A stretch of 64,000 bases of DNA from Novosphingobium sp. (GTDB lineage Bacteria > Pseudomonadota > Alphaproteobacteria > Sphingomonadales > Sphingomonadaceae). Location: positions 62,001 through 126,000 of the forward strand of contig NZ_JADZAT010000006.1 in assembly GCF_020852455.1 (NCBI RefSeq). The letters are read 5' to 3'. Position numbers and translations under genes: made by a program. The notes under the pieces are model-generated. The model did not search any database. It saw only the letters and a program-made list of their open reading frames with translations, and was not told where the DNA came from. Shown here in pieces: positions 1 to 64,000 of this stretch; the stretch's first letter is position 1, and each line of letters begins with the position of its first letter.

Positions 1-385
1 ATTGCAGCGCCGGATCGGCCAGCCGCGGCGACAGCGCGTGCCCTTCCAGATGGTTGATCGCGATCAGCGGCTTGTCGCTGGCCATGGCGAGCGCCTTGGC
101 CGTCACCAGCCCGACCATCACCCCGCCGATCAGCCCCGGCCCGGCGGTGGCGGCCACGGCATCGACCTCGCCCAATGCCATCCCGGCATCGGCCAGCGTC
201 GCCTCGATCAGGGGCGCGAGTCGCTCGGCATGGGCGCGCGCAGCGATTTCGGGGACCACTCCGCCATAGGGGCGATGAAAATCGTCCTGCGAAGCGATCC
301 GCTGCGCAAGAATCGTGCGACCGCTATCGACCAATGCGGCTGCGGTTTCGTCGCAAGACGATTCAATTCCGAGGACAATCCCCAT
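1..385 (-). CDS. tsaD: tRNA N6-adenosine threonylcarbamoyltransferase TsaD (partial, runs off the left edge)
   Basis: Reverse-strand translation from ATG at 385: [56 protein letters not shown]..., classic TsaD N-terminus. Absent from the ORF track because it is truncated. Confidence 0.93.
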
Positions 386-428
386 CCCCACTTTCCCTTA
401 AAGAGATTGCGCACTAGCACAAGCGGCC

Positions 429-1355
429 ATGCTTGAACGTCCACTAAGGCTCGGTACCCGCAAGTCCCCTCTGGCCATGGCCCAGGCCGAGGAAGCGCGC
501 GACCGGTTGGTGGCGGCGCACCCCGGCCTGACGGTCGAACTGGTCCCGGTTACCGCCAGCGGTGACAAGGTGCTTGACCGCCCGCTGGCCGAAATCGGCG
601 GCAAGGCGCTGTGGACCAAGGAGCTCGACGCCTGGCTGCTGGGGGGTGAGATCGACCTGGCGGTCCATTCGCTGAAAGACGTCGAAACGCTGCGCCCGGC
701 GGAAATCACGATTGCGGCGATCCTGCCGCGCGAGGATGTGCGTGACGTGCTGGTCGGCGCGGCTTCGCTGGACGAACTGCCAGCCGGCACGCGGATCGGC
801 ACCAGCGCCCCGCGCCGCGCGGCACAGGCGCTGCATTTGCGGCCCGATTGCCAGGTGGTCGGCTTTCGCGGCAACGTCCAGACCCGGCTGGCCAAGCTTG
901 CAGCCGGCGAGGCTGACGTGACCCTGCTGGCACTGGCCGGGCTCAACCGGCTGGGCAATGCTGCGGTCGGCACCCCGCTCAACCCGCGCGAGTGGCTGCC
1001 CGCGCCGGGCCAGGGCGCGATCGCGATCGAGTGCCGCGCTGCCGATGACGCGACCCGCCAGCTGCTCGCCGCGATCGACCATCTGCCCAGCCGCCAGGCA
1101 GTAGCGGCCGAACGGGCGCTGCTGGCCGCGCTGGGCGGCAATTGCCACAGCCCGATCGCGGTCTTTACCGAAGTGGTGGGTGACCGGCTGGCGATGCGCG
1201 CCGCGCTGCTCAGCCCCGATGGTTCCGACAAGGTGGAAGCGCGGCACAGTTTCGCACCCGGCGATCCGCAGGGCCCACGCGACCTTGCCACCCAGCTGCT
1301 GGCCCAGGCCGGCCCGGCGATCCGCGCCCATTTCGATCCACCGGAGGCGGGCTGA
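429..1355 (+). CDS. hemC: hydroxymethylbilane synthase
   Basis: LRLGTRKSPLAMAQAEEARD, GTSAPRRAAQ, LAPGQGAIAIECR-type motifs. Confidence 0.97.
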   Translation: MLERPLRLGTRKSPLAMAQAEEARDRLVAAHPGLTVELVPVTASGDKVLDRPLAEIGGKALWTKELDAWLLGGEIDLAVHSLKDVETLRPAEITIAAILPREDVRDVLVGAASLDELPAGTRIGTSAPRRAAQALHLRPDCQVVGFRGNVQTRLAKLAAGEADVTLLALAGLNRLGNAAVGTPLNPREWLPAPGQGAIAIECRAADDATRQLLAAIDHLPSRQAVAAERALLAALGGNCHSPIAVFTEVVGDRLAMRAALLSPDGSDKVEARHSFAPGDPQGPRDLATQLLAQAGPAIRAHFDPPEAG

Positions 1356-1358
1356 GCG

Positions 1359-2069
1359 ATGGTGCCGCTGGTCATCATCCGCCCCGAGCCTGGCAATGCG
1401 GCAAGTGTCGCTGCTGCCCAGACGCTGCGGATGGAGGCCCACGGCTTCGCGCTGTTCGAAGTGGCGGCGAAAAGCTGGGAGGCGGTCCCGCCGGACCAGT
1501 TTGATGCGCTGCTGATCGGCAGCGCCAACGTGTTCCGCCACGGCGGCCGCGGGCTCTCCGCACTGAAGGGCCTGCCGGTCTATGCCGTGGGCGAAGCAAC
1601 CGCCCAGGCCGCGCGCGATGCCGGTTTCACGGTCAGCCAGATCGGCGAGGGCAACATGCAGGCGCTGCTCGCCCAGCTCGATCCCGCACATCGCCGCCTG
1701 TTACGGCTGGCCGGCGATGAGCGCGTCCCGCTGACGCTGCCCCGGGGCGTGACCATGGAAGAACGCGTGGTCTACGCCAGCATCTCCCGGCCCTTCCCGC
1801 CCGAACTGGTCGAACTGCTGAGCGAACCGGCGATCATTGCCGTCCATTCGGTCGAAGCTGCCCGGCACCTTTCCGCGCAATGCGTCAGCCACGCGATCAA
1901 GCGTGCACCGCTGCGGATCGCCGCGCTGTCAAACCGGATTGCCAGCGCGGCCGGCGATGGCTGGGGCGAAGTGGCAGTGGCCAGCCTGCCGCAAGACAAG
2001 GCATTGCTGGCGCTCGCCCGCCAGATGTGCCAAGACCCCTGGCCTGCGGGTCGCACTGCAGGCCGTTAG
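1359..2069 (+). CDS. hemD: uroporphyrinogen-III synthase
   Basis: Directly downstream of hemC; HemD-like IRPEPGNAAS...YAVGEATAQAARDAGF. Confidence 0.85.
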   Translation: MVPLVIIRPEPGNAASVAAAQTLRMEAHGFALFEVAAKSWEAVPPDQFDALLIGSANVFRHGGRGLSALKGLPVYAVGEATAQAARDAGFTVSQIGEGNMQALLAQLDPAHRRLLRLAGDERVPLTLPRGVTMEERVVYASISRPFPPELVELLSEPAIIAVHSVEAARHLSAQCVSHAIKRAPLRIAALSNRIASAAGDGWGEVAVASLPQDKALLALARQMCQDPWPAGRTAGR

Positions 2070-2081
2070 ACAAGCGAAACC

Positions 2082-2963
2082 ATGCCCGAAGATTACTCTG
2101 CCCTTCCCCCTGTGCGCAAAGGCTCGTCGCTGAAGACGCTGCTGGCCACGGTGGTGCTGTCATTCGCCGGCGGGGCCGCGTTGCTGGGCTATCTGGTGTG
2201 GGATGGGCGGATCGATCTTGGCCAGTCCGCCGCGCCGCAGCCGGTGGCCAGCCTGCCGGCCAGCGGTTCGCAAACGCCCGCTGCGCTGCCCAGCCCGGCA
2301 ACCACCACGCTGGAAACCAAGCTGGCCGATCTTGAGCGCCGGATGGCGCAGCTTGATTTGCAGGCTGCCGCCTTTGGCGGCACGTCGGCCCGGGCCGAAG
2401 GCTTGCTGGTGGCCATGGCCGCGCGCCGCGCGATCGAACAGGGCAAGCCGCTGGGCTATCTGGAAGGCCAGCTCAAGACCCGCTTCAGCGCTGCGCGCCC
2501 CGATGCGGTCAACACCCTGCTGGCCAGCGCCCGCGCGCCGGTTACGCTCGATATGCTGGCTGCGCAGTTGGATGACCTTGGTCCCGCCCTGCTGGGCACG
2601 CCGCGCAACGAAGGTGGCTGGGATCGCTTCACCCGCGAACTGTCCGGCCTGTTCGTGATCCGCCGCCAGGAAGGCCCGGTCCACAAGCCCACACAGCGGC
2701 TCGATCATGCCAGGATGTTGCTACGCGGCGGGCGGATCGACGAGGCAATTGCCGAAGTTTCCAAGATGCCCGGCAATGCCGCCGCCAAGGACTGGATCGT
2801 CCAGGCCCAGCGCTATGCCGCGGCCCAGGCCGCGCTTGGCCAGATCGAGGAAGCCGCGCTGAATGAGCCCGAGCGATTGAAGAGCGCCACAGGCGAGGCT
2901 GTGCAGCAACCGGGCCTGGCGGCCACGGCGACGCCGGCTCCTACGCTTACGCCTACGCCCTGA
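2082..2963 (+). CDS. single-TM coiled-coil protein, mitofilin/Mic60-like
   Basis: One N-terminal TM, Pro-rich linker, coiled coil (LETKLADLERRMAQLD), mitofilin-like C-terminus; follows hemCD as in other alphaproteobacteria. Confidence 0.7.
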   Translation: MPEDYSALPPVRKGSSLKTLLATVVLSFAGGAALLGYLVWDGRIDLGQSAAPQPVASLPASGSQTPAALPSPATTTLETKLADLERRMAQLDLQAAAFGGTSARAEGLLVAMAARRAIEQGKPLGYLEGQLKTRFSAARPDAVNTLLASARAPVTLDMLAAQLDDLGPALLGTPRNEGGWDRFTRELSGLFVIRRQEGPVHKPTQRLDHARMLLRGGRIDEAIAEVSKMPGNAAAKDWIVQAQRYAAAQAALGQIEEAALNEPERLKSATGEAVQQPGLAATATPAPTLTPTP

Positions 2964-4167
2964 GCAGGCTGGGCAGGTCGCCCGACATTCCGCGCGCTTC
3001 GTCCATGAAGAAGCGTTTGAGCCAGCCCGAACGCTGGACCATGCCCATGCCGGTGCGGCGGACCAGACTGGGGATCCGCCCGCGCACCCCGAACAGGCGG
3101 ACCAGCGCGTCGGTGGTGGCCATCACGGTGGTGGCATCAAGGCTGCGCCAGCGTTCGTACCGCGCCAGCAGCTGGGCATCGCCCGGGTCGAGACCCAGCC
3201 GCATGCCATCGGCCAGAACCTCGACCAGGCAGCCGACGTCGCGCAGCCCAAGATTGAGCCCCTGCCCGGCAATCGGGTGCATGCCGTGCGCCGCATCGCC
3301 GACCAGCGCCAGCCGGCTCTCAACGATCCGCGCGGCGTGGTGGAAATTGAGCGGATAGCTCAACCGCGGGGCGCAAAGTTCGGTCTTGCCGAAGATTTCG
3401 GCCATCCGTCCGGTGATTTCGGACAGGAACTGCGCATCGCTGAGCGCGATCACGCCTTTCGCGTCCTTCTCGTCAACCGTCCAGACCACCGCCGACCGGT
3501 GCCGCCCGTCGGGCAGGTCCAGCAAGGGCAGCAGCGCCAGCGGGCCGGTGGGGAAGAAGATTTCCCAGGCCACGCCGTGGTGCGGCAATTCGTGGGTGAT
3601 CGCGGTGACCATGGCGCGGTGGCTGTAATCCCACTTGGCCGACTTGAGCCCGGCCTCTAACCGGGTCGGCGATTGCCGCCCCTCGGCCCCGACCAGCAGG
3701 CTTGCCGCCAGCACGCGCCCGTCGCTCAGCGTCACGCTCACACCATGTTCGCCGCGCTCACGGCTGACCGGCTCAACCCCGCTGGACCAGGCGATCAGCG
3801 GCTCTGCGCGCGCGGCTTCGAACAGCGCCAGGCGGATGTCGCGGTTGGCGTACATCCGGCCCAAGGTGCCTTGGTGCGGCTCGGGCTTGAAATCGATCCG
3901 GCCGGGCTTCATCGCATCGGTCACCGCGATCGCTTCGATCGCGCAGCCCAGCGGGGCCAGCCGTTCAGCCAGGCCGATATTGGTGAACAGGTTCCAGCTG
4001 GCGGTCGAAATCGCCGAAGCGCGGCCATCGACACCCTCGGCGGTCAGCTCCTCGGGCCGGGCCTTGTCGACCACGTGGCTGGAAATTCCCTGGCGTGCGG
4101 CGGCCAGGGCCAGGGTCATGCCGACCAGCCCGCCGCCCAGGATCGCCAGGTCACGCCGGTCGGTCAT
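2953..4167 (-). CDS. UbiH/UbiF/COQ6-family FAD-dependent monooxygenase
   Basis: LAILGGGLVGMTLALAAARQG (FAD GxGxxG), GDAAHGMHPIAGQGLNLGLRD motif. ATG at 4167 overlaps the upstream gene's stop. Confidence 0.9.
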   Translation of the reverse strand: MTDRRDLAILGGGLVGMTLALAAARQGISSHVVDKARPEELTAEGVDGRASAISTASWNLFTNIGLAERLAPLGCAIEAIAVTDAMKPGRIDFKPEPHQGTLGRMYANRDIRLALFEAARAEPLIAWSSGVEPVSRERGEHGVSVTLSDGRVLAASLLVGAEGRQSPTRLEAGLKSAKWDYSHRAMVTAITHELPHHGVAWEIFFPTGPLALLPLLDLPDGRHRSAVVWTVDEKDAKGVIALSDAQFLSEITGRMAEIFGKTELCAPRLSYPLNFHHAARIVESRLALVGDAAHGMHPIAGQGLNLGLRDVGCLVEVLADGMRLGLDPGDAQLLARYERWRSLDATTVMATTDALVRLFGVRGRIPSLVRRTGMGMVQRSGWLKRFFMDEARGMSGDLPSLLRA

Positions 4168-5822
4168 GATCCGCAAGTGTTCCCTTCGCCGCCATCGAGA
4201 TCGAGGCAGCGCCCGTCGAAGGCGCCGTCGGGCACCCTTAGCCCAAGGATCGCCACCAGCGTTGGTGCGATATCAACCGTTTCGACCGGGTGCGGCTGTT
4301 CAAAGCTGCGCATGCCGCGCCGCCAGAACAGCATCGGCACCCGCCGGTCATAATCCCAGACGCTGCCGTGGGTGGCGATATAGGCGCCGGGCATCGGTTC
4401 GGGGATCGGGGTGATGCCGCGTTCCAGCAGGATCACCACATCGCCCGAACGGGCCGGATCGAACGAGGCCCGCGCGCGTTCCTTGATCGTCCAGTCCTGC
4501 GGGCTGCCGGCCGGAAGCGGGGTCTTGGCCAGTTCCTCGCTGGAATAGGCGGCGGCAACCTGCGGATTGGCGCGCACGATCGTCAGCAGGGCATCGACCA
4601 CGCGCTTGCGCTGGTCGGCCGGAACCGCACGGTTTACATAGTAGTCGCCGCCATCGGCAACGACCAGCGGTCCGTCGAGCAGGACCACGCCAGACTTGAC
4701 GCCGGCCGCCTTGGACAGCACTTCGGGGCTGAGCGAGGTATCGACCCGGGCAGCGCGCGGATAGGCCTGCTGATCAAGCCGTTCCGGCATGTCGAGCCCG
4801 CCATGGTCAGAGCTCAGCACCACCATATAGTCGATCCCCTTCTTGTCGAGGTGATCGAGCAGACGACCGATCTGCCAATCGAGCTGCGCCATCTGGATGC
4901 ACATCTCACTGCCTTCGGTGCCGGTGGCGTGGCCGATATAGTCAGTTGCCGACAGACTGACCGAGAGCACATCAGGCGCCGCACCTTTGCCCAGGTTCAT
5001 CTCATCGACCAGCGCGGTGGCCAGATCGACCGTGGCCGCATCCATCCGCGGTGAGGTGCGGAACAGGTCGGGCTTGTTGGGCGGCAGGGCGAAAGCACCG
5101 TTACCGGCGAAACCCTTGCCGACCGGAATAGGGCGATTGGCCGCAGTGCAGTTGGCCGGCAGGACAAAGGGTTTGGCTCCCTTGCCCAGCAGCGTGGTGA
5201 CATTGGCGTTGACCCTGACTGCGGCAGGCGAAAGCTGGCGGCCGTTCAGCGTGACAAAGCCCGCTCCCTTCCACCAGTATCCGGCGTCGATCTGGTGCCC
5301 GCCCATCATCATCACCGCGCGGTCCTTGGCCGAAACCGCGACATTGCGCGAGGCCGGGTTGGCGGCCTTCATGTATTCGCCCAGCGTCGGCACCTTGAGG
5401 TGGAAAGCCGAGACTACCGGATTGCGCGGGCTGGAGGCCGGATCGCGTTCATCCTCGGCGCAATAGATCGGCTTGGTCTTGCGCGGACCATCGGGTTCGA
5501 ACCAGGTGTTGGCGATGATCCCGTTGCGGGCCGGGCGCGTGCCGGTCAGCAAGGTGGAATGGCCCGGGCAAGTCTCGGTCGCGGCGTGCGACTGGAACCC
5601 GGCGGGAAAGACCGCGCCCTGCCCCAATCGCGCCAGGCCATAACGATAGGTGGGCCGGTATTGCGCATAGAGATCGCCCGAGAACTGATCGACCGAGATC
5701 GCAACGATCAGCCGTGGTGGTCCGGTCGGCGCGACCGGAACCGGCTTGGCCTGCCCCTGGACCGCGACCACGCCAAGCGCGGTGGTGAGCGAAAGGGCAA
5801 GCGGAGCAAGCAGACGACGCAT
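4164..5822 (-). CDS. alkaline phosphatase family protein (PafA-like, signal peptide)
   Basis: MRRLLAPLALSLTTALGVVAVQGQA signal peptide; GHSTLLTGTRPARNGIIANTWF, SSDHGG; ORF track over-extends the start to 6671. Confidence 0.88.
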   Translation of the reverse strand: MRRLLAPLALSLTTALGVVAVQGQAKPVPVAPTGPPRLIVAISVDQFSGDLYAQYRPTYRYGLARLGQGAVFPAGFQSHAATETCPGHSTLLTGTRPARNGIIANTWFEPDGPRKTKPIYCAEDERDPASSPRNPVVSAFHLKVPTLGEYMKAANPASRNVAVSAKDRAVMMMGGHQIDAGYWWKGAGFVTLNGRQLSPAAVRVNANVTTLLGKGAKPFVLPANCTAANRPIPVGKGFAGNGAFALPPNKPDLFRTSPRMDAATVDLATALVDEMNLGKGAAPDVLSVSLSATDYIGHATGTEGSEMCIQMAQLDWQIGRLLDHLDKKGIDYMVVLSSDHGGLDMPERLDQQAYPRAARVDTSLSPEVLSKAAGVKSGVVLLDGPLVVADGGDYYVNRAVPADQRKRVVDALLTIVRANPQVAAAYSSEELAKTPLPAGSPQDWTIKERARASFDPARSGDVVILLERGITPIPEPMPGAYIATHGSVWDYDRRVPMLFWRRGMRSFEQPHPVETVDIAPTLVAILGLRVPDGAFDGRCLDLDGGEGNTCGS

Positions 5823-5927
5823 CTCGGTTCCTTGAAAAGTTCGTGCGTAACGGGCAGAGCCTTGATGGCCGGGGCACGGGCAATAGGCAAGTGCGCCGTG
5901 GCCGGAAAATTGCGAAGGACCTGCCCG

Positions 5928-7970
5928 ATGCGGCGCTATCGCCCGATCATTGCCGTTGTGTTGCAGATGCTGGCCATGCTGCTGGCCGCACCGGCGCTGG
6001 CCGCGCCCAGCCATATCAAGGCCGAACTGGTGGTCGAAGGTCCCGTGGCGCCCGGCGGTGAGGTGACGCTGGCGGTGCTGATGAAGCCCGAGGCCGGCTG
6101 GCATGGCTATTGGCAGAACCCGGGCGATGCCGGGCTGGGCCTGACGATCGACTGGACCCTGCCGGCCGGGGCCAGCACCGGGGCGCTGCGTTATCCGACG
6201 CCCGAAACGCTGCTGATCTCGGGCCTGATGAACCATGTTTACGAGCATGACTATGCCGTGCTGGTGCCGCTGAAAGTACCTGCCACCCTGCCAGCGGGTT
6301 CCAGTTTCACGGTCCGGGCCAAGGCGCAGTGGCTGGCCTGCACCGACAAGATCTGCGTGCCCGAACGCGGCGAACTGTCCGCAGTAGTCAAGCTGCGTCC
6401 ACCGGGCAGGGGCGATCCCCGCTTCGACCAGTGGCGCGCCGCCCTGCCCGCGCCGCTGGGCAGCCCGGCCACTTTCGCGATCGTCGGCGGCAAGGTGCGT
6501 GTCGCGGTGCCACTGCCCGCCGGGGTCGCGCTGGAGCGCCCGCACCTGTTCGTCGCCGACGACCGCGTGGTCGATTACGCCGCCCCGCAGGCCTTCTTCC
6601 GCGATGGCGACCGGCTGGTGGTGGAACTGCCGCGCGGCAAGTTCGAACCGGTGACGCCCGGCGCGCTCCATGCCGTGCTGCGCCTCAACCAGGCGGGCGA
6701 TGGGGTGAGCCTGGAGGCCGCACCGGGCGAAGTTCCGACAGGCGGGACGCCGCTGGCCGCTGGCACCGAAGCCGCCGGCCTGCCCTGGCTGCTGCTGTCT
6801 GCGCTGCTTGGCGGGCTGCTGCTCAACGTGATGCCCTGCGTCTTCCCGATCCTCAGCCTCAAGGCACTGAGCCTGGCCCGCGCCGGTGAGAGCGAGGCCC
6901 AGGCCCGCGCCGAAGGGCTGGCCTATACCGCAGGGGTGGTGCTGGCCTGCCTGGCGCTGGGCGGCCTGCTGCTGGCGCTGCGCGCTGGCGGCGAACAGGT
7001 CGGCTGGGCATTCCAGTTGCAGGAGCCGCTGGTGGTGGCGGGATTGCTGCTGCTCGCCACCGCGATCACCGCCAACCTGCTCGGCCTGTTCGAATTTGCC
7101 GTGCCCGGCTTTGCCAGCGAAGGATCACCGCAGGGCGCCTTCGCGACCGGGTTGCTTGCCGCCTTCGTTGCCACCCCTTGCACCGGCCCGTTCATGGCCG
7201 CGGCGATGGGCGCGGCGCTGCTGTTGCCGGTCGCTCCGGCGCTGGCGCTGTTTGGCATGCTGGGGCTGGGACTGGCGCTGCCATTCCTCGCGCTGGCCTT
7301 CGTGCCGGCGCTCCGCCGCATGCTGCCCCGGCCCGGCGCCTGGATGGACCGGTTCCGCAAGGCGATGGCCGTGCCGATGGCACTGACCGCGCTCGCGCTG
7401 CTGTGGCTGGCCAGCCGGGTCGCCGGCAACGGCTTCGCGCTCGCTGCCGGCCTGTTCGCCTTGATCCTGATCGCCGTGCTGGTGATCACCGGGCGGCGCC
7501 AGCGTCACGGACTTGCGGCGGGTGCGCCGGTCTGGGCGGCGCTGGGGGTTATGGCGCTGGCCTTTGCGCTGGGCATGCCGGGCATGGTCCGCCAGCCCCT
7601 GGCGGCCGAGGCCGATCTGCTGGGCGCGCAACCGTTCAGTCAGGCCGCGCTCGACAAGGCGCGCGCGACGGGCAAGCCGGTCTTCGTCTATTTCACCGCC
7701 GACTGGTGCCTGACCTGCAAGGTCAACGAGAAGGTCGCGCTGGAAGCTGCTGACACGCTGTACAACTTCAAGCGTGCCGGGGTGATTGTCCTGCGCGGCG
7801 ACTGGACCCGGCGCGATCCGGCCATTTCACGCTTCCTCGCTGCTCACGGTGCGGCAGGTGTGCCGCTCTATCTGTGGTATCCGCCCAAGGGCTCCGCCGC
7901 GCAGCAATTGCCGCAGGTCCTCACCCCGCAATTGCTGGGCGATCTGGTCAAACAAACCAGAACCGGTTGA
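5928..7970 (+). CDS. dsbD: protein-disulfide reductase DsbD family (DsbD-beta TM domain plus C-terminal thioredoxin)
   Basis: Signal peptide, NVMPCVFPILSLKAL TM motif, C-terminal VYFTADWCLTCKVNEKVALE thioredoxin site. Confidence 0.88.
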   Translation: MRRYRPIIAVVLQMLAMLLAAPALAAPSHIKAELVVEGPVAPGGEVTLAVLMKPEAGWHGYWQNPGDAGLGLTIDWTLPAGASTGALRYPTPETLLISGLMNHVYEHDYAVLVPLKVPATLPAGSSFTVRAKAQWLACTDKICVPERGELSAVVKLRPPGRGDPRFDQWRAALPAPLGSPATFAIVGGKVRVAVPLPAGVALERPHLFVADDRVVDYAAPQAFFRDGDRLVVELPRGKFEPVTPGALHAVLRLNQAGDGVSLEAAPGEVPTGGTPLAAGTEAAGLPWLLLSALLGGLLLNVMPCVFPILSLKALSLARAGESEAQARAEGLAYTAGVVLACLALGGLLLALRAGGEQVGWAFQLQEPLVVAGLLLLATAITANLLGLFEFAVPGFASEGSPQGAFATGLLAAFVATPCTGPFMAAAMGAALLLPVAPALALFGMLGLGLALPFLALAFVPALRRMLPRPGAWMDRFRKAMAVPMALTALALLWLASRVAGNGFALAAGLFALILIAVLVITGRRQRHGLAAGAPVWAALGVMALAFALGMPGMVRQPLAAEADLLGAQPFSQAALDKARATGKPVFVYFTADWCLTCKVNEKVALEAADTLYNFKRAGVIVLRGDWTRRDPAISRFLAAHGAAGVPLYLWYPPKGSAAQQLPQVLTPQLLGDLVKQTRTG

Positions 7971-9465
7971 CCCCGCGTTCGCCTTCCTCGATCCGCACCG
8001 GGCGGCCAAAGACCTTGCCCTTGCGCAGCTCGGCGCAGATCGCCGGGTCGGCCGAATTGGCGAGCACCCGGGCATCTCCCACCCGGGCCACCAGCGTGGC
8101 GGTCTCGCCGGTCTTGCCCGGCTGGATCGTGAAGGTTTCGGCCACGGCCTCACCATCATGGGCATCCAGCACGCGCCAGTGCGGCTTGATCTTTTCCAGG
8201 CTTTGCCAACGGCTTGCCGACCAGTCCGCAGGTTCTGTCGAATAGACCCCGGCGGCATATTTGCTCATGATCCCGCCGTTCGCACCGACCAGCACCTTGT
8301 CGCCCGGTTGGGCACGGCAGCGCTGGACGGCTTCGGCGATCGAGTGGCCGACGTAATTGTTCCCGGCTCCGCCGAAAAACGGCAGTCCGCCGGTCAGCGT
8401 CCAGCCGCGCGGATCGTCGCGATCGAGCCCGAAGGCATCGAGCAAGTTGAAAACCGGGATTGCAAAGCACGAATAAAGATCTGTCGCGGAAAGCTTTTCC
8501 CAGCTCGTCCCGGCAAGCTCAAGCGCGGTTGAGATTGCCGCGACTGCCGCCGGGCTCTTCTCGATGCTTTCGCGCGTCAGCATCGAGGGTTCGGCGCAGT
8601 CGGCGACCCCGTGCACATAGACCCAGCGGTCACTCGGCACCCCCAGACGGCGTGCCTCCCCGGCACTTGCGAGTACCACCGCAGCCCCCTGGTTGACCTG
8701 ATCGCGCGACACCACCAGCCGGCCATAGGGTTCGGCGACCAGCCGGTTGCGATCGGTCAGCGTGGCAAGCTCTTCCGCGCTGCGTTCGGTCGGCGCGGCG
8801 CTGTGCGGATTGGCGGCGGCAACCCGGGTGAAGGGGGCAAACAGCTTGCCGATCTCCAGCCGATAGTCGGCCAGGCTCAGCCCCAGCCGTTCGCGCCGGA
8901 CATTCTCGGCCAGGGCATAGCCGCCGATCGGCGCACCCACGCCGTGACGGATCGAGGTCATATCGACCACCCCGTCATAACCGGGTCCGCGATCCTCCAG
9001 GCTGCCGCGCCGCCGCTCGCTCCAGTCGCGGGTCTCGCCCCGGGCCAGCAGCGCGCGCATGGTCGAAATCGCTTCGGAGCCAACGATCGCGGCCAGCTTG
9101 CTGCGCCCGGCGGCGATCTCGGCCGCCAGTTCGCCGACCAGCCGCTGCGGCCCCTGCCCGCCAACCACTTCGAGGATCGCCCGGTCCGGATTGGCGCCGG
9201 CCCGCCGCGCAATCGCGCGCGGGGTGTTGTTGGCATGGCCGAACGGCGCGGTGTAGCGGGTGGCCGAAATTTCGAACTGGCGGATCGCGGCGATCGTATC
9301 GAGACTCTTCGCCAGACTGCGCTTGGCCCGGGCATCGGCAAAGGCCGCGCGCAGCGCAGCGCCGGCCAGGTCCATATGGCTCATCTCGGCATAGCCCGGT
9401 TCGCCCACGCGTTCCGAATATTGCCTGACCCCAATGATTACGGGGGTGTTGTCGGCTACGGTCAT
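7948..9465 (-). CDS. thiolase-family acetyl-CoA acetyltransferase
   Basis: VYVHGVADCAEPSMLTRES, SATDLYSCFAIPVFNLLDAFGL, LTGGLPFFGGAGNNYVGHSIAE: thiolase/SCP2-like motifs. Confidence 0.82.
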   Translation of the reverse strand: MTVADNTPVIIGVRQYSERVGEPGYAEMSHMDLAGAALRAAFADARAKRSLAKSLDTIAAIRQFEISATRYTAPFGHANNTPRAIARRAGANPDRAILEVVGGQGPQRLVGELAAEIAAGRSKLAAIVGSEAISTMRALLARGETRDWSERRRGSLEDRGPGYDGVVDMTSIRHGVGAPIGGYALAENVRRERLGLSLADYRLEIGKLFAPFTRVAAANPHSAAPTERSAEELATLTDRNRLVAEPYGRLVVSRDQVNQGAAVVLASAGEARRLGVPSDRWVYVHGVADCAEPSMLTRESIEKSPAAVAAISTALELAGTSWEKLSATDLYSCFAIPVFNLLDAFGLDRDDPRGWTLTGGLPFFGGAGNNYVGHSIAEAVQRCRAQPGDKVLVGANGGIMSKYAAGVYSTEPADWSASRWQSLEKIKPHWRVLDAHDGEAVAETFTIQPGKTGETATLVARVGDARVLANSADPAICAELRKGKVFGRPVRIEEGERGVNRFWFV

Positions 9466-10223
9466 CACAGCACCTGCCCGTCATCTACGGTCAGCACCGA
9501 CCCGGTGATATGCGCCGAGGCATCCGAAGCCAGCAGCAGCAACGGCGCGTCGAGCGCGTCGATCGGACACATCCGCTTGCGGTGGAAGGCCGCGATCTGG
9601 GCCTTGCCGCCCTCGCTCTCGAACCAGTCGCCATCGATCTCGGTGCGGATATAGCCGGGCTCGATCGTGTTGACGTTGATCCCCTGGCGCACCCATTCGC
9701 GCGCGAACTGCCGACCCAGGTGGGCAACCCCGGCCTTGGTCGCGGCATAGGCGGCATCGCCCTGCCCGGTCATCTGGGCAGTGATCGAGCCGATCAGCAC
9801 CACCCGCCCGCGCCCATGCGCCTTGAACCCGGCCGCGATCATCCGTCGCCCGCCTTCGCGCGCAGTCAGATAGACCCCGGTGAAATTGGTGTTCACGACA
9901 TTGGCCACATCGGCCAGCGGCAGGTCGATCGAGCGCCCGGCGGTCGCGATCCCGGCGTTGGCCACCACGGTATCGACCGTGCCCCACTTCGCCTCTGCCG
10001 CGTCATAGGCGGCCATGATCGAAATTTCGTCAGTCACGTCGATCGCCACCGGCAGCGCCGCTTCGCCGAGCTCTGCGGCCAGCGCCGCAACCCGGTCCAC
10101 CCGCCGCGCGCCGATCACCACTTTCGCGCCTTCGCGCACGAACAGCCGCGCGAAATGCGCGCCGAAGCCCGATGATGCACCGGTAATCAGGGCGATCCGC
10201 CCCGTCATTGCCTGCCTGTCCAC
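9465..10223 (-). CDS. SDR family NAD(P)-dependent oxidoreductase
   Basis: ALITGASSGFGAHFA cofactor motif, VVANAGIA, YAATKAGVAHL catalytic motif. Confidence 0.92.
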   Translation of the reverse strand: MDRQAMTGRIALITGASSGFGAHFARLFVREGAKVVIGARRVDRVAALAAELGEAALPVAIDVTDEISIMAAYDAAEAKWGTVDTVVANAGIATAGRSIDLPLADVANVVNTNFTGVYLTAREGGRRMIAAGFKAHGRGRVVLIGSITAQMTGQGDAAYAATKAGVAHLGRQFAREWVRQGINVNTIEPGYIRTEIDGDWFESEGGKAQIAAFHRKRMCPIDALDAPLLLLASDASAHITGSVLTVDDGQVL

Positions 10224-10298
10224 TGATCCCTCGCCTGATTGCCGTTTTCCCGATCAAGAGCGGAGAGCGGCCAGACGATCAAGCAAAATTGCGCAAGT

Positions 10299-10312
10299 TT
10301 GACATTGGTCAA
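10299..10312 (+). promoter_or_regulatory. FNR/FixK-type box TTGAC-ATTG-GTCAA
   Basis: Perfect TTGAY-N4-RTCAA dyad read directly. Confidence 0.75.
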
Positions 10313-10345
10313 GGCAAAGCCTGCTGCGGCGGATCAAATCTGCCC

Positions 10346-10428
10346 GCAAGGAACCGACAGGCTCCATTCCAAATTCACAGTTCTCCCCACCTGGAGCGGC
10401 CAAACACGTGATGGCCGCTCTCTTTTTT
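10346..10428 (+). ncRNA. candidate FNR-controlled small RNA (about 83 nt)
   Basis: FNR box centre about 40.5 nt upstream of a TSS implied by -10 TCAAAT (10334-10339); CU-rich segment UUCUCCCCACCU; ends in an intrinsic terminator. Confidence 0.45.
10394..10428 (+). terminator. rho-independent terminator
   Basis: GAGCGGCC (10394-10401), 11-nt loop, GGCCGCTC (10413-10420), then TCTTTTTT. Confidence 0.85.
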
Positions 10429-10457
10429 GTGCCGCAATGGCGAGTCAGGGATGGCTG

Positions 10458-10608
10458 CCCCTCTCCATTTTCGCGCAGCGCAAATGCGGAGGTGGATCGT
10501 CCGCAGGACGAGACGGAGGGGCCTTGAACGCTGATGCCGACACCCCTCCGTCAGCGGCTGACGCCGCTGCCACCTCCCCATTTGCGGCATTCGCCGAAAA
10601 TGGAGAGG
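10458..10608. repeat. long imperfect palindromic (REP/MITE-like) element
   Basis: Three nested inverted-repeat blocks: CCCTCTCCATTTTCG/CGAAAATGGAGAGGG, CGCAAATGCGGAGGTGG/CCACCTCCCCATTTGCG (1 mismatch), GACGGAGGGG/CCCCTCCGTC. Confidence 0.8.
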
Positions 10609-10620
10609 GTCTGGTGAGGC

Positions 10621-11934
10621 CTAGACCGCCGAACTGAACCGGCGAACCGAATCCTGGCGATAGGGATCGAACAGCGCCGCGACGGTGCGGGCATAGGGCA
10701 GGCCATCGGGCGCGATGGTCAGCGTGTCACCTGACAGGCTGGCAATGCCGCGTTCGATGAACGGGGCCAGCCGGGCCGCCGCCTCGCTGGCCAGATCGGG
10801 ATCGAGACTGGCAGTGCCATGGCACAGCAGCGCCTCGATCACCGCGCCGCGGCGCTGGTCATCGCGCGAACGCCGCACCCCGTGCGCGGCGGGCAGCATG
10901 TCCTGCGACAGCAGCATGCGATAGCGTCCGGCGTTCTTCTCGTTCTGGACCAGCAGATCGGGGAAACAGCCGATTGCCGATGCGCCCAGCCCGACCAGCA
11001 CTTCGGCCTGATCATCGGTGAAGCCCTGGAAATTGCGCCGCAGCGTGGCGTTGCGGACTGCCTTGGCCATCGGATCGCCGGGCTTGGCGAAATGGTCGAA
11101 GCCCACCGGCACATAGCCGGCCTCGGTCAGCAGGCGATAGCCGAACTGGGCCATGGCAAAGCGTTCGGCCTGGCCGGGCAGGTTGCTGCCATCGATCCGC
11201 CGCTGGCGCGGCAGCATGTGCGGGACATGGGCATAGCCGAACAGCGCGATCCGGTCGGCGCCCAGTTCGATCGTGCGCAGCAGCGTGGCTTCGAGTTCGA
11301 CCAGCGTCTGGCCCGGCAGGCCATACATCAGATCGAAATTGAGCGAGGTTACGCCGTGGGTGCGCAGCAGGTCGGTCGCGCGGGCCAGCAACTCATCGGG
11401 CTGGACCCGCCCGATCGCGGCCTGCAATGCGGGATCGAAGGTCTGCACGCCCAGGCTGGCATAGCGCACCCCGACCGCGCCCAGCACCTGCCCCCAGTCG
11501 GGCGTCAGGGTGCGCGGATCAAGCTCGATCGAATATTCCGGGTTTTCGAGCGGCATGTGCAGCGTGAGCGCATCGAGCAGCCGCAGGAAATCGATCGGGC
11601 TGATCGCATTGGGACTGCCCCCGCCAAAAGCGACGCGGCGCACCCCGGCGGCGTGGCCCAGCCGGACCCCGGTGATCGCAATCTCCCGGTGCAGCGAATC
11701 GAGGTAGTTCGACAGCCGCTGGGTCTTGTTCGCGGCGCCGGTGTTGCAGCCGCAGTACCAGCAGATCTTCTCGCAGAACGGGATGTGGAGATAGAGCGAC
11801 ACATCGCCGCTGGCCTTGCGCAGCGCGGCATCGGCATCGGCCGCGCCGACATCGCCCTTGAATTCGGCAGCGGTCGGAAAGCTGGTGTAGCGCGGGACCG
11901 GCGTTTCGAGCAGTTCGGGATAATACTTCCACAT
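10621..11934 (-). CDS. hemN: oxygen-independent coproporphyrinogen III oxidase
   Basis: LYLHIPFCEKICWYCGCNT radical-SAM CxxxCxxC motif; VAFGGGSPNAIS. Confidence 0.96.
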   Translation of the reverse strand: MWKYYPELLETPVPRYTSFPTAAEFKGDVGAADADAALRKASGDVSLYLHIPFCEKICWYCGCNTGAANKTQRLSNYLDSLHREIAITGVRLGHAAGVRRVAFGGGSPNAISPIDFLRLLDALTLHMPLENPEYSIELDPRTLTPDWGQVLGAVGVRYASLGVQTFDPALQAAIGRVQPDELLARATDLLRTHGVTSLNFDLMYGLPGQTLVELEATLLRTIELGADRIALFGYAHVPHMLPRQRRIDGSNLPGQAERFAMAQFGYRLLTEAGYVPVGFDHFAKPGDPMAKAVRNATLRRNFQGFTDDQAEVLVGLGASAIGCFPDLLVQNEKNAGRYRMLLSQDMLPAAHGVRRSRDDQRRGAVIEALLCHGTASLDPDLASEAAARLAPFIERGIASLSGDTLTIAPDGLPYARTVAALFDPYRQDSVRRFSSAV

Positions 11935-11966
11935 GCTGGCTGGTTAAACGATTCCGGCCAAGCCAA

Positions 11967-12209
11967 TCATTGCGATGGCTCAAAATCCTTCTGCATCCGT
12001 TTCCGGCTGGAACCCGAATGGCACCCCTTGGCGCAGCAGCCATTTTCGCCGCCTTGGGGGGCTGGCGGTTGCCCCGGAACCTCAACCATCCGCACCTGGC
12101 CATCCCCGGTGCACAGCGGCATCATCAGCCCGCCGGCCGCAGCCGGAGCGGCCACGTTGAGCGCGGCGGGAACGAGCGCGATCAGGCCGAACAGTGCGCG
12201 CCGCCTCAT
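11967..12209 (-). CDS. small secreted Cys-rich protein
   Basis: 80 aa, hydrophobic N-terminus, C-terminal GENGCCAKGCHSGSSRKR; lies between ccoS and hemN. Confidence 0.65.
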   Translation of the reverse strand: MRRRALFGLIALVPAALNVAAPAAAGGLMMPLCTGDGQVRMVEVPGQPPAPQGGENGCCAKGCHSGSSRKRMQKDFEPSQ

Positions 12210-12358
12210 TCCACCTCATCCTCTTCATCGATCAGGATCCGTGCCGCCGCGCCGTCAAGATCTTCAAACTGACCGCGTTTCAGCGCCCAGAAGAAGGCCA
12301 CCAGCCCCAGCAGGCCCAGGCCCAGCGCGACCGGGATCAGCACCGCCAGCCCGGTCAT
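12206..12358 (-). CDS. ccoS: cbb3-type cytochrome oxidase assembly protein CcoS
   Basis: Reverse translation MTGLAVLIPVALGLGLLGLVAFFWALKRGQFEDLDGAAARILIDEEDEVE*: typical CcoS; below ORF-track length cutoff. Confidence 0.93.
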   Translation of the reverse strand: MTGLAVLIPVALGLGLLGLVAFFWALKRGQFEDLDGAAARILIDEEDEVE

Positions 12359-14478
12359 CTGCCCACTCCGGCCAGCCGCAGCGAATTGCCGATCACCAGC
12401 AGCGAGCTGGTCGACATCGCCACCGCCGCGATCAGCGGGGTCACCAGGCCGGCCATCGCCAGCGGCACTGCCAGCAGGTTATAGCCGATCGCCATCACGA
12501 AATTCTGCTTCACCACCCGCATCGTGGAGCGCGCGGTGCGCACCGCCAGCGGCAATGCTTCCAGCGAATCGCCCAGGAACACCAGATCCGCCGCCTGCCG
12601 CCCGACATCGCTGGCTGTGCCCGGCGCGATCGAGGCATTGGCGGCGGCCAGCGCGGGGCCATCGTTCAGCCCGTCGCCCGCCATCAGCACCTTGTGCCCG
12701 GCACCCTGCAGCCGCGCGATCGCTTCCTGCTTGTCCTGCGGCGAGGCATTGCCTTGCCCGGTCAGCCCGGTTTCGCGCGCAACCTCGGCCACCGCGCCAG
12801 GATTGTCACCCGACAGGATTGAAGGTTCGATGCCGAGGCGGCGCAGCTTGTCGAGCGCGGCTGCGGCATCGGGGCGCAGGCGATCGGCAAAGGGGATCAG
12901 CCAGACCGGCTGGCCTTCGATATCGAGCGTGGTGGCGATCCCGCTGGCGCTGTCGGGGCGGCGCAGTGCAACCTTGCGGCCCTGCCACAGCGCGGACAGG
13001 CCCTGCCCCGCTTCCTCACCCACTTCGGTCAATTCGGCCGGCTTGATCCCGCGGGCAGCCAGCGCCTCGACCAGTGCGCGCGACAGCGGGTGGCGGCTGT
13101 GCGAGGCCAGCCCCAGCGCCACGGCGGCGGCATCGGCGGGCAGCGCATCAAGCGTGACCGGATCGGGCAGCGGGCGGCCCAGCGTGAGCGTCCCGGTCTT
13201 GTCGAGCAGCGCGCGATCAATATCGGCGATCCGTTCAAGCGCGGCGCCATCCTTGACCATGACTCCGCGCTTCATCAGTGCCGAACAGGCCACAACCTGC
13301 GCCACCGGCACCGCCAGCCCCAAGGCGCAGGGGCAGGTGATGATCAGCACCGCGATGGCATAGACCAGCGACTGGTAAACCCCGGCCCCGGCCAGCATCC
13401 AGCCCGCGAAGGTCAGCGCGGCAAGCGAATGGACCGCCGGAGCATAGAGCCGCGAAGCGCGATCGGCGATCCGCACATAGGCCGAACGGACCTGGCCAGA
13501 TGCCTCCATCAGCCGCGCGATTTCAGCCAGCGTGGTGCCCGAACCGGCCGCCGTCACGCGGACATCGACCGGGTTTTCAAGGTTGAGCGTCCCGGCCAGC
13601 ACCGGATCGCCACTGGCAGCGGCAATCGGCGCGCTTTCGCCGGTCAGCAGCGACTGATCGAACCGGCTTGCGCCGCTCACGACCTCGCCATCGGCGGCGA
13701 GCCGTTCACCGGCGGCGACACGCATGACCATGCCGGGGACGAGATCAGTCGAAGGAAGCCATTGCAGTCCCCCTTCCTTCGCCACGACCATCGCCCCCGG
13801 AGCTGCCTGGCGCAGCAGCGCATCGACACCGGCGCGCGCGCGATCACGCATCGCCGCGTCGAGCGCGCGCCCGGCGAGCAGAAACAGCAGCAGCATCAGG
13901 GTTCCATCGAACCAGGCATCCTGCCCGTGATTCATCGTTTCATAGAGCGACAGCGCGGTCGCCAGTGTGACCCCGATCGAGATCGGCACATCCATGTTGG
14001 TGGTGCGCTTGCTCAGCGCAGACCAGGCCGAGCGGAAGAACGGCATACCCGAATAGATGATCGCCGGCACACCGATCGCGGCGGACAGCCAGTGGAACAG
14101 TTCCTTGGTGGCCCCTTCGGCGCCCGACCAGATGCTGACCGACAGCAGCATCACGTTCATGCAGGCAAAGCCCGCCACCGCCAGCGCCGGCAGCAGCGGC
14201 TTGACCGCCGAGGGCGGCGGCGCAACCTCTTCGCCGCGCGGCTGGCTGGCAAAGCCGACCGCGCTCAGCGCATCGACCAGCGCCGGAACCTCAAGCGCGG
14301 GATCGTGCTCAACCCGCACTTGCCGCGCGGTCAGGTTGACGCGGGCTTCCTCCACTCCGTCAAGCGCGGCAAGCGCGCGTTCGACCTTGGCCATGCAGCC
14401 CGCGCAATGCATGCCGGGCACGACCATCACGGTCGTGACCGGGGCAGCATCGGGCTGAAGGCGCGCGGTGGCGGTCAC
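12355..14478 (-). CDS. ccoI: cbb3 oxidase-associated P-type copper ATPase CcoI/FixI
   Basis: GMHCAGCMAKVERAL HMA domain, CPCALGLAVPVA, DKTGTLTLG. Confidence 0.95.
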   Translation of the reverse strand: MTATARLQPDAAPVTTVMVVPGMHCAGCMAKVERALAALDGVEEARVNLTARQVRVEHDPALEVPALVDALSAVGFASQPRGEEVAPPPSAVKPLLPALAVAGFACMNVMLLSVSIWSGAEGATKELFHWLSAAIGVPAIIYSGMPFFRSAWSALSKRTTNMDVPISIGVTLATALSLYETMNHGQDAWFDGTLMLLLFLLAGRALDAAMRDRARAGVDALLRQAAPGAMVVAKEGGLQWLPSTDLVPGMVMRVAAGERLAADGEVVSGASRFDQSLLTGESAPIAAASGDPVLAGTLNLENPVDVRVTAAGSGTTLAEIARLMEASGQVRSAYVRIADRASRLYAPAVHSLAALTFAGWMLAGAGVYQSLVYAIAVLIITCPCALGLAVPVAQVVACSALMKRGVMVKDGAALERIADIDRALLDKTGTLTLGRPLPDPVTLDALPADAAAVALGLASHSRHPLSRALVEALAARGIKPAELTEVGEEAGQGLSALWQGRKVALRRPDSASGIATTLDIEGQPVWLIPFADRLRPDAAAALDKLRRLGIEPSILSGDNPGAVAEVARETGLTGQGNASPQDKQEAIARLQGAGHKVLMAGDGLNDGPALAAANASIAPGTASDVGRQAADLVFLGDSLEALPLAVRTARSTMRVVKQNFVMAIGYNLLAVPLAMAGLVTPLIAAVAMSTSSLLVIGNSLRLAGVGR

Positions 14479-14939
14479 TTGAAGTCCTGTTCCTCACGCC
14501 AGCGCTGGTTGCCCAGCTGCGCCTCGATCCGCAGCTTCCAGCGTTCGATCGGCAGCGGCTGGTTCGAAACGAAGCTGCCGTCGGCCTGGCGCTGGAAGGT
14601 CAGCGCCTGATCGGGCATCTGGCCCAGCGGATGGCGGGCCAGCGCGCTCAGCGTCAGACCGCTGCCCGGCACCCCGGCCATGGTAATCGCCACCCGGCCA
14701 TCGGCCAGACGGCTGCTTTTCGCGGTCCAGCCCAGCGCTTTCTGGCGTTTGGCTTCTTCCAGCCAGCGGTTGTAGTGCTGGCTGGCGACATAGGAGTTAT
14801 CGACTACCACCCCGCCAAAGGTGCGGATCGCGGCCCGCGCCATCACCAGGTTGACCCCGATCACCACCGCGAAGAAGGCAACGATGATGATCGCGATATG
14901 CTTGCCGGTGAACGGCCCGGTGGTCAGTGCGCGGATCAT
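14475..14939 (-). CDS. ccoH: FixH/CcoH family protein
   Basis: FTGKHIAIIIVAFFAVVIGVNLVMARAA...SYVASQHYNRWLEEA typical FixH. Confidence 0.93.
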   Translation of the reverse strand: MIRALTTGPFTGKHIAIIIVAFFAVVIGVNLVMARAAIRTFGGVVVDNSYVASQHYNRWLEEAKRQKALGWTAKSSRLADGRVAITMAGVPGSGLTLSALARHPLGQMPDQALTFQRQADGSFVSNQPLPIERWKLRIEAQLGNQRWREEQDFK

Positions 14940-16402
14940 TGGTTGCCTCCCTCGGCGTTTTCTTCAGGCGCATCGAAGCGCACTTCGCTCATGTCACCGC
15001 CGCCTTCCTTGTCGGTCGCGACCAGGTTGAAGCGGATTTTCTGCGGCGCGGTGGTGCCCGGCGCGATGACATAGACTCTGAGCGGTTCGACCTGATCGGC
15101 CGGTACCTGAACGTCGATCATCGCGGCCGCCTTGTCGCGCGGCATATCATCGGTCCACATCAGCCCGCCCTTCAGGCCTTCCAGGCTGACCCGCATCGGC
15201 CGCGGACGGCCTTCCATGTTGAGCAGCTTGACGGTGTAGTCGTTGCGCACCTCGCCGGAGGGTTCGGTGGTATAGGGCGGATTGCGGTCCTTCTGCACCG
15301 AGATGTCGATGTGCTTGCGGGCGCCCAGTGCGAACAGCAGGGCAAAGCCGATCGACGCCCAGACGCCGACATAGATCAGCGTGCGGGTGTGGAACAGCGC
15401 CTTGCTGATCGGCCGCGGTTCACCGCCCTCACGCTCGATCTTGCAGTCTTCGAGCGTGGCATAGTCGATCAGGCCGCGCGGACGACCCAGCTGGGTCATC
15501 ACGCTGTCGCAGGCATCGATGCACAGCGCGCAGGTGATGCAGGCGATATCGGGCCCGTTGCGGATGTCATAGCCGGTCGGGCAGACATTGACGCACTGGT
15601 TGCAATCGACGCAGTCGCCGATCCCGCCGGGGTTCTTTTCCTTCTTCTTGGCACTGCCGCGCGGCTCGCCGCGCCAGTCCTTGTAGGTAACGATCAGGCT
15701 CTTTTCATCGAGCATCGCGGTCTGGATCCGCGGCCAGGGGCACATGTAGATGCACACCTGTTCGCGCATGAAGCCGCCGAAGATGAAGGTGGTCGCGGTC
15801 AGCACGCCGACGGTGGCATAGGCCACCGGATCGGCCTGGCCGGTCCAGAAATCGACCGTCAGCGTCGGCGCATCGGCAAAGTACATGATCCAGGCGCCGC
15901 CGGTCCAGAAGCTGATCGCCAGGTAGATCGACCACTTGAGGGCGCGCTTGAAGATCTTCTGCGCCCCCCACGGGGCGTTTTCCAGCCGCTGCTGGGCATT
16001 GCGATCGCCATCGACCAGCCGGTCAACGTGCTGGAACAGGTCGGTCCAGACCGTCTGCGGGCAGGAATAGCCGCACCAGGCGCGCCCCACCGCGCTGGTA
16101 ATCACGAACAGGCCGATCCCGGCCATGATCAGCAGGCCGGCCACGAAATAGAATTCCTGCGGCCAGATCTCGATCCCGAACATGTAGAACCGGCGGTGGG
16201 CCAGATCGACCAGCACCGCCTGGTTCGGGGCATAGGGTCCGCGGTCCCAGCGCAGCCATGGCGTGATGTAATAGACGCCCAGAGTGAGCGCCATCACCAG
16301 CCATTTGAAGCGGCGGAAGCGGCCGTCTACCGCTTTGGGGAAGACGGCCTTGCGCTTCGCATAGAGACTTGCAGATACGGACTTCTGATCAGGGTTTAGC
16401 AT
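14936..16402 (-). CDS. ccoG: cbb3 oxidase accessory protein CcoG (ferredoxin-type 4Fe-4S)
   Basis: GYSCPQTVWTDLFQ, GDCVDCNQCVNVCPTGYDIR; start ATG at 16402 or 16414. Confidence 0.95.
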   Translation of the reverse strand: MLNPDQKSVSASLYAKRKAVFPKAVDGRFRRFKWLVMALTLGVYYITPWLRWDRGPYAPNQAVLVDLAHRRFYMFGIEIWPQEFYFVAGLLIMAGIGLFVITSAVGRAWCGYSCPQTVWTDLFQHVDRLVDGDRNAQQRLENAPWGAQKIFKRALKWSIYLAISFWTGGAWIMYFADAPTLTVDFWTGQADPVAYATVGVLTATTFIFGGFMREQVCIYMCPWPRIQTAMLDEKSLIVTYKDWRGEPRGSAKKKEKNPGGIGDCVDCNQCVNVCPTGYDIRNGPDIACITCALCIDACDSVMTQLGRPRGLIDYATLEDCKIEREGGEPRPISKALFHTRTLIYVGVWASIGFALLFALGARKHIDISVQKDRNPPYTTEPSGEVRNDYTVKLLNMEGRPRPMRVSLEGLKGGLMWTDDMPRDKAAAMIDVQVPADQVEPLRVYVIAPGTTAPQKIRFNLVATDKEGGGDMSEVRFDAPEENAEGGNQ

Positions 16403-17333
16403 TTCCGGTACCATCCGCAGGAGGTGCAGCAGCTGCAGGCGCAGCTGCCTGGAACTTCTCACCGCCCCCCAGCGAGTGGACATAGACTGCCAGCATCTTG
16501 ATCGTCACCGCATCAAGCTTGCCCGCCCAGGCCGGCATCACCCCGGCATGCGCCTTGGAAATGCTGGCCGAGACCTGTTCCTGGCTGCCGCCATAGAGCC
16601 ACACGCCATCGGCCAGGTTGGGTGCGCCAAACTGGCGCAGGCCCTTGCCGTCGGTGCCGTGGCAGGCCACGCAGTTGGCGGCAAAGACCGCTGCACCGCG
16701 CTGGGCCGCCGCGTCATTCGGCGCCTTGCCCGAAAGCGAGCGGACATAGCTGGTAACGTCAGCGATCTGGCCGCCCTGCAGCACGCCGTCCTTGCCGAAG
16801 CTGGGCATCAGGCTGGTACGCGTGGTATCGACACCAGGCGAGCGGATCCCGTGAGTGATCGTGAACTCGATATCCTGGGCGCTGCCACCCCACAGCCAGT
16901 CGGCATCCTTGAGGTTGGGATAGCCGATCCCGCCGGCCGCACCCGCACCGTGACACTGCACGCAGTTCTGCTTGAACGCGGCCTTGCCGCCGGCCTTGGC
17001 CTGGTCAAGCATCTTGGGATCGGCCAGGATCGCGTCAAGCGAAGTGGCGGCGATCGCGTCGAGCACCGGCTTGCGCTCGGTCGCTGCCTTGTCCATTTCC
17101 GCGGCCAGCTGACCACGGCTGGACCAGCCCCACATCCCTTCGGTGCCGCTCTTGAGCAGCGGGATCGCGGGATAGACCACCATGTAGCCGATCGAGAACA
17201 CCACACAGAGCCAGAAGGTGGTCACCCACCAGCGCGGCAAGGGGTTGTTCAGTTCCTCGATGCCATCCCATTCGTGACCGACGGTTTCGATGCCGGTCGG
17301 CTCGTCAATGCGCTTATTCGCCATTGTCGTCAC
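16389..17333 (-). CDS. ccoP: cbb3 cytochrome c oxidase subunit III CcoP (diheme)
   Basis: Two CxxCH sites (CVQCH, CVACH), N-terminal TM. Confidence 0.96.
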   Translation of the reverse strand: MTTMANKRIDEPTGIETVGHEWDGIEELNNPLPRWWVTTFWLCVVFSIGYMVVYPAIPLLKSGTEGMWGWSSRGQLAAEMDKAATERKPVLDAIAATSLDAILADPKMLDQAKAGGKAAFKQNCVQCHGAGAAGGIGYPNLKDADWLWGGSAQDIEFTITHGIRSPGVDTTRTSLMPSFGKDGVLQGGQIADVTSYVRSLSGKAPNDAAAQRGAAVFAANCVACHGTDGKGLRQFGAPNLADGVWLYGGSQEQVSASISKAHAGVMPAWAGKLDAVTIKMLAVYVHSLGGGEKFQAAAPAAAAPPADGTGNAKP

Positions 17334-17487
17334 CTTTGAAAATCATGTTCGCGGCCGCTTCGTTGTCTTCCCTGGCGCCCGGCCGGAATGGCCAGGCCGC
17401 CAGGATCACGAAGACAACGACCATTCCGGCCAGCCCCCAGCTGTCGGCAAAGTGCCGCAGCGTCTCGTAGGTCGAATGCGGGCTCAA
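17314..17487 (-). CDS. ccoQ: cbb3 oxidase subunit CcoQ (TTG start)
   Basis: [60 protein letters not shown] overlaps ccoO TGA as TTGA. Confidence 0.88.
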
Positions 17488-18248
17488 CGCCCCTTCTCCT
17501 TGGCGAGGTCTTCCTGCGCCGCGGCGGAGTTGACATCAACCATGGTGCCCAGGACCTGCAGGTAAGCAACCAGCGCATCCATTTCGGTCAGGCGATCGGG
17601 ATTTCCGTCGAAATCGCGCACCTGCGCCTTGGGATAGCGCTTTTGCAGATCAGTGGCATCGGCCATCGGATCGGCCTGGTTCTTCAGGTCGTCGTTGGCC
17701 TTGTCGATGTCGGTCTGGGTGTAGGGCACCCCGACCACATTGAGCGTCTTGAGTTCGGCAGACATGTCGCCGGCATTGAGATCGCGTTCGGCCAGGAAGG
17801 CATATTGCGGCATCACCGAACCGTCGACCATGGCCTGCGGATTCTTGAGATGCTGGACATGCCATTCGTCCGAGTACTTCAGGCCGACGCGTGCCAGGTC
17901 AGGCCCGGTCCGCTTCGAGCCCCACTGGAACGGGTGGTCGTACATCGATTCCGCAGCAAGGCTGTAGTGGCCATAGCGTTCGACCTCGTCCCGGAACGGA
18001 CGGATCATCTGGCTGTGGCAAACATAGCAACCTTCACGGATGTAGATGTCGCGACCGGCCTGTTCGAGCGGGGTGTGGGGGCGAACCCCCGCAACCTTCT
18101 CGATCGTGTTGTCGATCCAAAACAGCGGAGCAATTTCCACGATCCCGCCGACGATCACCGCACCGAAAGCCAGAACACCAAGCAGAGCGACGTTCTTCTC
18201 GATCTTCTTGTGGCCCGCAAAGGGTACCTTGGTGGTTTCTGCAGTCAT
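17484..18248 (-). CDS. ccoO: cbb3 cytochrome c oxidase subunit II CcoO
   Basis: [28 protein letters not shown]. Confidence 0.96.
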
Positions 18249-18261
18249 TGAAAGGTCCCCC

Positions 18262-19917
18262 TTATTCAGCCGGCGCCGCAGCGAGCGGACGGTCGGCGTT
18301 CGGGTCATAGGCAGCCTGACGCAGCGGCTCTTCCTGACGGAGCTTGCCGGCGATGGTCTGCCACACGTTGAAGGCCATGATCAGCGCACCGGAGAGGTAG
18401 AGCACCCCGCCAAAGGCACGCAGCAGGTACATCGGGAACTTGGCCGCAACGGTTTCAACGAAGCTGTAGAGCAGGTAGCCGTCAGAGCCATATTCCCGCC
18501 ACATCAGGCCTTCCATGATCCCGGTGACCCACATCGCGGAAGCGTAGAACACGATCCCCAGGGTGGCGAGCCAGAAGTGCCAGTTGATCATCCGCAGCGA
18601 ATACATCCGCTCACGACCCCACAGACGCGGCGCGAGATAGTAGATCGCCGAGAAGGTGATCATCCCGTTCCAGCCGAGCGCACCGGAGTGCACGTGGCCG
18701 ATCGTCCAGTCGGTGTAGTGCGACAGCGAGTTGACCGACTTGATCGACATCATCGGCCCTTCGAAGGTCGACATGCCGTAGAAGGCCACCGACAGCACCA
18801 TCATGCGGATGATCGGATCGGTGCGAACCTTGTCCCAGGCGCCGTTCAGCGTCATCAGGCCGTTGATCATCCCGCCCCAGCTGGGCATCCACAGCATGAT
18901 TGAGAAGACCATGCCGAGGGTCTGCGCCCAATCGGGCAGCGCGGTATAGTGCAGGTGGTGCGGACCAGCCCAGATATACAGGAAGATCAGCCCCCAAAAG
19001 TGCACAATCGACAGTCGATAGCTGTAAACCGGGCGTTCGGCCTGCTTTGGGACAAAGTAATACATCATCCCCAGGAAGCCGGCGGTCAGGAAAAAGCCCA
19101 CCGCGTTGTGGCCGTACCACCACTGCACCAGCGCACCCTGGACCCCACCCCATACCGGATAACTCTTTGAACCAAACAAGCTCACCGGAACAACAGCATT
19201 ATTGACCAGATGCAGCATTGCCACGGTCAGGATGAAGCTCAGGAAGAACCAGTTGGCCACATAGATGTGGGGTTCCTTGCGCTTCAGGATCGTGCCGACA
19301 AAGACCGCAAGGTAGGCAACCCAGACCAGCGTCAGCCACAGATCGACGTACCATTCAGGCTCGGCATATTCCTTGCTCTGGGTGACGCCCAGCAAATAGC
19401 CGGTAGCAGCCAGCGCGATGAACAGCTGATAGCCCCAGAACACAAACCGGGCGACACCTGGCAGGGCCAGGCGGGCGCGGCAGGTGCGCTGGACAATATA
19501 GAAGCTGGTCGTGATCAGCGCGGTGCCACCGAAGGCAAAGATAACCGCCGAGGTGTGCAGCGGCCGCAGGCGCCCGAAGGTGGTCCATTCCAGCCCCAGG
19601 TTGAGTGCCGGGAAGGCCAGCTGGAGCGCAATATAGAGCCCCACCAAGAACCCGACGCAGCCCCAGAAGGTGGCCAGGATCACGCCGGTCCGGATCAGGT
19701 CGTCGTCATAACGCGACTGATCGGGCAGCGCCGCGCCGCCAGTGGCAAGCGCCTTGTAGTCGGGCTTGCGCAGGCTGATCACCAGCCCGGCAAGTGCCGC
19801 GAGTCCGAAGACCCCCATGTGTATCGCAAACGGGGCATCGACCGCGTTTACGTACATGAAAATAGCAAAAAGAAGCGCGACGAACCAAAGGCCGGCGCGG
19901 GTTACCAAAGATTCCAT
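18262..19917 (-). CDS. ccoN: cbb3 cytochrome c oxidase subunit I CcoN
   Basis: [43 protein letters not shown]; heme-copper oxidase catalytic subunit. Confidence 0.97.
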
Positions 19918-20007
19918 GAGTATGTTCCCCCCTCATGCACGGGCTAAATCAGTAACGGCTAATATACCTGTCACACTCGCATTTCAACTGCCTAGTGCAA
20001 CGCGGCA

Positions 20008-20021
20008 TTGACCGCGATCAA
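20008..20021. promoter_or_regulatory. FNR/FixK box TTGAC-CGCG-ATCAA between ccoN and ompW
   Basis: TTGAY-N4-RTCAA match; TGAAAT -10 for ccoN at 19986-19981 gives -40.5 spacing. Confidence 0.75.
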
Positions 20022-20172
20022 ATTGCGTGCACCGCAACGAAAATTCCCGGAAATCCGCGAAAAATTGCGCGGGATCAATGTTTGCACCTGCAGCATTGGC
20101 GCAAAGGCGCAGCGACGTCGCAAGAATCCTTGGCCGCACAGGGTGGCCGCTGCGGCGCAGGATGAGGGAACG

Positions 20173-20841
20173 ATGAAAAAGCTGACGATCGCCGCGGCGC
20201 TTGCAGCCGCGACCATGCTCGCCACTCCGGCCTGGGCCGGTTCGGACGAAGGCAAGATCCAGATCAAGGTGCTTGCCACCGGCGTTCTGCCCGATGGCAA
20301 GATCGACACGGTCAAGACCGACCTGATCGGCCTGCCGGTTGGCAGCCAGACCGCCGCCAACGACAATGTCGTGCCGACTGTGGCCGTTGAATACTACTTC
20401 AACAACAACATCTCGCTCGAAACGATCTGCTGCGTGACCAAGCACAAGGTGCGCGGTGCCGGCGCGCTGCTTGGCACCGACCTGGTCAAGGACGTGCTGA
20501 TCGTTCCGGCCACCTTCACGCTCAAGTATCATATGCCGCTTGGCCCGGTTAAGCCCTACATCGGGGCCGGCCCGTCGGTGTTCATCATGCTTGATTCGAA
20601 GCCGGACGTCGATGCCGTTGGCCTGGGTGCAACCCGCGCCAAGCTGTCGAGCAACATCGGCGTGGCCGTGCAGGCCGGTGTCGATATCGGCATGGGCAAT
20701 GGCATGGGCATCAGCCTTGACGCCAAGAAGTACTGGATGGGCACCACTGCCAAGTTCTACGCCGGCAATACGCTGGTGCTGGAATCGAAGCACAAGCTTG
20801 ATCCGTGGGTGCTGTCGGGCGGGATGTATTTCCGCTTCTAA
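20173..20841 (+). CDS. ompW: OmpW family outer membrane protein
   Basis: Signal peptide MKKLTIAAALAAATMLATPAWA; NNISLETICCVTKHKV; C-terminal YFRF. Confidence 0.9.
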   Translation: MKKLTIAAALAAATMLATPAWAGSDEGKIQIKVLATGVLPDGKIDTVKTDLIGLPVGSQTAANDNVVPTVAVEYYFNNNISLETICCVTKHKVRGAGALLGTDLVKDVLIVPATFTLKYHMPLGPVKPYIGAGPSVFIMLDSKPDVDAVGLGATRAKLSSNIGVAVQAGVDIGMGNGMGISLDAKKYWMGTTAKFYAGNTLVLESKHKLDPWVLSGGMYFRF

Positions 20842-20886
20842 GCTGGAACGGATTTCCGCTTCCCCTCTATAGGAGCGGGATGGGAA

Positions 20887-20929
20887 GGGTCGGCCGATTT
20901 GCTTTCGCAGGCGATCGCCGGCCCTTTCT
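20887..20929 (+). terminator. intrinsic terminator after ompW
   Basis: GGGTCGGC/GCCGGCCC stem followed by TTTCTTG. Confidence 0.6.
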
Positions 20930-20963
20930 TGTGCCTGGTATCTGTTGAAGGCGGCGCGGCGCC

Positions 20964-21662
20964 TCAACCGGCTTCGGCCATCAATCCTTCGCGGTCGAGG
21001 ATCACCACCTCACGGCGCGAAGGCAGGTCGATCAGCCCATCGGCCTTGAGTCTGGTGAACTGGCGGCTGACCGTTTCGATCGTCAGGCCCAGCACGTCCG
21101 CCACCTGCTGGCGCGAAAATGGCAGGGCGAACCGCCGCAGCGCCGAATCGGGCTGATCGATGCAGCCAGGCTGGACCAGCCGTTCCGACATTTCGAGCAG
21201 GAAGCTGGCCAGCTTTTCACCGGCCGACTTGCGGCCCAGCAACAACATCCAGCGGCGCGTGCGATCGAGTTCGGCCAGGGTGCGCTGCAACAGCTTGTGT
21301 TCAAGCCCGGGATGCTCGCGCGCGAAGGCGTCGAAATCCTTGCGGCTGAACACGCAGACCCGCGCCTCGGTCAGCGCGGTCACGCCGTGGCCGCTGGTCG
21401 ATCCGAACGGGCGGCCGATGAAATCGGAGGGATAGACCACGCCGACGATCTGCTCACGCCCATCCTCGGTCCCGGTCGACAGTTTGAGCACGCCATCGAT
21501 GACATTGGCGACGAGGACCGAATCCTCACCTTCCCACATCAGCGACTCGCCGGGTTCAAGCACCCGGCGGCGGCCAATGGCGTTCAAGGCTTTGAGTTCA
21601 TCGGTATCAAGCGACGAACAAATGGCGCGATTGCGCACAACACAGGTTTCGCAGGCGATCAT
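20964..21662 (-). CDS. Crp/Fnr family regulator with FNR-type 4-Cys set (FnrL/FixK-like)
   Basis: C4-X2-C7-X7-C15 plus C103; C-terminal HTH RQQVADVLGLTIETVSRQFTRLKADGLI. Confidence 0.92.
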   Translation of the reverse strand: MIACETCVVRNRAICSSLDTDELKALNAIGRRRVLEPGESLMWEGEDSVLVANVIDGVLKLSTGTEDGREQIVGVVYPSDFIGRPFGSTSGHGVTALTEARVCVFSRKDFDAFAREHPGLEHKLLQRTLAELDRTRRWMLLLGRKSAGEKLASFLLEMSERLVQPGCIDQPDSALRRFALPFSRQQVADVLGLTIETVSRQFTRLKADGLIDLPSRREVVILDREGLMAEAG

Positions 21663-21701
21663 TTCGGCTCTGCAATGCCCGCGAGGGCCGCAAAGTGCAA
21701 G

Positions 21702-22433
21702 TCAGATGATGTCGGCGATGTCCGCAAGGCTGGTGCGCAGCTTGTCCAGCGCCTGGGCCTTGAGCTGGTGCACCCGGGGGACCGAGACCTGCAGCGCCTC
21801 GGCAATTTCGGCCAGATTCAACTCTTCGACGAAGTAGAGCTGGATCACCAGTTGCAGCCGATCGGGCAGCAGCGCGATCGCCCCGGCCACCGCTTCGCGC
21901 AGTTCCGTATCAGCCAGGATCGCAAAACCGTCGGGCCGTTCATCGGCAAAGGCCATGTCGGCATCGGAATAGGCCAGGTCGATCGATTCGAAGCGCAGCG
22001 GTTCGCTCGATCCGCGCAGCGCTTCCAGTTCGGCTTCGCCAATGCCCAGCGCCTCTGCCAGTTCGCGGGGCTGCGGATCGCGGCCCAGCTGGCCGCGCAG
22101 CGCAGTCTCGGCCTCGCGCAACTGGCGGCGGCGTTCGACAGCGCCGCGGCTCAGCGGCACATGGCGGCGAATCAGGTCAACCATCGCCCCGCGCACCCGC
22201 AGCTTGGCATAGGCGGCAAAGCCGTCCTCGGTCGGCCCGGCGTGTTTCTGGGCGGCTTCGGTCAGCGCGACCATCCCCGCCTGGATCAGGTCTTCCAGCT
22301 CGATCCCCTGGCGTCCGCCGCCATGGACATGCCAGGCCAGCCGCCGGACCATCGGCACGAAGCGGCGGATCCGCTCGGCACTGGCGCCGCGATAGGCCTC
22401 GGCGGCGGAAAAGCTCTTTTGATCGTGGATCAT
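21702..22433 (-). CDS. fliA: flagellar sigma factor FliA (sigma-28 family)
   Basis: ELEDLIQAGMVALTEAAQK, region 4 LNLAEIAEALQVSVPRVHQLKAQALDKLR. Confidence 0.92.
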   Translation of the reverse strand: MIHDQKSFSAAEAYRGASAERIRRFVPMVRRLAWHVHGGGRQGIELEDLIQAGMVALTEAAQKHAGPTEDGFAAYAKLRVRGAMVDLIRRHVPLSRGAVERRRQLREAETALRGQLGRDPQPRELAEALGIGEAELEALRGSSEPLRFESIDLAYSDADMAFADERPDGFAILADTELREAVAGAIALLPDRLQLVIQLYFVEELNLAEIAEALQVSVPRVHQLKAQALDKLRTSLADIADII

Positions 22434-24532
22434 GCCAGCACACTTTCGATTTCAGGTTCGGGTGAAGGTTGCGGAAGCGCCGGTGCACCGATCACGGCCA
22501 GCACCTCGATCGGCTGGGCGGCGGGCAGTTCGGCAATTGACAGGACGGTGCAGGCCGGTGCGCGCAGCCGCAGCAACGCGGCCAGTGCACGGCGGGCGCG
22601 CGGCTGGACGATCAGCGCGGGCGGGCCGGCACCGGGGCCGCGCTCGGCAATCAGCGCGGCGACATGATCGCCGATGCTGCGCGCCAGATCGGGCTCGATC
22701 ACCGGCTGGCCAGTCGCCGGATCGGCCAGGCCCTGGACGATCGCTGCCTCCAGCTGGGCGTCGAGCGTCAGCACCGGCAGGCGTTCGCCCGGCGCGCAGA
22801 TCCGCCCGACGATCATCCCGCCCAGTTCGGCGCGGACCAGATCGACCAGCCGGTCGTGCTCCTGCGTCTGCTGCACGCCCTGCGCCAGCGCGGCCAGGAT
22901 CGGCAGCGGGTGGCCGATCGGCAGCCCGTCTTCCAGCAGCGCGCGAAACAGCCGGGTCAGCGCGGCGAGCGACAGCGGCGCGGGATGCACCGCCTCGACC
23001 AGTCCGGCAGCATGGTCCTTGACCGCATCAAGAATCGCCTTGAGCTCATCCGGCCCGAACAGCGCCTGCGGGCGGTCACCCAGCAGCTGGTTGAGCTGGG
23101 TGGCGATCACGGTGCTGGCATCCACGGTCAGGTAACCCTCGGCGATCGCCAGATCGCGCTGCGCCGGATCGATCCACACCGCCGGGCAGCCAAAGCTGGG
23201 ATCGCGGGTCTCCTCGCCCGGCAGCTGCACGCCGGGACGAACGTCGCCGGCATCGATCGCCAGGATCCGCTCCGGACGCACCGAGCCGCCACCCAGCGGA
23301 ACCCCGCCCAGCGTGATGCGATAGTCGCCCGGCGGCAGGTCAAGGCTGTCGCGAACCCGGAATTGCGGAACGATGAAGCCGAACAGCTGGCTGAGCTGCT
23401 TGCGCACCCCGGTGATCCGCGCCACCAGCGGCGATCCGCGTCGGTCGTCGACCAGATGAACCAGACCATAGCCCAGCTCGATCGTCACCAGGGTGTGATC
23501 GGACACTTCCTCCAGCAGGATCCGGCCCGGCTCGGCCGGCGGCTCGGTGGCGGCCACCGGGGCGGGCCGCGCGGCGCGTTTGGCCAGCGCGTGCCACAGC
23601 CACCCGGCCAGCGCGGCAGCGGGCAGGAACACTGTCTGCGGCATCGCCGGGATCATCCCGATCGCGCCCAGGATCACCGCCACCGGCAGCCAGGTGCCGG
23701 GATTGGCGAGCTGCCCGCCGATCTGCCCGGCCAGATCGCGGCTGTCGGATACGCGGGTGACGATCACCGCCGCCGCGATCGACAGCAGCAGCGCGGGCAC
23801 CTGCGCCACCAGCGCATCGCCGACCGCGAGGGTAATGTAGTTCTCGGCCGCTTCGCCCGCTGTCAGGCCGTGGCTGATCATCCCCAGCGCGAAGCCGGCA
23901 ACGATGTTGACTGCCAGGATCAGCAGCGCGGCGATCGCATCACCCTTCACGAACTTGCTGGCACCGTCCATCGAGCCGTAGAAATCGGCCTCGGTCGCCA
24001 CTTCGCGGCGGCGCGCCTTGGCTTCGTCGGCGGTGAGCAGCCCGGCGGCCAGATCGGCATCGATCGCCATCTGCTTGCCCGGCAAGGCATCAAGCGTGAA
24101 GCGCGCCGATACTTCCGAAACGCGCCCCGCGCCCTTGGTGATGACCACCATGTTGATGATCATCAGGATCATGAAAACAAACAGCCCGACCGCGAAATTG
24201 CCGCCGACGAGGAAGGCACCGAAGGCCTCGATCACGTGCCCGGCCGCCGCCCCGCCTTCATGGCCGTTGACCAGCACCACGCGGGTCGAGGCGACGTTGA
24301 GCGCCAGCCGCAGCAGCGTTGCGAACAGCAGGACTGACGGGAACGCGCTGAAGTCGAGCGGCTTTTCGGCATTCATCGCCGCCATCAGGATCGCCACCGA
24401 CAGCGCGATGTTGAGCACGAAGAACAGGTCGAGCAGCACCGCCGGGGTCGGCACCACCATCAGGCAGATCAGCGTCAGGATCCCGGCCGGCAGCGCAAAG
24501 GCGCTGGGCTTGATGCGCGCCAGCCAGTTCAC
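22430..24532 (-). CDS. flhA: flagellar export protein FlhA
   Basis: LILMIINMVVITKGAGRVSEVSARFTLDALPGKQMAIDADL. Confidence 0.97.
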   Translation of the reverse strand: MNWLARIKPSAFALPAGILTLICLMVVPTPAVLLDLFFVLNIALSVAILMAAMNAEKPLDFSAFPSVLLFATLLRLALNVASTRVVLVNGHEGGAAAGHVIEAFGAFLVGGNFAVGLFVFMILMIINMVVITKGAGRVSEVSARFTLDALPGKQMAIDADLAAGLLTADEAKARRREVATEADFYGSMDGASKFVKGDAIAALLILAVNIVAGFALGMISHGLTAGEAAENYITLAVGDALVAQVPALLLSIAAAVIVTRVSDSRDLAGQIGGQLANPGTWLPVAVILGAIGMIPAMPQTVFLPAAALAGWLWHALAKRAARPAPVAATEPPAEPGRILLEEVSDHTLVTIELGYGLVHLVDDRRGSPLVARITGVRKQLSQLFGFIVPQFRVRDSLDLPPGDYRITLGGVPLGGGSVRPERILAIDAGDVRPGVQLPGEETRDPSFGCPAVWIDPAQRDLAIAEGYLTVDASTVIATQLNQLLGDRPQALFGPDELKAILDAVKDHAAGLVEAVHPAPLSLAALTRLFRALLEDGLPIGHPLPILAALAQGVQQTQEHDRLVDLVRAELGGMIVGRICAPGERLPVLTLDAQLEAAIVQGLADPATGQPVIEPDLARSIGDHVAALIAERGPGAGPPALIVQPRARRALAALLRLRAPACTVLSIAELPAAQPIEVLAVIGAPALPQPSPEPEIESVLA

Positions 24533-25392
24533 AGCCCGAAGACCCGCAGCTTGCCATAGGCCTGACGGACATGCGCCGGCATCGCCTCGCGCCCGGCGCC
24601 AAACGTGGCGGCCAGGGTATCGGCCATCGAGGGGCGGCTTGTTGGTTGTGAAAGCCCTTCCCCGGTGGGGAAGGGTTGGGATGGGGGTTCAACGCCGACA
24701 TGGTTCCCCCACCCCCAGCCCCTCTCCCCTGGGGAGGGGAGCCAGTCATCGGGACCGGCACTCCCCATCGCCCGCGCCATCTTGCCGCGCAGCAATTCCA
24801 TCACCCCGCCCAGTGAGCGCGGCGCACCGCTGGCGTCATAGAAAATCGCCCGGTTCGCGCCTGCGGCCTTGGGGAACAGCGCCGCAGCGCTCTGCCCGGG
24901 ATCGGTGGCCAGGGCGGTCAGGAACCGCCCGGCCCCATCGGCGCCCAGGAAGTGCGCCATGTACAGCTCGGCCGGATCGGGCTCGCGGCCCAGCACACTG
25001 GCCAGGTAATTGCGGTTGTCGCTGGCCAGCTCGGCAGCCATCAGCGCCGAGGCATCGGGATCATAGCGCAGCGCCAGCACTTGCTGGCGCAGGGCCGGAT
25101 CGCGTACCCGCCCGCCCTGGATCGCCGCATCGGCCCAGCCCAGCCCGTGCTCGCTGCCGTGCCGGTCCAGCGTGGCCAGCCAGGTTCCCCGGGTGAACTG
25201 ATAAAGCCCGGCCGCACTCGACGTGCCGGCCCTGGCATCGGGATTGAGGCTCGATTCAAGCCGCGCTTGTCCCAGCAGATAGGAAAAGTCGATGCCCGTG
25301 GCCTGGCTGGCCCGGGCGATAGCCGCGTGGACTTGCGGTGTGGGCGCCGTGGCACCGATCGATCTGGCCTCGCTCAAGCGGAACTCCCGCAA
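24529..25392 (-). CDS. flagellum-linked lytic transglycosylase-like protein carrying a repeat-derived insert
   Basis: DFSYLLGQARLESSLNPDARAGTSSAAGLYQFTRGTWL SLT-like motifs; insert LPSPGERGWGWGNHVGVEPPSQPFPTGEGL; TTG start assumed. Confidence 0.8.
   Translation of the reverse strand: MREFRLSEARSIGATAPTPQVHAAIARASQATGIDFSYLLGQARLESSLNPDARAGTSSAAGLYQFTRGTWLATLDRHGSEHGLGWADAAIQGGRVRDPALRQQVLALRYDPDASALMAAELASDNRNYLASVLGREPDPAELYMAHFLGADGAGRFLTALATDPGQSAAALFPKAAGANRAIFYDASGAPRSLGGVMELLRGKMARAMGSAGPDDWLPSPGERGWGWGNHVGVEPPSQPFPTGEGLSQPTSRPSMADTLAATFGAGREAMPAHVRQAYGKLRVFGL
24655..24744. repeat. palindromic repeat (paired hairpins) inside the transglycosylase CDS
   Basis: CCCTTCCCC-GGT-GGGGAAGGG and CCCCTCTCCCCTGGGGAGGGG hairpins with G/C-run middle arms. 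Confidence 0.8.
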
Positions 25393-25408
25393 CGGGTTGA
25401 CGTTGCAG

Positions 25409-25432
25409 GGTGTTCAGCAAGGGGCGTGCCAA
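25409..25432 (-). promoter_or_regulatory. sigma-54 promoter TTGGCACGCCCCTTGCTGAACACC
   Basis: Perfect TGGCACG-N4-TTGC; TSS expected about 25405. Confidence 0.85.
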
Positions 25433-25446
25433 TTCAGCAGATGCGC

Positions 25447-25791
25447 TTAGCGAGCGCCGGCATAGGCATAGCCGGCACTGCCCGCGCGGTAGAGCGCGGG
25501 CGTGCCGGTCAGGGCATCAAGCCGCGCCGCGACATTGGCGGCAATCAGGTTGCGAACCTGGCGGTTTACCTCGTTCAGCCGCCGCGCGGCATCAAGCAGG
25601 CCGCGGCATTCCTCGTCGATTGCACCGGCGTCGGCAAAGGGGCCGGCCAGGTCGATCGTGCCGCACAGCGCGACCTTGTCCTGCGCGCAGCCCATGATCG
25701 CATCAAGGTCGAGCCCGGCAAGCGCCTGCCGTTCTTCCTGCAGCACGGCAACCATCTGCCGCAAGGTATCGCGCAATTGGGCAGAGGTCAT
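25447..25791 (-). CDS. flgN: FlgN-like flagellar chaperone
   Basis: Small helical protein overlapping flgM; LVAVLQEERQALAGLDLDAI-like N-terminus. Confidence 0.65.
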   Translation of the reverse strand: MTSAQLRDTLRQMVAVLQEERQALAGLDLDAIMGCAQDKVALCGTIDLAGPFADAGAIDEECRGLLDAARRLNEVNRQVRNLIAANVAARLDALTGTPALYRAGSAGYAYAGAR

Positions 25792-26075
25792 TTCCCGCTC
25801 CTCAGCAAAAATCCGGCGGCAATCATCGCGTCGGCAACCTTCATCGGCAGCACCGGATAGCTGCCGCGCTCGATCGCCTTGCGGATTTCCGCGACGCGTT
25901 CGGCGTTGACCGGGGCCTCGCCGGGATCGAGCGCGGCGCTGCGCTGCACCGCCGATTGCGGCGCGGCATGCGCCCGCGCGGTATCACTGGCCACCGGGGT
26001 GGCCTTGCCTTGTGCCACCGCGCCAGTGCCGCGGGGCGTCTGGGGACCAAGCGGTCCAAGTTCGATGGGGGGCAT
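25788..26075 (-). CDS. flgM: anti-sigma-28 factor FlgM
   Basis: NAERVAEIRKAIERGSYPVLPMKVADAMIAAG. Confidence 0.88.
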   Translation of the reverse strand: MPPIELGPLGPQTPRGTGAVAQGKATPVASDTARAHAAPQSAVQRSAALDPGEAPVNAERVAEIRKAIERGSYPVLPMKVADAMIAAGFLLRSGK

Positions 26076-26158
26076 GGTGCCGCTCCTTGCTAGTTCGTCA
26101 GACCCAAGAACGGCACCGGCATTCCGGCTTTAAGGGCAGGCGGCAGCAAAATGCCGGA

Positions 26159-26653
26159 TCACGGCAATGCAATGCCGACCAGCCCCGGGCGCAGCACCCT
26201 GCCGCGCAGCGCCGGTGCGGCGGGATTGGCGGTGCGGACCTTGATCCAGGCACCGATCGGCCCGCTTTCAAGCGCTTCGCCCGATTGCGCGACGGTGAAG
26301 CCCTCACCGCTGACCGCGATCGAAACCGCATCGCCGCGCGCCACGGCTACGGGTGCGGCCTCGCCCCGGGCTTGGCCAGCCAGCGGCACGAACAGCTTCC
26401 AGCCGCCCGGCACCGGGCACGCCACCTCAACCGTATCCTGCCGCGCGCCGTACCAGCCGGTCGCCAATGGCACGCGGCAGGGCGCCAGTCGCAGGCGCCG
26501 GTCAACCGGCAAGGCCGCGCCGCCGGGCTGGCCCTGCGGCAGGCCGGTGAACTGGGCCACAGCGCGATCGACCGCGTCGAGATCGGCATGGCTCTGCGCC
26601 AGCGCGGGCGCCGCGAGGGCCAGCCCAAGCAGGAAGATGGGGTAACGGATCAT
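26159..26653 (-). CDS. flgA: flagellar P-ring assembly chaperone FlgA
   Basis: Signal peptide; C-terminal GPIGAWIKVRTANPAAPALRGRVLRPGLVGIALP. Confidence 0.85.
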   Translation of the reverse strand: MIRYPIFLLGLALAAPALAQSHADLDAVDRAVAQFTGLPQGQPGGAALPVDRRLRLAPCRVPLATGWYGARQDTVEVACPVPGGWKLFVPLAGQARGEAAPVAVARGDAVSIAVSGEGFTVAQSGEALESGPIGAWIKVRTANPAAPALRGRVLRPGLVGIALP

Positions 26654-27087
26654 GGCGCCTTCTCCTTGGCAGGTTGTCCGGTCATGGGTTGCAAGCCGCG
26701 TGCCACCAGCGCCTGGTCATAGGTCAGCGTGGCGAGCGGCGGCCCCTGAGCATCGGGTTCGATCAGCACCCGCGCGGGCCGCCCGGCACTGCGCGCCAGC
26801 TGCAAGGCAGCTTCGGCCTCCACTGGGGAGGCGACGATAGTCACCCGCAAGCGCGGATCATGCGCGGTGGTCGCCAGCCATTCGGCCAGGTCCGGCCCGC
26901 CCGCCGCCGCGCTCCACACCGCAACCGGCTCGCCCAGCGCGGGCAAGGCCGGGCGGGCGGGCAAAGCGGGCGGCGCTGGCCGGGCGGTTCCGGGATCTTC
27001 GCTGACGACCGCAGCGGTGACCATGAACAGGATCAGCGACAGGTCGGCCAGCACGGTCTGCCAGCCGCTGCCGGCGCGCGCGATCAT
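26650..27087 (-). CDS. single-TM ExbD/MotB-like small protein lacking an OmpA domain
   Basis: WQTVLADLSLILFMVTAAVVSE: acidic TM segment near N-terminus; overlaps the MotA-like gene. Confidence 0.5.
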   Translation of the reverse strand: MIARAGSGWQTVLADLSLILFMVTAAVVSEDPGTARPAPPALPARPALPALGEPVAVWSAAAGGPDLAEWLATTAHDPRLRVTIVASPVEAEAALQLARSAGRPARVLIEPDAQGPPLATLTYDQALVARGLQPMTGQPAKEKAP

Positions 27088-27755
27088 ATCGCCTCGGCCG
27101 GCACGGCGGCGAGCCGTTCGGCCCGGGGGCGCGGCGGCATGGCCTTGGCAACTTGCCCGGCCAGCCAGTCGATCACCTTCTGACGCTCGACTTCCTCGGC
27201 CTGCGCCTTGCGCTCAACCATCCGCGAGAGCGGCGCGAGCAGCAGGTTCGCGCCGAGCAGTCCGTAAAGCGTGGTCACCACCGCCATCGAGATCGCCGCA
27301 GTAAACGAACCGCGCGCGATCCCCTCGGCGGGCAGCTGGCTGAGCGAGATCAGGGTGCCCGCCAGGCCGAAGACCGGCGAAAGCTCGGCCGCCTGGGCCA
27401 ATGTGCGCACCGCCCGCTCGGCCTCGCCAAGGCGGCGGGCGCGGTGAGCTTCATGCGCGCTCATCAGCGCCGGCAACGATCGCTGGGTGATCAGCGCATC
27501 GGTTGCCTCGTCGAATTCGCTGTCGCCAAAGCGATGCGGCTGGGCGCGGAACAGGCCGTCCTGCTGGATCTCCTGGATCTGCAGCGCCAGTTCGGCCCGT
27601 GCCGCCTCGGGATCGAAACCGTCCTCGCCCAGCGCGCGCAGCTTGGTCCAGGTCAGCCGGCAATCGCTCCAGCCGGCGCGCAGCACGGTGGCCAGCGCGG
27701 TCCCGCCGAACACGATCAGCGCGGATGGTCCATCGACCAGGTTCAACAGGTTCAT
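27084..27755 (-). CDS. MotA/TolQ/ExbB-family proton channel-like protein
   Basis: AELSPVFGLAGTLISLSQLP...FTAAISMAVVTTLYGLLGANLLLAPLSRMVERKAQ; ATG at 27755. Confidence 0.8.
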   Translation of the reverse strand: MNLLNLVDGPSALIVFGGTALATVLRAGWSDCRLTWTKLRALGEDGFDPEAARAELALQIQEIQQDGLFRAQPHRFGDSEFDEATDALITQRSLPALMSAHEAHRARRLGEAERAVRTLAQAAELSPVFGLAGTLISLSQLPAEGIARGSFTAAISMAVVTTLYGLLGANLLLAPLSRMVERKAQAEEVERQKVIDWLAGQVAKAMPPRPRAERLAAVPAEAI

Positions 27756-27897
27756 CGGCGCTCCCTTCGCACGCGTTCGACCAGTTAGAACGTGTGCCCC
27801 GGCAAGCATTTCAGGCGGCGGACGAAATTTGCCGGATGCGGCAGGATCTTGCCGCCTTAACGGGACAGCAGCCCGCACAATTCCGCCATTTGCGCAG

Positions 27898-27921
27898 TTG
27901 GCACGGCGCTTGCTGAACACC
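27898..27921 (+). promoter_or_regulatory. sigma-54 promoter TTGGCACGGCGCTTGCTGAACACC upstream of flgB
   Basis: Perfect TGGCACG-N4-TTGC; flgB ATG at 27951. Confidence 0.88.
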
Positions 27922-27950
27922 TGGCACGCACGGATGCGAAGGAGTGTGCC

Positions 27951-28298
27951 ATGGCCACCAGCCTGTTCGGAATTCACGGGGATGCGCTTCAGCTGCGCTC
28001 GCAGCGGCTGGGGCTGATCACCTCCAACATCGCCAATGCCGGGACCCCCGGCTACAAGGCGCGCGACATCGATTTCGCTGCGGCGCTGAAAGCGCGGCAG
28101 GGCGGTCAGTCGCTCGATATGTCGGCAGCGGGGGCGATGCGCTACCGCGTGCCGGTGATGCCCAGCCTTGACGGCAACACCGTCGAGATGGCCACCGAGC
28201 AGACCGCATTTGCTGAAAATGCAATCGGTTACCAGGCAACACTCAGCTTCATTCGCGGACGGGTCGATACCCTGACCCGCGCGCTGAAGGGCGATTGA
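27951..28298 (+). CDS. flgB: flagellar basal-body rod protein FlgB
   Basis: QRLGLITSNIANAGTPGYKARDIDF. Confidence 0.95.
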   Translation: MATSLFGIHGDALQLRSQRLGLITSNIANAGTPGYKARDIDFAAALKARQGGQSLDMSAAGAMRYRVPVMPSLDGNTVEMATEQTAFAENAIGYQATLSFIRGRVDTLTRALKGD

Positions 28299-28711
28299 GC
28301 GTGGCCGCCCCTGCCCCCCTCACCCTGTTCGGGGTCGCCCAGCGCGGCATGTCGGCCCAGCTGGTGCGGATGAACGCGGCCAGCTCGAACCTGGCCAATG
28401 CCGGTTCGGTCGCGGCCAGCGAACAGGAAGCCTACCGCCCGATCCGCGCGGTCTTTTCCGAGCAGTACGACCGCGCCAGCGGGCTTTCGACCGTCAATGT
28501 TTCCAATGTGTTGCGGACCAATTCTGCGGCGATGAAGGAATACAATCCCAACCACCCGCTGGCCGATGGCGAGGGCTACATTTTCACCGCCCCGGTCGAT
28601 GCCAATGCCGAGATGGTCGAGATGCTCGATGCCTCGCGCCAGTACCAGAACCTGGTCGAGGCGATTTCCACCGCCAAGCAGTTGATGCTCGATACCATGA
28701 GGATGAAATAA
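28295..28711 (+). CDS. flgC: flagellar basal-body rod protein FlgC
   Basis: RMNAASSNLANAGS...YNPNHPLADGEGYI...LDASRQYQNLVEAI; TTG or GTG start. Confidence 0.95.
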   Translation: MSVAAPAPLTLFGVAQRGMSAQLVRMNAASSNLANAGSVAASEQEAYRPIRAVFSEQYDRASGLSTVNVSNVLRTNSAAMKEYNPNHPLADGEGYIFTAPVDANAEMVEMLDASRQYQNLVEAISTAKQLMLDTMRMK

Positions 28712-28989
28712 TGGCTGTTTCTTCAGTAACTTCCGCCGCGCAGCAAGGCGCCTCCCGGCCACCTTCGCAGATGCTCGGACAGGCCGATTTCATCCGCCTG
28801 ATGACCACCCAGATGAAGCTGCAGGACCCGCTTGAGCCGGTCGATAACAAGGAAATGATCGCCCAGATGGCGCAGTTTTCCTCGCTCTCGGGGATCGAGA
28901 ACATCAATTCGACGCTGAAGGCGATCTCGACCCAGCTCGACCAGGTGCTGAGCGCCCAGGGCGCACCCCAAACCGTCACACAGGAGTAA
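28711..28989 (+). CDS. flgD: flagellar hook capping protein FlgD, short form
   Basis: DFIRLMTTQMKLQDPLEPVDNKEMIAQMAQFSSLSGIENIN; only 92 aa. Confidence 0.9.
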   Translation: MAVSSVTSAAQQGASRPPSQMLGQADFIRLMTTQMKLQDPLEPVDNKEMIAQMAQFSSLSGIENINSTLKAISTQLDQVLSAQGAPQTVTQE

Positions 28990-28994
28990 CCCCG

Positions 28995-29807
28995 ATGTCC
29001 TTCTACACCTCCCTCAACGGCCTCAAGAACGCCCAGACCGAACTGTCGGTGATCGCCAACAACCTGGCCAATGCCGAAACCACCGGGTTCAAGAAAAGCC
29101 GGGTCAATTTCGCCGACATCGTCTCCAGCTCGGCCGCGACCAATCCCAAGCTGGTCAAGGGCATCGGTTCGACCGTGCTGTCGATCGACCAGAACTTTTC
29201 GCTGGGTCCGGTCCAGCAGACCGGCGCCGCGCTGGACCTGGCGATCGACGGCGAAGGTTTCTTCACCAAGGTCAGCCCGATCACCGGCAAGACCTTCTAC
29301 ACCCGCAACGGCAATTTCAGCCTCGACGGGGCCGGGTTCATCACCGACTCGGTTGGCAGCCGGCTCCAGATCCTGCCAGTTGACGCCGCCGGCGCGGTCA
29401 CCTCGCTGACCCCGCAGGACGCCGCGATCCCGCTGACCAATGGCGCGGGTTCGGACTTTGTCGGGGTGACAGTCAACACCGACGGCTCGCTGATCGCCTC
29501 CTATGCCGATGGCACCACCCAGTCGGTCGGCAAGGTCGCGCTGGCGGCCTTCGTCGCGCCAACCGGGCTGCTTCAGCTGGGCAACCAGGATTGGGGCTCG
29601 ACCGGGATTTCCGGTCCGGCCAGCTACAACCAGCCCGGCGCGGCGCGGTTCGGCAATATCCGTTCGGGCAGCCTTGAGCAGTCCAACGTCGATATTGCCG
29701 AGGAAATGGTCGGGCTGATCACTGCCCAGCGCTATTTCCAGGCCAATGCCAAGGCGATCGATACCGCGACCCAGCTGTCGCAGACGATCGTCAACCTGCG
29801 CACCTGA
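28995..29807 (+). CDS. flgE: flagellar hook protein FlgE (short)
   Basis: SFYTSLNGLKNAQTELSVIANNLANAETTGFKKSRVNFADIVSSS; between flgD and flgF. Confidence 0.85.
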   Translation: MSFYTSLNGLKNAQTELSVIANNLANAETTGFKKSRVNFADIVSSSAATNPKLVKGIGSTVLSIDQNFSLGPVQQTGAALDLAIDGEGFFTKVSPITGKTFYTRNGNFSLDGAGFITDSVGSRLQILPVDAAGAVTSLTPQDAAIPLTNGAGSDFVGVTVNTDGSLIASYADGTTQSVGKVALAAFVAPTGLLQLGNQDWGSTGISGPASYNQPGAARFGNIRSGSLEQSNVDIAEEMVGLITAQRYFQANAKAIDTATQLSQTIVNLRT

Positions 29808-29892
29808 TGAACCCTCGCTTCCCAACCCCGTTCGTCCTGAGGAGCCGGAGGACTGAGCGGTTTTGGAAGTTGGCTGGAAAGGTAGGCATACA

Positions 29893-30633
29893 ATGGACCG
29901 CCTGATCTGGACCGCCGTCACCGGCATGAACGCCTCGATGGCGCGCGAACGGATGATTGCCAGCAACATGGCCAATGCGCAGACCCCCGGCTTTCGTGCC
30001 GAGGTGATGGCGCAGACGCCGATGACACTGGAGGGCCCCAGCCTGGAAGTGCGTTCGATGAACGATTCCTCGGTCTATGGCGCGCAGATGGATGCCGGAG
30101 CACTGGTCGAAACCGGCCGTCCGCTCGACCTGGCCTTGCAGGGCGATGCGCTGCTGAGCGTCCAGGCCAGCGACGGCACCGAGGCCTATACCCGCCGCGG
30201 CGACATTTCGATCTCGCCGGCGGGCCTGCTGGTCAATGGCGAGGGGGTGCCGGTGCTGGGCGATAGCGGCCCGATCAGCGTGCCGCCGGACGGCGCGGTT
30301 GCGATCGGTCAGGACGGCGCCGTACTGGTCCGCGACAAGGCCCAGCCCGAAGCTCCGCCCCAGCAGATCGGCCGGATCAAGCTGGCCAGCTGGCGCGGCA
30401 GCCGGATCGAGAAAGGGCTCGACGGGCTGTTCCGGGTCTATGGCGGCGGTGTGCTGCCGCAGGATCTGGAAGCACGGGTGATCCCCGGCGCGCTTGAACA
30501 ATCGAACGTCAAACCCAGCCAGGTGCTGATCGAAATGGTCGAGGCCCAGCGGCTCTACGACATCCGCACCAAGCTGGTCGCGACCGCCAAGGAACTCGAC
30601 GAAGGCGGCGCCAGCCTGATGCGGCTGGGCTGA
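29893..30633 (+). CDS. flgF: flagellar basal-body rod protein FlgF
   Basis: MDRLIWTAVTGMNASMARERMIASNMANAQTPGFRAE. Confidence 0.92.
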   Translation: MDRLIWTAVTGMNASMARERMIASNMANAQTPGFRAEVMAQTPMTLEGPSLEVRSMNDSSVYGAQMDAGALVETGRPLDLALQGDALLSVQASDGTEAYTRRGDISISPAGLLVNGEGVPVLGDSGPISVPPDGAVAIGQDGAVLVRDKAQPEAPPQQIGRIKLASWRGSRIEKGLDGLFRVYGGGVLPQDLEARVIPGALEQSNVKPSQVLIEMVEAQRLYDIRTKLVATAKELDEGGASLMRLG

Positions 30634-30657
30634 CCAGAAATTCCCAAGGAGTAACCC

Positions 30658-31446
30658 ATGCCCACCTCAGCTCTCCACGTCGCCCGCACCGGGCTTGAAG
30701 CGCAGGATGCGCGGATGCGGGTGATCGCCAACAACCTGGCGAACATCGGCACCACCGGATACAAGCGCGACCGCGCGAATTTCGCCACCCTGGCCTATCA
30801 GGATGACCGGATCGCCGGGCAGCAGAGCTCGACCGAAACCGCCTATGCCACCGGGCTCAATCTGGGCACCGGGGTGTCGGTGCAATCGACCACCGCGATC
30901 ACCACCCAGGGCACGCTCAATCCGACCGGCAACGGGCTCGACCTCGCGCTGGATGGCGATGGCTATTTCCAGGTCCAGCTGCCCGGCGGCAAGCTGGGCT
31001 ATACCCGCGCCGGCAATTTCAGCCGTTCGGCCGAAGGCCAGCTGGTCACCGCGCAGGGCTATGCCGTGCAACCGGCAATTGCGATTCCCGAGGATGCCGC
31101 TGCGATCACCGTTGGCAACGACGGCACCGTGACCGTCACCACCGGGGCCAGCGCGGTCCCGACCGAGATCGGCCAGATCACGATCGCCAGTTTCGCCAAC
31201 CCGGCCGGACTGCAGGCACTGGGCGACAACTTCCTGAGCGAAACCGCCGCCAGCGGCCCGGCCCAGATCGGCGCCGCGGGCGACGGGGTGCGCGGGGCGA
31301 TCCGCCAGGGGATGCTGGAAAGTTCGAACGTCAACGTGGTCGAGGAGCTGGTCGACATGATCGAATGCCAGCGGGCCTACGAAATCAATTCCAAGATGAT
31401 CAGCGCGGTCGATGAAATGCTGCGCAACGCCAACCAGACATTGTGA
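30658..31446 (+). CDS. flgG: flagellar distal rod protein FlgG
   Basis: ALHVARTGLEAQDARMRVIANNLANIGTTGYKRDRANFATLAYQ. Confidence 0.95.
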   Translation: MPTSALHVARTGLEAQDARMRVIANNLANIGTTGYKRDRANFATLAYQDDRIAGQQSSTETAYATGLNLGTGVSVQSTTAITTQGTLNPTGNGLDLALDGDGYFQVQLPGGKLGYTRAGNFSRSAEGQLVTAQGYAVQPAIAIPEDAAAITVGNDGTVTVTTGASAVPTEIGQITIASFANPAGLQALGDNFLSETAASGPAQIGAAGDGVRGAIRQGMLESSNVNVVEELVDMIECQRAYEINSKMISAVDEMLRNANQTL

Positions 31447-31457
31447 GGTAAACTGCG

Positions 31458-32129
31458 ATGCCTTCTGCAATCTGCAAGCCGGCCGGCCTGGTGCTGGGGG
31501 TGCTGGCCTTCGCTACCCAGGCCTGCGCCGGACCCAAGCCGCAAGCCGGGTTCGAAGCCGCGCTGCCGCCGCCGGTGGCCGCGCCCAGATCGGCCGATGG
31601 TTCGATCTTCAACCCGCAGGCCGGCTATGCCGCGCTCTATACCGGGCACCGCGCGCAGGCGGTGGGCGATCCGCTGACCATCGTGCTGGTCGAACAGACC
31701 AGCACCAGCAAGAGCGCCGGATCGAAAAGCGCCAAGAGCGGCAGCTTTGGCGTCACCCCGCCCGCGTCCGGCCCGCTCAGCTTCATCAAGCCCGAAAGCC
31801 TGGCCGCCAGCGGCAACACCGCGTTCAAGGGCGATGGCAGCGCAACCCAGGCCAGCACCCTGGCCGGCGAACTGTCGGTCACCATTGCCGAAGTCCGCCC
31901 CAATGGCACCGCGCTGGTGCGCGGACAGAAGCGCCTGATGCTGAGCCAGGGCGAGGAATGGGTGCAGCTGTCCGGCATCGTCCGCCTGTCAGACCTTGAT
32001 GCCGACAACCGCGTCGCCTCCACCCGGGTGGCCGATGCGCGGATCACCTATGCCGGCAACGGCCCGGTCAGCCGCGCCAGCCGCGAAGGCTGGCTGTCCA
32101 AATTCTTCAACATGATCAGTCCGTTCTGA
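31458..32129 (+). CDS. flgH: flagellar L-ring protein FlgH
   Basis: GDPLTIVLVEQTSTSKSAGS; GIVRLSDLDADNRVASTRVADARITYAGNG. Confidence 0.95.
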   Translation: MPSAICKPAGLVLGVLAFATQACAGPKPQAGFEAALPPPVAAPRSADGSIFNPQAGYAALYTGHRAQAVGDPLTIVLVEQTSTSKSAGSKSAKSGSFGVTPPASGPLSFIKPESLAASGNTAFKGDGSATQASTLAGELSVTIAEVRPNGTALVRGQKRLMLSQGEEWVQLSGIVRLSDLDADNRVASTRVADARITYAGNGPVSRASREGWLSKFFNMISPF

Positions 32130-32139
32130 GGATACGCCG

Positions 32140-33243
32140 ATGCTGAAAGCCATTTTCAGAGCCCTGCTTTGCGCGCTGGCGGTGCTGGCCTTGCCAGCAC
32201 CTTCCCACGCCGAACGCGTGCGCGATCTGGGCGCATTTCAAGGGGTGCGCAGCAACCAGTTGACCGGTTACGGCATCGTTGTCGGCCTGGCTGGTACGGG
32301 CGATGACAGCCTGGAATACCTGACCCAGGCGATGCACGGGGTGTCGGGCCGGGTCGGCGTGCAATTGCCGCCCGGAGTCAATCCCGCGCTCAAGAACGCG
32401 GCAGCCGTGATCGTGACTGCCGACCTGCCGGCCTTTGCCAAACCCGGGCAGCGGATCGACGTGACCGTTTCGGCGCTGGGCAAGGCCAAATCCTTGCGCG
32501 GCGGGGCGCTGATCCTGGCGCCCCTCTATGGCGCGGACGGGCAGATCTATGCCATGGCCCAGGGCAACCTGGCGGTTGGCGGGCTGGGCATTTCGGGCGC
32601 CGATGGATCGAAGCTGACGGTCAATGTGCCCACTGTCGGCCGGATCGCCGATGGCGCCAGCGTGGAACGCAGCGTCGCGACCGGGTTCGACAGCGGCGAA
32701 GTGCTGCGCTGGAACCTCTACCAGTCCGATTTCCTGACCGCGACCCGGGTGCGCGATGCAATCAACCGGCGCTGGCCGGGCACCGCCACGATCGACGATG
32801 GCATCACCCTGTCGCTGCGCCTGCCAGCGGGCCCTAATGAACGCGCCAGCATGATGGCCGCGATCGAGATGATCGAGGTGACCCCGGCTGAAGCCGCCGC
32901 CAAGGTGGTGGTCAACAGCCGCACCGGGACGGTGGTGATCAACACCGCGGTCAGGCTCTATCCGGCGGCGATCAGTCACGGCAAGCTGACCGTGCGGATC
33001 GATGAAAATCCGCAGGTCGTCCAGCCCGCCCCTTTAAGTCGCGGCCAGACTGCCGTTCAGGAAGACAGCAAATTGAGCGCCGAAGAGGATGGCCGGTCGG
33101 TCATGCTGTTCAAGCCGGGGGCATCGCTGGCCAAGCTGGTCGATGCGCTGAACCTGCTGGGGGTCGGCCCGTCCGACCTGGTGGCGATCCTCGAGGCGCT
33201 GAAAGAAGCCGGTGCCCTGAAGGCGGAGATCGAAGTGATATGA
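32140..33243 (+). CDS. flgI: flagellar P-ring protein FlgI
   Basis: RVRDLGAFQGVRSNQLTGYGIVVGLAGTGD. Confidence 0.97.
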   Translation: MLKAIFRALLCALAVLALPAPSHAERVRDLGAFQGVRSNQLTGYGIVVGLAGTGDDSLEYLTQAMHGVSGRVGVQLPPGVNPALKNAAAVIVTADLPAFAKPGQRIDVTVSALGKAKSLRGGALILAPLYGADGQIYAMAQGNLAVGGLGISGADGSKLTVNVPTVGRIADGASVERSVATGFDSGEVLRWNLYQSDFLTATRVRDAINRRWPGTATIDDGITLSLRLPAGPNERASMMAAIEMIEVTPAEAAAKVVVNSRTGTVVINTAVRLYPAAISHGKLTVRIDENPQVVQPAPLSRGQTAVQEDSKLSAEEDGRSVMLFKPGASLAKLVDALNLLGVGPSDLVAILEALKEAGALKAEIEVI

Positions 33244-33665
33244 CCCCGATCAGTTCCCCGATGCTGGCCACCGGCAGCCTGCCCGCCAGCCACGGCAGCA
33301 ACCGCGAACAGCTGGCCAAGGCGGCGCAGCAGTTCGAGGCGATCTTCGTGCGCCAGATGCTGGCCGCCGCGCGCAAGAGCAGCTTTGGCGGCGATGTGCT
33401 GGGCAGCCAGGGGCTCGATACCTTTCGCCAGATGCAGGACGAACACTTTGCCGACCTGGCCGCGCAGCAGGGTTCGTTTGGCCTGGGCAGGATGATCGAG
33501 CGGCATTTGGCGGCTCAAGTTTCCCCCCTCCCGCCTGCGGGAGGGGCCGGGGGTGGGCCAGTCGGTTCAACCAGCAATTCGCGATTTCAGACTCACCCAC
33601 CCCTAACCCCTCCCGCAAGCGGGATGGGGACCCTTGTTGCGATTACGCCAAAGGGTTCTGACTGA
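33240..33665 (+). CDS. flgJ: FlgJ-like rod-binding protein with a repeat-derived C-terminus
   Basis: AKAAQQFEAIFVRQMLAAARKSSFG rod-binding domain; tail VSPLPPAGGAGGGPVGSTSNSRFQTHPPLTPPASGMGT encoded by palindromic repeat. Confidence 0.88.
   Translation: MTPISSPMLATGSLPASHGSNREQLAKAAQQFEAIFVRQMLAAARKSSFGGDVLGSQGLDTFRQMQDEHFADLAAQQGSFGLGRMIERHLAAQVSPLPPAGGAGGGPVGSTSNSRFQTHPPLTPPASGMGTLVAITPKGSD
33525..33629. repeat. palindromic repeat (paired hairpins) inside flgJ
   Basis: CCCCTCCCGC..GCGGGAGGGG (33525-33546) and CCCCTCCCGC..GCGGGATGGGG (33607-33629) with GGGGGTGGGC/CACCCACCCC middle arms. Confidence 0.8.
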
Positions 33666-35002
33666 TGTCCTCCGACCTCCTCAACATTGCCGCCAGCGGG
33701 GTCCGCGCCGCGCGTGCCGGGCTGGACGTGACCAGCCAGAACATCGCCAATGCCGGCACCGAAGGCTATGTCCGGCGCAGCCTGCGCCAGTCCGAAGTGG
33801 CGCTGGCCGGGGGCTATGGCCGGGTTGGCGACCTGTCGCTGTCGGGCGTCAGGATCGACGGGCTGCAACGCAATGCGGACGGCTTTCGCCAGGCCGAAGT
33901 GCGCCGCACCAGCGGCGATGCCCGGCGTGCTTCGGAGGAGCTGCAGACCTGGCAGAATGTCGAGGCCGCGCTGGAACAGGCGCGGGTCTTTCCGGCGCTG
34001 ACCCAGTTTGAAAACGCGCTGCAACGCCTGGCGACCGATCCGGTCGATCCGTCGCTGCGCACGGCGGTGCTGGAAGATGCGCGGACGCTGACCAAGACCT
34101 TCAACCTGGCGGCCAGCGGGCTGGATACCGTGGCCGAAGGGCTGCATTTCGATGCCGATGCCGGGGTTGCGCAGGTCAACCTGTTTGGCCAGCAGCTGGC
34201 CCAGCTGAATGTCCAGCTGGCCCGCGCGACACCGGGCAGCAGCGATCAGGTTTCGCTGCTCGACCGGCGCGACGCACTGCTCAAGAACCTGTCGGACTAT
34301 ACCGACCTGTCGGTCAGCTTTGCCGCCGACCAGACCGTGACGGTGCGGATTGGCGGCGCGGCCGGGCCGCAGCTGGTGGCCGGCAACACCTCGGGCACGC
34401 TCACCTCGGCCACTGCGGGCGATGGCACCCTGTCCTTTGCGCTGGGCGCCAGCGCGGTGACGCTGTCATCGGGATCGCTGGCCGCCGCCGCGCAGGGACT
34501 GGTGATGGTCCGCGATACCCGGACCAGCCTTGATGCGGTTGCGGATTCGCTGATCGCCACTGCCAATGCCGCGCAGGCCAGCGGGGTCGCGCTGGATGGA
34601 ACACCAGGCCAGCCGATGTTTTCGGGCAGCGGCGCGGCAGGGATCGCGCTGGCGCTGGGCAGCGGCGCCCAGCTGGCCACCGCGCCGGCGGGCGCCCCTG
34701 CGGGCAGCCGCGATCCGGCCAACCTTGCGGCGATGCGCAACGCCTTTTCCGCCGCCGACATTTCCGGCCAGGCCAGCGGGCTGCTGTTCCAGGTCGCCAG
34801 CGCGACCCAGGGCCGCAAGCTGACCAGCGAAGCGCTTGACGCGATCGCCGGGGCCGCGCGGCTCGCGCTCGACAGCCAGGCCGGGGTCAACCTTGATGAG
34901 GAAGCGGTCAATCTGGTCCGCTTCCAGCAGGCCTTTCAGGCCAGCAGCAAGGCGATCCAGGTCGCCTCCGACATGTTCGATACCCTGCTGGCGATCCGCT
35001 AG
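33665..35002 (+). CDS. flgK: flagellar hook-associated protein FlgK
   Basis: LLNIAASGVRAARAGLDVTSQNIANAGTEGYVRR; C-terminal NLVRFQQAFQASSKAIQVASDMFDTLLAIR. Confidence 0.95.
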   Translation: MSSDLLNIAASGVRAARAGLDVTSQNIANAGTEGYVRRSLRQSEVALAGGYGRVGDLSLSGVRIDGLQRNADGFRQAEVRRTSGDARRASEELQTWQNVEAALEQARVFPALTQFENALQRLATDPVDPSLRTAVLEDARTLTKTFNLAASGLDTVAEGLHFDADAGVAQVNLFGQQLAQLNVQLARATPGSSDQVSLLDRRDALLKNLSDYTDLSVSFAADQTVTVRIGGAAGPQLVAGNTSGTLTSATAGDGTLSFALGASAVTLSSGSLAAAAQGLVMVRDTRTSLDAVADSLIATANAAQASGVALDGTPGQPMFSGSGAAGIALALGSGAQLATAPAGAPAGSRDPANLAAMRNAFSAADISGQASGLLFQVASATQGRKLTSEALDAIAGAARLALDSQAGVNLDEEAVNLVRFQQAFQASSKAIQVASDMFDTLLAIR

Positions 35003-35020
35003 CAGCCCGGGAGCCATGCC

Positions 35021-35935
35021 ATGACCTCTGTCAGCACCAGCGCCTTCTACGATCGCTCGAACCAGGATCTTGCCACCCTGCGCGCACGGGCCGATGCCCT
35101 GCAGGCAGCGATCAGCAGCGGCCAGCGACTGGCGACCGGTTCGGATGATCCGGTTGCGGCGGCGCGGCTGCGCACGCTGGGCCGGGCTGACAGCTTTGCC
35201 GAGATCGACAAGGCCGTCGCCGCGCGCGCCAGCAGCGATCTGACCCTGACCGACCAGGCGCTGTCGAGCTTTGCGGATTCGCTGATCCGGGTGCAGGAAC
35301 TGGCCACCCAGGCCGCCAACGGCGTGCTGACCGCCAGCCAGCGCGCCGGGATCGCGACCGAGCTTGACCAGCTTCGCGACGAGATCGTGCGCATGGCCAA
35401 CACCCGCGACAGCGCCGGTCATGCCCTGTTCGGCGGCGACGCGCCGGGTGATGCCTATACGCTCGATCCGGCGGGCAACCCGCTTTACATCGGCACGCCC
35501 ACCGCCAGCGACCTGCCGCTGGGCGACGGGCAGAGCGTGACCCGCGGGCTGACCGGGCCGGAAGTGCTGAACTTCACCCATGGCGGCACACCGACCGACC
35601 TGTTCGCGGTGATCCGGACCCTCAGCGATGCGCTGAAAGGCGCCGTGCCCGACCCGGCGCAGGCCGCGCGCGATGCAATGGGCGCGCTCGACACCGGGCT
35701 GGAGGCGATCACCACCCAGCAGACCGTGGTCGGCGCGCGGCTCAACTGGATCGACCTCAACACCGAGCGCCGCACCCAGATGGGCCAGCTGCGCGCCGAG
35801 GAGCAGGCCGACGTCGGCGGGACCGATCTGGCGCTGGCGATCTCGCAGCTCCAGCAGACCATGACCGTGCTCGAAGCCAGCCAGGCCAGCTTTGCAAGGC
35901 TGGCCTCGCTGTCGTTGTTCGACGTGTTGCACTGA
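35021..35935 (+). CDS. flgL: flagellar hook-associated protein FlgL
   Basis: Flagellin-like N- and C-termini (LQAAISSGQRLATGSDDPVAAARL; ASFARLASLSLFDVLH). Confidence 0.9.
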   Translation: MTSVSTSAFYDRSNQDLATLRARADALQAAISSGQRLATGSDDPVAAARLRTLGRADSFAEIDKAVAARASSDLTLTDQALSSFADSLIRVQELATQAANGVLTASQRAGIATELDQLRDEIVRMANTRDSAGHALFGGDAPGDAYTLDPAGNPLYIGTPTASDLPLGDGQSVTRGLTGPEVLNFTHGGTPTDLFAVIRTLSDALKGAVPDPAQAARDAMGALDTGLEAITTQQTVVGARLNWIDLNTERRTQMGQLRAEEQADVGGTDLALAISQLQQTMTVLEASQASFARLASLSLFDVLH

Positions 35936-35966
35936 CACCTAAGCTACTGAATTCCAGGGGGTAAGA

Positions 35967-36830
35967 ATGTACGCCGCAATCGGTATCGTGATCCTGATCG
36001 TAATGGTCTTTGGCGGCTTCGCCATAACCGGCGGTGCGCTGGGCCCGGTGATGCACGCAATCCCGCACGAAATGCTGATTATCTGCGGCGCCGCGGCGGG
36101 CGCGATCGTGACCGGCAACAACCTGCACGGAATCAAGGCTTTCGGCGGCGGTTTCGGCAAGGTGTTCAAGGGCCCCCGCCACACCAAGCAGGATCATATC
36201 GACGCGATCATCCTGACCACCAAGCTGATGAAACTGCTCCGCGCCGAAGGCCCGGTGGCGCTGGAAAGCCACGTGACCGAGCCGCAGAACTCGCCGATCT
36301 TCGCCGAATTCCCGCGCCTGCTGGCCAACAAGCCGCTGACCGCGCTGATCTGCGATACGCTGACCCTGATCGTGGTCTCCTCGGGCACGCTGGAAGTCCA
36401 CGCGGTCGAGGAAGTGATGGACAATGCGATGAAGCAGCACTTCCATGAAATGCACGAACCGCAGCACGCGCTGCAGAACCTGGCCGATGCCCTGCCCGCG
36501 CTGGGGATCGTTGCGGCGGTGCTGGGCGTGGTCAAGACCATGGGCTCGATCGACAAGCCGCCTTCGGTACTGGGCGGGATGATCGGCTCGGCGCTGGTCG
36601 GGACCTTCATGGGGGTGCTGCTGGCCTATGGCATCGTTGCACCAATGGCCGGGCGGCTGAAGCAGATCATCGAGGCCGACGAGCAGATCTTCCACGCGGT
36701 CAAGCAGGTGGTGATCGCGTCCTTGCACGGCTGGCCGCAGCCGCTGGTGGTCGAAGGCGCGCGCTCCGGCCTGGGGCACGATTTCCGCCCCGGCCTGTCC
36801 GAACTGCTCGACGCGCTGCGCGGGCGCTAG
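35967..36830 (+). CDS. motA: flagellar motor stator protein MotA
   Basis: Full-length MotA: MYAAIGIVILIVMVFGGFAITGG...ALGIVAAVLGVVKTMGSIDKPPSVLGGMIGSALVGTFMGVLLAYG. Confidence 0.96.
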   Translation: MYAAIGIVILIVMVFGGFAITGGALGPVMHAIPHEMLIICGAAAGAIVTGNNLHGIKAFGGGFGKVFKGPRHTKQDHIDAIILTTKLMKLLRAEGPVALESHVTEPQNSPIFAEFPRLLANKPLTALICDTLTLIVVSSGTLEVHAVEEVMDNAMKQHFHEMHEPQHALQNLADALPALGIVAAVLGVVKTMGSIDKPPSVLGGMIGSALVGTFMGVLLAYGIVAPMAGRLKQIIEADEQIFHAVKQVVIASLHGWPQPLVVEGARSGLGHDFRPGLSELLDALRGR

Positions 36831-36833
36831 GCC

Positions 36834-37679
36834 ATGGCTGCTGCCAAGAATTCGCGCGGCAAGAACGAACTGCCGCCGCCGATCATCGTCAAGAAGGTCA
36901 CGGTGGTGGCCGGCGGCCACCACGGGGGCGCCTGGAAGGTGGCCTATGCCGATTTCGTGACCGCGATGATGGCCTTCTTCCTGCTGCTGTGGCTGCTGGG
37001 CGCAACCACCGAAAAGCAGCGCAAGGGCATTGCCGACTATTTCACCCCCACGCTGGTCAAGCTGAAGCAGGAAAGCGCGGGGTCCAATGGCATGCTGGGC
37101 GGCAGTTCGATCACCGATGTTGACAGCTATCCCAACCGCGCCGGGCAGACCGGAACGCGCTCGATGACGATCCCGCGCGATACCACCGGTGGGCCCAAGG
37201 AGGGCGCCGACAAGATCAAGAAGATGGGCCAGATGCAGCAAAAGCTGGCAGCCAAGCTGGCCGCCAATGCCCGCCTGTCGAAGCTGGCCAAGCAGGTGCG
37301 GATGATCGATACCTCCGAAGGGATCCGGATCGATCTGGTCGATGATGCCGATTTCTCGATGTTCCAGCTGGGCACCACGGTGCTGACCCCCGATGCGGCC
37401 GGGCTGCTTGAGGCGATTTCGGCCATGCTGTCTAGCGAACTGGGCGGAATCTCGATCCGCGGCCACACCGATGCCCTGCCCTGGAACGGCGGCGCGGGGG
37501 CCAACAACTGGTCGCTGTCAGCCGGTCGCGCCGAAGCGACCCGCCAGGCGCTGATGCAGCACGGCATCGCCGAAAACCGCTTTCGCAAGATCGAGGGCGT
37601 GGCTGACCGCGAACCGCTGGTCAGGGACAAGCCCGAGGATCCGCGCAACCGGCGGATTTCGATCCTGCTGATGCGTTAG
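36834..37679 (+). CDS. motB: flagellar motor protein MotB
   Basis: GGAWKVAYADFVTAMMAFFLLLWLLG; OmpA-like ISIRGHTDALPWNGGAGANNWSLSAGRAEATRQAL. Confidence 0.96.
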   Translation: MAAAKNSRGKNELPPPIIVKKVTVVAGGHHGGAWKVAYADFVTAMMAFFLLLWLLGATTEKQRKGIADYFTPTLVKLKQESAGSNGMLGGSSITDVDSYPNRAGQTGTRSMTIPRDTTGGPKEGADKIKKMGQMQQKLAAKLAANARLSKLAKQVRMIDTSEGIRIDLVDDADFSMFQLGTTVLTPDAAGLLEAISAMLSSELGGISIRGHTDALPWNGGAGANNWSLSAGRAEATRQALMQHGIAENRFRKIEGVADREPLVRDKPEDPRNRRISILLMR

Positions 37680-38224
37680 GCGGATCGTCCGGCCCGCCAG
37701 GCCGCCAGATCGCGCGCCATCCACGATTGGCGAAAGCCCTTGCCGGCCAGAAGCCGGCGAAAATCGGCCTTGTTATCAAAATGCTGCAATTGGCGGTGAT
37801 AGTAATTTATGTATTCAAGCAGGGCGAGCACCGCGCTGACGCTGGCCGCAATCTTGTCTGCGGTGCCAACTGCAAGACCCGGCACCAGCCATCCGGCGAC
37901 GGCGGTCGCACATCCCGTCAAGGTGAGGACAAGCGCTCGCTCTTGGAGGTAATCGATCACTTCCAGAGTTCTTGACGAATTATGCGCCTTGCCGCGGAGC
38001 TGGCGGACCTTTCCACGCCAATACAGCGCACCGATCACCAACAGCATGACCATCGCGGACATCGGGATCAGACTGACCCAACCGAGTTGGCCTTTGCTGA
38101 GCGCAAACATCAACAGCGGCAGCGCGATCGCGTTGCCCGCCTCCATCTTCCAGTAAGGCTCCAGCCGGGCGAGAAGATTTGCCCGGCTACGGTTATCGGC
38201 AGCCATGTCGAACTTCTTTGCCAC
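37676..38224 (-). CDS. hypothetical membrane protein
   Basis: Two or more TM segments; no confident family. Confidence 0.55.
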   Translation of the reverse strand: MAKKFDMAADNRSRANLLARLEPYWKMEAGNAIALPLLMFALSKGQLGWVSLIPMSAMVMLLVIGALYWRGKVRQLRGKAHNSSRTLEVIDYLQERALVLTLTGCATAVAGWLVPGLAVGTADKIAASVSAVLALLEYINYYHRQLQHFDNKADFRRLLAGKGFRQSWMARDLAAWRAGRSA

Positions 38225-38227
38225 GCC

Positions 38228-39709
38228 TCAGTCCACCCAGTCCCGGCTGCGCGCCACGGCCTTGTTCCATTTGGCATAAAGCGCAGCACGGCGATCCTCG
38301 GGCATGGCCGGGTGCCAGCGCTTGTCGACGCCCCAGTTCGCGGAGATATCGGCGGTGGAGGACCAGTAACCGACCGCAAGACCTGCGGCATAGGCGGCGC
38401 CCAGTGCAGTCGTTTCGATCACCTTGGGGCGCATCACCGGCACGCCCAGGATGTCGGACTGGAACTGCATCAGCAGCTCGTTGACCACCATGCCGCCATC
38501 GGTTCTGAGTTCGGTGATCGCCACGCCCGAATCCCTGGTCATGGCATCCAGCACTTCACGGGTCTGGAATGCGGTTGCCTCCAGCACCGCACGCGCCAGA
38601 TGGCCCTTGCCTGCAAACCGCGTCAGCCCGGCGATTACCCCGCGGGCGCTGTCATCCCAGTGCGGCGCGTAGAGCCCGGAAAAGGCCGGGACGAAATAGA
38701 CATCGCCATTGTCCTCCACGCTCGCGGCCAAGGCCTCGATCTCGGCGGCATTGGCAACCAGCCCCAGATTGTCGCGCAGCCATTGCACCAGCGCTCCGGC
38801 AATCGAAATCGAACCTTCCAGCGCATAGACCGCAGGCGCCTCGCCCAGCTTGTAGCCCAGCGTGGTCAGCAGGCCGGCCTCAGACGGGAACGGCTTTTCG
38901 CCGGTGTTCATCAGCATGAAGCAGCCGGTGCCATAGGTGTTCTTGGCCTCGCCCGGCGCAAGGCAGGCCTGCCCGAACAGCGCGGCCTGCTGATCGCCCA
39001 GGATCCCCGCCAGCGACACCCCTTCAAGCACGCCGGTGCATTTCCCATAGACTTCACTCGACGAGCGAATCTCAGGCAGGCAGGCGCGCGGAATTTCAAG
39101 CAGGCGCAGGATCTCCTCGTCCCAATCGAGCGTCGCCAGGTTCATCAGCTGGGTGCGCGAGGCATTGGTCACGTCGGTCACGTGCAGCCCGGTCAACTGC
39201 CAGGCCAGCCAGGTATCGACATTGCCGAACAGCAGTTCGCCCGCTTCGGCCCGGGCCCGCGCGCCGGGCACGGTGTCGAGCAGCCAGCGCAGCTTCAGTC
39301 CCGAGAAATAGGTGGCGAGCGGCAGGCCGGTGGCCGCGCGCAGCCGGTCCTGCCCGCCATCGGCGGCCACCCGGGCAACCAGATCGGCGGTTCGGGTATC
39401 CATCCAGACCAGCGCGTTATGGACCGGGTGGCCGGTGGCCTTGTCCCACAGCACGGTCGTTTCGCGCTGGTTGGTGATCCCCACCGCAGCCAGGTCGGTC
39501 AGCGCCAGTTCGGCCTTGGCCAGTGCGCCGACGATCACCTTTTCGGTGTTGGCCCAGATTTCCAGGGCGTCATGTTCAACCCAGCCAGGCTGCGGCATGA
39601 TCTGGGCGTGTTCCATCTGATCGACCGCGATCGTCCGGCCAGCCTGATCGAAAACGATGAAGCGGGTGCTGGTGGTGCCCTGGTCGATTGCGCCGACGTA
39701 ATGTGTCAT
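38228..39709 (-). CDS. glpK: glycerol kinase
   Basis: [49 protein letters not shown]. Confidence 0.98.
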
Positions 39710-39795
39710 GGTCTCTCCCTCTTGCCGCTCTGGCTATTTCAGCCGCGCCGCGCCCGCAAGGTTGAAGCGCGATCTGATTTGGGCATAGTGCCGTA

Positions 39796-40491
39796 ATGCA
39801 CATCGCCTTCCTGCTGTTTCCCGGGGTCACTCAGCTTGACCTGACCGGCCCCGCCCAGTTCCTGTCACGGCTGCCCGATGCCAGGGTCGATCTGGTCTGG
39901 GAGAGCCGCGATCCGGTGCCGACCGATGCCGGCTTTGCAATCCTGCCAACCGCGACCTTCGGCGAAGTCCCGCGCGCCGATCTGCTGTGCGTGCCAGGCG
40001 GCATGGGCATTGCCGGGGTGATCGACCACGCGCCAGCGCTCGACTGGGTGCGGCAGGTGGGCACAGCGGCGCAATGGGTAACCAGCGTCTGCACCGGCGC
40101 GCTGGTGCTGGGGGCCGCTGGGCTGCTCAAGGGCTACCAGGCGACCACGCACTGGGCCTGGCATGACAAGCTGGCGCTGTTCGGGGCCGAGCCGGTCCAT
40201 GCCCGCCACGTGATCGACCGCAACCGCGCAACTGGCGGCGGGGTAACTGCCGGGATCGATTTCGCGCTGGCGCTGATGGCGCGGATCGCGGGTGAAGATC
40301 ATGCTCGCGCGGTGCAACTGGCGCTCGAATACGATCCCGCCCCGCCCTTCGATGCCGGCAGCCCGGCCAAGGCCGGTGAGGATCTGGTGGAGGTCTACAC
40401 CCAGCGCGCCCGGCGGCTGGCACCCACCCGCATGGACGACCTGCTGGCATCGGCGCGGCGGCTGGGCTTTGTTACGGAAGGACAGGAATGA
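39796..40491 (+). CDS. DJ-1/PfpI family protein
   Basis: LLCVPGGMGIAG; VTSVCTGALVLGAAGLL nucleophile elbow. Confidence 0.88.
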   Translation: MHIAFLLFPGVTQLDLTGPAQFLSRLPDARVDLVWESRDPVPTDAGFAILPTATFGEVPRADLLCVPGGMGIAGVIDHAPALDWVRQVGTAAQWVTSVCTGALVLGAAGLLKGYQATTHWAWHDKLALFGAEPVHARHVIDRNRATGGGVTAGIDFALALMARIAGEDHARAVQLALEYDPAPPFDAGSPAKAGEDLVEVYTQRARRLAPTRMDDLLASARRLGFVTEGQE

Positions 40492-41645
40492 GCACCGGAC
40501 ATTACATCCTCTGGGGGCTGCCGCATTCGCTCTATGCGGGCAAGGCGCGCAGCTATCTGATCAAGAAGCGGGTGCCCTATCAGGAACTGATGGCTTCGGA
40601 TCCGCGCTTCATGGGTGAGATCGTGCCGCAGATCGGCCATATGGTGATCCCGGTGCTGGAAACCCCGGCGGGCGAGCTGATCCAGGACACCACCGATATC
40701 ATCGACCATATCGAGGCACGCCACGGCGAGGTTGTGCTGGAACCCGAAGGCCCGGTGCAGCGGGTGGTGGCGCATATACTCGACTCCTTCGGATCGAACT
40801 ATCTGCTGCCGATCGCGATGCACTACCGCTGGTCGTACCGGGCCGAGCAGGAGCTGTTCCTGCAGGCCGAATTTGCCCGCGCGGTGCCTGTGTCGCTGCC
40901 CTATGAACAGCGGCTGGCTGCGGCGCAGATGGTGATGGCCCGGTTCAACGGCATGCTGCCGCCACTGGGCGTGGAGCCTGCAACTATCCCCGCGCTGGAA
41001 TCCGCCTTCCTTGAACTGCTCGACGTGCTGGAAGCGCATTTCCGGCTGCATCCCTATCTGCTGGGCGGGCGGCCCAGCCTGGCCGATTTCGGGATGATGG
41101 CGCCGCTCTATGCCCACCTGGCCCGCGATCCGGTTCCCGCCATGCTGATGCGCACCCGCGCGCCCAGCGTGGCGCGCTGGACCGAACGGATGAACAGCGC
41201 GGAAATCGTCGATACCGACTATGCCGATACCAGCGGCGCCTATCCGGCCAATGACGCCATTCCCGAAAGCCTGGCGGCGGTGCTCAAGGTCGCCTTCGCC
41301 CAGTGGGGACCGGGGCTGGCTGCCGATGCCGCGCAGTTCGATGCCTGGCTGGACGCGCTGCCCGATCCGGCGCCCGGCACGCTGGTTTCGCAGGACGGCA
41401 AGCGCCAGGTCCATCCGCATGTCGGGCGGATCAGCTATCCCTGGCGCGGGGTGACGATGCAGCGTGCCAGCCACGTCCACTCGCTGTGGCACCTGTCCCG
41501 CGCACAGGCCATGGCCGACGCGTTGGCGGGCGAAGACCAGGCCCGGCTGGCCAGCCTGCTGGAAAGCACCGGGGGCACTGCGGTGATGGCCACACGCACC
41601 GCCCGGCCGATCACGCGGGAGAACAACGTGCTGGTGCTGGGATGA
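40488..41645 (+). CDS. glutathione S-transferase family protein
   Basis: Thioredoxin-fold N-terminus LWGLPHSLYAGKARSYLIKKRVPYQEL...IPVLETPAGELIQDTTDIIDHIE. Confidence 0.82.
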   Translation: MSTGHYILWGLPHSLYAGKARSYLIKKRVPYQELMASDPRFMGEIVPQIGHMVIPVLETPAGELIQDTTDIIDHIEARHGEVVLEPEGPVQRVVAHILDSFGSNYLLPIAMHYRWSYRAEQELFLQAEFARAVPVSLPYEQRLAAAQMVMARFNGMLPPLGVEPATIPALESAFLELLDVLEAHFRLHPYLLGGRPSLADFGMMAPLYAHLARDPVPAMLMRTRAPSVARWTERMNSAEIVDTDYADTSGAYPANDAIPESLAAVLKVAFAQWGPGLAADAAQFDAWLDALPDPAPGTLVSQDGKRQVHPHVGRISYPWRGVTMQRASHVHSLWHLSRAQAMADALAGEDQARLASLLESTGGTAVMATRTARPITRENNVLVLG

Positions 41646-42874
41646 AGCGATTGGTGGCGGCCCTGGCCCTGGCGCTGGCAGCGCCGGGGCTGGCCGCGCC
41701 CGCGGCCAAGGAAGCCGCCAGTCCCGAGGTCTATCTTTCTGAAGATGGCCAGACGGTCTATCTGATCGGCACTCTGCGCGAAGGCAGTTTTCTGAAGTTC
41801 GACGCAGCCTTGCAGGACGCGCCGAAGGCCCGCTGGCTGTTCCTCGCCTCGCCCGGCGGACTGACGATCGAAGGCCGGCTGATCGCCGCGCTGGTGCGCA
41901 AGCGCGGGCTTGATACCTATGTTGAATACTACTGCGCTTCGGCCTGTACGCAGGTGTTCGTGGCCGGGCGCCAGCGGGTGATCGGCAAGGAGGCGGCGCT
42001 GGGGTTTCATCAGGCTGCGGTGGTCGATGCCAAGGGCCGCACCAAGGGCGTGCGCCTGCCGACCACGCGCAAGCTGACCGCGACCACGGTGTTCGGGATC
42101 AACGGCAACGATACGCTGCGGCTGGCCTATGAACTGGCGGGGATTGATCCGCAATTCATCGACAAGGTGTTGCAGCAAAGCCATTCCGACATGTGGGAGC
42201 CGGCCGCGCCCGAACTGCTTGCAGCGAAAGTCGTCACCCGGCTTGCCGAGCGTCCCGAATTGCTGTTGCCACCGCGAGCGGTCAGCCGGGCCGAAGTGAC
42301 TGCGCGGATCGCCCAGCTACCGCTCTGGCGCCAGGTCAAGCAGAGCTATCCGAGCGAATTCGAGCGAGCCGCAGCCGATACCTGGCGGCTGGCCAACAGC
42401 GGGGCCGGGCTTGAAACCGCGATCAGCCTGACCCGCGCTGACCTGACCAGACTGATCAACCCCAGACTGCTTACCGCCAGCGACGATCTGCTGGACCGGA
42501 TGCTGGCGCTGCACGCCCGCACCGCCCGCGAGCAGCGTGAGCGCGATTACCCGCTGTGTGACCGTGACCGGCTGATCGACAACCGGCCGCCCGATCCCGC
42601 CCAGGCCGCGTTCGAACGGAACGAGGACCTGCTGCTGGCCGAAGCGCTGGGCTCACCCGCAGTTTCCACTCCGCCTCCCCGGGACGTGGCGATCAACCTG
42701 CTGGCGAACGAAGTGATGCCCCTGATCGGCAAGAGCTATCGCCGGGGCGATGCCGATAGCGGCGCCGGCGGCTGCCGGATGAGCTATCGCACCTATGAAG
42801 CGATCGGTGACTTGCCCAAGGAAAAGCGCGTACGGGTCTTCCGGGCGCTACTGGCCTACCCCAAGCTTATCTAG
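41642..42874 (+). CDS. secreted ClpP/crotonase-fold-like protein
   Basis: Signal peptide; RWLFLASPGGLTIEGRLIAALVRKRGLDTYVEYYCASACTQVFVAGRQRVIGKEAALGFHQ. Confidence 0.65.
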   Translation: MKRLVAALALALAAPGLAAPAAKEAASPEVYLSEDGQTVYLIGTLREGSFLKFDAALQDAPKARWLFLASPGGLTIEGRLIAALVRKRGLDTYVEYYCASACTQVFVAGRQRVIGKEAALGFHQAAVVDAKGRTKGVRLPTTRKLTATTVFGINGNDTLRLAYELAGIDPQFIDKVLQQSHSDMWEPAAPELLAAKVVTRLAERPELLLPPRAVSRAEVTARIAQLPLWRQVKQSYPSEFERAAADTWRLANSGAGLETAISLTRADLTRLINPRLLTASDDLLDRMLALHARTAREQRERDYPLCDRDRLIDNRPPDPAQAAFERNEDLLLAEALGSPAVSTPPPRDVAINLLANEVMPLIGKSYRRGDADSGAGGCRMSYRTYEAIGDLPKEKRVRVFRALLAYPKLI

Positions 42875-43448
42875 CCGGCTGCGCGGCAAAGCTGCGTTCG
42901 TGTGCGTCGCGGCGGATCAGCGCCTTGAGATAGCTCTTGGCCAGCGCGCGCGGCTTGTCCTCGTCTTCGTCCCAGCCCTGTTCGCTCAGGTATTCAGCGA
43001 AGCCTTCGATGTCCTCGTTGCCATAGCCGCTTAGCTTGCGCAGGCGGGCCTGGTGATCGTGAAAGAAGCGTTCGATCGGCTTGAGCGAGTGGCTGCCGTC
43101 CGATTCCACGGCCTGACCGACCGCTTCGAGCGTGAGCGCGCTCATCGCATAGTCATAGGCAAGGCGGCCCTTGCTCCGGTCCCAGCCATAGGCGGCGCGG
43201 CATCGCGAACGGGCGGCATCAAGCAGGCGGTTGGCCACCACCAGATTGCGCCCCCATGATTCCGAGAGTTTTTCTTCGCTATCGGTGCGCACGAAGATCA
43301 GCAGCAGCGCAATCTCGCGGTCTTCCTGGCTGAGCGTATCGTAAGTGCAGCGCACCGTATTGGCGGCCACCGGCGGCGGTGCTTGCGCCAGCGCCGGTCC
43401 GGGCAGCAGGGCCAGGGCAACAGCCATCGAGCAGGTTCGCCAAAACAT
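42867..43448 (-). CDS. hypothetical exported protein
   Basis: Signal peptide MFWRTCSMAVALALLPGPALAQA; no confident family. Confidence 0.6.
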   Translation of the reverse strand: MFWRTCSMAVALALLPGPALAQAPPPVAANTVRCTYDTLSQEDREIALLLIFVRTDSEEKLSESWGRNLVVANRLLDAARSRCRAAYGWDRSKGRLAYDYAMSALTLEAVGQAVESDGSHSLKPIERFFHDHQARLRKLSGYGNEDIEGFAEYLSEQGWDEDEDKPRALAKSYLKALIRRDAHERSFAAQPAR

Positions 43449-43506
43449 CTCCTCATGACCTTGCCGCGCGGCTCCGGCGTTGTCGAGCCTGCATGCCAGC
43501 CGGACA

Positions 43507-43543
43507 AGAAAATGGCCCGGCGGTCAGGGGGGACCGCCGGGCC
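43507..43543 (-). terminator. fliC terminator
   Basis: Perfect 12-bp stem GGCCCGGCGGTC/GACCGCCGGGCC, then ATTTTCTTG on the minus strand. Confidence 0.8.
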
Positions 43544-43575
43544 GTGCCTGGAAGGGACAGGCAGAGGGTAAAGGC

Positions 43576-44403
43576 TTAGCGCAGCAGCGACAGCACGTTC
43601 TGCTGGCTCTGGTTGGCCTGGGCGATCATCGCGGTCGAAGCCTGCGAGAGGATCTGGGCCTTGGCCATCGCGGTCGTTTCGGCCGAATAATCGGCGTCTT
43701 CGATCCGGCTGCGGGCATCGCTGAGGTTGGTCGCGGTGTTGGTCAGGTTGTTGACCACCGATTCAAGCCGGTTCTGCCCCGCACCCAGCGAAGCGCGGGC
43801 CGAATTGATCGTATCGAGTTCGGTGTCGATCGTCCCCAGCAGGGTGTTCGAAGCGGCAGCAGTCGAAACGTCATAGGACCCGGCAGCACCGCCGCTGGCA
43901 GCCAGCGCGGTCAGGTCGGCCATGGCCAGATCGACCGTATCGGCCCCGTCGGCACCGGTCTGGATGGTGACGGTGGCAACCGTGCCGTCGAACAGCTGGA
44001 CGCCGTTGAACTTGCTGTTGGTGATGACCTGGTCGATCTGGCTGGTCAGCTCGTCAACTTCGGTCTGCATATAGGCGCGGTCGGTGGCGTCCTGATAGGT
44101 GCCCGAAGCCGACTGGACCGCCAGTTCGCGCACGCGCTGCAGCATGTTGGTGACTTCGCTGAGCGAACCTTCGGCGGTCTGCGCCAGCGCAATGCCATCG
44201 TTCGAATTGCGGATCGCCTGGTTCATGCCCTTGACCTGCGCGGTCATCGAGGTGGCGATGGCGAGGCCGGCCGCATCGTCCTTGGCGCTGTTGAGGCGCT
44301 TGCCGGTCGACAGGCGTTCCATCGCGGTGCCCAGCATCTTGCTGGCCGAGTTCGAAGCGTTGGCAGCGCGGATCGCGCTGATATTGGTGTTGATGACAGT
44401 CAT
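43576..44403 (-). CDS. fliC: flagellin
   Basis: [52 protein letters not shown]-terminus [25 protein letters not shown]. Confidence 0.97.
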
Positions 44404-44767
44404 GGATAACTCCCGTGGATAGTCCCGTAAGGCCAGCCGGGCGGACCATCCGTCGCGGCTTGCCCCACAAAGAGCGGATGCGGCGCGCGAAATTTAAGGG
44501 TGGTATCGTTTTCAATATTCGATTCCAGAAAAATTCAGCGTAATTCAGAATAGTTCGGTTGAGACAGGACGTTGCATCCGTATTTATACAACGTATATTG
44601 CATATTGCGATATATTAACGTCGATATATGAATTGATTTTTAGACTAGAATAACCTTCATACACGTGCGTCTAAGACAGCAATTTACTTACAGAAATCTG
44701 ACACTATTTTTTACTGTCGATTAATTACCGCAGGCTACAAGTTTCCCGGAATTTCGGGAACTCTGCC

Positions 44768-45176
44768 ATGGCCGACCAGGAAATTATTTCGAAACTTCAA
44801 ACCCTTCTTGTCCGCAGCTATGCGCGGCGAGTTGGTGATGTACTGAAGGGACTCGCCCAAGACAGGCCCGTCAGCGCCGCGTGATGTGGATCACGGCGGG
44901 GGCTTTGCTGCTCAGCCTAATCCTTGCCGCATTGCTGGTCTTCGCGCTGCGCGCCCGCGCAGAAGCCGAACGCCAGCGCGCCGAGGCGGAGGGTCTTGTG
45001 GAGTTCATGCTGACTGACCTGCGCGACAAGCTCAAAGGCGTCGGCCGGCTGGACGTGATGGATGCGGTGAACCTGACAAGACTCATCCCTTTAATCTCTA
45101 TGTGTTGATTGCCCAAGACAAAGGACCTGCCCTGCCAGTCCGCTTTGATCCGGACGTTGACAATCCGCCCATATAA
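44768..45176 (+). pseudogene. remnant(s) of a membrane-anchored signalling/effector gene
   Basis: TM plus AEGLVEFMLTDLRDKLKGVGRLDVMDAVN in frame 1 (44881-45108), then abrupt shift to CGEPDKTHPFNLYVLIAQDKGPALPVRFDPDVDNPPI* in frame 3 (45063-45176). Confidence 0.5.
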
Positions 45177-45194
45177 GCGCCAGCTGGATTGGAA

Positions 45195-46790
45195 ATGTCA
45201 TCGTCCGTGTCTTCGACCCTCCCCGCTTTGACCGCACTTGCCCGCGCGGGTGCCGTGGGGCGCGGGTGGGAGCTATTTGCCATGGCAGGCCATGCACAGC
45301 GGAGCGACGATCCTGCGGCGTTGGCAGTAAAGGGCCGCTTGCTCAAGGGCAGGGCCCGGCTCTGCGCCGGAATCGAGCAAGCCGGACTTTTTGCCGAAGC
45401 GGCAGCGGCCTACGCGTCGGCCAATACCCTTGCGCCCGCTCCCTACCTGGCGATCAACGCCGCGAGCCTGAACCTGTTGGCCGGGGATCACACTGCGGCG
45501 GCAGAGGGCGCGCGGGGCGTGCTGGCACGGCTCGATGGTCCGGAACAGCCAGAAGACACGCCCTATTTCCTCGCGGCCACCCGCGCGGAGGCCCTGCTCC
45601 TGCTAGGCGACCGCCCCGGTGCCGAAGCGGCGATGGCGCAGGCGGCAGCATTCGATCCCGATGGCTGGGCCGACCGCGCCGCGACGATCGCACAGCTGCG
45701 CGAAGTGGCCGAGGCCAGGGGCGATGATGCCGCATGGATCGATCGCTTTGCTCCGCCCGCCAGCCTGCATTTTGCAGGGCACATGGGACTGCGATCGGGG
45801 GGAGAGAGCGAAATGGCGCTGGTCCGCGCGCTCGATTCCTGGCTCGACCGCAGCTCGATCGGGTTCGCCTGGGGTGCGCTGGCCGCCGGGGCCGACATTG
45901 TCATTGCCGAACGCCTGCTGGCTCGGTGTATTGAGTTGCATCTGGTGTTGCCTTGTCCGCCTGCGCAGTTTGAAGAGCAATCGGTCAGTCCGGCTGGTGC
46001 GGACTGGGTGGCGCGCTATCGCCAGGTGCTGGACCGGGCCACTTCGATCCGTCAGGCCGCCGACAGCGCGACCTCGGTCCACGACCCGCTGGCTACGTTG
46101 CATGCCGGCGAACTGGCGATCGGCGGCGCACTGAGCAACGCTGCAACGCTTGCCTCTGCCGCTTGCCAGCTGATCGTGACCGATGCCGAGGGCGGTGGGG
46201 CCAACACCGCACGGCAGGCCCGGTTGTGGCAAGCAGTCTGGGGGCAGCAACACTGCCTGACGATTGCGCGCGATACCGCCGTCGAAGCGATGTTTCCCCC
46301 CGAACAGCCCGATCCGGCGCGGATTCTGGCGGTGCACCTGGCGATTGGGCTCGACGCCCTGATGGCCCCTGCACCGATGACCTCAGCGGCAATCCAGGAA
46401 CTGACAGCACCGGTCAACGATGTTCTTGCCGAACTGCCACCGGGCGCCGTGCGGGCTTCGCCGGGTCGCTGGGACGCGGTGATCGAGGATCTCGACCTGG
46501 CCCTGTCAACGATCGCCCGGCTGGCCGGACACCCTGATCTGGCAGTCGGCGCGCACCTGGCCATCGCGCCAGTGCTGCATGACCGGCCCAGTCAGGCCAT
46601 GGTACCCTTTGGGCCAGCCCCTGCCCTGGCCCAGCGCTTGATGACACTTGCGCCGCCCGGCGTAACGCTGGCCAGCGGTCACCTGGCAGCGGCCATGGCG
46701 GTACGTGGCTCAGGGCTGCTGCGCAGCGAGTTCTATCATCCCGGCGAGGAAACAGCGGCCGGGGCGATCCATGCCCTGATCGCTCAATAA
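45195..46790 (+). CDS. TPR-like protein with SLOG-like and degenerate nucleotidyl-cyclase-like regions
   Basis: FAGHMGLRSGGESEMALVRALDSWLDRSSIGFAWGALAAGADIVIAERLLARCIELHLVLPCPPAQFEEQSV resembles a SLOG/Rossmann segment. Confidence 0.6.
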   Translation: MSSSVSSTLPALTALARAGAVGRGWELFAMAGHAQRSDDPAALAVKGRLLKGRARLCAGIEQAGLFAEAAAAYASANTLAPAPYLAINAASLNLLAGDHTAAAEGARGVLARLDGPEQPEDTPYFLAATRAEALLLLGDRPGAEAAMAQAAAFDPDGWADRAATIAQLREVAEARGDDAAWIDRFAPPASLHFAGHMGLRSGGESEMALVRALDSWLDRSSIGFAWGALAAGADIVIAERLLARCIELHLVLPCPPAQFEEQSVSPAGADWVARYRQVLDRATSIRQAADSATSVHDPLATLHAGELAIGGALSNAATLASAACQLIVTDAEGGGANTARQARLWQAVWGQQHCLTIARDTAVEAMFPPEQPDPARILAVHLAIGLDALMAPAPMTSAAIQELTAPVNDVLAELPPGAVRASPGRWDAVIEDLDLALSTIARLAGHPDLAVGAHLAIAPVLHDRPSQAMVPFGPAPALAQRLMTLAPPGVTLASGHLAAAMAVRGSGLLRSEFYHPGEETAAGAIHALIAQ

Positions 46791-47449
46791 ACCAGCTCTT
46801 CCAGCCGGTGCGGTGCCACCAGTTCCAGCCCGCCCGCAATCCGCCGCAGCACTCCGCGCTTCTCCAGCCCCGAAACCGTCCGTGAAACCGTTTCGCGGGT
46901 GGACTGCACGTCGAGCGCCAGTTCCGAAAAGACCGGGATCGGGCTGATCGTACCGCCCCCGGCCCGGGCCCGGCGAAGCAGTTCTGCAGCGATCCGGCCC
47001 GTGGCGGACAGCAGTGCCGTTTCAACCATCCGCTGCCGCATCGCCGCAATTCTGACCGAAAGAAACCGGGCCATGGCCAGGGCAACCGCTGGATAGCTTT
47101 CCATCAACCGGACCATCACCGAGGCGGCGAAATGCAGCGCCGCGCCCTCGCCCAGCGCCTCAACCTGGGCGCCTGACTGATCGGTACCGCTGCCAGCCAG
47201 ATCGCCAAAGAACTCCCCCGGGCCGATGGTATGCAGCACCAGGCTCGCCCCTTCTCGGCCATAGGCAATTTCAGCGGCACGGCCCGCGGTCAGCAGGCTG
47301 GCAGCATCGTCGCCTTCGGCGCGGGGCCACAGCACTGCGCCGCGCCCATGCCCGGCCTCGCGGCCCAGCGTCGCAATCGTTGTGGCAAGCGCATCGCCGC
47401 AGCCAAATGCACTGCGCAGGACAGCCAGCGGATCGGGCCGATCAGTCAT
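46784..47449 (-). CDS. Crp/Fnr family regulator (Dnr/NnrR-like, without an FNR 4-Cys set)
   Basis: cNMP-binding-like domain and HTH DVQSTRETVSRTVSGLEKRGVLRRI; start ATG at 47449. Confidence 0.8.
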   Translation of the reverse strand: MTDRPDPLAVLRSAFGCGDALATTIATLGREAGHGRGAVLWPRAEGDDAASLLTAGRAAEIAYGREGASLVLHTIGPGEFFGDLAGSGTDQSGAQVEALGEGAALHFAASVMVRLMESYPAVALAMARFLSVRIAAMRQRMVETALLSATGRIAAELLRRARAGGGTISPIPVFSELALDVQSTRETVSRTVSGLEKRGVLRRIAGGLELVAPHRLEELVY

Positions 47450-47637
47450 CCTTGGCCGCCCGTGCCACACCTGCTCGCCGGCCGGCATATCCTGTGAGTG
47501 CCCAAGTGTGACATTGGTTCGATTTCCTCGCGCCGTCAGACCGATAGCCGTCGGCCCAAACTGGTGCCACGCAACACCGGGATCGGCAATCGGCAATCGC
47601 GCGGCCAGCCGCGAGAAGCAATCTCCACCTGACGTTG

Positions 47638-47651
47638 TTGATACTTATCAA
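47638..47651 (+). promoter_or_regulatory. perfect FNR box TTGAT-ACTT-ATCAA
   Basis: Exact consensus; 34 bp upstream of the porin ATG. Confidence 0.85.
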
Positions 47652-47684
47652 TTACACAGCGCCCAAATCACCTATCCATGCGGC

Positions 47685-48893
47685 ATGAATCAAGCCAAAC
47701 TCAAGTTCGCCCTGTTTCTCGCCACCGCTCTTGGCGCCGCTGGTGCTGCCCAGGCTGACACGGCCAAGCCGCTGACCCCTTATGCCGATATCCGTTACCG
47801 GCTTGAGATTGTCGATCAGGCGGGCCTGCCCAATGATGCCACCGCATCGACCCTCAGGCTGCGTGCCGGGGTTCGAACCGCCGAATGGAACGGGCTTTCG
47901 GCCGTGGTTGAGGGCGAGGCGATCGCGGTGCTGGGCGCCGCGAGTTACAACGACACCGTCAACGGCAAGGTGGCCTATCCGATCGTCGCCGATCGCGGCG
48001 ATGTGGTGCTCAACCAGGCCTTCCTGCGCTGGCGCCCGGTCAAGCAGGTCGAACTGACCGGAGGACGGCAGGCGATCAACCTCGATAACCAGCGCTGGGT
48101 CGGTTCGGTCGGCTGGCGCCAGAACGACCAGACCTTTGACGCCGGACGCCTGGTGATGAAGCCGGTCAAGGACCTGTCGATCGACTATTTCTATGCCTGG
48201 CGGGTCAACCGGGTGTTCGGCCCGGATTCGGCCCAGGGCATCTGGCGCAACACCGATATCCATTCGGTGCGCGCCGCCTATGCGATCAAGGACGTCGGCA
48301 CGCTGTCGGCCTATGGACTGTGGCTGGATATTCCCTCCTCTCCGGCCAACTCGTCACGGACCCTGGGCGTGCGGATGGCTGGCGAGCGTAAGGTCGGCAA
48401 GCAGGCCAAGCTGCTCTATGCCGTCGAATATGCTCGTCAGCAGGACTTCGGAGTCAATCCGGCCAGCTACGACCTCTCGTACTTCCTAGCCGAACCAGGT
48501 CTGGGTTATGGACCCTTCACCCTGAAGGGCGGGTTCGAGCGGCTGGAAGGCAACGGCAGCGCGGCGGTGCAGAGCCCGCTCGCCACGCTGCACGCCTTCA
48601 ACGGCTGGGCCGACAAGTTCCTGACCACGCCGACGCGCGGCCTGCGCGATATCTACCTCGATGCCAGCTGGAAGGCTGCCAAGGGACCGTTCAAGGGACT
48701 GGGGCTGCGCGCCGCCTGGCACGATTACAATTCGACAGTCGGCAGCCTCAACTATGGCCAGGAATGGAACGGCCAGATCAGCTATCCGATCGGCAAGCAC
48801 CTGACCGTGCTGGGCAAGGTCGCGCGCTATGACGCAGATGCCTTCGCCACCGATACGACCAAGTTCTGGTTCAGCCTTGAGGCGAAGTTCTAG
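47685..48893 (+). CDS. alginate-export/porin-family outer membrane protein
   Basis: Signal peptide MNQAKLKFALFLATALGAAGAAQA; YADIRYRLEIVDQAG...GRQAINLDNQRWVGSVGWRQNDQTFDAG; C-terminal Phe. Confidence 0.82.
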   Translation: MNQAKLKFALFLATALGAAGAAQADTAKPLTPYADIRYRLEIVDQAGLPNDATASTLRLRAGVRTAEWNGLSAVVEGEAIAVLGAASYNDTVNGKVAYPIVADRGDVVLNQAFLRWRPVKQVELTGGRQAINLDNQRWVGSVGWRQNDQTFDAGRLVMKPVKDLSIDYFYAWRVNRVFGPDSAQGIWRNTDIHSVRAAYAIKDVGTLSAYGLWLDIPSSPANSSRTLGVRMAGERKVGKQAKLLYAVEYARQQDFGVNPASYDLSYFLAEPGLGYGPFTLKGGFERLEGNGSAAVQSPLATLHAFNGWADKFLTTPTRGLRDIYLDASWKAAKGPFKGLGLRAAWHDYNSTVGSLNYGQEWNGQISYPIGKHLTVLGKVARYDADAFATDTTKFWFSLEAKF

Positions 48894-49585
48894 TCCATAT
48901 CATCGCGGACCGGATCGGGCCGCGAGAATGCTTCGAGCGCGGCGCGGTCGGTGATTGCCACTGTCGCGCCGTCAACCTCCAGCCCATGCCCGCCCAGCAC
49001 AGCAAAAGCGCGCGACAGGTTTTCGGGCGTCATGCCCAGCAGCGATGCCAGCAAGCGCTTTTCGGCCTTGAGCTGAACCCGCCCGGTTCCGCCCTGGCGG
49101 ATCTCCTGCTGCAACAGCAGGTTGCCCAGCCGCTCGGCCGATTGGCGCAGCTTCATGTCGGTCAAGGCCCGGACCAGGTCGCGATAGGCCAGCGCCAGTT
49201 CGCGCATGGTCGCCTGCATCAGCGCGCAGTCTTCCTTCACCACTTCGCGCACCAGCGCGGCCGGAACCAGCAGGATCCGAGAAGAGGCCAGCGTGCGCGC
49301 CGACATCAGATAGGGCATGTCGGTAACCACCGCGGCCAGGATGAAGCTGGTGACCGGCTCGACGATCCGCATCGTCGTGTCGCGGCCCGCGCTGGTGGCA
49401 TAGAGTTCAGCCAGACCATCGACCAGCACGTGCAGGAAATCCGGCCGCTGGCCCATTTCGAACAGTGTCAACTGGGGCGGAAAGACCTGCAGGAACGATC
49501 CTGAAAAGATCCGTTCGCGCTGGGCATCCTCCATTTCGCGAAACAGCGGAAGATGAGCAATTTCAGGCTTTTCACCGGGACGCAC
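48890..49585 (-). CDS. Crp/Fnr family regulator (NarR-like position; GTG start)
   Basis: cNMP-binding-like domain; HTH LKAEKRLLASLLGMTPENLSRAFAVLGGHGL; divergent from narK. Confidence 0.82.
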   Translation of the reverse strand: MRPGEKPEIAHLPLFREMEDAQRERIFSGSFLQVFPPQLTLFEMGQRPDFLHVLVDGLAELYATSAGRDTTMRIVEPVTSFILAAVVTDMPYLMSARTLASSRILLVPAALVREVVKEDCALMQATMRELALAYRDLVRALTDMKLRQSAERLGNLLLQQEIRQGGTGRVQLKAEKRLLASLLGMTPENLSRAFAVLGGHGLEVDGATVAITDRAALEAFSRPDPVRDDMD

Positions 49586-49629
49586 GACTGGCTTGGCTCC
49601 TTGAACAGAATGGCCTCTTAGCGCCTGAC

Positions 49630-49643
49630 TTGATGTTCATCAA
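49630..49643 (-). promoter_or_regulatory. perfect FNR box TTGAT-GTTC-ATCAA
   Basis: Exact consensus; about 45 bp upstream of the divergent regulator start. Confidence 0.85.
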
Positions 49644-49722
49644 TCGAACTCTTGATCTCCATCGCGGCGGGCGATGCGCCAGATCATGCCAGTTGCAGAT
49701 TGGTCTAACTGCCCCGGGCAAT

Positions 49723-49736
49723 TTGATCCCGATCAA
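49723..49736 (+). promoter_or_regulatory. perfect FNR box TTGAT-CCCG-ATCAA
   Basis: Exact consensus; centred about 68 bp upstream of narK ATG. Confidence 0.85.
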
Positions 49737-49797
49737 GCCTATCGTCACCGCACGGTTCATGCCGGTGCCAGACACATGCAACAGGCGGGGAATTGCC

Positions 49798-52536
49798 ATG
49801 CCACTTCAGCAGACAGTCAGCACCGGACAGCAGAACCGGGCGCTCGGACTTAGTACATTCGCTTTCACGATCTGCTTCGCGGTCTGGACGATCTTTGCGA
49901 TCATCGGGATCGAGATAAAGACGGAGCTGGGGCTCAACGATACCCAGTTCGGGCTGCTGGTCGGCACCCCGATCCTGACCGGATCGCTGGTCCGCCTGTT
50001 CCTGGGGGTCTGGACTGACCAGTACGGTGGGCGGATCGTCTTCGCCCTGACCATGCTGGCCTCGGCGATCTCAACCGTGCTGCTGAGCCAGGCGACGACC
50101 TACCCGATGATGTTGCTGGCGGCGCTCGGACTGGGCCTGGCCGGCGGCGGTTTCGCGGTCGGCATTGCCTATGTTTCCAAGTGGTACCCGCAGGAAAAGC
50201 AGGGTTCCGCGCTCGGCTTCTTCGGGATGGGCAATGTCGGTGCGGCGATGACCAAGTTCGTCGCCCCCTGGGTGATGGTGGCCTATGGCTGGACCATGGT
50301 CGCCCAGATCTGGGCCGTCGCGCTGGCCGCAACCGCGGTGCTGTTCTTCCTGTTCGCCAAGGACGATCCCGATCTTACCGCCCGCAAGATCAGCGGGGAA
50401 AAGCCCAAGGGCCTGAAGGAACAGCTTGAACCGCTCAAGAACGAGCAGGTCTGGCGCTTTTCGCTCTATTACTTCTTCGTGTTCGGCGCCTTCGTTGCGC
50501 TGGCGCTGTGGCTGCCCAAGTACCTGATCGGCGTCTATGGCGTAGATGTGAAGGTTGCCGGCATGCTGGCTGCCACCTTCTCGCTCTCGGCCTCGATCTT
50601 CCGGGCCTATGGCGGCGTCCTGTCGGACCGCTATGGCGCGCGCAAGATCATGTACGCCACCTTCGGCGTCTCGATGCTGCTGCTGTTCATGCTGTCCTAC
50701 CCGGCGACCGACTATGTGATCCACGGGGTCAAGGGTGACATCCACTTCTCGACCTCGATGAGCCTGGTGCCCTTCGTACTTGCGATCTTCGTGCTGGGCT
50801 TCTTCATGAGCCTGGGCAAGGCCGCAGTCTACAAGCACATCCCGGTCTACTATCCCGAACACGTCGGTTCGGTTGGCGGGCTGGTGGGCCTGGTCGGCGG
50901 GCTCGGCGGTTTCGTGCTGCCGATCGTGTTCGGTGCGGTCAGCGATCTGACCGGGATCTGGACCAGCTGCTTCATGGTGCTGTTCGCGCTGGTCGCGGTG
51001 GCGCTGGGCTGGATGCACCTAGCAATCCGCCAGATGGAACAGAAGGCTGCGGGCATCGATACCCGTTCGCTACCGCAGTTCCCCGAAATGGCCGACATCC
51101 ACGACGCCGAAGTTCATGCCGCCCATGCGGTCAAGGACAAGGTTCTGACCGACTGGCGGCCTGAAGACTCCGCCTTCTGGGAGGAAACCGGCCAGAAGAT
51201 CGCCAATCGCAACCTCTACATCTCGATCCCCGCGCTGTTGCTGGCCTTCAGCGTGTGGATGGTCTGGTCGGTGGTGGTCGCCAAGCTCCCCCTCATTGGC
51301 TTCGACTATACCACCGACCAGCTGTTCTGGCTGGCCGCACTGCCCGGTCTGTCGGGCGCGACCTTCCGGATCTTCTATAGCTTCATGGTGCCGATCTTCG
51401 GCGGGCGGCTGTGGACCACGCTCAGCACCGCTTCGCTGCTGATCCCCGCTTTCGGGATCGGCTATGCAGTGCAGAACCCGGATACGCCCTACTTCATCTT
51501 CCTGGTGCTGGCGCTGCTGTGCGGCTTTGGCGGCGGCAACTTTGCCTCGTCGATGTCGAACATCGGGTTCTTCTTCCCCAAGGCGAAGAAGGGCCACGCG
51601 CTGGCGATCAACGCGGGCCTGGGCAACCTGGGCGTCTCGGTGATGCAGTATGTGGTGCCGCTGGTGATCACCGCAGGCGTGTTCGGTGCGCTGGGCGGCG
51701 AAGCGCAGGCAACCAAGGAAGGCGGCGCGCTGTGGCTGCAGAACGCCGGCTTCATCTGGGTGCCGTTCATCATCGTCAGCACGCTGCTGGCCTGGTTCGG
51801 GATGAACGACATCGCCGATGCCAAGGCGAGCTTTGCCGAACAGTCGGTGATCTTCCAGCGCAAGCACAACTGGCTGATGTGCTGGCTCTACACCGGAACC
51901 TTCGGTTCGTTCATCGGCTTCTCGGCCGGGCTGCCCTTGCTCGCCAAGAGCCAGTTCCCTGATGTCAACGTGCTCAAGTACGTGTTCCTCGGGCCGCTGG
52001 TTGGTGCGATCAGTCGGGCTGCGACTGGTTGGGTGTCCGACCGCTGGGGCGGTGCGCGGGTGACCTTCTGGGTGTTCCTGGGCATGATCGTGGGTGCGAT
52101 CAGTGTGGTCCACTTCCTCAACACCAAGGACTTCATGGGCTTCCTCGGCAGCTTCGTGTTCATGTTCTTCGTGACCGGGGTGGGCAATGCCTCGACCTTC
52201 CAGATGATCCCGAACATCATGCGTCAGGAAGTGCCGCGGCTGATGCCCGAACTCGATGCGGCCCAGCGCACCCGCCAGGCTGAAAAGGAATCGGCGGCAA
52301 TCGTCGGCTTCACTTCGGCCATCGCCGCCTACGGCGCCTTCTTCATCCCCCGTGCCTTCGGGATGTCGATCAGCGCCACCGGCACGCCGCACGCCGCGCT
52401 CTATGGCTTCATCGCCTTCTACGCGAGCTGCGCCGCGCTGACCTGGTGGGCCTACACCCGCAAGGGTGGCCTGCTGCACGATGTTGAACGCGGCACCGCC
52501 GCAGTTGCCCCCACTGCCCAAGGAGCTACCGCATGA
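49798..52536 (+). CDS. narK: double-length (NarK1-NarK2 fusion) nitrate/nitrite transporter
   Basis: Two MFS modules in one 912-aa ORF joined near residue 400-450. Confidence 0.93.
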   Translation: MPLQQTVSTGQQNRALGLSTFAFTICFAVWTIFAIIGIEIKTELGLNDTQFGLLVGTPILTGSLVRLFLGVWTDQYGGRIVFALTMLASAISTVLLSQATTYPMMLLAALGLGLAGGGFAVGIAYVSKWYPQEKQGSALGFFGMGNVGAAMTKFVAPWVMVAYGWTMVAQIWAVALAATAVLFFLFAKDDPDLTARKISGEKPKGLKEQLEPLKNEQVWRFSLYYFFVFGAFVALALWLPKYLIGVYGVDVKVAGMLAATFSLSASIFRAYGGVLSDRYGARKIMYATFGVSMLLLFMLSYPATDYVIHGVKGDIHFSTSMSLVPFVLAIFVLGFFMSLGKAAVYKHIPVYYPEHVGSVGGLVGLVGGLGGFVLPIVFGAVSDLTGIWTSCFMVLFALVAVALGWMHLAIRQMEQKAAGIDTRSLPQFPEMADIHDAEVHAAHAVKDKVLTDWRPEDSAFWEETGQKIANRNLYISIPALLLAFSVWMVWSVVVAKLPLIGFDYTTDQLFWLAALPGLSGATFRIFYSFMVPIFGGRLWTTLSTASLLIPAFGIGYAVQNPDTPYFIFLVLALLCGFGGGNFASSMSNIGFFFPKAKKGHALAINAGLGNLGVSVMQYVVPLVITAGVFGALGGEAQATKEGGALWLQNAGFIWVPFIIVSTLLAWFGMNDIADAKASFAEQSVIFQRKHNWLMCWLYTGTFGSFIGFSAGLPLLAKSQFPDVNVLKYVFLGPLVGAISRAATGWVSDRWGGARVTFWVFLGMIVGAISVVHFLNTKDFMGFLGSFVFMFFVTGVGNASTFQMIPNIMRQEVPRLMPELDAAQRTRQAEKESAAIVGFTSAIAAYGAFFIPRAFGMSISATGTPHAALYGFIAFYASCAALTWWAYTRKGGLLHDVERGTAAVAPTAQGATA

Positions 52537-55500
52537 GCCACCTCCTCGACCGCCTGACCTTTTTCACCCAGAAAAAGGAGCAGTTCTCCGACGGTCACGG
52601 TGTTACCACCGCCGAAGCCCGCGATTGGGAGGACGGTTACCGCAAGCGCTGGCAGCACGACAAGATCGTGCGCAGCACGCACGGGGTCAACTGCACCGGA
52701 TCGTGTTCGTGGAAGATCTACGTCAAGGGCGGGATCATCACCTGGGAAACCCAGCAGACCGACTATCCCAGGACCCGCCCCGAACTTCCCAACCACGAAC
52801 CGCGCGGCTGTCCGCGCGGGGCGAGCTACAGCTGGTACATCTATTCGGCGCAGCGGCTGAAATACCCGCTGATCAGGAAGCGGCTGGTCAAGCTGTGGCG
52901 CGAGGCGCGCAAGGGTCTGCCGCCGATTGCCGCCTGGGCCTCGATCCAGGCCGATCCGGACAAGCGCAAGAGCTATACCGCGATCCGCGGCCATGGCGGC
53001 TTCGTCCGCTCGACCTGGGACGAGGTGAACGAGATCATCGCCGCCGCCAATGCCTATACCGCCAAGGAATGGGGACCGGACCGGGTGATCGGGTTCAGCC
53101 CGATCCCGGCGATGTCGATGGTCTCCTATGCCGCAGGCTCGCGCTATCTATCGCTGCTCGGCGGGACCTGCATGAGCTTCTACGACTGGTACTGCGACCT
53201 GCCGCCCTCCAGTCCGATGACCTGGGGTGAGCAGACCGACGTTCCCGAAAGCGCCGACTGGTACAATTCGGGCTTCCTGATGATGTGGGGTTCGAACGTG
53301 CCGCAGACGCGCACGCCCGACGCCCACTTCATGACCGAGGCGCGCTATCGCGGCACCAAGGTCGCGGTGGTCAGCCCCGACTATGCCGAAGCGACCAAGT
53401 TCGCCGACCTGTGGCTCAACCCCAAGCAGGGGACCGACGCGGCGCTGGCCATGGCGATGGGCCACGTGATCCTGCGCGAATTCCACCTCGACCGGCAGGT
53501 GCCTTATTTCGAGGACTACTGCCGCAAGTATTCGGACATGCCGATGCTGGTCCGGCTGGTCGAAAAGGACGGCCAGCTGGTGCCGGAACGCCTGCTGCGC
53601 GCCAGCGATTTCAAGGACGAGCTGGGAGAAAAGAACAACCCCGAATGGAAATGCGTGGCGATCGACGAGGCGAGCGACGAAGTCGTCACGCCTACGGGCA
53701 GTGCCGGCTTCCGCTGGGGTGAAAAGGGCAAGTGGAACCTCGAGGAGAAGGACGGCAAGGGCAGCGACGTCAAGCTGCGGATGACCGCGATCCTCGACAA
53801 GGACCACGACGAAGTAGTGGATGTCGCCTTCCCCTATTTCGGCAACCGCGAGCATGATCATTTCCAGGGCACCGACCATCCCGACGTGCTGCTGAAGCGC
53901 GTGCCGGTGCGCGAAATGGAGCTGAAGGACGGCCGTGCCTTTGTCGCCACGGTGTTCGACTTGTTCTGTGCCAACTATGGTCTCGACCGGGGCCTTGGCG
54001 GTGAACACGTCGCCCGCGATTTCAACGATTCCGCGCCCTACACCCCGGCCTGGGCCGAAAAGATCACCGGCGTCCCTGCCGATACGATCGTCACCGTGGC
54101 GCGCGAATTTGCCAGCAATGCCGAAAAGACCAACGGCAAGTCGATGGTTATCCTGGGGGCCGGGCTCAACCACTGGTACCACATGGACATGAATTACCGG
54201 GGGATCATCAATCTCCTGGTGATGTGCGGCTGCGTCGGCCAGTCGGGCGGGGGCTGGTCGCACTATGTCGGCCAGGAAAAGCTGCGCCCGCAGACCGGCT
54301 GGCTGCCGCTGGCCTTCGCGCTCGACTGGAATCGTCCGCCGCGCCAGATGAATTCGACCAGCTTCTTCTACGCGCACACCGACCAGTGGCGCTACGAGAC
54401 GCTGGGCGTGGGCGAAATCCTGTCGCCGACTGCGCCCGACGGCGATTGGGATGCCAGCCTGATCGATTACAACGCGCGGGCCGAACGGATGGGCTGGCTG
54501 CCTTCTGCGCCGCAGCTCAAGACCAATCCGCTGGAAGTGGGCAAGGCGGCCAAGGCCTCGGGCATGGAGCCCAAGGACTATGTCGCCCAGGCGCTCAAGG
54601 CCGGCGATCTGGAGCTGTCGTGCTTCGATCCCGACGATCCGGCCAACTGGCCGCGCAACCTGTTCGTCTGGCGCTCAAACCTGCTGGGCAGCTCGGGCAA
54701 GGGGCATGAATACTTCCTCAAGCACCTGCTGGGCACCGCGCACGGCGTACAGGGCAAGGACCTGGGCGCCACCGACGGGCAAAAGCCCAAGGAAGTGAAG
54801 TGGCACGACGAGGCACCGCAAGGAAAACTGGACCTGCTGGTCACGCTCGACTTCCGGATGTCGACCACCTGCGTCTATTCGGACATCGTCCTGCCGACCG
54901 CCAGCTGGTACGAAAAGGACGACCTCAACACCTCTGACATGCACCCCTTCATCCACCCGCTGTCGGCCGCGGTCGATCCGGTGTGGGAATCGAAGAGCGA
55001 CTGGGAAATCTACAAGGGGATCGCCAAGACCTTCTCCGAAGTGGCACCCGAAGTGCTGGGGGTGGAGCAGGACCTGGTGCTGGTCCCGATCCAGCATGAC
55101 AGCCCCAACGAGATCGCCCAGCCGTTCGACGTGGCCGACTGGGGCCAGGGCCAGGTTGAGCCGATCCCCGGCAAGACAATGGCCAATGTTGCACTGGTTG
55201 AGCGGGATTATCCGAACCTTTACAAGCGCTTCACCGCGCTTGGGCCGCTGATGGACAAGCTTGGCAACGGCGGCAAGGGGATCGCCTGGAACACCGCGCA
55301 CGAGGTGGAGAACCTGCGCAAGCTCAACGGCACGGTGCTGGAAGATGGCCCGACCAAGGGCATGCCCCGGATCGAGAGCGCGATCGATGCGGCCGAGGTG
55401 CTGCTGATGCTGGCGCCGGAAACCAACGGCGAAGTCGCGGTCAAGGCCTGGGAGGCGCTTTCGGCCAACACCGGGCGCGATCACACGCACCTGGCAAGGC

Positions 55501-56270
55501 CCAAGGAAGAGGAAAAGATCCGCTTCCGCGACATCCAGGCCCAGCCGAGGAAGATCATCTCCTCACCCACCTGGTCGGGGCTGGAAAGCGAACATGTGTG
55601 CTACAACGCAGGCTACACCAACGTCCATGAACTGATACCCTGGCGTACCCTGACGGGTAGACAACAGCTCTACCAGGATCACAAATGGATGCGCGCCTTT
55701 GGCGAAGCGTTCTGCGTCTATCGCCCGCCGATCGATACCAAGGCGGTCAAGCCGATGCTCGACCAGGCCGATGGCCAGCCGCACGTCATTCTCAACTTCA
55801 TCACCCCGCACCAGAAGTGGGGGATCCATTCGACCTACACCGACAACCAGCTGATGCTGACCCTGTCGCGCGGCGGGCCGATCGTATGGATGAGCGAGAA
55901 GGACGCCGCCAAGGCCGGGCTGGTCGATAACGACTGGGTCGAGACCTTCAATTCGAACGGCGCGCTGGTCGCCCGCGTGGTGGTTTCGCAGCGGATGAAA
56001 GAGGGCACCCTGTTCATGTACCATGCCCAGGAAAAGCACGTGAACGTGCCGGGCTCGCCGCTTACCGGCCAGCGCGGAGGGATCCACAATTCGGTGACCC
56101 GCGCGATCCTGAAACCCACCCACATGATCGGCGGTTACGTACAGCAGGCCTATGGCTTCAACTACTACGGCACCGTCGGTTCCAACCGCGACGAATATGT
56201 CATCGTCCGCAAGCTCAGCAAGGTTGACTGGCTCGAAGGCGAGCTGGCCAGCGGGGAGACCGCAGCATGA
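52533..56270 (+). CDS. narG: respiratory nitrate reductase alpha subunit
   Basis: STHGVNCTGSCSWKIYVKGGIITWETQQTDYP; full length 1245 aa. Confidence 0.98.
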   Translation: MSHLLDRLTFFTQKKEQFSDGHGVTTAEARDWEDGYRKRWQHDKIVRSTHGVNCTGSCSWKIYVKGGIITWETQQTDYPRTRPELPNHEPRGCPRGASYSWYIYSAQRLKYPLIRKRLVKLWREARKGLPPIAAWASIQADPDKRKSYTAIRGHGGFVRSTWDEVNEIIAAANAYTAKEWGPDRVIGFSPIPAMSMVSYAAGSRYLSLLGGTCMSFYDWYCDLPPSSPMTWGEQTDVPESADWYNSGFLMMWGSNVPQTRTPDAHFMTEARYRGTKVAVVSPDYAEATKFADLWLNPKQGTDAALAMAMGHVILREFHLDRQVPYFEDYCRKYSDMPMLVRLVEKDGQLVPERLLRASDFKDELGEKNNPEWKCVAIDEASDEVVTPTGSAGFRWGEKGKWNLEEKDGKGSDVKLRMTAILDKDHDEVVDVAFPYFGNREHDHFQGTDHPDVLLKRVPVREMELKDGRAFVATVFDLFCANYGLDRGLGGEHVARDFNDSAPYTPAWAEKITGVPADTIVTVAREFASNAEKTNGKSMVILGAGLNHWYHMDMNYRGIINLLVMCGCVGQSGGGWSHYVGQEKLRPQTGWLPLAFALDWNRPPRQMNSTSFFYAHTDQWRYETLGVGEILSPTAPDGDWDASLIDYNARAERMGWLPSAPQLKTNPLEVGKAAKASGMEPKDYVAQALKAGDLELSCFDPDDPANWPRNLFVWRSNLLGSSGKGHEYFLKHLLGTAHGVQGKDLGATDGQKPKEVKWHDEAPQGKLDLLVTLDFRMSTTCVYSDIVLPTASWYEKDDLNTSDMHPFIHPLSAAVDPVWESKSDWEIYKGIAKTFSEVAPEVLGVEQDLVLVPIQHDSPNEIAQPFDVADWGQGQVEPIPGKTMANVALVERDYPNLYKRFTALGPLMDKLGNGGKGIAWNTAHEVENLRKLNGTVLEDGPTKGMPRIESAIDAAEVLLMLAPETNGEVAVKAWEALSANTGRDHTHLARPKEEEKIRFRDIQAQPRKIISSPTWSGLESEHVCYNAGYTNVHELIPWRTLTGRQQLYQDHKWMRAFGEAFCVYRPPIDTKAVKPMLDQADGQPHVILNFITPHQKWGIHSTYTDNQLMLTLSRGGPIVWMSEKDAAKAGLVDNDWVETFNSNGALVARVVVSQRMKEGTLFMYHAQEKHVNVPGSPLTGQRGGIHNSVTRAILKPTHMIGGYVQQAYGFNYYGTVGSNRDEYVIVRKLSKVDWLEGELASGETAA

Positions 56271-57808
56271 AGGTCCGTGCGCAAATCGGCAAAGTCCTCA
56301 ACCTCGACAAGTGCATCGGCTGCCATACCTGCTCGATCACCTGCAAGAACGTCTGGACCAGCCGCGAGGGCGTTGAATACGCCTGGTTCAACAATGTCGA
56401 AAGCAAGCCCGGTGTCGGCTTTCCCAAGGACTGGGAAAACCAGCAGCGCTGGAACGGCGGGTGGGAACGCACTCCGTCCGGCTCGATCCGGCCCCGGATG
56501 GGCGGCAAGTGGCGGCTGCTGGCGAAGATCTTCGCCAATCCCGACCTGCCCGAGATCGACGACTACTACGAACCCTTCACTTTCGATTACGGCCACCTGC
56601 AATCGGCGCCTGAATCGAAGGCCTTCCCCACCGCGCGGCCGCGCAGCCTGATCACCGGCGAGCGGATCGAGAAGATCGAGAACGGGCCGAACTGGGAGGA
56701 AATCCTGGGCGGCGAGTTTTCGAAGCGTTCGCAGGACTACAACTTTGAAGGGGTCCAGAAGGAGATCTACGGCGAGTTCGAGAACACCTTCATGATGTAC
56801 CTGCCAAGGCTGTGCGAGCACTGCCTCAACCCGACCTGTGTCGCGGCCTGCCCCTCAGGCTCGATCTACAAGCGCGAGGAAGACGGCATCGTCCTGATCG
56901 ACCAGGAGAAATGCCGCGGCTGGCGGATGTGCGTATCGGGCTGCCCCTACAAGAAGATCTACTTCAACTGGAAGACCGGCAAGAGCGAGAAGTGCATCTT
57001 CTGCTATCCCCGGATCGAGGCCGGCGAGCCGACCGTCTGCAGCGAAACCTGCGTCGGGCGGATCCGCTATCTGGGCGTCATGCTCTATGACGCCGACAGG
57101 ATCGAGGCGGCGGCCAGCACCGAGAATGTCGAGGACCTCTATCAGGAACAGCTCGACATCTTCCTGGATCCCAACGATCCCGAAGTGATCGCGCAGGCCC
57201 GCAAGGATGGCGTGCCCGAAAGCTGGCTGGAAGCCGCGCGGCAATCGCCGGTTTGGAAGATGGCGATGGAATGGAAGGTCGCCTTCCCGCTCCACCCTGA
57301 ATACCGCACCCTGCCGATGGTCTGGTACGTGCCGCCGCTTTCGCCGATCAATTCGGCGGCCAGCGCCGGCAAGATTGCCGCGCACAACGGCATGCCCGAT
57401 GTCCGCAGCTTGCGCATCCCGGTGAAGTACCTCGCCAACCTGCTGACCGCAGGCAAGGAGGCCCCGGTGATCGAGGCGCTGGAACGGATGCTGGCGATGC
57501 GCGCCTACATGCGCGGCAAGACCGTGGACGGCGTGATCGGTGAGGAGATCGCCCGCGAGGTTGGCCTGACCCCGGCCCAGATCGAAGAGATGTACCACGT
57601 GATGGCAATCGCCAATTACGAGGACCGCTTCGTGATCCCCAGCGGTCACCGCGAGGATGTGGAAGACATGTACGCCGAAAAGGGCGGCTGCGGCTTCTCG
57701 CTGGGCAATGGCTGCTCGGGCGGAACCAGCAGCGCCAACCTGTTCGGCGCACCGGCCCGCAAGAAGCTCCAGACTCCGACGCCCCAAATTTCCGGGGAGG
57801 TTTTCTGA
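56267..57808 (+). CDS. narH: respiratory nitrate reductase beta subunit
   Basis: LDKCIGCHTCSITCKNVWTSREG; CEHCLNPTCVAACPSGSIYKREEDGIVLIDQEKCRGWRMCVSGCPYKKIYFNW. Confidence 0.98.
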   Translation: MKVRAQIGKVLNLDKCIGCHTCSITCKNVWTSREGVEYAWFNNVESKPGVGFPKDWENQQRWNGGWERTPSGSIRPRMGGKWRLLAKIFANPDLPEIDDYYEPFTFDYGHLQSAPESKAFPTARPRSLITGERIEKIENGPNWEEILGGEFSKRSQDYNFEGVQKEIYGEFENTFMMYLPRLCEHCLNPTCVAACPSGSIYKREEDGIVLIDQEKCRGWRMCVSGCPYKKIYFNWKTGKSEKCIFCYPRIEAGEPTVCSETCVGRIRYLGVMLYDADRIEAAASTENVEDLYQEQLDIFLDPNDPEVIAQARKDGVPESWLEAARQSPVWKMAMEWKVAFPLHPEYRTLPMVWYVPPLSPINSAASAGKIAAHNGMPDVRSLRIPVKYLANLLTAGKEAPVIEALERMLAMRAYMRGKTVDGVIGEEIAREVGLTPAQIEEMYHVMAIANYEDRFVIPSGHREDVEDMYAEKGGCGFSLGNGCSGGTSSANLFGAPARKKLQTPTPQISGEVF

Positions 57809-58503
57809 TGCGCCTGACCCTACGCGTCCTATCCGCACTGCTGCGCTATCCCGACGAGGGTGTGCACGGCGGAACCGCCGAACTGGCCCAGGCGCTGGCC
57901 GCCGATGGGCTGATCTCACCCGATCAGCGCGCCAGCCTGACCCCGCTGTTCGAACGCCTTGCCGCGTCCGACCTGCTTGATGCGCAGGAAGACTATGTCG
58001 TGCTGTTCGATCGCGGACGGGCGGTATCGCTGCACCTGTTCGAACACGTCCACGGCGAAAGCCGCGACCGCGGCCAGGCGATGGTCGATCTGCGTGATCG
58101 CTATGAAGCGCAGGGGCTGGAAATCACGGCCAGGGAACTGCCCGATTACCTGCCGCTGTTCCTGGAATACCTCTCGATCCTGCCGCCGGAACAGGCGCTG
58201 GAGGAACTGGCCCAGCCGGGCGTGATCCTGTCTGCGCTGGCCGAGCGGCTGGAGGAAAAGGGCACGCCCTATGCCGCGCCGCTGCGGATCCTGGCCGACC
58301 TGGCCGGCGCCGGGGGCGAGGCCTTCGAGATCGCCCCCGCCGACGATCCGGACAACCTCGCCCAGCTCGATGCCGCCTGGGAGGAAGAGCAGGTCCGCTT
58401 CGACGCGCCGCTCGCGCCAGGAACCGCCGATTGCCCTCAGGTCACCGCAATGGTTGACCGCATGCTTAGCCAAGAACCTGTCAGGAGCCCGATCCATGGC
58501 TGA
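57808..58503 (+). CDS. narJ: nitrate reductase molybdenum cofactor assembly chaperone
   Basis: DYVVLFDRGRAVSLHLFEHVHGESRDRGQAMVDL. Confidence 0.96.
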   Translation: MRLTLRVLSALLRYPDEGVHGGTAELAQALAADGLISPDQRASLTPLFERLAASDLLDAQEDYVVLFDRGRAVSLHLFEHVHGESRDRGQAMVDLRDRYEAQGLEITARELPDYLPLFLEYLSILPPEQALEELAQPGVILSALAERLEEKGTPYAAPLRILADLAGAGGEAFEIAPADDPDNLAQLDAAWEEEQVRFDAPLAPGTADCPQVTAMVDRMLSQEPVRSPIHG

Positions 58504-59191
58504 TTTCCTTCACCACCTGTTGTTCGGGATCTATCCCTATCTTGCGCTGGCCGTGCTGGCGGTCGGATCGGTAATCCGGTACGATCGCGAACCCTATTCC
58601 TGGCGTGCCGGATCCAGCCAGCTGCTGCGCCGCAAGCAGCTGATCGTCGGGTCGGTGCTATTCCATGTGGGCGCGCTGGTGATCTTCCTGGGGCATGTCG
58701 GCGGGCTGCTGACCCCGATCGCGATCTGGGATGCGCTGGGCGTGCCGCACGGGGCCAAGCAATTGCTGGCAATGGTTGCCGGCGGGGTGGCCGGGGTGAT
58801 GGCGATCATCGGTGCCACCTTGTTGATCCATCGCCGCTTCTTCGATTCCCGGGTACGCGCCGCTTCCAGCTTCAGCGACAACATGGTGATCGTGCTGCTG
58901 TGGTGCCAGCTGGCACTGGGGCTGGCGACGATCCCGGTATCGGCCCAGCACCTTGACGGCCATGAAATGGTCAAGTTCATGGAATGGGCGCAGGGCATCT
59001 TCACCTTCCGCGCCGGCGCATCAGACCTGATCCGTGATGTCGCCCCGGTGTTCAAGCTGCACCTGTTCCTGGGCTTGACGATCCTGCTGCTGTTCCCGTT
59101 CACCCGGCTGGTTCACATGCTGAGCGCGCCGGTGCGCTATATCTGGCGGCCCGGCTATCAGGTGGTCCGTTCGCGCAGGCTCGCCTCGTGA
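58496..59191 (+). CDS. narI: respiratory nitrate reductase gamma subunit
   Basis: HHLLFGIYPYLALAVLAVGSVIRYDREPYSWRAGSSQLLRRKQL. Confidence 0.96.
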   Translation: MADFLHHLLFGIYPYLALAVLAVGSVIRYDREPYSWRAGSSQLLRRKQLIVGSVLFHVGALVIFLGHVGGLLTPIAIWDALGVPHGAKQLLAMVAGGVAGVMAIIGATLLIHRRFFDSRVRAASSFSDNMVIVLLWCQLALGLATIPVSAQHLDGHEMVKFMEWAQGIFTFRAGASDLIRDVAPVFKLHLFLGLTILLLFPFTRLVHMLSAPVRYIWRPGYQVVRSRRLAS

Positions 59192-59967
59192 ACGCCGAGC
59201 CGATCCTGGTCGGCGGGCACGAGATCCCGGCCGAGGCCATCGCCGCCGAGGCGCAGAACCATCCCGCGCCCAGCGCCGAAGCGGCCTGGGCCGCGGCTGC
59301 CGAGGCACTGGCGGTGCGCCAGTTGCTGCTGGACGAAGCCGAGCGGCTGGAGCTGGAGCCGGGCGATCTGCGTGATGCGGCCGGACAGGCCCTGACCCGC
59401 GAGGACGCGCTGATCGATGCGCTGCTGGCCCAGACGATCCAGACCCCCAAGGCCGATGAGGAAAGCTGCCGCCGGTTCTATGCCAGCCATCCCGAACGCT
59501 TCACCACGCCGCTGCTGGTCGAAGCCGCGCACATCCTGATCGAGGCCGATCCGGCTGATGAGTTCGCGATGGGGCTGGCCACCGGCGATGCCCGCACGCT
59601 GATCCGCCAGCTCCAGACCGATCCGGCCCGCTTTGGCGAACTGGCGCGCGAGCATTCGGCCTGCCCATCGCGGCAGCAGGGCGGGATGATCGGCCAGGTC
59701 CAGGCCGGGCAGATGGTCAAGCCGTTCGAACAGGCACTGTTCGAACTGCCCGCCGATACCCTGTGCCCCAATCCGGTCCGCACCCGCTTTGGCGTCCACG
59801 TCATCCGCAGCGGCCACCGCACCGAAGCCCGGCAATTGCCGTTCGAGGCAGTGCAGGCGCTGATCGGCGAATATCTGGAAGAGGCCAGCTATCGCCACGC
59901 AGTGGCGCAATACATCGCGATCCTGGCCGAACAGGCCGGGGTCAGCGGGGTTGAACTGGCGAACTGA
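59188..59967 (+). CDS. PpiC-type peptidyl-prolyl cis-trans isomerase
   Basis: EAAHILIEAD...FGELAREHSACPSRQQGGMIGQVQAGQMVKPFEQALFEL...TRFGVHVIRSGHR; overlaps narI. Confidence 0.93.
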   Translation: MNAEPILVGGHEIPAEAIAAEAQNHPAPSAEAAWAAAAEALAVRQLLLDEAERLELEPGDLRDAAGQALTREDALIDALLAQTIQTPKADEESCRRFYASHPERFTTPLLVEAAHILIEADPADEFAMGLATGDARTLIRQLQTDPARFGELAREHSACPSRQQGGMIGQVQAGQMVKPFEQALFELPADTLCPNPVRTRFGVHVIRSGHRTEARQLPFEAVQALIGEYLEEASYRHAVAQYIAILAEQAGVSGVELAN

Positions 59968-60111
59968 TCTGCCGGCTCGTCGCCGGCAGCCAGCGCATGC
60001 GCAACCAGCTGGGTGCAAGATATCCTTGCCATCCTGAGGCCTGGCGTCATCTAATTGCGGCGCGTCCTGTTCTCGCAGGATTCTCTCGCCGCTGATCCAG
60101 GAACCGATCCG

Positions 60112-62145
60112 ATGACCGCGCATGCCAAGTACCCGCACGTATTCTCTCCGCTCAAGGTGGCCGGGACCACGCTCAAGAACCGGATCCTGATGGGATCAAT
60201 GCATACGGGCCTGGAAGACCTGCCCGATGCGGCCGAGCGGCTGTCGGCCTATTTCGTCGATCGCGCCCGGGGCGGCGTAGGGATGATCATAACCGGCGGG
60301 ATCGGCCCACACCCCACCGCCGGGCATGGCGCCAAGCTGCTGAACGACGAAGACGCGGCAATGCACAGGCAGGTGACCGACGCGGTTCATGCCGCCGCGC
60401 CCGACGTGAAGATCGTGATGCAGATCCTGCACACCGGGCCACTGGCCGGGACGCCCGATTGCGTTGCGCCATCGCCGGTCAAATCCCGGATCGGACGGTT
60501 CGCGCCCAACGAACTGACCGAAGAAGGGATCGAGGAGCAGATTGCCGCCTTTGCCAATTGCGCGCGGCTGGCCAGGCAGGCCGGCTATGACGGGGTCGAG
60601 ATCATCGGTTCGGCGGGCTATCTGATTTCGACCTTCCTGGTCGAAAAGACCAATCAGCGCAGCGACCAGTGGGGCGGATCGTGGGAAAGCCGGATGCGTT
60701 TTCCGGTCGAAGTGGTGCGCCGGGTCCGTGCGGCCGTTGGTCCGGACTTCATCTTCGTGTTCCGTATCTCGGCGATGGACATGCTGCAGGGCGGGCTTGC
60801 CTGGGATGAGGTGGTCAGCCTCGCCAAGGCGCTCGAGGCCGAAGGGGTGGACGTGATCTCCACGCATTTCTGCTGGCACGAAAGTTTCGTCCCGACGATC
60901 GCCACCATGGTCCCGCGGGCGGCCTTTGCCCAGGTCACCGGGCGGCTGCGCAAGGAGCTGACCATCCCGCTGATCACCAGCAACCGGATCAACATGCCCG
61001 ATGTGGCCGAAGAGGTGCTGGCGCAAGGCCACGCCGATCTGGTTTCGATGGCCCGGCCGATGCTGGCCGATGCCGATCTGGTCAACAAGGCCTTCGAAGG
61101 CCGCGAGGACGAGATCAACACCTGCATCGCCTGCAACCAGGCCTGCCTTGACCACACCTTCACCGGCAAGCTGACCAGCTGCCTGGTCAACGCCCGCGCC
61201 TGCCGCGAGGTGGACATTGCAATCACGCCCGCCGCCACGGCGAAGACCATCGCCGTGGTCGGCGCCGGGCCAGCCGGGCTGGCCTACGCCACGATCGCAG
61301 CCGAACGCGGCCACCGGGTGACACTGTACGACGCGGCCCAGGAAATCGGCGGACAGTTCAACCTTGCCAAGCGGATTCCCGGCAAGGAGGAATTCCACGA
61401 AACGCTGCGCTATTTTGCCCGGATGATCCAGCTGCGCGGGGTGACTCTGCGGTTGGGAACGCGGGTCGATGTAGCCTTGCTCAAGCAAGCCGGTTTTGAC
61501 GAGGTCGTGGTCGCGACCGGGATCAATCCGCGCACGCCGGCGATCGAAGGGATCGGTCATCCCAAGGTGGTCCGCTACATTGATGTGATCGCTGGCCGGG
61601 CCGAAGTGGGGCAGAAGGTTGCGATCATGGGTGCGGGCGGGATCGGGTTCGATGTGGCCGAACTGATCACCCACGCCGGGATCAGCGCCTCGCTCGATGT
61701 GGATACCTTCGCGAAGGAATGGGGGATCGATTTCAGGAACCACCCGCGCGGCGGCGTGACCGGGATCGAACCGCAGGTTGCCAGCAACGGCCGCGAGGTT
61801 ACGCTGTTGCAGCGCAAGGCCACCCCGGTCGGCCAGGGCCTGGGCCGCACCACCGGCTGGACCCACCGCCTGACCTTGCAGCGCCGCGGCGTGAAGATGG
61901 TTTCGGGGGTCGAATACCACAGCATCGACGATCAGGGCCTGCACTGCACGATCGGCGGCGAACCCCAGCTGCTCGATGTCGATACGGTGATCCTGTGCGC
62001 CGGGCAGGAAAGCGAACGCAGCCTTTATGACGCGCTGCTCGCCGAAGGAATCAAGGCCCAACTGATCGGCGGCGCCTTTGAAGCCAGCGAACTCGACGCC
62101 AAGCGTGCGATCCAGCAGGCGACCGAACTGGCGGCGGCGGCATGA
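60112..62145 (+). CDS. NADH:flavin oxidoreductase, FadH/2,4-dienoyl-CoA reductase-like
   Basis: OYE-type barrel; Fe-S CIACNQACLDHTFTGKLTSCLVN; NAD/FAD VVGAGPAGLAYA. Confidence 0.9.
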   Translation: MTAHAKYPHVFSPLKVAGTTLKNRILMGSMHTGLEDLPDAAERLSAYFVDRARGGVGMIITGGIGPHPTAGHGAKLLNDEDAAMHRQVTDAVHAAAPDVKIVMQILHTGPLAGTPDCVAPSPVKSRIGRFAPNELTEEGIEEQIAAFANCARLARQAGYDGVEIIGSAGYLISTFLVEKTNQRSDQWGGSWESRMRFPVEVVRRVRAAVGPDFIFVFRISAMDMLQGGLAWDEVVSLAKALEAEGVDVISTHFCWHESFVPTIATMVPRAAFAQVTGRLRKELTIPLITSNRINMPDVAEEVLAQGHADLVSMARPMLADADLVNKAFEGREDEINTCIACNQACLDHTFTGKLTSCLVNARACREVDIAITPAATAKTIAVVGAGPAGLAYATIAAERGHRVTLYDAAQEIGGQFNLAKRIPGKEEFHETLRYFARMIQLRGVTLRLGTRVDVALLKQAGFDEVVVATGINPRTPAIEGIGHPKVVRYIDVIAGRAEVGQKVAIMGAGGIGFDVAELITHAGISASLDVDTFAKEWGIDFRNHPRGGVTGIEPQVASNGREVTLLQRKATPVGQGLGRTTGWTHRLTLQRRGVKMVSGVEYHSIDDQGLHCTIGGEPQLLDVDTVILCAGQESERSLYDALLAEGIKAQLIGGAFEASELDAKRAIQQATELAAAA

Positions 62146-62930
62146 GCAGCGACCACGCTTCGCCGCCGCTCCTCAGGCACGATCGGGACGGGGTTGTAAC
62201 CCTCGAAATGAACCGGCCGCAGCAATACAACGCCTTGTCAAATGCGTTGCTGGAGGCGCTGCAGGGCGAGCTGGACGCACTTCGCGCGGATGCAACCGTC
62301 CGCTGCGTGGTCCTTGCCGGCGCAGGCAAGGCCTTCTGCGCGGGGCACGATCTGCGTGAAATGCGGCAACAAGCCGGGATTGACGATCATCGCGCCCTGT
62401 TCGCGCGCTGCAGCAAGGTCATGGAAGCAATCCGGACCCTTCCGGTGCCGGTCATCGCGCGCGTTCACGGCACCGCGACCGCCGCGGGTTGCCAGCTGGT
62501 GGCAAGCTGCGATCTGGCGATTGCCGCGCAGTCGGCCCGGTTCGCGGTTTCGGGCATCAATCTGGGACTGTTCTGCTCAACCCCAGCTGTCGCCCTGTCG
62601 CGCAACGTCCTGGCCAAGCGGGCGTTCGATATGCTGGTGACAGGCCGGTTCATCGATGCCCCCACCGCCGCCGAATGGGGTCTGATCAACGAGGCCGTCG
62701 CCGACAGCGACCTTGACGCCGCAGTGGGCCGGCTGACCGCCCAGATCACCGCCAAAAGCATGGCCGCAATCCGCCACGGAAAGGCCTTGTTCTACAGACA
62801 GCTGCCGATGGACCTGAGCGAAGCCTATACCTGCGCCGGAGAGGTCATGGCCCAGAACATGCTGGAGCCCGACGCCTGTGAGGGAATAGACGCCTTCATC
62901 GAGAAACGCCCACCGAACCAGACGCGCTAG
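62142..62930 (+). CDS. enoyl-CoA hydratase/isomerase family protein
   Basis: AGKAFCAGHDLREM; crotonase motif; overlaps upstream gene. Confidence 0.92.
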   Translation: MSSDHASPPLLRHDRDGVVTLEMNRPQQYNALSNALLEALQGELDALRADATVRCVVLAGAGKAFCAGHDLREMRQQAGIDDHRALFARCSKVMEAIRTLPVPVIARVHGTATAAGCQLVASCDLAIAAQSARFAVSGINLGLFCSTPAVALSRNVLAKRAFDMLVTGRFIDAPTAAEWGLINEAVADSDLDAAVGRLTAQITAKSMAAIRHGKALFYRQLPMDLSEAYTCAGEVMAQNMLEPDACEGIDAFIEKRPPNQTR

Positions 62931-63018
62931 AGCATCAAGTCTGGGGAGGGAAAACGCGAAACGCCCCCAATCAAGGCCACCGCAACAAACCAGGAAAAGC
63001 GCCAAAGCAACACACGCA

Positions 63019-63053
63019 CAACTTTATCGCTCAGAAACCAAACGATAAAGTTG
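63019..63053. repeat. 11-bp perfect inverted repeat CAACTTTATCG/CGATAAAGTTG, 13-nt loop, 3' of tRNA-Leu
   Basis: Read directly; AT-rich stem. Confidence 0.7.
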
Positions 63054-63058
63054 AAGTA

Positions 63059-63145
63059 TGGTGCCCAGAAGAGGACTCGAACCTCCACGCCGTTTCCAGC
63101 GCCGCCACCTGAAGACGGTGCGTCTACCAATTCCGCCATCTGGGC
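63059..63145 (-). tRNA. tRNA-Leu (anticodon CAG), CCA encoded
   Basis: GCCCAGATGGCGGAATTGGTAGACGCACCGTCTTCAGGTGGCGGCGCTGGAAACGGCGTGGAGGTTCGAGTCCTCTTCTGGGCACCA; acceptor GCCCAGA/TCTGGGC, long variable arm, loop TTCAGGT. Confidence 0.95.
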
Positions 63146-63263
63146 ACGGAGGCAGCGGGCCATGTCGCCTGCTGCCGGGGTAGGAGCGCGCCACTAGCCG
63201 GGCGATGCGGGGGTGTCAACGCCCTCTTGAGCATTGGGGCGCAGATTGTTGCTGCCAGCCCGC

Positions 63264-63935
63264 TCAGGCGTTGAGATCGGCGTAGTGGCTGGGCGGCTGG
63301 ATTACTTCCATGCGCTCGGCCAGCAGCGGACGGAAGCTGGGGCGGCTCTTGAACACGGCATACCAGGCCGCAGCCTGTTCGTGCCCTGACCAGTCGAGCC
63401 CGCCAAGGTAATCCGCAACCGAGATCTGGGCGGCGGCGGCGAGGTCGGCCAGGCTCATCGTTGCGCCGGCCAGCCACTGGCGGTGATCGACCAGATGATC
63501 GATGTAATAGAGATGCTCGTGCGCCAGCTTCATTGCTTCGCGCAGCACGCGGCTGTCAGGCGACATCCGCCAGACCAGCCGCTTCTTCATCCGTTCGTGC
63601 AGCAGCGGCGCGGTGACATCGCCGAAAAAGTTCTCATCGAACAGCGCGACCAGCCGGCGGATTTCCGCGCGGTTGGCCGCGGTGCCGTTGATCAACGGCT
63701 GCTTGTCGACCGTTTCCTCGAAATATTCGCAGATCGCGCGGCTATCGACCAGGGTCAGCCCCTTGGACGGATCGTGCAGCACCGGGGTGCGCCCGGCTGG
63801 ATTGAGTGCCAGGAATTCGTCGCGGGCTTCCCACGGGTTTTCGCGCCACAATTCATAGGGCACGCCCTTTTCGCTCATCAGCAGGCGAACCTTGCGGCTG
63901 AAGGGGCACAGGGGAAACTGGTAGAGCTGCCACAT
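63264..63935 (-). CDS. glutathione S-transferase family protein
   Basis: MWQLYQFPLCPFSRKVRLLMSEKGVPYELWREN...GRTPVLHD...LVDSRAICEYFEE. Confidence 0.9.
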   Translation of the reverse strand: MWQLYQFPLCPFSRKVRLLMSEKGVPYELWRENPWEARDEFLALNPAGRTPVLHDPSKGLTLVDSRAICEYFEETVDKQPLINGTAANRAEIRRLVALFDENFFGDVTAPLLHERMKKRLVWRMSPDSRVLREAMKLAHEHLYYIDHLVDHRQWLAGATMSLADLAAAAQISVADYLGGLDWSGHEQAAAWYAVFKSRPSFRPLLAERMEVIQPPSHYADLNA

Positions 63936-64000
63936 GACACCGCCATGACGCAGCGCGAATCGGGGTTCAACCCGCTGCAAGACCGGGCGGGAAATTAATC

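Follow-up and report, generated by a model that had tools for sequence, protein, structure and literature searches.

A predicted FNR-activated small RNA gene with an anti-Shine-Dalgarno seed, conserved across Novosphingobium

Three elements follow one another on the plus strand at 10299-10428 of the window (the whole 64,000-nt stretch of Novosphingobium DNA analysed here): a perfect FNR box, a -10 element and a predicted sRNA closed by an intrinsic terminator. An SDR-family dehydrogenase gene (9465-10223, minus strand) is divergent from the sRNA, and hemN (10621-11934, minus strand; TIGR00538 above cut-off) is convergent with it, in a low-oxygen neighbourhood. The presumed activator is the FNR-family regulator encoded at 20964-21662 on the minus strand. 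An N-terminal Cys cluster and an E-SR recognition helix are visible in this protein, which has cNMP_binding and HTH_Crp_2 domains and whose best NCBIfam model is FnrL (233 bits, below the cut-off of 300). The space between the sRNA and hemN holds a MITE-like palindromic interspersed repeat of ~158 nt (10455-10612; arms CCCTCTCCATTTTCG/CGAAAATGGAGAGGG), of which the genome carries about 15 near-full-length copies, ~73-84% identical, together with fragments.

Perfect boxes of the form TTGAY-N4-RTCAA are strongly enriched in the 64-kb window, with 5 found against 0.09 expected; none of 100 shuffles reached 5. The one ahead of the sRNA, TTGACATTGGTCAA (10299-10312, plus strand), was read directly, exactly where the initial annotation had reported a TTGAC-N4-GTCAA box. 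Another, at 20008-20021 between ccoN and an OmpW-family gene, probably serves the cbb3 operon. Two more (49630-49643 and 49723-49736) precede or coincide with the start of a 1023-aa frame composed of two MFS halves, the second of NarK type (TIGR00886 above cut-off). Next to this frame are two regulator genes, one of FtrB type (48890-49585) and another of Crp/Fnr type (46784-47596), and nitrate use may possibly be under FNR control there.

Alignment of 96 loci on their boxes reveals one strong further column: in 93 of them an A stands at +30.5 nt, counted from the centre of the box; many of these loci were picked by a pattern of box plus seed, and both this A and the 5' hairpin described below lie outside that pattern. 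If the box is centred at -41.5, this A is the -11 A of a -10 element. In the window it falls at 10336, which sets the -10 element as CAAATC (10335-10340), the predicted start near 10347 and the box centre (10305.5) at the class II position. The TCAAAT hexamer that had been proposed as the -10 element is indeed present at 10334-10339, but its register moves to 10335-10340, and the earlier estimate of a start near 10346 with the box at -40.5 gives way to ~10347 and -41.5. No such conservation is seen at the mirror -11 position of the opposite strand, which points the promoter towards the sRNA; for the same reason we rejected a box serving the divergent SDR gene, on whose box side there is no conserved -10 element. 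A TTGAY-N4-RTCAA box centred at -41.5 together with a -10 element is the sequence signature of a class II FNR promoter, and in Sphingopyxis granuli, FNR boxes placed by dRNA-seq read TTGAc/t-N4-g/aTCAA and are active at -41.5 (PMC7713065).

The association of box and RNA also holds among modules gathered with no box requirement (n=60): a perfect box lies within 140 nt in 48 of them, where chance would supply one in about 1 in 2000 loci, and ~1.3 kb upstream in 7 more. A generic scan for consensus promoters and terminators reports neither at 10299-10428. This silence follows from the scan itself, which limits loops to 8 nt, excluding the hairpin of this locus, and demands a sigma-70 -35 hexamer. 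An activator-dependent promoter can do without that hexamer.

The predicted sRNA spans ~82 nt (10347-10428, plus strand), its start taken from the -11 A and its end from the terminator; in relatives, predicted transcripts are 72-123 nt. Its 5' hairpin (10350-10365) is short here and has a longer, covarying form in relatives; it is present in every lowest-energy fold across 94 loci. Compared with dinucleotide shuffles, the 5' segment has a mean z of -2.6, with z < -2 in 64 of the 94. Among the 21 pairs compared within a clade of 19, 8 have changed on both sides, versus 1.4 in shuffles and 1-3 when the alignment is slid, one example being the swap of GCACCG/CGGTGC for GCGAAG/CTTCGC. The terminator (10393-10428) combines a 10-bp GC-rich stem with TCTTTTTT: the arms GAGCGGCC (10394-10401) and GGCCGCTC (10413-10420) are followed directly by the run at 10421-10428, and the 83-nt segment folds with the 10-bp stem intact (z = -2.2). 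Its 8-bp core is paired in 11 of 11 loci, with compensatory changes. Both helices, the 5' hairpin and the terminator stem, have thus changed in a compensatory manner, as the initial annotation had proposed to check, and the GC stem and U-run it had marked at 10394-10428 are in place.

A box and a -10 element could equally drive a small ORF, and the locus might then encode a short FNR-controlled peptide. We consider this barely credible. No start codon precedes the terminator in the window, where the sole GTG and ATG sit in the terminator loop, in agreement with the earlier statement that no convincing plus-strand CDS uses this promoter. Nor is a small ORF conserved in the 94 loci, including the codon-selected frame across 10346-10428 that had been named as grounds for abandoning the sRNA reading: the offset of the seed is spread over all three frames, an ATG precedes it in 12 of the loci, and an ORF of at least 10 codons is found in 17. 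The unit instead shows the sequence features of a trans-acting sRNA gene, namely its own promoter, a length within 50-250 nt, conserved structure, an intrinsic terminator and no conserved ORF.

The hairpins are separated by a linker that holds a predicted anti-Shine-Dalgarno seed, UUCUCCCCACCU (10381-10392, plus strand; TTCTCCCCACCT by direct reading of the DNA). The linker has the form UUCUCCCC-N-M-CU, and its invariant UUCUCCCC (TTCTCCCC in the DNA) is complementary to GGGGAGAA, a sequence of ribosome-binding type. The seed is predicted to be single-stranded, with a mean unpaired probability of 0.90 over the 94 loci. The CU-rich segment singled out in the initial annotation is not only present, it is the most conserved part of the predicted RNA.

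When 151 nt of the locus were compared by BLAST with 100 relatives, one short conserved block emerged, at query positions 89-148, and ten genomes of the same genus shared it. These loci share TTCTCCCC-N-M-CT, the GC stem and the T-run, and most also carry an upstream perfect FNR box that BLAST left unaligned. A covariance model built on the 3' module alone (UUCUCCCC-N-M-CU, GC stem and U-run) finds it in 160 of 196 Novosphingobium genomes at E<=0.05 and in 78 at E<=1e-5; the weaker of these matches may include plain terminators. Across 301 genomes of the order, strong matches are confined to the genus, and those weak ones in other genera that were inspected proved to be, for the most part, GC-rich terminators that follow ORFs and lack the seed. 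The exact box-seed pattern was found in none of the 384 other genomes among 385 sampled from the class. It occurs in one sampled genus besides Novosphingobium, of the same family, in a copy that adjoins an FNR-like gene of 38% identity and has no U-run. In GTDB the pattern returned 83 stretches, nearly all (~80) named Novosphingobium or sphingomonad MAGs, with N. subterraneum, N. taihuense and N. nitrogenifigens among the culturable species that have the locus; two records, one from Oscillospiraceae and one from Algoriphagus, were taken as chance matches. By these comparisons the predicted sRNA gene is kept across most of the genus, with box, -10 element and terminator all conserved in relatives, as the oxygen-responsive reading had anticipated.

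The module occurs in three arrangements, and hemN, cbb3 or fnr genes lie within the same stretch in 48 of 52 distinct loci. In the first, that of the window, it is a stand-alone gene: no plus-strand gene lies downstream, fnr is 10 kb away, and the order SDR - sRNA - hemN recurs in the clade. In the second, represented by 42 loci, an FNR box precedes the unit and fnr follows it on the same strand, the gap from terminator to fnr start measuring 59-153 nt. Some of the unit's function may accordingly lie in cis. In its strict form, this becomes a leader or attenuator through which FNR drives its own gene, most transcripts ending at the terminator and copies elsewhere being relics or derivatives. 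We regard the strict form as rather improbable. The window's clade has no downstream gene to attenuate, yet seed, stem, box and -10 are conserved there, and termination needs no invariant seed. Cis and trans roles could coexist in one module.

The third arrangement is restricted to one clade, in which a ligAB-like operon intervenes between the box, ~1.3 kb upstream, and the module at the operon's 3' end. The second gene of the operon codes for an extradiol dioxygenase of class III (Pfam LigB). Seven loci (L010, L012, L049, L054, L057, L058 and L076) have a perfect FNR box ahead of such an operon and the sRNA module at its 3' end, an order that would place aromatic ring cleavage under FNR control. 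This clade is what might be expected if the module were a terminator or 3'-UTR element that is conserved but regulates nothing in trans, as is a boxless look-alike behind an ORF elsewhere in the window's own genome. Against such an element, which we think very unlikely, terminators need neither an invariant UUCUCCCC linker nor a covarying 5' hairpin, and the majority of copies lack an ORF and possess an FNR promoter of their own. The look-alike (G000:C32:226617-226682) was the second match in this genome; it has CCTCTCCCACCTGGGGCG (CCTCTCCCACCT) and a terminator immediately after a stop codon, and we set it aside as lacking an FNR box.

We conclude that 10299-10428 is probably the gene of an FNR-activated, trans-acting sRNA conserved across Novosphingobium. 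Sequence evidence supports the architecture of the promoter, the structure of the transcript, the invariance of the seed, conservation throughout the genus and linkage to cbb3, hemN and fnr; we infer the RNA itself, its activation by FNR in vivo, silencing as its way of acting and the help of Hfq. The oxygen-responsive sRNA first suggested for this locus has in this way become a well-supported prediction, the computable tests (conservation, covariation and the lack of an ORF) having come out in its favour.

In the mechanism we propose, a fall in oxygen would lead the FNR-type protein (20964-21662) to bind the box at -41.5. Transcription would begin near 10347 and stop at the terminator near 10428, and the RNA would fold into the 5' hairpin, the open UUCUCCCC-N-M-CU linker, and the terminator hairpin with its U-tail. 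The linker could then pair with Shine-Dalgarno regions of the GGGGAGAA type and block translation of mRNAs unwanted at low oxygen, probably with the assistance of Hfq. Hfq is encoded in the genome by a 221-aa open frame with two tandem Hfq domains (L303/L304, G000:C14:2283-2711), unlike the single-domain Hfq of E. coli. Silencing in trans at low oxygen is what we infer from this encoded Hfq taken together with anti-Shine-Dalgarno silencing by NfeR1 and the effect of SuhB and Hfq on ThnR, both discussed below.

Targets are the weakest part of the case. The best candidate in this genome is an MFS gene (G000:C28:277964) at which a 13-nt perfect complement of the seed covers the ribosome site (-28.4 kcal/mol); it is also found in G170. 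GGGGAGAA is retained before the genes of three relatives, although its role as a ribosome site may be enough to preserve it. The MFS gene itself is not found throughout the genus: of 36 sampled congeners, only 8 have a match at E<=1e-70. Exact 11-nt complements before ATG, present in only 53 of 196 genomes, yielded no genus-wide target: few matches ahead of start codons recur, they point to no obvious shared gene, and part of them are the antisense strand of the sRNA itself. Energy ranking of the window's genes against the seed likewise gave no convincing target.

Novosphingobium is studied for its degradation of aromatic pollutants and lignin compounds, which is oxygen-using chemistry. A conserved FNR-driven sRNA would give the oxygen response of the genus a post-transcriptional arm, and the locus makes available a defined FNR-sRNA circuit whose seed is already named. 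A natural comparison is also at hand, since one RNA occurs free-standing, in the leader of fnr and at the 3' end of an operon. More tentatively, and with the balance somewhat against it, one could envision a single anti-Shine-Dalgarno sRNA module kept under FNR control as stand-alone gene, fnr 5' leader and ligAB-like operon 3' end, such that fnr transcription in many species would release its own repressing sRNA. If so, the post-transcriptional arm would be built into the FNR regulon itself, and might both feed back on fnr and govern the oxygen-consuming breakdown of aromatics.

The roles of sRNAs in low-oxygen adaptation have been described in other bacteria, and the initial annotation had drawn an analogy with FnrS and PcrZ. 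The analogy holds for the logic of an FNR-driven sRNA and does not extend to sequence. FnrS of E. coli is an sRNA that FNR activates in the switch to anaerobic growth and that represses genes the cell can spare when oxygen is absent (PMC8139620), but its seed differs, and its Rfam model has no match at the gathering threshold in the window nor at E<=10 on 10250-10620. PcrZ of Rhodobacter sphaeroides is, like the RNA predicted here, an alphaproteobacterial low-oxygen sRNA, dependent on FnrL and PrrA (PMC8139620). Its control by FnrL is perhaps indirect and it represses photosynthesis genes, whereas the Novosphingobium locus has a perfect box at -41.5. At gathering thresholds, Rfam gave one match in the whole window, a tRNA, and no sRNA family; matches to MIR1858, UCA1 and similar models were judged to be chance, that to MIR1858 falling on the palindromic repeat.

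The nearest Rfam sRNA model is SuhB/MmgR (RF00519), whose members are also short RNAs with a hairpin, a CU-rich linker and then a terminator. Sphingopyxis SuhB binds the thnR 5' UTR with Hfq and lowers ThnR translation (PMC6563040). The Novosphingobium RNA might be a divergent member of this family brought under FNR control, a claim that would leave the mechanism unchanged and alter its ancestry. RF00519 is the best sRNA model match for both the window and a second locus, L013, the three elements come in the same order, and SuhB-type genes are multicopy in the genus (up to 26 RF00519 matches per genome at E<=10, several of them clustered). We nonetheless find such an origin unlikely: the scores of 15.4 bits (window) and 24.9 bits (L013) fall short of the gathering score of 41, this genome encodes a true SuhB at a separate site (53 bits), and the similarity is largely one of architecture. 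Sphingopyxis suhB tracks growth rate and has no known FNR control.

In Sphingopyxis granuli TFA, the FNR/FnrN regulon shares the box consensus and the -41.5 position and includes ccoN and hemN2; the paper describing it names no sRNA (PMC7713065). We found no description of the Novosphingobium sRNA in the literature, of which subscription papers were covered in small part. The closest likeness in seed is to NfeR1 (alpha-r14), in which an ultraconserved, unpaired, C-rich anti-Shine-Dalgarno seed set among variable stems masks ribosome sites and so silences targets in other alphaproteobacteria (PMC10746234). NfeR1 has three hairpins, each with CCUCCUCCC, the hallmark of alpha-r14; the Novosphingobium RNA departs from it, having two hairpins, a single linker seed (UUCUCCCCNMCU) and a different regulator. 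Comparable to FnrS and PcrZ in logic and akin to NfeR1 in its seed, the predicted RNA appears to represent a new and apparently undescribed sRNA family.
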